Origin: Prescottella equi
GTDB taxonomy: Bacteria; Actinomycetota; Actinomycetes; Mycobacteriales; Mycobacteriaceae
Direction of reading: 5' to 3'
Assembly (NCBI RefSeq): GCF_020171745.1
Contig: NZ_JAIVAH010000021.1
Span: 1 to 36,171 of the forward strand
DNA: 36,171 nt
Below are positions 1-36,171 of the stretch, piece after piece. Position numbers and translations under genes: made by a program. Numbering within the stretch: the stretch's first letter is position 1; every line of letters begins with the position of its first letter. Below the pieces are notes generated by a model, which worked only from the letters and a program-made list of their open reading frames with translations, made no database searches and was not told the DNA's origin.

Positions 1-98
1 GGGGACTGGCGCGGTTCAGCAAGCCGGAAGACCGGCAGCGGCTCGTCGACGTGGGGATCACCCCGGTGAAGGGCGATGTCGGCAGCGGTGGGGACCAC
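1..98 (-). CDS. possible 5' end of a gene cut by the window edge
   Basis: An open minus-strand frame runs off the window edge. From a GTG at 98 it reads as a plausible protein N-terminus (VVPTAADIALHRGDPHVDEP...), mostly with G or C in third codon positions. It lies just downstream of echA17 in the same direction, where M. tuberculosis has Rv3038c, a predicted methyltransferase. No Shine-Dalgarno sequence is visible, and only about 32 codons are present, so family and start are unproven. Other frames here are also open because the DNA is GC-rich. Treat this as a hint, not an annotation of function. Confidence 0.3.
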   Translation of the reverse strand, partial: MVPTAADIALHRGDPHVDEPLPVFRLAEPRQS

Positions 99-134
99 GA
101 CAAGTGCGCAAAACGCGAGAGGTGGGGTGTGCGG

Positions 135-914
135 CTACTTGCCGGTGAACTTCGCCTTGCCGGGGCCGTTCTCGACGAACGACTCCATGCCGATGGTGCG
201 GTCGGCGGTCGCGAACAGCGACGCGAACAGGTGCTGCTCGATCTTCAGGCCGGTCGACAGGTCGGTGTCGAGGCCCTGGTCGATCGCGGCCTTCGCGGCG
301 GCGATCGCCCGGCTCGCGGCACCGGTGAACTGCGACGCCCACTTGCGCGCGGCGTTGTAGACCTCGTCCGGCGCGACCATCTCGTCGATCAGGCCGATCT
401 GCAGGGCCTCCTCGGCGCCGACGAAGCGACCCGTGAAGACCATGTCCTTGGCCTTGGCCGGGCCCACCAGGCGGGCCAGGCGCTGCGTGCCGCCACCGCC
501 GGGGATGATGCCCAGCAGGATCTCCGGCACCCCGAGCTTGACGTTGTCGCCGGCGATGCGACGATCGGCGCCGAGCGCGACCTCGAGGCCGCCGCCGAGC
601 GCGTAGCCCGTGATCGCGGCAACCGTCGGCTTCGGGATGTCGGCGATCGCGCCGAGGGCCGACTGCAGGTCGGCGATGATCTCGCTCATCTGGACGAAGT
701 CGAGCTCCGCCATCTCCTTGATGTCGGCGCCCGCGGCGAAAACCTTCTCGCCGCCGTAGACGATGACAGCCTTGACCTCGGGGTCGACGGTCGCCTGACG
801 CGCCGCCGCCCGGATCTCTTCCTGCACCTGACGGTTCAGAGCGTTCATCGGGGGACGCGCCAGACGGATCGTGCCGATACCTTCGGAAACCTCGAGGGTC
901 ACAAACTCAGCCAT
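135..914 (-). CDS. echA17: enoyl-CoA hydratase/isomerase family protein (EchA17-like)
   Basis: A 259-residue crotonase-fold protein of normal family length. It should hydrate 2-enoyl-CoA or catalyse a related acyl-CoA reaction in the cytoplasm. The oxyanion-hole segments are visible: AAGADIKEM near residue 62 and the glycine-rich ALGGGLEVAL near residue 109, followed by the GIIPGGGGTQRL segment typical of hydratases. The glutamate in VPEILLG is in the expected place for a catalytic acid. The gene starts 9 bp after the NUDIX gene and is probably co-transcribed with it. The symbol rests on gene order shared with M. tuberculosis Rv3039c. Exact substrate is unknown; the Shine-Dalgarno signal is weak. 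Confidence 0.9.
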   Translation of the reverse strand: MAEFVTLEVSEGIGTIRLARPPMNALNRQVQEEIRAAARQATVDPEVKAVIVYGGEKVFAAGADIKEMAELDFVQMSEIIADLQSALGAIADIPKPTVAAITGYALGGGLEVALGADRRIAGDNVKLGVPEILLGIIPGGGGTQRLARLVGPAKAKDMVFTGRFVGAEEALQIGLIDEMVAPDEVYNAARKWASQFTGAASRAIAAAKAAIDQGLDTDLSTGLKIEQHLFASLFATADRTIGMESFVENGPGKAKFTGK

Positions 915-923
915 GTGACCAAC

Positions 924-1799
924 TTACTTGTCGGTACCCCAGGGCAACGCTCCGGTGTCGTAGTAGCCCTCGTCACCCGGGAACGAGACGCGCGGATTGC
1001 CGTCCACGAAACTCAGCTCCGGCAGAACCGGCGAGATCTGCTGCTCGGCAGCGAGAATCGCATCCACCCCGTCGAATTCACCCAACGTCGCGAGCTGACG
1101 CCACGTCGGCGGCAGCAGGACGCTGCGACGCTCACGCCAGTCGTCGACGGCCGCGGCCGGGGTGCGCCACGCGACCGCGGCGGCCTCGGACGTCTCCCCG
1201 TCGGCGTTCTGCCCCTCGGGCAGCACCGCGACGAAGAATCGGGTGTCGTAGCGGCGTCCCTCCTGGATCGGAGTGATCCAGTTGGCCCACGGGCGCAGCA
1301 GATCCGTGCGCAGCACCAGGTTCTCGCGCGCGAGGAAATCCGCGAACGACAACTCCCGCGACTCGAGCTGACGACGGGCCTCGGCGTACCCGGCCGTGTC
1401 GGCGACGACTGTGTCCTCGGTCGGTCCGGCGAGCAGCACGCCGCACTCCTCGAACGTCTCCCGCACGGCCGCGCACACCAGTGCCTTCGCGCGGGCCTCA
1501 TCGACGCCGAAACGCTCCGCCCACCACGACAACGCGGGACCGGCCCAGCGGACGTCCGCGGTGCCGTCGGACGGATCGACGCCGCCGCCGGGGAACACCG
1601 TCATACCGCCGGCGAACGCCATGCCCGCCACCCGCCGCAGCAGGAAGACCTCGACGCCGTCGTCACCGTCGCGCACGAGCATGACGGTGGAGGCGTCCTT
1701 GGGCTCGGGGGCGGTCGCCGCGGTCTGTGCCGCATCGAACATTCCGGCCTGCTGAGGGGCACCGGCGGTGGGTGCGTCCGACTCTCGAGAAGTTCCCAT
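924..1799 (-). CDS. NUDIX hydrolase with an interrupted Nudix box (NUDT19-like)
   Basis: A 291-residue protein matching the position of Rv3040c. The N-terminal ~35 residues are low-complexity Ala/Pro. The core begins at MLVRDGDDGVEVFLLRR. The Nudix box is split: VFPGGGVDPSD supplies the glycine end, then about 40 residues intervene before AVRETFEECGVLL supplies the RExxEExG metal-binding half. This split is a known feature of the eukaryotic NUDT19 group, peroxisomal CoA diphosphatases. Location between a fatty-acyl enzyme (echA17) and an ABC ATPase fits hydrolysis of CoA or acyl-CoA, but that is inference. Start ATG at 1799 has only a weak ribosome site. Confidence 0.85.
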   Translation of the reverse strand: MGTSRESDAPTAGAPQQAGMFDAAQTAATAPEPKDASTVMLVRDGDDGVEVFLLRRVAGMAFAGGMTVFPGGGVDPSDGTADVRWAGPALSWWAERFGVDEARAKALVCAAVRETFEECGVLLAGPTEDTVVADTAGYAEARRQLESRELSFADFLARENLVLRTDLLRPWANWITPIQEGRRYDTRFFVAVLPEGQNADGETSEAAAVAWRTPAAAVDDWRERRSVLLPPTWRQLATLGEFDGVDAILAAEQQISPVLPELSFVDGNPRVSFPGDEGYYDTGALPWGTDK

Positions 1800-1889
1800 A
1801 CCGGGAACTTACGCCCCGAGTGACGGACGCCTCACCACCAGTCCCACCGGGCACGTCGGCCGCGCGTGTCGCGGGCGACGCGGACCGGA

Positions 1890-2720
1890 TCAGGCCCGGT
1901 GCAGCCCGGGATGCCGTGTCCGACGGGCGAAGTAGCGGCCGTCGACGCGGTCGAGGGTGATCGACTGGCTGAACGCCTCGCTGAGGTTCTCGGCCGTGAT
2001 GACGTCGTCGAGCAGGCCCTGCGACACGACGCGGCCCTCCGAGAGGAGCATCGCGTGCGTGAAGCCCGGCGGGATCTCCTCGACGTGGTGCGTGATCAGC
2101 ACGGTCGCCGGCGAATCCGGATCGGCCGCCAGATCACCGAGACGCGCGACGAGTTCCTCACGGCCGCCGAGATCGAGTCCCGCCGCGGGCTCGTCGAGCA
2201 GCAGCAGTTCCGGATCGGTCATCAGCGCCCGCGCGATGAGCACCCGCTTGCGCTCGCCCTCCGACAGCGTGCCGTACACGCGGTTGGCGAGGTGCTCGGC
2301 GCCCAGGCTCTCGAGCATCTCGACGGCGCGCTCGGTGTCCATGTTCTCGTAGCGCTCGCGCCAGCGACCGAGCACCGAGTAGCCCGCCGACACCACCAGG
2401 TCGCTCACGATCTCGTCCGCCGGGACGCGGTGCGCGAGCGCCGACGACGACAGCCCGATGCGGGGGCGCAGTTCGGTGATGTCGACCTTGCCGAACGTCT
2501 CGCCGAACAGGCGAGCGACGCCGGCCGTCGGGTGGATCTCGGCGGCGGCCATGCGCAGCAGCGAGGTCTTGCCCGCCCCGTTGGGGCCGAGCACGACCCA
2601 CTTCTCGTCCAGCTCCACTTTCCAGGAGACCGGGCCGACGAGGGTCGCTCCGCCACGGCGAATCAGGACGTCTTCGAAATCGATGAGGAGATCAAGATCT
2701 GGTTCCGACACAACGACCAT
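1890..2720 (-). CDS. ABC transporter ATP-binding protein without a partner permease (Rv3041c-like)
   Basis: A single ABC ATPase domain of about 276 residues. It shows Walker A LGPNGAGKTSLL, signature LSEGERKRV, Walker B LLLLDEP with catalytic Glu, and the H-loop VLITHHVEEI. No membrane segments and no permease gene are nearby, so its partner is unknown; ModF/YlmA-type soluble ABC proteins look similar. I start it at the ATG at 2720 (MVVVSEPDLD). The frame is open further upstream to 2792, but those residues are Pro/Gly/Arg-rich and unlike a normal N-terminus. It sits 81 bp downstream of the peptidyl-tRNA hydrolase gene on the same strand. Confidence 0.85.
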   Translation of the reverse strand: MVVVSEPDLDLLIDFEDVLIRRGGATLVGPVSWKVELDEKWVVLGPNGAGKTSLLRMAAAEIHPTAGVARLFGETFGKVDITELRPRIGLSSSALAHRVPADEIVSDLVVSAGYSVLGRWRERYENMDTERAVEMLESLGAEHLANRVYGTLSEGERKRVLIARALMTDPELLLLDEPAAGLDLGGREELVARLGDLAADPDSPATVLITHHVEEIPPGFTHAMLLSEGRVVSQGLLDDVITAENLSEAFSQSITLDRVDGRYFARRTRHPGLHRA

Positions 2721-2801
2721 CTTCGCGTACTGCCCATCCGGCGGTCCGACTGGACCGGACCTGCGTGTCGGCGGGCCGACCCGTCCCGGCAACCGGACGA
2801 A

Positions 2802-4918
<2,117 letters not shown>

Positions 4919-6655
4919 CTAGGACTTGCTGTCCTCCAGGACCGCGGTGGAGTGCTTGCCGCCGTGTCCGATGCCGACATGAGCCTCGTCGCGCATGCGC
5001 TCGACCATGTGCGGGTAGTGCAGCTCGAACGCCGGACGCTCCGAACGGATGCGGGGCAGTTCGGTGAAGTTGTGGCGCGGCGGCGGGCAGGAGGTGGCCC
5101 ACTCGAGCGAGTTGCCGTAACCCCACGGGTCGTCGACCTTGACGACCTCGCCGTAGCGGTAGCTCTTGAAGACGTTCCACAGGAACGGCAGCGTCGAGGC
5201 ACCGAGGATGAACGAGCCGATCGTGGAGATCGTGTTCAGCGTGGTGAAGCCGTCGGTGGGCAGGTAGTCCGCGTAGCGACGCGGCATGCCTTCGGCACCG
5301 AGCCAGTGCTGCACCAGGAAGGTGGCGTGGAAGCCGACGAACGTGGTCCAGAAGTGCCACTTGCCGAGGCGCTCGTCCATCATGCGGCCGGTCATCTTCG
5401 GGAACCAGAAGTAGATACCCGCGTAGGTGGCGAACACGATGGTGCCGAAGAGCACGTAGTGGAAGTGCGCGATCACGAAGTACGAGTCCGTGACGTGGAA
5501 GTCGATCGGCGGGCTCGCGAGCAGGACGCCCGACAGGCCACCGAAGAGGAAGGTGACGAGGAAGCCGACCGAGAACAGCATCGGCGACTCGAACGTCAAT
5601 TGGCCCTTCCACATCGTTCCGATCCAGTTGAAGAACTTCACACCGGTCGGGACCGCGATGAGGAACGTCATGAAGGAGAAGAACGGCAGCAGCACGGCGC
5701 CGGTCGCGTACATGTGGTGCGCCCACACGGCGATCGACAGGGCGGCGATGGCCATCGTGGCGTACACCAGGCCGCTGTAGCCGAAGATCGGCTTACGCGA
5801 GAAGACCGGGAAGATCTCCGAGACGATGCCGAAGAACGGCAGCGCGATGATGTAGACCTCGGGGTGACCGAAGAACCAGAACAGGTGCTGCCAGAGCAGG
5901 ACGCCACCGGTTGCCGGGTCGAAGATGTGGCCACCGAGGTGACGGTCGACGAACAGGCCCATGAACGCAGCGGTCAGCAGCGGGAACGCCAGCAGGATGA
6001 GGATGCTGGTGATCAGGATGTTCCAGGTGAAGATCGGCATCCGGAACATGGTCATGCCCGGTGCACGCAGGCAGACGATGGTGGTGATGAAGTTGACGCC
6101 ACCGAGGATGGTGCCGAGGCCCGCGACGGCGAGGCCCAGGACCCAGAGGTCGGCGCCGACGCCCGGCGAGTGCAGTGCGCTCGTCAGCGGGGTGTACGCC
6201 GTCCAACCGAAGTCGGCAGCACCACCCGGGGTGATGAAGCCGGCGGTGGTGATGATGGCGCCGAACAGGTACAGCCAGTAGCTGAAGGCGTTCAGACGCG
6301 GGAACGCCACGTCGGGCGCGCCGATCTGCAGCGGAACGATGTAGTTGGCGAAGCCGAACACGACCGGGGTCGCGTACAGCAGCAGCATGATCGTGCCGTG
6401 CATCGTGAACAGCTGGTTGAACTGCTCGTTCGAGAGGAACTGCAGACCCGGGATCGCGAGCTCGGTACGCATCAGCAGCGCCATGAGGCCACCGATGAGG
6501 AAGAACGCGAAAGAGGTGACGAGGTACATGATCCCGAGCACCTTGGGATCAGTCGTCGTCACCATCTTGTAAATGAACGAGCCCTTGGGTCCCTGCCGCG
6601 GCGGGTAAGGCCTCGCTGCTATCTCCGGGACTGGCTGGGGCGCTACGGCAGTCAC
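4919..6655 (-). CDS. ctaD: cytochrome c oxidase subunit I (aa3 type)
   Basis: The catalytic subunit of the aa3 oxidase of the respiratory chain, 578 residues, polytopic membrane protein with about 12 helices. Visible ligands include the heme histidine in [11 protein letters not shown], the CuB site with its cross-linking Tyr in [13 protein letters not shown], the paired histidines in [10 protein letters not shown], and HFHYVLFGT for the heme a and a3 ligands. The start is GTG at 6655, with AGGAGG five bases upstream. In actinobacteria the other oxidase and cytochrome bc genes lie elsewhere, and ctaD stands alone beside serB, as here. Its leader is about 300 bp to the divergent iron gene. Confidence 0.98.
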
Positions 6656-6959
6656 TGATCCTCCTGAATGTGCCCTTGGTCGCTCCGCAGGCCGCGCTCT
6701 GAGCGCCTACCCCGGACTGGCGGAATCGGCGTTCGCTGGCTTGCGCTCATCGAATCGTAGACGGTGCTTTCGGGCACCGCGGACCGGGTCCTACTCCCTG
6801 TCGTACTCGGGCCTTACGGCCTTTGGGCCTCGAGGCCGCGAACAGGGCTTTAGTCCCCGATCGGACCTCTCGGCCACCGCGCCGCGGCGTGTCGGCACGG
6901 TGCAGGGCCCGTCAACGGGGAGCACCCGGCTGTCGAGAGCAACGACACATCCATGCTAT
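6656..6959. other. ctaD/fecB divergent intergenic region
   Basis: About 300 bp without a convincing gene. On the minus strand it holds the ctaD ribosome site (6661-6666) and presumably its promoter. The plus-strand promoter of the iron-uptake lipoprotein lies at the right edge with the iron box. A short GC hairpin around 6810-6835 (GGCCTT/GGCCTC-type repeats) was seen, but nothing I can name. Confidence 0.5.
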
Positions 6960-6978
6960 TAAGGTTTTCCTTACCTAA
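6960..6978 (+). promoter_or_regulatory. IdeR/DtxR iron box
   Basis: TAAGGTTTTCCTTACCTAA matches the 19-bp IdeR/DtxR consensus TTAGGTTAGGCTAACCTAA at 14 of 19 positions, with both half-sites strong. It lies 43 bp before the start of a ferric-siderophore binding lipoprotein, where iron-loaded repressor would block transcription. The prediction is that the lipoprotein genes rise under iron limitation. Confidence 0.8.
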
Positions 6979-7021
6979 CCACCTCGGTTCGACCGTTCTG
7001 CCCCCATTGGAGTTCCATCTC

Positions 7022-8023
7022 GTGTACACACTGACTCGACGCCGCACGCTCGGTTCCCTCGCTGCATTGGGAGTTGCCGTGAGCATCGCCCTCACCGGCT
7101 GCTCCTCCACCGAGAGCACCGCCGATACAACGGCCACCGAGTCCACGGGGTTCCCGCGGACCGTCGAACACTTCCGGGGTGTGGCGAACATCGACGCCGA
7201 GCCTCAGCGCATCGTCACCCTCGACAACAGCTACGCCGACGCCGTCCTCCTGCTCGAGTCGCCGCTCGTCGGCTTCGTCGACTACCGCGAGCAGGGTCTG
7301 CCCGACTATCTCGGCGACGCCCGCGACCGGTTCGCTGCCGACGCCGTGTCGGTCGGCAAGGTGCAGAACGTGAGCCTCGAGAAGGTCGCCCAGCTCGAGC
7401 CGGACCTGATCCTGTCGGCCGAGGTGCGGGACGGAAAGAACTACGAGGCGCTGTCCGCGCTGGCGCCGACGGTCTTCTCCCAGTCGACCGGCCCGACGTG
7501 GAAGGACAACATCCGACTCGTCGCGAAGGCCCTCGGCAAGGAGGACCTGGCCGAACAGAAGATCGGCGACTACGAGTCCCGTGCCAAGGCGATCGGCGAC
7601 GAGATCAACGCCAAGGCGAACAACCCGAAGGTGTCCGTCGTGCGGTTCGCCGGCGAGCCGACCGCCCGCCTCTACCGGACGACGTCGTTCAGCGGCATCG
7701 TCCTCGCCGACGCCGGACTCGCCCGCCCGGACAGCCAGCAGGCGGACCCCGCGGACGCCGGCAGCATCATGAACTCGATCAGCCCCGAGCGACTCAACGA
7801 CGCCGAGGCCGACGTCATCTTCGTCGCGACGTACGAGGATCCCGAGGGCAAGTCGATCAAGGCCGCCGAGGCCTTCCGCCAGAACCCGCTGTGGGGAACT
7901 CTGAAGGGCCGCATCGTCGAGGTGGACGACGCGATGTGGATGACGCCCGTCAGCATCCAGGGCGCGCACAAGATCCTCGACGACCTCGCCGAGGCCTTCG
8001 GGGTGGACCCGCACAACGGCTAA
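7022..8023 (+). CDS. fecB: iron-siderophore ABC transporter substrate-binding lipoprotein (FecB-like)
   Basis: A 333-residue periplasmic-binding-protein-like lipoprotein: signal sequence with RRR, hydrophobic stretch and lipobox LTGC, lipidated at Cys27, then the TroA/FecB fold starting at EPQRIVTLDNSYADAV. It should capture a ferric siderophore or haem-type ligand outside the membrane and pass it to a permease encoded elsewhere. I use GTG at 7022 with GGAG 9 nt upstream; the frame is open from 6953, but that would place the iron box inside the gene. Position next to ctaD matches Rv3044 (FecB). A paralogue follows 47 bp downstream. Confidence 0.9.
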   Translation: MYTLTRRRTLGSLAALGVAVSIALTGCSSTESTADTTATESTGFPRTVEHFRGVANIDAEPQRIVTLDNSYADAVLLLESPLVGFVDYREQGLPDYLGDARDRFAADAVSVGKVQNVSLEKVAQLEPDLILSAEVRDGKNYEALSALAPTVFSQSTGPTWKDNIRLVAKALGKEDLAEQKIGDYESRAKAIGDEINAKANNPKVSVVRFAGEPTARLYRTTSFSGIVLADAGLARPDSQQADPADAGSIMNSISPERLNDAEADVIFVATYEDPEGKSIKAAEAFRQNPLWGTLKGRIVEVDDAMWMTPVSIQGAHKILDDLAEAFGVDPHNG

Positions 8024-8070
8024 CCTGAGTCGGCCCGCACGCCGCGCTCGCCGAACAGGAAGTCGTCGCA

Positions 8071-9078
8071 TTGTCCAGTTCTCAGCCCGCAAGACCTGTC
8101 CGCCGGACCGCTGTCGCCGCGCTCGCGACTGTGGCGCTCGTGGGACTCGCCGGCTGCGGTAGCGGGACGGAAGACGACGCGAGCACCATCGTGCGGACCA
8201 CGACCAAGATCGCCGGTGCCGGTGTCGTGAACGTCGAACGCGACACCGGCGCCGCGTGCGCCGACCCCTCCCCCGCCGACCCGGGTGCCGCGGACCCGCA
8301 GCGCATCATCGTTCTCGACAGCGCCGCGCTGGACGCGGTGTGCGCGCTGGGCCTGTGGGGGCGGGTCGTGGGCGCGGCCACTCCCGAGGGCACCGACCGG
8401 CTGCCGTCGTACATGGGTCCCGGCGTTGCGGCGCTGCCCGGCATCGGCCCCACCGGAGCTCCCGACGTCGACCTCGTCGCGAAGTCCGCCCCCGATCTGA
8501 TCCTCGGGTCCGCACCCGCCGACCCGGGGCTGGCCGATCAGCTCCGTGCGGTGGCACCGACGGAGTTCGTCGGCGCGGACCCCGTCTTCTGGAAGGACCG
8601 GTTCCTGGCGACCGGCGAGGCGCTGGGACGCTCCGGCGCAGCCCGGCAGGCCCTCGACGCCTACACCGCGGACGCGGCGCGGATCGGAACCGAACTCGGC
8701 GCCCGGCAGACGCAGGCGTCGGTGGTGCGGTTCGGCGCGGATTCGGTCGCGATCATGGGGCCGGGCAGCTTCTCGGGTCAGGTCCTCGCCGACGCCGGCG
8801 TCCAGCGGCCGCCCTATCAGCGGATCGAGGTGGCGTCGAAGGACATCGAGGATCTCGGTGACGCCGAGGGCGACGTGATCTACGTCAGTTTCGACGGTCC
8901 CGAAGGTCTCGACCACGGCAAGTCCGTGATGGATTCCGACGACTGGTACGCGCTCGGCGCCGTCCCGGACAAGCGTGTCTTCGCCGTCGACGACGACATC
9001 TGGAACGCCGGCAACGGCATCGTCGCCGCGCGGGCCGTCCTCGCCGATCTGCAGCCGAGCCTCAACGGCTACGCCTAG
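8071..9078 (+). CDS. second iron-siderophore substrate-binding lipoprotein
   Basis: A 335-residue lipoprotein with signal peptide, lipobox LAGC (Cys29) and the same fold as its upstream neighbour. Shared landmarks are PQRIIVLDSAALDAV, SVVRFGADS and SGQVLADAG, corresponding to PQRIVTLDNS, SVVRFAGEP and SGIVLADAG in the first copy. Identity is otherwise low, so this looks like an old tandem duplication with a diverged ligand. Start is TTG at 8071, supported by AGGAAG 8 nt upstream. It is probably co-transcribed with the first gene and shares its iron box. Confidence 0.85.
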   Translation: MSSSQPARPVRRTAVAALATVALVGLAGCGSGTEDDASTIVRTTTKIAGAGVVNVERDTGAACADPSPADPGAADPQRIIVLDSAALDAVCALGLWGRVVGAATPEGTDRLPSYMGPGVAALPGIGPTGAPDVDLVAKSAPDLILGSAPADPGLADQLRAVAPTEFVGADPVFWKDRFLATGEALGRSGAARQALDAYTADAARIGTELGARQTQASVVRFGADSVAIMGPGSFSGQVLADAGVQRPPYQRIEVASKDIEDLGDAEGDVIYVSFDGPEGLDHGKSVMDSDDWYALGAVPDKRVFAVDDDIWNAGNGIVAARAVLADLQPSLNGYA

Positions 9079-9087
9079 GAGTTCACC

Positions 9088-9564
9088 GTGCCGGTACCGG
9101 AATTCGTTGCGGCACTCCGCGAACACGTGGGACATGCCCCACTGTGGTTGCCCGGGGTGAGCGCCGTCGTGTTCGACGACACCGGACGTCTGCTGTTGAC
9201 CCAGCGCGCCGACAACGGGAAGTGGGCCGTGGTCTCGGGCATCCTCGAACCCGGTGAGGAACCCGGTCCGGCGGCGCTGCGCGAGATCCGCGAGGAGACC
9301 GGCATCGACGCCGAACTGGTCCGGGTGAGCAGCATCGACACCGCGGGGCCGATCACGTACCCCAACGGCGACGTCGCCAGCTACCTCGACGTGTGCTTCC
9401 TTGCGCGCGCGGTGGCGGGCGAGGCGCACGTCGCCGACGACGAGAACCTGGACGTGCGCTGGTTCTCCCCCGACGCGCTGCCGGCGGATCTCACCGAGTC
9501 GTCGCAGCGGCGAATCGCGGCCGCCCTGCGCGACGACGAGCGCGCCTGGTTCGCTCGCGACTGA
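9088..9564 (+). CDS. small NUDIX hydrolase
   Basis: A 158-residue single-domain protein with a complete Nudix box, GILEPGEEPGPAALREIREE followed by TGI (Gx5Ex7REUxEExGU). It would hydrolyse a nucleoside diphosphate linked to another moiety; the substrate cannot be told. Start GTG at 9088 has AGGAG overlapping the stop of the upstream lipoprotein gene, so it is probably the last gene of that iron-regulated transcript. No functional link to iron is evident from the sequence. Confidence 0.9.
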   Translation: MPVPEFVAALREHVGHAPLWLPGVSAVVFDDTGRLLLTQRADNGKWAVVSGILEPGEEPGPAALREIREETGIDAELVRVSSIDTAGPITYPNGDVASYLDVCFLARAVAGEAHVADDENLDVRWFSPDALPADLTESSQRRIAAALRDDERAWFARD

Positions 9565-9602
9565 CCCGGCTCGACGCGGAACCGACTCCGCGCGGCACCG
9601 GC

Positions 9603-9989
9603 TCAGCCCTGTGCGGTCTCCCACAGACCCATGACGTTGCCCTCCGGATCGCGGAAGTACGCGGCGAATCCCATTGTGCCGACAGGCTGTTTCGCCGCGA
9701 CGGTAGATCCGCCCAGCGCCTCGATCTTCGCCAGCGCGGCATCGATGTCGGCGACGTCGACGGTGATCACCGGGCCCCGTGACGTCTCGGCAGACCGCTG
9801 CAGCATGCCGCCGCCGATGTAGCCGGGTTCGGCCGGCATCCCGGATTCCTCGACAGGCCCGGTGGACACACCGGTGTAATCGAGTTCCGGCATCTCGGTG
9901 ACGTTCCACCCGAACGCCTGCCGGTAGAAGTTGCGGGCCCGATCTCCGTCGTCGAACGGGACCTCGAAGTGCACTACTCGACCGGTCAT
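9603..9989 (-). CDS. VOC (glyoxalase/bleomycin-resistance) family protein
   Basis: A 128-residue protein with the paired beta-alpha-beta-beta-beta modules of the VOC superfamily: RVVHFEVPFDDGDRARNFYR at the start and FRDPEGNVMGLWE at the end, the usual metal-ligand (His/Glu) positions. Metal-dependent lyase, dioxygenase or binding roles all occur in the family, so function is not assignable. ATG at 9989 is preceded by GGAGA, while the longer open frame to 10097 lacks a ribosome site. It converges on the NUDIX gene with 38 bp between the stops. Confidence 0.85.
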   Translation of the reverse strand: MTGRVVHFEVPFDDGDRARNFYRQAFGWNVTEMPELDYTGVSTGPVEESGMPAEPGYIGGGMLQRSAETSRGPVITVDVADIDAALAKIEALGGSTVAAKQPVGTMGFAAYFRDPEGNVMGLWETAQG

Positions 9990-10131
9990 CGCCGTCTCCT
10001 CGATCGTCGTCGGGTGTGGTCGTCGGTCTACGCTCTCGACAGTAGGCGCGGCCCGTCCCACACCACAACGGTTCGCCCGGAAACCCGCCCGCACCATTGC
10101 CTTTCGAGTGGCGATCCGTCACCCTTCTCCG

Positions 10132-10626
10132 GTGACCACATCAGGGTTCGACGCGACCACTCCCCTGAGCACGATTCCGGCGCCGCTTACCGACAAGCAC
10201 GGCGACTCGGACGATCCGCGCTATCCGTCGCCGCGGCAGGTGCGGCAGGTGCTCGCGTTCGTCGTCGACTGGGTCCTGCACGCCGCGGTGGGCCTGGTCG
10301 CGATGACCGTCTGCCTGGACATCCCGGCAATCGGGGACTGGGCCGCGCTCGCGCTGCCGATCGGGTGGATCGCCGCGTCACTCGCGGATCGCGTGGTGCT
10401 GCAGCGGATCGTCCACGCGACCATCGGCAAGGCACTGTTCGGCCTGTGCGTGATCCGCCCGTCCGACGGCGCGTGGCCGACCCTCGGCTATCTGCTCAAG
10501 TGGTGGCGACTCGGGGCGCTCGACGTCGTCGCGACCTTCTCGGACAGCCCGTGGCTCGGCAACTACGACAACTCGCCGGCCGTCGTCCGGCGCCGGGACG
10601 TCGTTGCCCTCCACTCCTCGCCCTGA
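10132..10626 (+). CDS. RDD family membrane protein
   Basis: About 164 residues with two to three hydrophobic helices: VLAFVVDWVLHAAVGLVAM and WAALALPIGWIAASL are clear. RQVLAFVVDWVLH has the Arg and Asp spacing that gives the RDD family its name. Family members are poorly characterised inner-membrane proteins. The start is uncertain. GTG at 10132 is used because upstream residues look unlike a coding N-terminus, but no clear ribosome site is present. It ends 8 bp before a large palindrome shared with another locus. Confidence 0.65.
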   Translation: MTTSGFDATTPLSTIPAPLTDKHGDSDDPRYPSPRQVRQVLAFVVDWVLHAAVGLVAMTVCLDIPAIGDWAALALPIGWIAASLADRVVLQRIVHATIGKALFGLCVIRPSDGAWPTLGYLLKWWRLGALDVVATFSDSPWLGNYDNSPAVVRRRDVVALHSSP

Positions 10627-10634
10627 AACGCCGA

Positions 10635-10687
10635 TGGCCGAATGTCACACCGGTTCAGTTGAACTGAACCCGTGTGACATTCGGCCA
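10635..10687. repeat. palindromic repeat, copy 1, likely bidirectional terminator
   Basis: A 53-bp near-perfect inverted repeat: 10635-10650 pairs with 10672-10687 without error, then after one C-C mismatch 10652-10660 pairs with 10662-10670. It lies between the convergent RDD gene and nrdF. The outer arm (CCGAATGTCACA) is the same as in the copy at 17183-17231, which also lies between convergent genes. Likely ends transcription on both strands and belongs to a dispersed genomic repeat family. Confidence 0.8.
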
Positions 10688-10703
10688 CGGAAGTGGGGTG
10701 GAA

Positions 10704-13944
<3,241 letters not shown>

Positions 13945-14414
13945 TGTTCACTCTCCATGAATTGTGCGAGGCCCTCGCGCACGGCGACGACGTCCTCGGC
14001 TGTTCCCATTAGTTCGAAGCGGTACAGGTACGGGACCCGGCACTTCTGTGAAATCACGTTCCCGGCGTAGCAGTAAGACTCGCCGAAGTTCGTGTTGCCG
14101 GCAGCAATCACCCCTCGGATGAGGTAGCGATTGTGCTTGTTGTTGAGGAATCGGATGACCTGCTTGGGCACGTAGCTCGTGTCGCGCCCCGTCGCTGTCG
14201 TCCCGCCTCCATAGGTGGGGAGGATCAAAACGTACGGTTCGTCGACCTCGAACGTGCCTTCGCGGTCATGCAATGGAATGCGCGTAGCGGGGACACCGAG
14301 CCGTTCGACGAATCGGTGTGTGTTCTCCGACGCGCTGGAGAAGTACACCAGCGAAGCCATCGGCGTTCACCATTTCACTCGAGTGGATCGTCCCCGCAGC
14401 ACTGCCGCGACGGC

Positions 14415-14648
14415 TCAGGCAGCGTTTGCGGTGAGATCCTTGATGCGGTCCGGACGGAAGCCCGACCAGTGGTCGTCACCGGCCACCACGACGGGGGCCT
14501 GGAGGTATCCGAGGGCCATCACGTAGTCGCGAGCCTCAGGGTTCTCGGAGATGTCGACGATGTCGTATTCCAGACCGGCCTTGTCGAGGGCACGGTAGGT
14601 GGCATTGCACTGAACGCAGGCGGGCTTGGTGTAGACGGTGATGCTCAT
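14415..14648 (-). CDS. nrdH: glutaredoxin-like NrdH redoxin
   Basis: A 77-residue thioredoxin-fold electron donor to NrdE. The redox centre is CVQC (Cys11/Cys14) after ITVYTKPA; the C-terminal WSGFRPDRIKDL is the hallmark that separates NrdH from glutaredoxins and lets thioredoxin reductase reduce it. The start ATG at 14648 has AGGGA upstream; the frame is open to 14891, but the extra residues cover the promoter and the NrdR sites. First gene of the operon. Confidence 0.96.
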   Translation of the reverse strand: MSITVYTKPACVQCNATYRALDKAGLEYDIVDISENPEARDYVMALGYLQAPVVVAGDDHWSGFRPDRIKDLTANAA

Positions 14649-14766
14649 GATGGGTCCCTCTTTCCACGGCCTGGCGAGCTCTGGTTGTGCACTCTGCTGC
14701 CGAGGATGAGGCCTACTTCGCGCCCGGGATCTGATTAGTTCCCGTTGTGCCCTCTCGGCTGTGTAG

Positions 14767-14814
14767 ACACTACACCTAGTGGCCGACAGAAACGCATAAC
14801 CCGAGATCTTGTGA
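14767..14814 (-). promoter_or_regulatory. tandem NrdR boxes upstream of nrdHIEF
   Basis: Two sites resemble the NrdR consensus ACACWATATNTTGTGT. ACACTACACCTAGTGG at 14767-14782 and ACCCGAGATCTTGTGA at 14799-14814 match about 12 of 16 positions each (counting N). Their starts are exactly 32 bp apart, the three-helical-turn spacing known for paired NrdR boxes. They lie about 120-165 bp before nrdH, so the ATP/dATP-sensing repressor NrdR is the likely regulator. Confidence 0.7.
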
Positions 14815-15202
14815 GTGACACGCTTGATATTCGCAGGTCGGCCCCTTCCGGCGCAGCTCGCCGACACCCTCCCCGGCGTGTCGCGCGTCACATTTCCCGA
14901 GGCGGGACGGGGTGAGTTCGATCACGCCGATCCGCCCGGGTCGCCGACGCGCGTAACCCGCGCCACACAAGCACTCCGGCAGGGGTCGGCGACACCCACC
15001 GGCACACTCCCGGCGCGGGCCGGGCAGGCCACCGATCTTCTCCCGAGGGGCCCGCGCGCGACACGCCGGAGGCGACACGCCGACACCTCTCCCGCCGCCC
15101 CCATCGACCGCTCGCGACGACCCGGATCGCACCGTTAACTGGCCGATAGCCATCAGTCGCGGAGTGCCCCGCGAACCGGCACCCTGTGCCAGGGTGAGAG
15201 CC
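14815..15202. other. intergenic stretch between nrdHIEF and the siderophore-interacting protein gene
   Basis: About 390 bp with no supportable gene. Apart from the NrdR boxes at its left edge, I see only GC-rich sequence; no iron box and no tRNA or riboswitch pattern were found. Open frames here are GC artefacts without ribosome sites. Confidence 0.5.
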
Positions 15203-16096
15203 GTGCCCGACAACCCGAGTCCGTACTTCTTCGCACCCGTGACGAACGTCGTTCGCGTCACCCCCAACATGCAGCGGATCACCCTGCGCGGCGGCGACCT
15301 GCGGCACTTCACCTCCAGCGGCGACCCGGACGAGCGCCTCCTGGTGGTCTTCCCCGACGACGGCGAGGATGCTCCCCCGCTCCCGACGCGGATCGGGTCC
15401 GTCCTCGACTACCCGTCCGAGGGCCCCCGTCCGGAAATGCGGAGTTACACGGTGCGGAGGTGGGACCCGTCCGCGTTCGAGATGGACATCGACTTCGCCG
15501 TCCACGACGGCGGCGCCGCCGTCCGGTGGGCGCTGCAGGCCCGGCCGGGGCAGACGCTGGGCGTCACCGCCGCGTCCGGCTGGTACCGACCGCCCTCCGA
15601 CACCGTGTGGCAACTACTGCTCGCGGACATGACGGCGCTGCCCGCGGTGGGCCGGATCGTCGAAGGCCTGTCCCCGGGCACCCGGGTACACGTCGTCGCG
15701 GAGGTCACCACGCCCGGCGACGAGCAGCGGTTCGAGACCGCCGGCGACGTGACGTACACGTGGCTGCACGGCACCGGAAACGGCGTCGCACCCAGCGCTC
15801 TCGCAGCACGCGCCAGGCAGTGGCCCCTCCCGGACGGCCCCGGCTACGTGTGGTTCGCGGGTGAAGCCGGGCTGTCGCGCGAGGTGCGCCGGTGGGTGCG
15901 CCACGACCTCGGCTGGCCCACCGAGCGCTACGACGTCATCGGCTACTGGCGCGCCGACAAGGAGGCGTGGACCGCGCGCTACGAGCGGGTACGCGAGCGG
16001 ATCGAGTCCGCTCAGCTGGCAGCCCTGGAATCGGGCGGGGACTTCGACTCGGTCCGCGACGCCGTCGACGCGGCGATGGACGACGCCGGGCTCTGA
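15203..16096 (+). CDS. siderophore-interacting protein (FAD-dependent ferric reductase, ViuB/SIP family)
   Basis: A 297-residue cytoplasmic flavoprotein expected to reduce ferric siderophores and free the iron. The FAD-binding segment MRSYTVRRWDPSAFEMDID shows the RxYTxR motif, and the NAD(P)H-binding half has LLLADMTALPAVGRI and WFAGEAG near the end (SIP families use aEagemx-type segments). GTG at 15203 is chosen for an AGGG 9 nt upstream; GTG at 15194 is an alternative. It is not adjacent to a transporter, but the two lipoproteins at 7022-9078 and the uptake operon at 30348 are possible partners. Confidence 0.88.
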   Translation: MPDNPSPYFFAPVTNVVRVTPNMQRITLRGGDLRHFTSSGDPDERLLVVFPDDGEDAPPLPTRIGSVLDYPSEGPRPEMRSYTVRRWDPSAFEMDIDFAVHDGGAAVRWALQARPGQTLGVTAASGWYRPPSDTVWQLLLADMTALPAVGRIVEGLSPGTRVHVVAEVTTPGDEQRFETAGDVTYTWLHGTGNGVAPSALAARARQWPLPDGPGYVWFAGEAGLSREVRRWVRHDLGWPTERYDVIGYWRADKEAWTARYERVRERIESAQLAALESGGDFDSVRDAVDAAMDDAGL

Positions 16097-16193
16097 CACG
16101 GCCGCGTCCGGCCGCGTCCCGCGAGATCCGGTGATCTCTGCACACGGACGGCACTAGCGTGAGCACACCGTCGACCCGGAGGTGTGCGCGTCC

Positions 16194-17165
16194 ATGCAGG
16201 TGTTGGTGCCCGACAGTCAGCGTCGCACGCCCGAGGAACTGCACGACCGCCTCGATCTGGCCGAGGGCGACGCATCCGCGAAGCGGTCGGCGTTCTGGGT
16301 CATGCTGCTGCTGTCGGGAGTGATCGCGGCCGCAGGCGTGATCGGCGACTCGACGGCCACCGTGATCGGCGCGATGATCGTCGCTCCGCTGTCGACGCCA
16401 ATCCTGGGCATCGGCCTGGGCATCACGACCGGACGGGCCGCCCTGATCGGCCGCAGCCTCGCGTACGTCGCCGTGGGCATGGCGCTCGTGATCGCGCTGG
16501 GATTCGTGTTCGCCCAGTTACTGCCGGACCCCACCAACGTCCTGTCGAACTCGCAGGTGGTCGGCCGGACGTCGCCGACGCTGATGGACCTGACGGCTGC
16601 GATCGCGACGGGACTGGTCGGCGCGATCGCCGTCTGCCGCCGCGACGTCGGTGACGTGTTGCCCGGCGTGGCGATCGCGATCTCCCTGGTTCCGCCGCTC
16701 GCCGTCGTGGGCGTGTGCCTCGGCTCGGGCGCCCCGGACCTGGCGCTGGGCGCAGGGGTGCTGTTCGCGTCGAACGTCGTCGCGATGATCATCACGTCGA
16801 CGGTGGTGTTCGTCACGACCGGGTATGCCGTGGGTGCGTCGGGGACCGCGAACCATCGCGGTCGCGCCTACCTCGTCCTGGCGGCGGCCCTCGTCGTCGT
16901 GGCCGTGCCGATGGTCGTCAACTCGCTGTCGTCGCTGTGGGCGCGGCAGATAGCGACGGCGACGGCGCAGTGGCTGGGTGGCAGTCCCGGCGCCGAGGTC
17001 ACGGACGTCACCCTGCACGGCCGGACCGCAACGGTCGTGGTGCTCGGGCCCGGCGAGCTCCCGCCGGTCGACGATCTGCAGAGGACCGTCGACGACCTGA
17101 TCCCGTTGTCGCCGGAGATCGTGATCGTGCACACCGTCGGCGAGCGGATCACGCCGACGGAGTGA
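16194..17165 (+). CDS. DUF389 family membrane protein
   Basis: A 323-residue protein with about six hydrophobic helices and the DUF389 core: MLLLSGVIAAAGVIGDSTATVIGAMIVAPLSTPILGIG (split here into helices 1 and 2), later VAIAISLVPPLAVVGV. The C-terminal ~70 residues after the last helix are soluble. The family is uncharacterised. ATG at 16194 is preceded by GGAGG; an upstream GTG at 16182 overlaps that site, so is less likely. Its 3' end faces the FMN reductase gene across the second palindromic repeat. Confidence 0.85.
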   Translation: MQVLVPDSQRRTPEELHDRLDLAEGDASAKRSAFWVMLLLSGVIAAAGVIGDSTATVIGAMIVAPLSTPILGIGLGITTGRAALIGRSLAYVAVGMALVIALGFVFAQLLPDPTNVLSNSQVVGRTSPTLMDLTAAIATGLVGAIAVCRRDVGDVLPGVAIAISLVPPLAVVGVCLGSGAPDLALGAGVLFASNVVAMIITSTVVFVTTGYAVGASGTANHRGRAYLVLAAALVVVAVPMVVNSLSSLWARQIATATAQWLGGSPGAEVTDVTLHGRTATVVVLGPGELPPVDDLQRTVDDLIPLSPEIVIVHTVGERITPTE

Positions 17166-17182
17166 GGCACTACCCGTGAAAC

Positions 17183-17231
17183 GCCGAATGTCACATGCGT
17201 TCAGTCGAACTGGACGCATGTGACATTCGGC
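17183..17231. repeat. palindromic repeat, copy 2, likely bidirectional terminator
   Basis: A 23-bp stem (17183-17205 with 17209-17231, one G-T wobble) closed by a CGA loop. The outer arm and the centre (GTTCAGT) match the copy at 10635-10687. Inner base pairs differ in a paired way (C-G there, T-A here; G-C there, C-G here). It lies between the convergent DUF389 and FMN reductase genes, 17 bp after one stop and 8 bp before the other. Confidence 0.8.
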
Positions 17232-17239
17232 CACAAGAA

Positions 17240-17803
17240 CTACGCGCTGACGAGAGCCTTGGAAGCCTCGACCAGAGCGGCGACGACGCCACCGACCTGC
17301 TCTGCGACCTCGGCGTTCTCACGCGGGTGCAGCTCGCCGAACTTCTGGATGGTGCCACCGATGGACAGCTCGGCCTCGAGGACGTTGCCGCCGGCGACGC
17401 CGAGCGCCTTGCGGGCGTCGTCGTGCGCCCACTTCGCGGCGTTCGGGCTCGGGGAGGCGCTGATCACGGCGACCGGCTTGTCCTTGACGGCACCGGCACC
17501 GTAGGGGCGCGAGAGCCAGTCGATGGCGTTCTTCAGGACGGCGGGAACGGTGCCGTTGTACTCCGGGGTGACCAGGAGCAGGGCGTCGGCCTGAGCGGCG
17601 GCGGCGCGCAGCTCGTCGACACCGGCGATCGAGGCGCCCGGGACGTCGACGTCCTCGTTGTAGAAGGGCAGATCTCCGAGGCCCTCGAAGATCGTGACCT
17701 CGACGCCCTCGGGGGCGACGGCGGCGGCGGTCTCGGCGACCTGACGGTTGACGGAGCCGGCGCGGAGGCTGCCGACGAGGGAGAGAACGCGGGTCTCAGA
17801 CAT
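17240..17803 (-). CDS. NADPH-dependent FMN reductase / azoreductase-like flavoprotein
   Basis: A 187-residue flavodoxin-like reductase. The phosphate-binding loop LVGSLRAGSVNRQ and the TPEYNGTVPAVLKNAIDWL segment are typical of the NADPH_dep_FMN_red (ChrR/MdaB-like) family, which reduces flavins, quinones or chromate. It is divergent from a TetR gene 101 bp away, as Rv3054c and Rv3055 are in M. tuberculosis, so the regulator probably controls it. Start ATG at 17803 with a GGAAA-type site upstream. Confidence 0.9.
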   Translation of the reverse strand: MSETRVLSLVGSLRAGSVNRQVAETAAAVAPEGVEVTIFEGLGDLPFYNEDVDVPGASIAGVDELRAAAAQADALLLVTPEYNGTVPAVLKNAIDWLSRPYGAGAVKDKPVAVISASPSPNAAKWAHDDARKALGVAGGNVLEAELSIGGTIQKFGELHPRENAEVAEQVGGVVAALVEASKALVSA

Positions 17804-17856
17804 GACTGGTGTTTCCTTCGGTGCGATGGTTGACGCTGCAACAGGTATAGCAGCAC

Positions 17857-17876
17857 AAACGGACCGTGGTCCACTT
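17857..17876. promoter_or_regulatory. candidate TetR operator in the divergent FMN reductase/tetR region
   Basis: AAACGGACCGTGGTCCACTT holds a perfect 5+2+5 palindrome GGACC-GT-GGTCC (17861-17872) with partly matching flanks. It sits between the two divergent start codons, overlapping the expected -35 regions of both promoters. Binding by the adjacent TetR protein is inferred. Confidence 0.6.
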
Positions 17877-17891
17877 ATGTTCCCGCTGGGC

Positions 17892-17897
17892 TACGAT
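17892..17897 (+). promoter_or_regulatory. -10 element of the tetR gene (leaderless start)
   Basis: TACGAT lies 7 nt before the GTG of the TetR gene, the usual distance from -10 to the first transcribed base. There is no Shine-Dalgarno sequence, so the mRNA probably begins at the start codon. Confidence 0.5.
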
Positions 17898-17904
17898 ACG
17901 TCAC

Positions 17905-18519
17905 GTGAACAGCCCACTCCTTCCGCTGGTGGACGCCGAGATCCCCGAGCGATGTGACGCTGCCCGCAATCGGAAACTGCTCCTCGATGCGGCGGCGGAC
18001 CTCGTCGCGGAGCGCGGCGTGGACGCCGTGACGATGGAGGCCGTCGCGGCGAAGGCCGGCGTCGGCAAGGGCACGGTCTTCCGCCGGTTCGGCAGCCGCT
18101 CCGGACTGATGAACGCACTGCTCGACCACACCGAGCGCGAACTGCAGCACGCATTCATGTTCGGTCCGGCACCGCTCGGGCCCGACGCTCCCCCACTGCA
18201 CCGGCTGATCGCCTTCGGCCGCGCCCGCCTGGACATGGTGACCGTGCAGGGCGATGTGCTGCGCGCCGCCGAGGGCTCCCCCGAGTTCCGCTACTCGGGA
18301 CCGGCCCGCGCGGTGAGCCTGCGCCACGTCGTCACGCTGCTGGGCGACGCGGGCGTCGACGGCGACGTGGAACTGCTCGCCGTCGCCCTGCTCGCCACAC
18401 TCGAGGCCGGCCTCGTGCTGCATCAGATCCGGGTCCTCGGAATACCGCCCGAACGCCTCGCGAACAACTGGGAAGACCTGGCGCGCCGAATCACCCGAAT
18501 CGGACCCGACGTCACCTAG
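17905..18519 (+). CDS. TetR family transcriptional regulator
   Basis: A 204-residue repressor-type protein. The helix-turn-helix spans about residues 40-62: TMEAVAAKAGVGKGTVFRRF, preceded by the amphipathic helix KLLLDAAADLVAERG. The ligand-binding C-terminal domain has no recognisable specificity. Start GTG at 17905 is chosen because a -10 element lies 7 nt upstream; residues upstream of it would overlap the operator. It is divergent from the FMN reductase gene and followed, 9 bp later, by the META lipoprotein gene. Confidence 0.9.
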   Translation: MNSPLLPLVDAEIPERCDAARNRKLLLDAAADLVAERGVDAVTMEAVAAKAGVGKGTVFRRFGSRSGLMNALLDHTERELQHAFMFGPAPLGPDAPPLHRLIAFGRARLDMVTVQGDVLRAAEGSPEFRYSGPARAVSLRHVVTLLGDAGVDGDVELLAVALLATLEAGLVLHQIRVLGIPPERLANNWEDLARRITRIGPDVT

Positions 18520-18528
18520 GGTGTGGCC

Positions 18529-19350
18529 ATGCGCACGCAGACCGTCCTCCTCGCTCTCCTGGCCACCGCGACCCTGAGCGCGTGCAGCGACAACGCCGAC
18601 GGCGACACCACCACACCGTCCTCCACCACCCCCTCCGCATCCGCGGCGTCGTCACCCGCCGACGCACTGTGGGGCCGGACGTTCGTGTCGACCGAGGTGA
18701 CGGGGCCGGCGATTCCCGGCGGCGGACCGCTCGAGGTGGCCTTCCCGGAGCGGGACGGCATCGCGATGAGCGCGGGCTGCAACCGTGGCGTGACCAGCGT
18801 CGAACTCACGGGCGGCACCGTGAAGACCGGCGCGATCGCGACGACGATGATGGCCTGCCCCGGCGACGTCGGCGGCGCGGACAAGTGGATGACCGATCTG
18901 TTCACTGCGCAGCCGACCTGGGCACTGAACAACGACGTCCTCACACTGACGACCCCCGACACCACCGTCACCCTCGCCGACAAGAAGACTGCGGACCCCG
19001 ACCGCCCGGTCGTCGGCACCACATGGGTGGTCGACACACTCATCACCCCGCAGGCCATCAGCACGTCGGCCGCGCTCGAGGCGTCGGCGCCGACCCTGAC
19101 GATCGACGACAAGGGCCAGGCCACCGGCTCCACCGGATGCAACCGCTTCAACGGCCCGGCAACGATCGACGGCGACACGATCACGTTCGGTGAGCTGGCG
19201 ACGACGATGATGGCCTGCCCCGACGACGTCGCGGAGGTGGAACGCTCGGTCCTGCACGTCCTCGACGGCCAGGTCACCTACCAGCTCGACGGCGCCACGA
19301 TGCGACTGATGAAGGCCGACGGCACGGGTCTGGGCCTACGCGCCCAGTGA
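18529..19350 (+). CDS. lipoprotein with two META (HslJ-like) domains
   Basis: A 273-residue lipoprotein: signal peptide with lipobox LSAC (Cys19), a Ser/Thr/Ala-rich linker to about residue 45, then two copies of the META domain. Each copy has a GCNR motif followed about 30 residues later by the identical LATTMMACP/IATTMMACP segment, giving a near repeat at the DNA level around 18841-18860 and 19201-19220. META proteins are linked to stress and secretion, but the biochemical role is unknown. ATG at 18529 has AGGG 7 nt upstream, overlapping the tetR stop, suggesting co-transcription. Confidence 0.88.
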   Translation: MRTQTVLLALLATATLSACSDNADGDTTTPSSTTPSASAASSPADALWGRTFVSTEVTGPAIPGGGPLEVAFPERDGIAMSAGCNRGVTSVELTGGTVKTGAIATTMMACPGDVGGADKWMTDLFTAQPTWALNNDVLTLTTPDTTVTLADKKTADPDRPVVGTTWVVDTLITPQAISTSAALEASAPTLTIDDKGQATGSTGCNRFNGPATIDGDTITFGELATTMMACPDDVAEVERSVLHVLDGQVTYQLDGATMRLMKADGTGLGLRAQ

Positions 19351-19379
19351 CCGGCCGCTGACCGGCCGCCGCCGGTCCG

Positions 19380-19934
19380 CTACAGCGCGTCGCGCAGCCA
19401 CCCGGCGAGGACGCGGGCGCTCGCGTCCACCTGTGCCGGCCAGTCCATCGCGGAGTCGTCGGCGTGATCGCTCACGTGCTTGACGAGCCGGCAGCGGGCG
19501 CCGATCCGCTCGCACGCGAACGCGATCGCGAACCCCTCCATGTCGACCAGGTCGGCGCGGGCCGCGAGCGCGTCGCGGACAGCGGCGTCGGAGACGAAGG
19601 TGTCGCCGGTCGCCAGGACCGACCCGTCACCGTCGGCGAGGTCGATCGCGTCCCGGACGGGATGCCCCAGTGAGCGCAGCACCTCGGCGCTGATGTCGTG
19701 GTTGAGCACCGCCGACGGCACGTAGAGGCCGGAGTGGTGGCCGTGCAGCGCGCCGGCCGTGCCGATGTTGACGACGAGGGGCAGCGCGTCCGGCGCGTAC
19801 CCGGCGAGGGCCTGCGTGACGGCGACCGCGGCCGCGACCTTGCCGATTCCGGTGACGACGACGTCGATGCCGTCGGGCACGTGGGCCGCTTCCTCCCGCG
19901 TGGCGCTCACCACGAGGATGCCGGTGCTGCTCAT
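19380..19934 (-). CDS. nucleosidase (MTA/SAH nucleosidase / purine nucleoside phosphorylase superfamily)
   Basis: A 184-residue protein with the phosphorylase fold: [30 protein letters not shown] and [17 protein letters not shown], where the Met-Glu pair contacts the ribose, and [10 protein letters not shown] with the catalytic aspartate position. It should cleave an N-glycosidic bond of an adenine nucleoside such as methylthioadenosine, S-adenosylhomocysteine or 5'-deoxyadenosine. ATG at 19934 has GGGAGA upstream. A 7-bp stem-loop just beyond its stop (19349-19377) separates it from the converging META gene. Confidence 0.85.
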
Positions 19935-20026
19935 CAAGGTCTCCCGAGTTCCGTGACGCCGCCGATGGCGTCGGGCCACATCCTGCCGTGCCGGTTCGCG
20001 GTGCTGCGTACCCGACCCGTGCTCGC

Positions 20027-20032
20027 TACAGT
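20027..20032 (+). promoter_or_regulatory. -10 element of nadE (leaderless start)
   Basis: TACAGT ends 6 nt before the nadE ATG and no Shine-Dalgarno sequence is present, so the transcript probably starts at or next to the A of the start codon. Confidence 0.5.
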
Positions 20033-20038
20033 TCTGCC

Positions 20039-20884
20039 ATGGCAATTTCGCGTGCACGGATCATCGCGGAACTCGGTGTGGAACCGACGATCGATCCCGC
20101 TGCCCAGGTCCGCAGTCGGGTGCAGTTCATCAAGGACTACCTGCGCTCCACCCCGGCGAAGGGCTTCGTCCTCGGGATCAGCGGCGGGCAGGACAGCACG
20201 CTGGCCGGACGCCTGACGCAGCTGGCGACCGAGGAACTGCGCGCCGAGGGCCACGCCGCCGAGTTCGTCGCGGTCCGGTTGCCGTACGGGACGCAGTTCG
20301 ACGAGGAGGACGCGCAGGTCGCGTTGAAGTTCATCGCGCCGGATCGGTCGCTGACAGTCAACGTCAAGCCCGGCGCGGATGCGACCGGGGGCGAGGCGTC
20401 GGAGGCGATGCGCGAGATCCTCGGCGACGGCGGTCGGCTTCGAGACTTCGTGCGCGGCAACATCAAAGCGCGCGAACGGATGATGATCCAGTACGCGATT
20501 GCGGGCGAGCTCGGCTACCTCGTGGTCGGCACCGACCACGCCGCGGAGGCCCTCACCGGTTTCTTCACCAAGTTCGGCGACGGCGGCGTGGACCTCACCC
20601 CGCTGACCGGGCTCACCAAGCGCCAGGGCGCGGCACTGCTGCAGGAACTGGGAGCCCCCGACTCCACGTGGCGGAAGGTGCCCACGGCCGATCTCGAGGA
20701 CGACCGGCCGTCGCTTCCGGACGAGATGGCGCTCGGCGTCACCTACCACCAGATCGACGACTTCCTCGAGGGCAAGGACGTCGCCCCCGACGTCGCGGCC
20801 AAGCTCGAGCGGATGTATCGGAACACCCGCCACAAGCGCACGGTCCCGGTGACCCCGCTCGACACGTGGTGGCGCGAGGACTGA
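20039..20884 (+). CDS. nadE: ammonia-dependent NAD+ synthetase
   Basis: Makes NAD+ from deamido-NAD+, ATP and ammonia. The 281-residue protein has only the synthetase domain. The ATP-pyrophosphatase loop GISGGQDS lies at residues 46-53, followed by the substrate regions [16 protein letters not shown] and [20 protein letters not shown]. The amidase domain of glutamine-dependent mycobacterial NadE (about 680 residues) is absent, so this resembles the E. coli type. The start is the ATG at 20039 (MAISRARI) with a -10 element 6 nt before it. Divergent from the nucleosidase gene. Confidence 0.95.
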
Positions 20885-20920
20885 CGAGGACCGACACCCG
20901 AGAACCGGAGGGGACCGATC

Positions 20921-21688
20921 GTGACGACGTATCTGGTGGCGGGCGGTACGGGGGTCGCGGGTCGGTCGGTAGTGGCCGAGCTGGTGCGCCGCGGGGAGAC
21001 CGTGCGGGTGCTGAGCCGCCGCGGCGCGGCGCTGGGCGCCGGCGTCGAGCACGCCCCAGGCGACCTGATCACGGGTGACGGACTCGCGGACGCTCTCGGC
21101 GGCGTCGACGTCGTGATCGATACGACCGACGGCAAGACCCGCAGTACCCGCGCGGTGTTCACGACCGGCGCAGAGAATCTGCTGTCGGCGGCACGCGCGG
21201 CCGGCGTCTCCCGTGCGGTGCTGCTGTCGATCGTGAACGTGGACCGCGGGACGTTCGGCTACTACCGGGCCAAGACCGAGCAGGAGCACCGGTACGCCGA
21301 GTCGCCGCTGCCGACGCAGGTGGTGCGGGCCACGCAGTTCCACGAGTTCGTCCCGATGCTCTGCGCACCGGCGTCGAAGCTGGGCCTGATCCCGGCGTTC
21401 ACCGGCACCCGTTTCCAGTCGATCGACACCTCGGACGTCGCGCGGGCCCTGGTCGACGCCGGGCAGCGGGAGTCGGTGACGGCCGATCCGGTGGTCGTCG
21501 CGGGGCCGCAGGTCCTCACGATGCGCGAGATGGCGGAGGCGTGGAAGGCGGCTACCGGGGCCCGCGGGCGGGTGACGAACCTGCCGATGCCCGGCGCGAT
21601 GGGCACGTTCTGGCGAGAGGGCCGGAACCTGGTTCCCGACAATCACTTCGGGACCGTCACGTTCGATCAGTGGCTGGCCGCCCAGTAA
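20921..21688 (+). CDS. NAD(P)-binding NmrA/SDR-like oxidoreductase
   Basis: A 255-residue atypical short-chain dehydrogenase. The Rossmann motif VAGGTGVAGRSVVAEL is at the N-terminus (GxxGxxG), followed by VRVLSRRG, where basic residues favour NADP(H). The YYRAKTEQE segment replaces the usual YxxxK context. Close relatives are NmrA-like or ycf39-like proteins with regulatory or reductase roles; no substrate is inferable. GTG at 20921 is preceded by GGAGGGG. It starts 36 bp after nadE and ends 19 bp before converging moaD. Confidence 0.85.
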   Translation: MTTYLVAGGTGVAGRSVVAELVRRGETVRVLSRRGAALGAGVEHAPGDLITGDGLADALGGVDVVIDTTDGKTRSTRAVFTTGAENLLSAARAAGVSRAVLLSIVNVDRGTFGYYRAKTEQEHRYAESPLPTQVVRATQFHEFVPMLCAPASKLGLIPAFTGTRFQSIDTSDVARALVDAGQRESVTADPVVVAGPQVLTMREMAEAWKAATGARGRVTNLPMPGAMGTFWREGRNLVPDNHFGTVTFDQWLAAQ

Positions 21689-21707
21689 CGGCGGTCAGTA
21701 GCGGCGG

Positions 21708-21968
21708 TCAGCCGCCCGCGAACGGCGGCAGCACGTCCACCTGTGCCCCGACCGCGCTGGTCGGGTCGCGGGTGAGTTCCGAGTCGACCAGGAACGCGGC
21801 GACCCCGAGGATCTTCGCCATCCGCTCCCCGTAGCGCTCGGCGAGCGTCTCCTGCAGGTGCGTCAGATCGGCACCGGCGGGCAGCGTCAGCGCCTCCTCG
21901 GTCCGGCCCGCGGCCTCCGCGGCGGCCGCGAAGTACCGAACCTGCACCGTCTCGAGGGTCTCAGCCAC
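21708..21968 (-). CDS. moaD: molybdopterin synthase small subunit
   Basis: An 86-residue ubiquitin-like protein that carries the sulphur transferred into precursor Z. It ends in the required Gly-Gly (PPFAGG), which is thiocarboxylated. The start is GTG at 21968 with GGGAG upstream, overlapping the end of moaA by 8 nt, so the two are translationally coupled. The frame extends to 22232, but that part is the shadow of moaA. Its partner moaE lies in the divergent plus-strand group. Confidence 0.92.
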
Positions 21969-23037
21969 CGATCGCTCCCATGCTGCGTTGCGGCGGAACG
22001 AAACCCGCCGCGTTGATGCCGTGCCCGGCCCACTTGTCCCACATCGCGGCCCGCCACAGTTGCGCGAGATCCTCGTCGTCGGCACCGGATCGCAGCGCAT
22101 CGCGCAGGTCCACCTCGCGGTCGCTGAACAGGCACGACCGGACGGTCCCCTCGGCGGTGAGCCGGGTGCGGTCGCAGTCCTCGCAGAACGAGCGGGTGAC
22201 CGATGCGATGATCCCGACCGTGGCCGGGCCACCGTTCACGAGCCACTCCTCGGCGGGAGCGGACGGGTCGTCGCGGCCGATCTCCCGGAGATCGAACCGC
22301 TCGCCGAGCACACTCAGCAGCGTCTGCGCGTCCACCATGTTCTCCCGCGCCCACTCGTGGTCGGCGTCGAGCGGCATCTGCTCGATGAACCGCAGCGCGC
22401 ATCCCGAGTCCAGGCACCACTGCAGGAGTTCGACTGCGCCGCTGAGGGTTTCCTTCATCAGCACCGCGTTGATCTTGAGGAGCGCGAGTCCGGCTTCCTG
22501 CGCACCGCGGATGCCCGCGAGCACCGAGTCGAGGCGGTCGCGGCGGGTGAGTTCGGCGAAGTGCGCGCGGTCGACGGTGTCGAGCGAGACGTTGATCCGG
22601 GACAGTCCGGCACGGGCGAGCGCGTCGGCCCGGTGCTCGAGGCCCACCGCATTGGTCGTCATCGACAACGGAACACCGGGGACACGCTCGGTGCAACCTT
22701 CGACGATGGCCTCGAGGTCACGGCGCATGAGCGGTTCGCCGCCGGTGAACCGAACCTCCCGTACGCCCAGCCGGTGCACCGCGATGCCGACCAGCCGGAC
22801 GATCTCGTCGGCGGTGAGCAGCCGAGCGGACGGGATGGCGGGCAGACCCTCGGCGGGCATGCAGTACGTGCACCGCAGCGAACACTTCTCGGTGATCGAC
22901 ACCCGCAGGTCGCGGGCGGTCCGACCGAACGTGTCGATCAGCTCGGGCACGTCGGGACGTCCGGTCGTCGACGGTGCGGTGCGCACGGTAGGGATGCCGA
23001 CGTCGATCGCCGTCCCGGTCCGTGTCGCGGCTGTCAT
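21961..23037 (-). CDS. moaA: GTP 3',8-cyclase, molybdenum cofactor biosynthesis
   Basis: The radical-SAM enzyme that starts Moco synthesis from GTP. The 358-residue protein has the N-terminal [4Fe-4S] motif CSLRCTYC (Cys52, 56, 59), the [12 protein letters not shown]-binding loop, and the second cluster motif FCEDCDR plus a later Cys. It ends in GG (MGAIGG), needed for activity in the MoaA family. ATG at 23037 is preceded by a -10-like CATACT 6 nt upstream and no ribosome site, so a leaderless mRNA is likely. Confidence 0.95.
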
Positions 23038-23110
23038 GCCACCAGTATGCCGCCGCCCGGTCCGCCGAGTGCGGTGAAGATACCGCTCCGGGTGCCTAGG
23101 ATTGGCTGTC
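23038..23110. promoter_or_regulatory. divergent moaA/moeA promoter region
   Basis: Only 73 bp separate the two start codons. On the minus strand CATACT lies 6 nt from the moaA ATG. On the plus strand TAGGAT (23097-23102) lies 8 nt from the moeA ATG. Neither side has a Shine-Dalgarno sequence, so both genes look leaderless. No clear palindromic operator was found. Confidence 0.5.
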
Positions 23111-24307
23111 ATGGCACAACGTCCGGGTGCGCGATCCGTCGAAGACCACGCCGCCGACGTGGCCGAACTGCTCGCGCCGATGCTCACACGGCCGTCCGAG
23201 ACCGTCCGACTCGACGACGCCCTCGGCCGGGTGCTGTCCTACGACGTCTCCTCCCCCGTCGACCTGCCGTTGTTCCGGAACTCGCAGATGGACGGGTTCG
23301 CGGTGGACGCGGCGTCGATCGCCGCCGTCCCCGCGACCCTGCCGATCGTCGCGACCGTCGCGGCCGGGCCCGCTCGGCCGGATGCCCACGTCCCGGGCAC
23401 CGCGGTGCGGATCATGACCGGCGCACCGCTACCCGACGGCGCGGAAGCCGTTGTGCCGGTGGAGGATACCGAGGTCGAGAACGGCAAGGTCACCGTGCTC
23501 CGGTCGCGGAAGGTGGGCGAGTTCGTCCGGGAGCGCGGCAGCGACGTCCGCACCGGCATGTTGTTGCTCCCCGCCGGAACCCTGCTCGCACCCCGTCATC
23601 TCGGGGTGCTGGCCGCGGTGGGGCTGGCGTCGGTGGCGGTGCGGACCCGACCGCGGGTCGCGGTGCTCACGACGGGCGCCGAACTGGTGGACGCCGGCGC
23701 CACCCCGGAGCCGGGGCAGATCTTCGACTCCAACGGTGCCGCGCTGTCGGCGAGCCTGCGGGCGAACGGCGCCGAGGTGTCGGTGGTGGACCGCAGCAGC
23801 GACGACCCGGACGTCTTCCGGACCTGCCTGCGCCGCGCGGTGGCCCGCGCCGACCTGGTGATCACGTCGGGCGGCGTGTCGATGGGCGACTACGAGGTGG
23901 TCAAGGACGTGCTCACCGAACTCGGCGCCCGGTTCGGGCCGGTCGCGATGCAGCCCGGCGGACCGCAGGGCCTGGCCCTGGTCGACGAGGTCCCGGTGCT
24001 GACGTTCCCGGGCAACCCGGTGAGCACGATGGTCTCGTTCGAGGTGTTCGTGCGCCCGCTGCTGCGCCGCGCGGTCGGCCTGCCCGACGTCCCGCAGCAG
24101 GACGCGACGCTCGACCACGCCGTGACCTCGGTCGCCGGCAAGCGACAGTTCCTACGCGGCCGCCGCACCGACTCCGGTGTCGAGGTGGTGTCCGGGCCGG
24201 GCTCGCATCTCGTGGCGGCGCTCGCGTGGGCCGACGTGTTGATCGACGTTCCAGCAGACGCGGTGTCCCTCGCCGCGGGTGATCGAGTGAAGGTGTGGCC
24301 CCTGTAG
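23111..24307 (+). CDS. moeA: molybdopterin molybdenumtransferase
   Basis: Inserts molybdenum into adenylated molybdopterin. The 398-residue protein has the usual MoeA parts: N-terminal [22 protein letters not shown], the central MoCF-binding segment [22 protein letters not shown] and PGNPVST, and a C-terminal beta domain. I start at ATG 23111 (MAQRPGARS), because the frame beginning at TTG 23102 overlaps the predicted -10. The stop overlaps the following GTG (TAGTG). Confidence 0.95.
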
Positions 24308-25317
24308 TGAGCGAGCACAACATGACCGAGCTGAGCCATCTCGACGGCGAGGGCCGTGCCCGGATGGTGGATGTGAGCGCCAAGGCGGACACGACGCGCA
24401 TCGCGGTCGCAGCCGGGGAGCTCGTGACCACCCCCGAGGTGGTCGCGCTGGTGCGCGCCGACGATCTGCCGAAGGCCGACGTCCTGTCGACGGCGCGGAT
24501 CGCCGGCATCTCCGGCTCGAAGAAGACGTCGGAGCTGATCCCGCTGTGCCACCAACTCGCGCTGTCGTCGGTGAAGGTCGAGTTCGGGTTCACCGAGTCG
24601 TCCATCACCATCGAGGCCACCGCGAAGACCAAGGGCCCCACCGGCGTCGAGATGGAGGCGCTGACCGCCGTCGCCGTCGCCGGGCTCACCCTGCACGACA
24701 TGGTCAAGGCCGTGGATCCGGCCGCGACGCTCGACGGCGTCCGCCTCCTGACGAAGGAGGGCGGCAAGCGCGGGCACTGGCGACGCGACGAGAGCGGTGC
24801 ACAGGCCGAGCGGCCGACGGAGTCGCGGCGCGAGGTGCGCCCCGGTTCGGCGACGGTGCTGGTCGCGTCGACCGGCGGCGCGCGTGGCACCCGGCCCGAC
24901 ACGACGGGCCCGAAGATCGCCGAGTGGCTCGCCGCGCGCGGGCACACCGTGCGTGGCCCCCTCGTCTACGCCGATGCCGACATCGCCGTAGGACTGGCGG
25001 ACGCGATCGCCGACACCCCCGCGCTGGTGATCACCACCGGCGGCACCGGCGCCTCCCCCACCGACGCGACCCCCGAGGCCACCCGCGCGGTGCTCGATCG
25101 GGAGTTGCCGGGCATCGCCGAGGAGATGCGCCGACTCGGCGCGCAGGTGACGCCGCACGCGTCGCTCAGCCGCGGTCTGGTGGGACTCGCGGGCCGCACC
25201 CTGATCGTGAACCTGCCGGGCTCGCCGGGCGGCGTGAAGGACGGCCTGGCGGTGCTGGATCCGATCCTCGACCATCTGTTGGCCCAGATCGCAGGCGGGG
25301 GTGCGCACGATGAGTGA
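24307..25317 (+). CDS. moaCB: MoaC-MoaB/Mog fusion, molybdenum cofactor biosynthesis
   Basis: A 336-residue two-domain protein. Residues ~1-160 are cyclic pyranopterin monophosphate synthase MoaC (LIPLCHQLALSSV and KGPTGVEMEALTAV carry its conserved residues). Residues ~175-336 are a MoaB/Mog adenylyltransferase domain (TTGGTGASPTDATPEAT, NLPGSPGGVKDGL). It would join precursor Z formation with molybdopterin adenylation in one chain. The start may be GTG 24307, overlapping the moeA stop, or ATG 24322. Fusions of this type occur in some actinobacteria. Confidence 0.92.
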   Translation: MSEHNMTELSHLDGEGRARMVDVSAKADTTRIAVAAGELVTTPEVVALVRADDLPKADVLSTARIAGISGSKKTSELIPLCHQLALSSVKVEFGFTESSITIEATAKTKGPTGVEMEALTAVAVAGLTLHDMVKAVDPAATLDGVRLLTKEGGKRGHWRRDESGAQAERPTESRREVRPGSATVLVASTGGARGTRPDTTGPKIAEWLAARGHTVRGPLVYADADIAVGLADAIADTPALVITTGGTGASPTDATPEATRAVLDRELPGIAEEMRRLGAQVTPHASLSRGLVGLAGRTLIVNLPGSPGGVKDGLAVLDPILDHLLAQIAGGGAHDE

Positions 25318-25723
25318 CGTGTTCGCCCGCATCTCCGAGCAGCCTCTCGACCCCGCGGTCGTCGACGCGGCCGTGGCCGGACCGGAGCACGGCGCGGTCG
25401 TGGCGTTCACCGGCGTCGTCCGGGACCACGACGGCGGGCGCTCGGTGTCCGCCCTCGAGTACCAGGCTCACCCCGACGCCGAACGCTTCCTGCGCCGGTG
25501 CTGCGAGGAGGTGTCCGAACGCACGGGTCTGCCCGTCGCGGCCGTGCACCGCGTGGGATCGCTGGTGATCGGCGATCTGGCCCTGGTTGCCGCGGTGGCC
25601 GCACCGCACCGCGCCGAGGCGTTCGCGGCCTGCGCCGAACTGGTCGAGCGGATCAAGGCGGAGGTACCGATCTGGAAGCGTCAGACATTCGCCACCGGCA
25701 CCTCGGAGTGGGTAGGCCTGTAG
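25310..25723 (+). CDS. moaE: molybdopterin synthase catalytic subunit
   Basis: The large subunit of molybdopterin synthase, partner of MoaD. The 137-residue protein shows VVAFTGVVRDHDGGRSV, the AVHRVGSLVIGD segment, and the C-terminal VPIWKRQTF motif with the catalytic lysine. ATG at 25310 overlaps the end of the MoaC-MoaB gene by 8 nt, so the three plus-strand genes form one transcript. MoaD and MoaE being on divergent transcripts means their balance depends on two promoters. Confidence 0.95.
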   Translation: MSDVFARISEQPLDPAVVDAAVAGPEHGAVVAFTGVVRDHDGGRSVSALEYQAHPDAERFLRRCCEEVSERTGLPVAAVHRVGSLVIGDLALVAAVAAPHRAEAFAACAELVERIKAEVPIWKRQTFATGTSEWVGL

Positions 25724-25768
25724 CCCGTCGAGTGATCGCCCCGACACCGCCCCGGCGGCCACAACCCG

Positions 25769-25947
25769 GTATGGTGGCAGGTACTGGACGTCCGCTTGCC
25801 GGGCGTCCAGCGTCGTAGAACGCTTTCCTTCGCGCCGGATCCGCGCATCTGCTCGCGTGCACCAGCACAAGCATTTCTTGCGGCGATCGATCTTGCCTCC
25901 CGGCAATGTCGCCACCTTGTGCAGGCCGTGCACCGGGATCTTCCCGG
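25769..25947 (+). promoter_or_regulatory. structured 5' leader of the DEAD-box helicase gene
   Basis: TATGGT (25769-25774) is a likely -10. The transcript would start with an 11-bp hairpin (25784-25794/25800-25810). Then comes a tiered hairpin: 25857-25862/25928-25933, 25865-25871/25916-25922, 25882-25886/25909-25913 and 25893-25897/25902-25906. A CCGGGA-TCT-TCCCGG stem-loop (25933-25947) sits just before the ribosome site. Such leaders suit helicase genes that are cold-induced or self-regulated, but the mechanism is unproven. Confidence 0.6.
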
Positions 25948-25959
25948 CATCAGGCGTGC

Positions 25960-27498
25960 ATGACGAATGCCCGAAAGGCACCGACGAACTTGTCCACCAG
26001 CGTCACCACCCCGTCCGACGAATCCGCCACGGCCTCCTTCGAATCGCTCGGCGTCCCGGCTCCGATCGTCTCGGCTCTCGCGGACGGCGGCATCACCGCG
26101 CCGTTCCCCATCCAGGTCGACACCCTCCCCGACACGCTCACCGGGCGTGACGTTCTCGGACGCGGCAAGACGGGAAGCGGCAAGACCCTCGCCTTCTCGA
26201 TCCCGCTCGCGGCACGCCTGGCAGGCGGCAAGCGCCGCCCCGGCAAGCCGCGCGGTCTCGTGCTGGCCCCCACCCGCGAACTCGCGACGCAGATCACCGC
26301 GACGCTCGAGCCGCTCGCCGACGCCCTGGGCCTGCGCGTCACCACGATCTTCGGCGGTGTCTCGCAGCACCGTCAGGTCAAGGCCCTCGAGTCGGGCGTC
26401 GACATCGTCGTCGCCTGCCCGGGCCGCCTCGAAGACCTCATGAAGCAGCGCTTCGTCACGCTCGACGCCGTCGAGATCACGATCCTCGACGAGGCCGACC
26501 ACATGGCCGATCTCGGCTTCCTGCCCGGCGTCACGCGGATCCTCACCGCGACGCCCACCGGCGGGCAGCGCCTGCTGTTCTCGGCGACGCTCGACAACGG
26601 TGTCGACAAGCTGGTCAAGCGGTTCCTGCAGAACGAGGTGCTGCATTCGGTGGACGAGGCGAACTCGCCGGTCGCCGCCATGACCCACCACGTGTACGAC
26701 GTTGCCGGCGTCGAGGCCAAGAAGGCGCTCGTCCACAAGCTCGCATCGGGTCAGGGTCGACGCATCCTGTTCATGCGCACCAAGCACCAGGCACGCAAGC
26801 TCGCCCGTCAGCTGACCGAGGCCGGTATCCCGTCCGTGGACCTGCACGGCAATCTGTCGCAGAACGCGCGCGACCGGAACCTGGCCGCATTCTCGGAGGG
26901 CTCCGCCCGCGTGCTGGTCGCCACCGACGTCGCGGCCCGCGGCGTGCACGTCGACGAGGTGGAGTTGGTGGTCCACGTCGACCCGCCCGCCGAGCACAAG
27001 GCGTACCTGCACCGTTCGGGTCGTACCGCGCGCGCCGGCAGCACCGGTGACGTCGTGACGATCGTGCTGCCGGATCAGCGCAAGGATCTGTCGGCTCTGA
27101 TGCGCAAGGCCTCGATCAAGGTGACGCCGGTCCAGGTGACCGCGGACTCCGAGCACGTGGTCACGCTGGTCGGCGAGCCGGCACCGCACGTTGCGCCCGC
27201 ACCCAAGAGCGACAAGCCCGCGGGTGACGGCCGGCGCCAGGGCCAGGGCCAGGGCCAGGGCCAGCGTCCGGCCCGCCGCAGTGGTCAGGGTGGATCGGGT
27301 GGCCAGGGAGGCCGGGGCGGCCAGGGCGGCCGGGGCCGCGGTCCCCGCGCCGAGGGCGCCGGCGGATCGGGCAGCCAGGGCCAGGGTGGCGGCGGTCGCC
27401 GCCGCTCGGGCGGACGCCCGGGTGCGGCCGGCGGTTCCGCGTCGGGTTCCGGCGCGGGCGGCCAGGCGGGCGGCGGCTCGCGCCGCCGCCGCGGCTGA
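25960..27498 (+). CDS. DEAD-box RNA helicase with a long Gly/Arg/Gln-rich tail
   Basis: A 512-residue ATP-dependent RNA helicase. The motifs are in order: GKTGSGKT (I), PTRELA (Ia), PGRLEDL (Ib), DEADHMADLGF (II), FSATLDN (III), LFMRTKHQA (IV), ATDVAARGVHVDEV (V) and YLHRSGRTARAG (VI). After about residue 415 the chain is low-complexity: repeated GQGQGQ, RGG-like GGRGGQGGRGRG and a basic end GSRRRRG, likely an RNA-binding disordered tail. ATG at 25960 is used with CAGG upstream; a TTG at 25990 is possible. RhlE/CshA-like; role in RNA decay or cold growth is inferred. Confidence 0.93.
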   Translation: MTNARKAPTNLSTSVTTPSDESATASFESLGVPAPIVSALADGGITAPFPIQVDTLPDTLTGRDVLGRGKTGSGKTLAFSIPLAARLAGGKRRPGKPRGLVLAPTRELATQITATLEPLADALGLRVTTIFGGVSQHRQVKALESGVDIVVACPGRLEDLMKQRFVTLDAVEITILDEADHMADLGFLPGVTRILTATPTGGQRLLFSATLDNGVDKLVKRFLQNEVLHSVDEANSPVAAMTHHVYDVAGVEAKKALVHKLASGQGRRILFMRTKHQARKLARQLTEAGIPSVDLHGNLSQNARDRNLAAFSEGSARVLVATDVAARGVHVDEVELVVHVDPPAEHKAYLHRSGRTARAGSTGDVVTIVLPDQRKDLSALMRKASIKVTPVQVTADSEHVVTLVGEPAPHVAPAPKSDKPAGDGRRQGQGQGQGQRPARRSGQGGSGGQGGRGGQGGRGRGPRAEGAGGSGSQGQGGGGRRRSGGRPGAAGGSASGSGAGGQAGGGSRRRRG

Positions 27499-27513
27499 CC
27501 CTCGGCTACCCGT

Positions 27514-28143
27514 TCAGAAACGTTCCCAGTGGATCGCGTCGGACAGGTCCCGACGCGTCCGCCAGCCGAAGCGTTCCAGGTCGGGAACCTCCTGGAACTG
27601 GTCCACCTTTCCGACGCACAGCCACGCGATCGGACGGACCGGTGAGGGGATTCCGAGCAGGTCCGTGAGGTACTCCTCGTCGTAGAACGACACCCAGCCG
27701 ACACCGACGTTCTCGGCGGCCGCTGCCAGCCACAGATTCTGGATGGCGAGCACCGCCGAGAACAGGCCGGTGTCGTCGATGGTGTGCCGGCCGAGGATGT
27801 TCTGCCCGCCGCGCGACGGGTCGTACGTGACGACGATGCCGGTGCCGCTCTCCCGGATCCCCTCGATCTTGATGGGGTCGAACGTCTTTCGACGATCCTC
27901 CGGTAACGAGTCGGCGAAGGCGCGGCGGCGCCCGGCGACGTGCTCGGCGAAGGTGTCGAGCGTGTCCTGGTTGCGGACGACGATGAAGTCCCACGGCTGG
28001 GTGTTGCCGACACTCGGGGCCGCGTGCGCCGCACCGAGCACCCTCTGCAGCGTCTCGTCGGGGATCAGTTCGCCACTGAACTCGGCGCGGACGTCACGGC
28101 GTCGGCGGATTGCTTCGTACACGGAAACGAGAGATTCGGTCAC
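27514..28143 (-). CDS. bluB: 5,6-dimethylbenzimidazole synthase (BluB)
   Basis: A flavin-destroying nitroreductase-fold enzyme that makes the lower ligand of vitamin B12 from FMNH2. About 209 residues, with RRRRDVRAEFSGELIPDE at the start, the flavin-binding PSVGNTQPWDFIVV, and the BluB-type GVGWVSFYDEEYLTDLLGIP. A plain nitroreductase is the alternative. GTG at 28143 is chosen because TACCGT, a -10-like hexamer, ends 7 nt upstream; GTG at 28152 is an alternative. Neighbouring CobW and the cobalamin riboswitch support the assignment. Its stop is 15 bp from the converging helicase stop. Confidence 0.85.
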   Translation of the reverse strand: MTESLVSVYEAIRRRRDVRAEFSGELIPDETLQRVLGAAHAAPSVGNTQPWDFIVVRNQDTLDTFAEHVAGRRRAFADSLPEDRRKTFDPIKIEGIRESGTGIVVTYDPSRGGQNILGRHTIDDTGLFSAVLAIQNLWLAAAAENVGVGWVSFYDEEYLTDLLGIPSPVRPIAWLCVGKVDQFQEVPDLERFGWRTRRDLSDAIHWERF

Positions 28144-28188
28144 GCCCTCCACGGTAGCCGCCGCGCCATCGGCGGCGTCACGATCGCG

Positions 28189-29262
28189 TCAGGAGTCGAC
28201 CGTGTACCGGTGCACACCCATCATGGTGTCGCTCTCGAGGTAGTCGGCCTCAGGTTCGACGCACGCGTCGAGCACGGCATCGACGGCGTCCGGGTCCAGG
28301 TCCATGCCGATCACGACCAGTTCGGTGCGCCGGGACTCCCCCGCCACCCAGCGCTGCGGATGGAAGCTGATGTGGTCACCGACCACCTGCAGCAGGTATT
28401 TCTGCTGATAGCCGGGCACGCCGAAGTAGACGAAGCCCTTGATCCGGTAGACGCCGGCCGGTTGCTTCTCGAGGAACCGGATCAGCCGACGAGGGTGCAT
28501 CGGCAGGTCGGACGCGAACGTGACGCTGTCGTACATCGCGTGGATGTGCGGGTCGTGCTGCCCTCCGCACTCACCGCACTGATCCGACGGCTCGTCGGCA
28601 GCGAGCAGCAGGTCGTCGAACGACAACTGCTGGCCGGGACGCGCGACGGGACGCGGAGTCCGGTCGAACAGTAGACCGGGATCGACCCGGCCCTGCACGG
28701 TGGACAGCACCGCGGCGCGCGGGTTGATGCGGCACACGTCGGCGAGCAGCGCGTCGTGCGCATCGGCGTCGATGCGATCGGTCTTGTTGAGGACCACCAG
28801 GTCGGCGATCGCGACGTGCTGGTCCAGTTCCGGGTGACGCTGCCGGCTGCTCTGATACTCGGCGCCGTCGACGAGCATCACCAGGCCGCCGTACGTGATG
28901 TACGGGTTCTCGCTGCCGAGTACCAGCCGAATCATGTTGCGCGGCTCTGCGAGCCCGCTGGCCTCGACGACGATGACGTCGATCTCCGACCGGCGATGCG
29001 CGAGCTTGTTCAGCATCTCGTCCATGTCGCTGACGTCGACCGCGCAGCACAGGCACCCGTTGCTGAGCGCCATCATCGAATCGACTTGTCCCGCAACCAT
29101 CATCGCGTCGATGTTGACCGACCCGAAGTCGTTGACGATGACGCCGATCCGGGTGCCGCCGTTGTTGTGCAGCAGGTGGTTGAGCAGGGTCGTCTTCCCC
29201 GATCCGAGGAATCCCGCCACGATGACGACAGGGATCGAGCGTGGAGCCCGCTTCTTCGTCAC
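28189..29262 (-). CDS. CobW/COG0523 GTPase, metal chaperone
   Basis: A 357-residue G3E GTPase that delivers a metal to a target protein. The P-loop GFLGSGKTT is at residues 17-25, the metal site GCLCC at 69-73, SGLAEP and NKTD further on. A Cys/His cluster inserted near 229-241 (C-x2-C-x3-H-x2-H-x-H) may add a metal-binding site. The C-terminal domain is present. GTG at 29262 has GGAGG upstream; the frame is open upstream but not coding-like. Cobalt for corrinoids is suggested by BluB and the riboswitch, but zinc chaperones look alike. Confidence 0.88.
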   Translation of the reverse strand: MTKKRAPRSIPVVIVAGFLGSGKTTLLNHLLHNNGGTRIGVIVNDFGSVNIDAMMVAGQVDSMMALSNGCLCCAVDVSDMDEMLNKLAHRRSEIDVIVVEASGLAEPRNMIRLVLGSENPYITYGGLVMLVDGAEYQSSRQRHPELDQHVAIADLVVLNKTDRIDADAHDALLADVCRINPRAAVLSTVQGRVDPGLLFDRTPRPVARPGQQLSFDDLLLAADEPSDQCGECGGQHDPHIHAMYDSVTFASDLPMHPRRLIRFLEKQPAGVYRIKGFVYFGVPGYQQKYLLQVVGDHISFHPQRWVAGESRRTELVVIGMDLDPDAVDAVLDACVEPEADYLESDTMMGVHRYTVDS

Positions 29263-29436
29263 CCCAACCTCCACATACCCGACAACACCGACGAGTAATC
29301 GTACTAGGCAGGCCCCTCGACGACTGCGGCGACGCGTGGCCCCGGTCACCGGACCCGCCCATCTACGTAGAACCCCAGTAGGTAGGGTGCATGTGGGTGC
29401 CGGACCCCGGCGCGCGCTCGACGGAGGCTGGTGGAC

Positions 29437-29877
29437 ATGGCACGCATCTCGGTACGCAATCGGATCCGCGGACGAGTGATCGCTGCGGCAGCAGTCGCCG
29501 GCATCGGTACGACGATTCTCGCCGGTTGCGGCACGGACGAGACGGCCACCGCGTCCTCCCCGCGCCTCGTCGACGTCCAGGAGTTCGCCGACATCGCCGC
29601 CGACGACAGCACCTTCGTCCTCAACGTCCACGTGCCCGACGAGGGCACCATCGCCGGGACCGACGGCGCGATCCCGTTCGACGACCTGGCCGCCGGGGCG
29701 GCATCGCTGCCGTCGGATCACGGCACCACCATCGCGGTGTACTGCATGTCGGGCAACATGAGCGCGACCGCCGTGCAGGATCTCGCGCAGTTGGGTTACA
29801 CCGACGTCGTCGAACTCGACGGTGGGATGCGCGCCTGGGTAGCCGACGGGCGCGAATTGCTGCCTCCGGCAGCCTGA
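29437..29877 (+). CDS. rhodanese-domain lipoprotein
   Basis: A 146-residue protein: signal peptide, lipobox LAGC (Cys31), then a single rhodanese domain from about residue 43. The active-site loop CMSGNMS begins at Cys103, and the typical LDGGMRAWV follows. Such exported rhodaneses may shuttle sulphur or bind oxyanions at the cell surface; none is proven here. ATG at 29437 has GGAGG 9 nt upstream. A terminator follows immediately, so it is separate from the riboswitch transcript. Confidence 0.88.
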   Translation: MARISVRNRIRGRVIAAAAVAGIGTTILAGCGTDETATASSPRLVDVQEFADIAADDSTFVLNVHVPDEGTIAGTDGAIPFDDLAAGAASLPSDHGTTIAVYCMSGNMSATAVQDLAQLGYTDVVELDGGMRAWVADGRELLPPAA

Positions 29878-29904
29878 TCCGGCACCGGCGTTTTTGCCGG
29901 ATTT
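29877..29904 (+). terminator. terminator after the rhodanese gene
   Basis: ATCCGGCA (29877-29884) pairs with TGCCGGAT (29895-29902) around a 10-nt loop, followed by TTCGG. It begins at the stop codon and ends just before the riboswitch. Confidence 0.55.
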
Positions 29905-29917
29905 CGGCCGCGTGCAA

Positions 29918-30074
29918 CAATGCCCCGGTCAGGTGATGACGAAAGAGGAAGCCGGTGCGAAACCGGCGCGGTCCCGCCACTGTAATCGGGGAGCGACCCT
30001 TCACATGCCACGGCCCCAGGGCCGGAAGGCGGAGGGAAGTGTCGATCCGAGAGCCAGGAGACTCCCGTCATCGC
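29918..30074 (+). ncRNA. cobalamin (B12) riboswitch
   Basis: The conserved landmarks appear in order: GGTCAGGTGATGACGAAA near the 5' end, GAAGCCGGTGCGAAACCGGC, CGGTCCCGCCACTGTAA, and the B12 box GAGAGCCAGGAGACTC at about 30049-30064. This aptamer binds adenosyl- or methylcobalamin and represses downstream expression. Downstream lie two hairpins, a 28-codon ORF, and the transporter operon. Confidence 0.95.
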
Positions 30075-30085
30075 ACTCTCCTATT

Positions 30086-30122
30086 CGGGGCGGATTTCCC
30101 CGAGAGAGGTGGCCAGTCCACC
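30086..30122 (+). promoter_or_regulatory. likely translational expression platform of the B12 riboswitch
   Basis: CGGGG (30086-30090) pairs with CCCCG (30098-30102). GGTGG (30108-30112) pairs with CCACC (30118-30122), directly before the ATG at 30123. The second hairpin would cover the GAGAGG ribosome site (30103-30109). Alternative pairings with the aptamer were not modelled. Confidence 0.5.
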
Positions 30123-30209
30123 ATGCTGTTCACTGCTTCGTCCCCAGGATTCCCTGTCGCGCGTCGTGTCGCGATCACACCGGACGACTCTCTCCACATC
30201 CACGCCTGA
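30123..30209 (+). CDS. 28-residue small ORF directly after the riboswitch
   Basis: ATG at 30123, stop at 30207-30209. The peptide (MLFTASSPGF... ending DSLHIHA) has no membrane segment or known family. A purine-rich AGAGAGG lies 13-20 nt upstream within a hairpin. Placement right behind the B12 aptamer suggests a leader ORF whose translation is switched and may affect the transporter operon 139 nt downstream. It may equally be untranslated. Too short for family assignment. Confidence 0.4.
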   Translation: MLFTASSPGFPVARRVAITPDDSLHIHA

Positions 30210-30240
30210 CGCCCCGATTCCTTCCCGGAACACCGTCGCC

Positions 30241-30296
30241 TTTCGTTAGGCTGGCCTCGTTCGTCAGGTCGTCTGTACGCATGTTCAGGCGTACAG
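30241..30296 (+). promoter_or_regulatory. weak iron-box match and 24-bp palindrome before the uptake operon
   Basis: TTTCGTTAGGCTGGCCTCG (30241-30259) matches the IdeR consensus at 13 of 19 positions, mostly in the centre and left half. CTGTACGC-ATGTTCAG-GCGTACAG (30273-30296) is a perfect 8-bp inverted repeat, either an operator or an RNA hairpin. Both lie between the small ORF and the binding-protein gene at 30348. They may mark a second control layer. Confidence 0.35.
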
Positions 30297-30347
30297 CAGA
30301 ACGAGTCGAGCCGACGGCCGACCGTCCCGCTCACCTGTGGAGAACAC

Positions 30348-31550
30348 ATGTCCCAACGGTCCACGACCGCTGCGCTTTCCGCCCTTGCCGTAGCCACCCT
30401 TGTCCTCACCGCCTGCTCGTCTGCCGAGTCGCAGACCGGCGACGCAACGCAGGGCGGCCGGGGTTGCATCACCGAATTCGATGCGAACACCGACTACTTC
30501 CCCGACAAGTCGACGCTGTCGGATGCGAAGAACTTCACCCTCGAGTACCACGACAGCTACCAGGTACTGACCGTGAACCAGCCGTATCCCGGCGGCGCCC
30601 CGGAGTCGTACGTGCTGGTCAAGTGCGGCGCCCCGGCACCGGAACTGTCCGGCGACCTGGCATCGGCGCCGCAGATCTCGACGCCGATCACCAGCCTGTA
30701 CTCGGCGTCGACCACGCACCTGCCGCTGATCACCGAACTCGACCAGTTGGACGTCCTGACCGGTGTCGCCAACGCCGGTTTCGTCTCCGATCCCGCGGTG
30801 CGTGAGCGGATCGACGCCGGGAAGGTCGTCGAGTACGCGCCCGGGCAGACGGTGAACACCGAGAAGGTCGTCGCGGCCGACCCGGACGTGCTGATGACCG
30901 GCGGTACCGACGACCCGTCGTACGCCAAGCTCCGGGCCGCCGGGATCCCCGTCGTCGCGAATGCCGAGTACCTCGAGTCGACGGCGCTCGGGCGTGCCGA
31001 GTGGATCAAGGCGATGGCCGCGCTCACTGGCACCGAGGCGCGGGCGAACGAGGTGTACTCGCAGATCCGCAGCGACTACGAGGACGTCGCGGCGAAGGCG
31101 AAAGACGCGGAGCCCAGCCCCGTGCTGCCCGGAACCATGTACCAGGGCACGTGGTACATGCCGGCCGGCGGCAGCTACATCGGCGGCCTGATCCGCGACG
31201 CGGGCGGCAGCTACCCGTGGCTGAGCGACCCCGCCACCGGCAGCCTGCAGCTGAACTTCGAGTCGGTGTACGCGCAGGCCGGCACCGCGCCGACGTGGTT
31301 CGTCACCAGTTCGTGGGAGACGACGGCCGACGCGGTCGCCGAGGATCCCCGCTACGGTCAGCTCGCCGCAGTGCGCGACGGCGCCGTGTGGTCTGCGACG
31401 AAGGCGATCGGCCCGACGGGCGGCAACGACTTCTACGAGCGCGGCGTCACCCGCCCCGACCTGGTGCTCGCCGACGTCGTCGCGATCCTGCACCCGGATC
31501 TGATGCCGGACCACGAGTTCGTGTTCTACCGGCAGGTGCCGCGCGCATGA
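30348..31550 (+). CDS. ABC transporter substrate-binding lipoprotein (corrinoid or ferric chelate)
   Basis: A 400-residue lipoprotein (lipobox LTAC, Cys23) with the TroA/FecB-like fold: ITELDQLDVLTGVANAGF, then ADPDVLMTGG, and later AAGIPVVANAEYLESTALGR. It is longer than the FecB-type proteins at 7022-9078, with an extra N-terminal ~60-residue region containing two Cys. It should bind the ligand outside the membrane for the permease encoded next. ATG at 30348 has GGAG 5 nt upstream; the stop overlaps the permease start (ATGA). The riboswitch upstream points to a corrinoid, but FhuF in the operon leaves ferric chelates possible. Confidence 0.9.
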   Translation: MSQRSTTAALSALAVATLVLTACSSAESQTGDATQGGRGCITEFDANTDYFPDKSTLSDAKNFTLEYHDSYQVLTVNQPYPGGAPESYVLVKCGAPAPELSGDLASAPQISTPITSLYSASTTHLPLITELDQLDVLTGVANAGFVSDPAVRERIDAGKVVEYAPGQTVNTEKVVAADPDVLMTGGTDDPSYAKLRAAGIPVVANAEYLESTALGRAEWIKAMAALTGTEARANEVYSQIRSDYEDVAAKAKDAEPSPVLPGTMYQGTWYMPAGGSYIGGLIRDAGGSYPWLSDPATGSLQLNFESVYAQAGTAPTWFVTSSWETTADAVAEDPRYGQLAAVRDGAVWSATKAIGPTGGNDFYERGVTRPDLVLADVVAILHPDLMPDHEFVFYRQVPRA

Positions 31551-32671
31551 CCACGCTCCTGTCCCGTCCGCCGGCCCCGCTCGCCGGGCCGGCGGACGGG
31601 CGGGGGCCGACGCCGGCACCGCGGGCGTTCTCGCGGCGGACCGCGATCGTGCTGGCGCTGCTCGCAGCGTCCACAGTCGTGCTGTTCGTGCTCGCGCTGG
31701 CCCTCGGACCCATCCGCGTCCCACTCGCGGACACCGTGCGGGTGCTTACCGGCGCCGCCCCCTCCGATCCGCGCTGGCAGGTGGTGGTGCACGAGCTGCG
31801 CCTGCCCCGCGCGATCACCGCCGTCCTCGTCGGCGCCGCGCTCGGCGTTGCCGGTCTGCAGATGCAGACCCTGTTCCGCAACGCGCTCGCCGACCCGTTC
31901 GTGCTCGGTGCCAGTTCCGGGGCAAGCCTCGGCGTCGCGCTGGTCGTCGTCGCGGCAGGAGGGGCGGGCGCCGCGTCCTTCACTTCCGGCTTCGCGGGCG
32001 CCGGACGCGCCGGGATGGTGGCCGCCGCCGCCACCGGCGCGGCCGCCGTGCTGCTGCTGGTGCTGCTGCTGTCGCACTGGGTGAAGAACGCGGTGACCCT
32101 GCTGCTCATCGGTGTGATGGTCGGCTCGGCCACCACCGCGATCGTCAGCGTCCTGCTGGTGTACGCCGATCCGCAACGCGCCCAACAGTTCCTCCTGTGG
32201 GGCCTGGGCAGCTTCGCCGCCACCACGTGGGCCGATCTCGCCCTCATGGGCCCGATCGTGTTGGCGTGCATCGTCATCGCGCTCGCGACGGTCCGGCCCC
32301 TCAACGCACTCCTGCTCGGCGAGGGCTACGCCCGCACGATGGGTATCGACGTCCGGCGCGCCCGCCTGCTCACGCTGCTCGCGGCGTCGCTGCTGGCCGG
32401 GGTGACCACCGCGTTCTGCGGTCCGATCGGGTTCCTCGGCCTCGCCGTCCCGCACCTTTCCCGGCTCGCCGTCGGCACCTCGGACCATCGGTCGCTGATG
32501 CCGACCGTGATCCTCATGGGATCGGCCGTGGCGCTCGCCTGCGGCATCGTCAGCCAGGTGCCCGGCAGCGACGCGGTGCTTCCGCTCAACGCCGTCACCG
32601 CACTGATCGGTGCGCCGATCGTGGTGACGATCCTGGTCCGCAGCCGGCGCGGCGTCGGAGGTGCTCTGTGA
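31547..32671 (+). CDS. FecCD/BtuC family ABC permease
   Basis: A 374-residue membrane protein with about ten helices after a Pro-rich N-terminal stretch (residues 1-35). The family marks LRLPRAITAVLVGAALGVAG, FVLGASSGASLG and GPIGFLGLAVPHLSRL (the cytoplasmic loop that contacts the ATPase) are all present. BtuC/FecCD proteins import cobalamin, haem or ferric siderophores. Its ATG overlaps the binding-protein stop and its TGA overlaps the next GTG. Confidence 0.95.
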   Translation: MTTLLSRPPAPLAGPADGRGPTPAPRAFSRRTAIVLALLAASTVVLFVLALALGPIRVPLADTVRVLTGAAPSDPRWQVVVHELRLPRAITAVLVGAALGVAGLQMQTLFRNALADPFVLGASSGASLGVALVVVAAGGAGAASFTSGFAGAGRAGMVAAAATGAAAVLLLVLLLSHWVKNAVTLLLIGVMVGSATTAIVSVLLVYADPQRAQQFLLWGLGSFAATTWADLALMGPIVLACIVIALATVRPLNALLLGEGYARTMGIDVRRARLLTLLAASLLAGVTTAFCGPIGFLGLAVPHLSRLAVGTSDHRSLMPTVILMGSAVALACGIVSQVPGSDAVLPLNAVTALIGAPIVVTILVRSRRGVGGAL

Positions 32672-34425
32672 ACTCCCCCGTGCACGACGTCGTCCTGTCC
32701 CTCACCGGCGTCGCCGTCGGCTACCGGTCCCGGCGCGCCCTGCGGCCGGCCACCGCCCGCACCGTCGCCTCCGGGATCGAGGCGGTAGCGCGGCGCGGTG
32801 AACTGACCGTGTTGCTCGGCCCCAACGGCAGCGGCAAGTCGACACTGCTGCGCACGCTGTGCGGGCTGCAGCCCTCGCTCGACGGCTCGATCCGGCTGTC
32901 CGGCAATGACCTGCACGCCTTACCTGCCGACGAGCTGGCCCGCGCGATCGCCGTCGTGCTCACCGACCGCGTCGACCCGGGCATGCTGTCGGCGCGCGAG
33001 CTGACCGGACTGGGCCGCACCCCGCACCTCGGCCTCGGCGGCCGGATGGGCGCCCGGGACCACGCCGTGGTCGCGTCGGCGCTCGAGGCTGTCGGCGCCA
33101 CGCACCTGGCCGACCGCCCGGCGAGCGAACTGTCCGACGGCGAGCGCCAACGCGTGCTCACCGCGCGGGCGCTCGCCCAGGAGCCGACGCTGTTGATCCT
33201 CGACGAACCCACCGCGTTCCTCGACGTCCCGTCGCGCGTGGCCCTCGTGGAACTGTTGCGCACCGCGGCACGGGACCACGACCTGGCCGTGGTGATGTCG
33301 ACGCACGACCTGGAGTTGGCGCTGCGCGTTGCCGACCACGTGTGGCTCGTGGACCGCACCGGCAGCCTGACTACCGGCACGCCGGAGCGCCTCGCGCTGG
33401 ACGGCCGGATCGGGGACGTCTTCGATTCGCGGTCACTGCGATTCGACGTCGGCTCCGGGGTGTTCACCCTCACGCCCGCGCACGCGTCCCCGATCCGGGC
33501 GCGGGTCCGCGCACCGGAACCGGCGGCGTCGGCGATCGGGCGGCTGCTCGGACGGGAGGGCGCGGTGGTGGTCGACGACGACCGTCCGGCGGACCTGCTC
33601 GTCGAGTCGCACGACGGTCTCGCCGTCCACCATGCCGGGACGACACTCCCGATCGACGGCCTGGACGCCCTCCCCTGCGTCCTGCGGACACTCCCGCACA
33701 CCGCGGTGACCCTTCCGCCCCGCGACGCGGTCACGTCGACCCTGGCGACACTGTCCAGCCTCGGCCCGTACTTCACCGCCACGACGGGCGATCCCGGGCC
33801 GGGAGACTGGCGTCCGGTGCGCGACCTGTACGACGACGCCGACGCGCTCGCTGCCGTCGTCGGGCACGTGGGTGCGCGGATCGGCACCACCGAGTACCGG
33901 GTGGCGGCGTCGACGCTGTTCCTCGGCTACGCGGCCCGGCTGTGGTCGCTGGCGCTCGGCGGCATCGTGCGCGCCGGAATCCTGCCCGACGTCGACCGTC
34001 TGCTGTGGCGTGACGTGGACGGCCGGATCGACCTGCACCTGTCCGAACCCGTCGGCTGGGCAGGCGACGAACCGGCCGAACTTGTCGGCGTCGCGTGCGA
34101 GACGGTCCTCGGTCGCCACCTGGCACCGATGATCGCCGCGATCCGCGCCGTCGAGCCGATGTCGGAGCGGCTGCTGTGGGGCAACGCCGCGTCGGCGCTG
34201 ATCGGTGCCGCCCGCGTTCTCGACGGCGAGACCCGCACGGACGCAGTGAACATCGTCGAACGGATCCTGCTCGATCCCCGGCTGGTCGAGACCGTCGACC
34301 ACGAGGGCGCCGGCTACCGGCGTCGCAGCTGCTGCCTGTTCTATCGCACGTCCGTCTCCGGTTATTGCGGGGACTGCGTGCTCACCCGTCCGCACGAACC
34401 CGAGGAGAAGGAGGAGTCGGCATGA
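32668..34425 (+). CDS. ABC ATPase fused to a FhuF-like [2Fe-2S] reductase domain
   Basis: A 585-residue fusion. Residues ~1-260 form a BtuD/FepC-type ATPase: Walker A LLGPNGSGKSTLL, signature LSDGERQRV, Walker B LLILDEP, H-loop VMSTHD. Residues ~290-585 resemble FhuF-type ferric-siderophore reductases, ending with RRSCCLFYRTS...GYCGDC, that is CC-x10-C-x2-C at Cys555, 556, 567 and 570, the [2Fe-2S] ligand pattern. The two parts are read in one frame with no stop or ribosome site between, so the fusion is genuine in this sequence. A GTG start at 32668 has GGAGGTG upstream. Confidence 0.88.
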   Translation: MNSPVHDVVLSLTGVAVGYRSRRALRPATARTVASGIEAVARRGELTVLLGPNGSGKSTLLRTLCGLQPSLDGSIRLSGNDLHALPADELARAIAVVLTDRVDPGMLSARELTGLGRTPHLGLGGRMGARDHAVVASALEAVGATHLADRPASELSDGERQRVLTARALAQEPTLLILDEPTAFLDVPSRVALVELLRTAARDHDLAVVMSTHDLELALRVADHVWLVDRTGSLTTGTPERLALDGRIGDVFDSRSLRFDVGSGVFTLTPAHASPIRARVRAPEPAASAIGRLLGREGAVVVDDDRPADLLVESHDGLAVHHAGTTLPIDGLDALPCVLRTLPHTAVTLPPRDAVTSTLATLSSLGPYFTATTGDPGPGDWRPVRDLYDDADALAAVVGHVGARIGTTEYRVAASTLFLGYAARLWSLALGGIVRAGILPDVDRLLWRDVDGRIDLHLSEPVGWAGDEPAELVGVACETVLGRHLAPMIAAIRAVEPMSERLLWGNAASALIGAARVLDGETRTDAVNIVERILLDPRLVETVDHEGAGYRRRSCCLFYRTSVSGYCGDCVLTRPHEPEEKEESA

Positions 34426-35000
34426 CCACCGCACAACCCGAAGAGGTCGAGCCACCGATCGTCGTCACCGAGGGCGGTGGCCGCGAACAGATGTGGCCCA
34501 TCCCGGCCGACGAGCAGTCGCTGCTGAACCTGATGCACATCCTTTTCGACGAGTACTGGGACGACATCTGGTTCGGCGTCCTCGTCGAGGGCGCCGCGTG
34601 GGAGGTGGCCGCACCCAATGCAGCGAAGCGCATCTCGCTGTTCGACGGCTACGCGACGATCGACTTCGGCCGGTGGCACTTCCACCTGTGCATCGGCGAA
34701 CACAAGGACAGCGGGCCGGAACTCGGCCGGATCCGCCGCTGCTCGCGGGCCGAGATGTACCGCAGTCTCGGCGCCGACGGCACCCCACACTCGTGGGGCA
34801 TCCGCATGTTCAACGGCCGCGGCGAGCAGATGATGACGGCGATGCTGCCGAACCCGTTCCTGACGAAGACCCAGCAGATCCGCGACGAGCTCGACTTCTC
34901 GCAACTCGAACTGTGGGACCGTCTGCGCGAGCTGTACCTCGGCCTGGGGCCGGACGAGCTGGATCGGCAGGGCAAGGGTTACGGCCGACACGACGGCTGA
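34422..35000 (+). CDS. uncharacterised His/Cys-rich protein of the uptake operon
   Basis: A 192-residue soluble protein; I recognise no characterised family. Notable features are the acidic/aromatic FDEYWDDIWFGVLVEGAAWE (residues ~42-61), the DGYATIDFGRWHFHLCIGEH region with His86, His88, Cys90 and His94, and single Cys107 and His123. The HxHxCx3H pattern would suit metal or cofactor binding. No signal peptide or membrane helix is seen. ATG overlaps the fusion gene's stop (ATGA), so it is co-translated and probably works with the transporter, perhaps handling the imported metal or corrinoid. Confidence 0.8.
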   Translation: MTTAQPEEVEPPIVVTEGGGREQMWPIPADEQSLLNLMHILFDEYWDDIWFGVLVEGAAWEVAAPNAAKRISLFDGYATIDFGRWHFHLCIGEHKDSGPELGRIRRCSRAEMYRSLGADGTPHSWGIRMFNGRGEQMMTAMLPNPFLTKTQQIRDELDFSQLELWDRLRELYLGLGPDELDRQGKGYGRHDG

Positions 35001-35070
35001 CCGACCGTCCGTCCGACACGGGAAATAGGTCATTAGACCGACGTGTCGTGCCCCGCGCCACAAATTGCAC

Positions 35071-35076
35071 TACAGT
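35071..35076 (+). promoter_or_regulatory. -10 element of the 6C RNA
   Basis: TACAGT lies about 7 nt before the predicted RNA start near 35083. No convincing -35 hexamer was found at the usual distance. Confidence 0.45.
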
Positions 35077-35082
35077 ACAAAA

Positions 35083-35187
35083 ATGTTGCCCCTCCCCCCT
35101 GGGCAGCAACGGGGCTCGTCCGGCTTTCCCCCCCTGTCCGGATGAGCCGTCGGGTGGTGGCGCGTGAGAACACTCCGCGCCACCACC
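35083..35187 (+). ncRNA. 6C RNA
   Basis: Two adjacent hairpins each show a run of six or more cytosines in the loop, the defining feature of the actinobacterial 6C RNA. Hairpin 1: 35085-35092 with 35101-35110 (2-nt bulge), loop TCCCCCCT. Hairpin 2: 35113-35123 with 35138-35148 (11 bp, one G-T), loop with seven C. A third stem (35153-35164 with 35176-35187, 12 bp perfect) may be the terminator. The C-rich loops are thought to pair with G-rich ribosome sites of target mRNAs. Confidence 0.88.
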
Positions 35188-35222
35188 TGGCACCGTCCCC
35201 GCGCGGCTGACAGGATGCGCGG

Positions 35223-35519
35223 ATGATCCTCGAACACGCTCCCCTGCAGGTGAAGCCGGGCCACGCCGACCACTTCGAAGCGGCCTTCGCGCAGGCGAAA
35301 CGCATCATCTCCGCCATGCCCGGATTCCGACGGCTCTCGCTGTCCCGCTGCATCGAACGGCCGGACGGCTATCTGCTGCTCGTCGAATGGGACACCCTCG
35401 AGGACCACACGGAAGGCTTCCGCGGCTCGGACGAGTACCAGGAATGGCGGCGACTGCTGCACCACTTCTACGATCCGTTCCCCACCGTCGAGCACTACGA
35501 GGCCGTCGACCAGGCCTGA
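35223..35519 (+). CDS. antibiotic biosynthesis monooxygenase (ABM) domain protein
   Basis: A 98-residue ferredoxin-like-fold protein. Typical ABM segments are seen: the opening ILEHAPLQVKPGHADHFEAA, the PGFRRLSLSRCIERPDGYLL strand region, and VEWDTLEDHTEGFRGSDEY. Family members include cofactor-free monooxygenases and haem-degrading enzymes, but the haem-binding Asn/His pair cannot be confirmed. ATG at 35223 follows an AGGA-like site. It is 35 bp beyond the 6C RNA's last stem. Confidence 0.85.
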   Translation: MILEHAPLQVKPGHADHFEAAFAQAKRIISAMPGFRRLSLSRCIERPDGYLLLVEWDTLEDHTEGFRGSDEYQEWRRLLHHFYDPFPTVEHYEAVDQA

Positions 35520-35697
35520 AAGGTGCACCACACCGAACCTGTTGCCGTTGCGTTCCGCACAGCGGACCGCTCGACGAGACACGGGCCACAATCTGGTTTA
35601 CGGTTGATCCACCGTCTTTAGCCAATCGAAGGTTTGTTTGGTGACGGCTATCGACATCCGGCCCGGTGCCGGCGTGGAACACAACAGAGGAGTAAAA

Positions 35698-35826
35698 ATG
35701 GGTTCGTCTGACGCAGATCTCGCGCTGATCAAGCAGATTCAGCCGGTCGTGAGCGGCATCGGCACGGTCATCGGCGGCCTCGGCGCCATCCTGAGCCTCA
35801 TCGGCGCGATCGCCGCTCTCGGCTGA
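35698..35826 (+). CDS. 42-residue hydrophobic peptide
   Basis: MGSSDADLALIKQIQPVVSG opens a peptide whose second half is glycine-rich and hydrophobic, ending IGAIAALG. It has an excellent ribosome site (GAGGAG, 6 nt before the ATG) and its own strong terminator, so it is probably expressed. There is no signal peptide and only one lysine. Size and lack of a signal recall the small helical channel peptides of the mycolate outer membrane (PorA/PorH type) and also amphipathic toxins or bacteriocin-like peptides; no sequence identity is claimed. GxxxG-like spacings could support helix packing. The frame upstream to 35638 lacks a ribosome site. Confidence 0.7.
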   Translation: MGSSDADLALIKQIQPVVSGIGTVIGGLGAILSLIGAIAALG

Positions 35827-35845
35827 TTCGTCAGCCGAAGTCTCG

Positions 35846-35885
35846 AAACCCCCGACCCGTCCCCGGACGGATCGGGGGTTTCTTC
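35846..35885 (+). terminator. intrinsic terminator of the small peptide gene
   Basis: AAACCCCCGA (35846-35855) pairs with TCGGGGGTTT (35872-35881). Inside it CCGTCC (35857-35862) pairs with GGACGG (35865-35870). TCTTCG follows. A 16-bp stem with one mismatch, 20 bp after the stop. Confidence 0.9.
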
Positions 35886-36007
35886 GTTCGAGGCAACGGG
35901 CCGCACGCCTCGAGGTCGGACACGACAACCCCGGCACCGACTCCGGAGTGGAGCCCAGCGGTTTGCCCCGCAACGCTCCCGACTGGATGTCAGTGCATCG
36001 GGAACAC

Positions 36008-36048
36008 AAAAACTCCGGGCCACGATCGGATGATCGTGGCCCGGAGTT
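36008..36048 (-). terminator. terminator of the tRNA-Ala locus
   Basis: A perfect 17-bp stem (36011-36027 with 36032-36048) and 4-nt loop. Read on the minus strand it is followed by TTTTT, so it terminates transcripts coming from the tRNA side. Confidence 0.9.
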
Positions 36049-36053
36049 CGAAG

Positions 36054-36078
36054 TGGAGCTAAGGGGACTCGAACCCCT
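36054..36078 (-). repeat. 3' fragment of a tRNA-Ala gene (probable attachment site)
   Basis: Read on the minus strand, 36078-36054 gives a full T-arm (AGGGG-TTCGAGT-CCCCT), the acceptor 3' strand TAGCTCC and discriminator A. T at acceptor position 70 would form the G3-U70 pair that identifies tRNA-Ala. Upstream (36079-36171) there is no anticodon arm, D-arm or 5' GGGGCTA strand. A native-looking terminator follows. This is the pattern left when an integrative element inserts into the 3' end of a tRNA gene. Confidence 0.7.
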
Positions 36079-36171
36079 TTGTTGATCACGGTTTTTACGG
36101 ACTGACCTGCAGTCGGCGTCGGATCGAGGTGCGTTGACGCAGATTCGTGACCTGTAGTTTTCCCGTCGGGT

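What the first reader, a model, noticed from the sequence alone, without database searches (positions are those of the whole stretch)
29918..35000. B12-riboswitch-linked four-gene uptake operon with a built-in reductase: candidate reductive corrinoid importer
A cobalamin riboswitch precedes a binding lipoprotein, a FecCD/BtuC permease, an ATPase fused to a FhuF-like [2Fe-2S] domain and an unknown His/Cys-rich protein; every junction overlaps by 4 nt. BluB and a CobW GTPase are adjacent. Known: FhuF reduces ferric siderophores. Inferred: the system imports a corrinoid and the fused domain reduces Co(III) on entry, or it imports a ferric chelate under B12 control.
Basis: partly seen in the sequence, partly recalled or inferred. 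Interest (0 to 1): 0.8.

Follow-up and report, generated by a model that had tools for sequence, protein, structure and literature searches.

The report
B12 importer with attached reductase
A Rhodococcus-like bacterium carries a vitamin-B12-controlled import operon whose motor protein is fused to an iron-sulphur reductase and whose last gene is shaped like a heme-carrying protein, suggesting a machine that imports, reduces and hands over B12-type molecules.

The parts
29887..30084 (+). Cobalamin riboswitch aptamer (RF00174)
   Evidence: cmscan 94.1 bits, E 2.3e-22; own-genome search E 8.4e-24
30348..31550 (+). BtuF-like substrate-binding lipoprotein (signal peptide with LTAC lipobox, read by eye)
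   Evidence: PF01497 88.4 bits; NCBIfam BtuF model only E 0.0014, below its cut-off
31547..32671 (+). FecCD/BtuC-type permease
   Evidence: PF01032 253.8 bits; best NCBIfam model is vitamin B12 permease BtuC, 186.6 bits, below its cut-off of 334
32668..34425 (+). ABC ATPase fused to a FhuF-like reductase domain ending in CC-x10-C-x2-C (FhuF_C at about 34321-34383)
   Evidence: PF00005, PF06276, PF11575 all above cut-off; best NCBIfam model of the ATPase is a putative F420-0 ATPase, then a corrinoid ATPase, both below cut-off; phmmer to E. coli FhuF 7qp5 E 0.0097 over residues 207-302 of the 315-aa C-terminal part; AF2 model pLDDT 86.8
34422..35000 (+). DUF7676 protein, proposed cytoplasmic corrinoid acceptor with ChuX/HutX-like fold; conserved HxHLCIG motif
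   Evidence: PF24724 226 bits; AF2 pLDDT 88.5; Foldseek and VIA matches to ChuX/HutX/HemS
29431..29877 (+). Rhodanese-domain lipoprotein gene between CobW and the riboswitch (flank, not claimed as part of the system)
   Evidence: PF00581 40.7 bits
28189..29721 (-). ORF holding a CobW/COG0523-type GTPase; the family match starts near 29240 (flank)
   Evidence: PF02492 and PF07683
27514..28152 (-). BluB, 5,6-dimethylbenzimidazole synthase (flank)
   Evidence: TIGR02476 212.3 bits, cut-off 150
35223..35519 (+). Antibiotic biosynthesis monooxygenase (ABM) domain protein downstream (flank)
   Evidence: PF03992; kept downstream in L006, L039, L063

Best explanation
The operon encodes a corrinoid (vitamin B12-type) importer that is repressed through a cobalamin riboswitch when the cell has enough B12. 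The lipoprotein captures the corrinoid, the FecCD permease and ATPase move it across the membrane, the FhuF-like [2Fe-2S] domain tethered to the ATPase gives an electron to the cobalt, Co(III) to Co(II), which would loosen the upper ligand, and the DUF7676 protein, with a heme-chaperone-like fold, takes up the reduced corrinoid and passes it to the adenosyltransferase. Shown here: the gene parts, the riboswitch, their conserved linkage, the FhuF cysteine motif and the predicted fold. Inferred: cargo identity, the direction of regulation, the electron transfer, the handover and its order.
Against: No transport, binding or redox data. Sequence profiles of DUF7676 and the two HemS halves are not related at a significant level (probabilities 0.3% and 4.7%). 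FhuF is not essential to the module: Pseudonocardia L055 and L059 have BtuFCD-DUF7676 without a FhuF match or riboswitch, and no FhuF match was found in 14 alphaproteobacterial loci. Four complete operons (L013, L035, L058, L062) lack a detectable riboswitch upstream. Seven of the 65 loci show no B12 link in view. The own-genome BtuFCD paralogue (L159) has no riboswitch. FhuF also follows CbtA, a predicted cobalt transporter, in L187, L195, L200, which suits metal chemistry as well; 26 of 43 FhuF loci have no riboswitch in the fetched stretch. Curated BtuF/BtuC/BtuD cut-offs are not reached.
Confidence: 0.58

Rival explanations
1. The system imports cobalt bound by a siderophore-like chelator, and FhuF reduces the Co(III)-chelate to release Co(II) for B12 synthesis; compare CbtJKL, a cobalt ABC importer with a BtuF-like binding protein.
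For: CbtJKL of Sinorhizobium meliloti was first taken for a B12 importer because CbtJ resembles BtuF, and imports Co(II) (PMC7689651, passage). FhuF follows CbtA behind riboswitches in L187, L195, L200. The host has a CobO gene in a cluster with a riboswitch hit just below cut-off, so it may make B12.
Against: DUF7676 has a tetrapyrrole-carrier-like predicted fold and is paired with receptors closest to B12 receptors in 11 alphaproteobacterial loci. The host already has CbtA near another riboswitch hit, itself just below cut-off.
Confidence: 0.15
2. The transporter imports corrinoid, but FhuF is a general corrin reductase serving the adenosyltransferase for both new and imported corrinoid; fusion to the ATPase is only convenient co-expression and not reduction during entry.
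For: The FhuF family also sits in loci with CbtA, ChlI/ChlD-like or tetrapyrrole methylase genes without an importer in view and is directly behind a riboswitch, beside recA, in L174 and L176. The tree does not make importer-linked FhuF one clade.
Against: Fusion to the ATPase in 40 of 46 operons and a second importer clade with FhuF suggest that closeness to the importer matters.
Confidence: 0.2
3. An iron or heme uptake system that happens to be under B12 control.
For: FecCD importers, FhuF and the HutX fold are all known from iron and heme uptake; the fusion model's best Foldseek hit is the ATPase of the heme importer HmuUV. A 13-of-19 DtxR-like match lies at about 30241 in the window and also in L006.
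Against: Iron-box scores equal shuffled sequence overall. Cobalamin riboswitches go with DUF7676 in two phyla. In three Alphaproteobacteria (G630, G631, G676) ChuX/HutX-family genes exist apart from DUF7676, while two other DUF7676 genomes of that draw (G638, G653) have none; no riboswitch was found at 16 such matches from 8 genomes.
Confidence: 0.05

Closest known systems
BtuF-BtuC-BtuD vitamin B12 importer (type II ABC importer)
   Same: Same three parts, cobalamin riboswitch control
   Different: Scores below the curated Btu models; ATPase carries a reductase domain; a fourth, HutX-like gene
FhuF ferric siderophore reductase of E. coli (structure 7qp5; PMC8068687)
   Same: FhuF domain and the exact CC-x10-C-x2-C cluster motif
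   Different: Fused to an ABC ATPase and linked to B12 riboswitches
ChuX/HutX/HemS/PhuS cytoplasmic heme-trafficking proteins
   Same: Predicted fold; gene beside a FecCD-type importer; a small protein without a signal peptide seen by eye
   Different: No significant sequence similarity; HxHLCIG motif; B12 and not heme context
BtuM of Thiobacillus denitrificans (PMC6072759)
   Same: A B12 transporter proposed to couple import with decyanation (passages)
   Different: S-component-like membrane protein using a cysteine; no ABC ATPase, no iron-sulphur domain
M. smegmatis MSMEG_4560-4558, predicted BtuFCD (PMC8088520)
   Same: Predicted mycobacterial BtuFCD of unknown function (passage)
   Different: Not examined here at gene level; whether it has FhuF was not tested

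Membership tests
BtuFCD vitamin B12 ABC importer | Binding protein PF01497, FecCD permease, ABC ATPase in one operon | tested here: met
   all above cut-off
BtuFCD vitamin B12 ABC importer | Curated NCBIfam equivalog cut-offs for BtuF, BtuC, BtuD | tested here: not met
   17.8 of 234, 186.6 of 334, 104.4 of 281 bits; filed as BtuFCD-like only
BtuFCD vitamin B12 ABC importer | Corrinoid transport | not testable with these tools
   Needs binding and uptake assays
Cobalamin riboswitch RF00174 | Covariance score above gathering | tested here: met
   94.1 against 31.5 bits
FhuF reductase | FhuF and FhuF_C Pfam domains | tested here: met
   28.8 against 25.2 and 28.5 against 20.5 bits
FhuF reductase | CC-x10-C-x2-C cluster ligands | tested here: met
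   46 of 46 complete operons and 2 of 2 FhuF-DUF7676 pairs
FhuF reductase | Siderophore binding and reduction | not testable with these tools
   No assay
ChuX/HutX/HemS heme-trafficking proteins | Fold | tested here: met
ChuX/HutX/HemS heme-trafficking proteins | Sequence membership (Pfam ChuX_HutX or HemS) | tested here: not met
   Only DUF7676 hit; hhalign probability 0.3% and 4.7%
Iron-regulated siderophore uptake | DtxR/IdeR box upstream | tested here: not met
   47 regions of up to 600 nt, mean best score 10.72 against 10.53 shuffled; consensus recalled

The most novel reading that the evidence does not exclude
A corrinoid importer that reduces its cargo as it enters, through a [2Fe-2S] domain built into the motor subunit, and hands it to a dedicated corrinoid chaperone, DUF7676, that shares its fold with heme chaperones; and, more broadly, much of the FhuF family in Actinomycetes is a B12-regulon corrin/cobalt reductase and not a siderophore reductase.
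Probability: 0.42. Interest if true: 0.85.

Novelty: new variant of a known kind. Interest (0 to 1): 0.72.

Why it matters
How imported corrinoids are reduced and decyanated in actinobacteria is open; a 2025 review marks the decyanation step in M. tuberculosis as not determined (PMC12713380, passage), and a 2021 study says it is unknown whether the M. smegmatis BtuFCD genes encode functional transporters (PMC8088520, passage). This operon names concrete candidates: a reductase physically joined to the importer and an acceptor protein. It also gives a likely role to DUF7676, a family named in no paper of the library searched, and suggests that a share of the genes annotated as ferric iron reductase FhuF in Actinomycetes act on cobalt.

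Tried and rejected
Rejected: siderophore uptake as main role (no iron-box enrichment). Profile-profile comparison of DUF7676 with HemS/HutX was not significant, and no solved structure matched A3 by sequence; the relation rests on a predicted structure. A riboswitch expression platform was sought: no terminator-like site on the + strand, and the leader fold is not clearly stronger than shuffled (z -1.54, 9 of 100 shuffles as good). A fold search of the fusion returned, judging by titles, ABC transporter ATPases in the 50 rows shown of 1634 matches, so the FhuF part and the 277-341 linker domain were not placed by structure. The weak-hit FhuF control (L208-L218, 0 of 11 near a riboswitch) is imperfect: none of these rows matched the motif pattern I used. 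Tree of 59 FhuF rows: B12-linked rows are clustered but not one clade.

Rows dropped: L054 from A3 because of a stop codon; A3 holds the window and 26 of the 65 loci, A4 the window and 23 of the 40 fused loci (the L060 row has one unread residue). Of 63 FhuF hits with E up to 3.2e-9 outside DUF7676 operons, 43 were fetched and 20 were not (ranks by E-value, chosen without looking at context). L065 and L067 DUF7676 are split by frame breaks and were left as they are. L069 and L070 are partial matches.

Full report
WHAT IS THERE. A cobalamin riboswitch at 29887-30084 (+) scores 94.1 bits against a gathering score of 31.5. Four genes follow on the same strand: a PF01497 binding lipoprotein (30348-31550), a FecCD permease (31547-32671), an ABC ATPase carrying FhuF and FhuF_C domains (32668-34425), and a 192-residue DUF7676 protein (34422-35000). 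The three junctions are ATGA, GTGA and ATGA, 4-nt overlaps. BluB and a CobW-type GTPase lie on the other strand beyond a rhodanese gene. The window is contig C21 of a 5.49-Mb genome; its closest DUF7676 relative found is from Rhodococcus sp. OK519 (90% identical).

IS THE LINKAGE REAL. A scan of genome contigs with the DUF7676 protein gave 65 loci. By tblastn 46 of 65 have all of binding protein, permease, ATPase, FhuF and DUF7676. A covariance model was built from six of these riboswitches, the window's and those of L006, L007, L008, L014 and L037. It finds a riboswitch core upstream of the binding protein on the same strand in 42 of 46 (five of them model sequences), its start 129-406 nt before the gene start. 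The Rfam model agrees in the 7 such loci. The four without are L013, L035, L058, L062. The FhuF cluster motif CC-x10-C-x2-C is present in 46 of 46. ATPase and FhuF are one reading frame in 40 and two genes in 6 loci labelled Rhodococcus, a fused/split pattern that argues for joint function. The FhuF/DUF7676 junction is a 4-nt overlap in 34 of 46.

The remaining 19 loci: L045 and L050 keep FhuF plus DUF7676 without a BtuFCD set in view, L050 next to CbiM; L055 and L059 have BtuFCD and DUF7676 without a FhuF match; L056 has an ATPase match and a riboswitch downstream; L061, L064 and L066 are Alphaproteobacteria; L030 has a divergent riboswitch; L051 lies near CobD/CbiB and an aminotransferase; L012 and L068 have distant permease/ATPase genes; L038, L042, L044, L049, L067, L069 and L070 show no B12 link in view.

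WIDER SAMPLES. DUF7676 is rare: 6 of 249 genomes of the order, the window's own included, 2 of 396 of the phylum (both already among the 6), 13 of 289 of the class of the alphaproteobacterium G631, itself included. In the last sample 14 loci were seen: 11 have a cobalamin riboswitch, a TonB-dependent receptor and DUF7676 together (L091, L094, L095 with a riboswitch cut by the contig end, L097-L101, and L061, L064, L066); several continue into BtuF/C/D-type genes; L092, L093 (a 4.5-kb contig) and L096 do not. All 11 receptors fit the vitamin B12 receptor model TIGR01779 best, each well below its cut-off. No FhuF match was found in the 14 loci.

THE IMPORTER WITHOUT THE EXTRAS. Orthologues of the binding protein (E up to 1e-20) occur in 16 of 249 genomes of the order; 6 have DUF7676. 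Of the 10 others, 7 have a cobalamin riboswitch upstream, 3 do not (L162, L164, L169); the paralogue in the window's own genome (L159) has none. So the importer clade is tied to B12 with or without FhuF and DUF7676.

THE FhuF FAMILY. The FhuF part of the window protein matches 98 of 249 genomes of the order at E up to 1e-4. I fetched 43 of the 63 hits with E up to 3.2e-9 outside DUF7676 operons. A riboswitch lies in the fetched stretch (about 1.5-2 kb each side, either strand) in 17 of 43. With about 5 riboswitches per 6-Mb genome, an assumption, chance would give under one. In L134, L136/L174, L139/L176 and L182 it is directly upstream on the same strand. In L187, L195 and L200 the order is riboswitch, CbtA, FhuF. 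Six loci have a second BtuC/BtuD pair, 34-39% identical to the window's, followed by FhuF, four with BluB in view; the larger stretch of one (L175) shows riboswitch, PF01497 protein, permease, ATPase, FhuF. Eleven weak hits had no riboswitch, but they did not match the motif pattern and are an imperfect control. Neighbouring loci are related by descent, so these counts are not independent events; the tree needs several changes of label.

HOW IT PROBABLY WORKS. Capture by the lipoprotein, ATP-driven import, one-electron reduction of the cobalt by the tethered [2Fe-2S] domain, and binding by DUF7676 for transfer to the adenosyltransferase. E. coli FhuF has a potential of -0.36 V at pH 7.4 (PMC8068687, passages), enough for aquocob(III)alamin (recalled) but not by itself for free Co(II) to Co(I) (recalled). 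The host has CobO. The electron donor is unknown. The strongest rivals are a general corrin reductase and uptake of a cobalt chelate; CbtJKL was once mistaken for a B12 importer (PMC7689651, passage).

LITERATURE. DUF7676: 0 papers. FhuF with cobalamin: 8 papers; FhuF with vitamin B12: 12 papers, 11 listed. I judged these by listing and abstract start, and read passages of PMC7689651 and PMC4531530. Further searches were seen as listings, with passages of PMC3603451, PMC12713380, PMC3766115, PMC8088520, PMC6072759, PMC8068687 and PMC2667541. None of what I saw links FhuF to B12 import. A predicted mycobacterial BtuFCD of unknown function is in print (PMC8088520, PMC12713380, passages).

VERDICT. 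A real, conserved, riboswitch-linked module. Corrinoid import is likely (my estimate 0.8); the full statement with reduction and handover, 0.58. It is a new variant of the BtuFCD kind.

Noticed in passing
L118:3022-6834 (G000:C5): A second cobalamin-riboswitch-linked binding protein/permease/ATPase operon in the same genome is followed by a protein with a thioredoxin-like [2Fe-2S] ferredoxin domain (PF01257): another iron-sulphur protein beside a B12-regulated importer.
   Followed up: partly
L101:9965-10363: In an alphaproteobacterial riboswitch-receptor-DUF7676-BtuCD operon, a DUF1636 protein directly follows the ATPase; DUF1636 may be a ferredoxin-like redox partner (recalled).
   Followed up: partly
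L174:4879-5729 and L176:4990-5834: A single FhuF-like gene directly behind a cobalamin riboswitch, divergent from a recA-like gene (by eye), in genomes of the window's family. I recall a small Cys-rich gene fragment beside recA in M. tuberculosis (Rv2737A) that might be a remnant; not checked.
   Followed up: no
window 32668-34425, residues 277-341: Between ATPase and FhuF lies a confidently predicted small alpha/beta domain (strands and helices at 277-341) of unknown identity; it may be a regulatory or docking domain.
   Followed up: no
window 30241-30259: A weak DtxR-like match (13 of 19) between riboswitch and first gene, kept in L006 at the same relative place; shuffled sequences reach 14.
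   Followed up: partly
L159 (G000:C4:133192-134352): A paralogous binding protein/permease/ATPase set (48-57% identical) in the same genome with no FhuF or DUF7676 match and no riboswitch.
   Followed up: partly
L092:6984-7580: A DUF7676 gene next to genes that look like glutamine synthetase and PII genes by eye, with no B12 signal in view.
   Followed up: no
L063 (Prescottella defluvii chromosome): Two partial DUF7676 matches and split binding-protein, ATPase and CobW matches in one locus; decay, duplication or sequencing errors. Described only.
   Followed up: no
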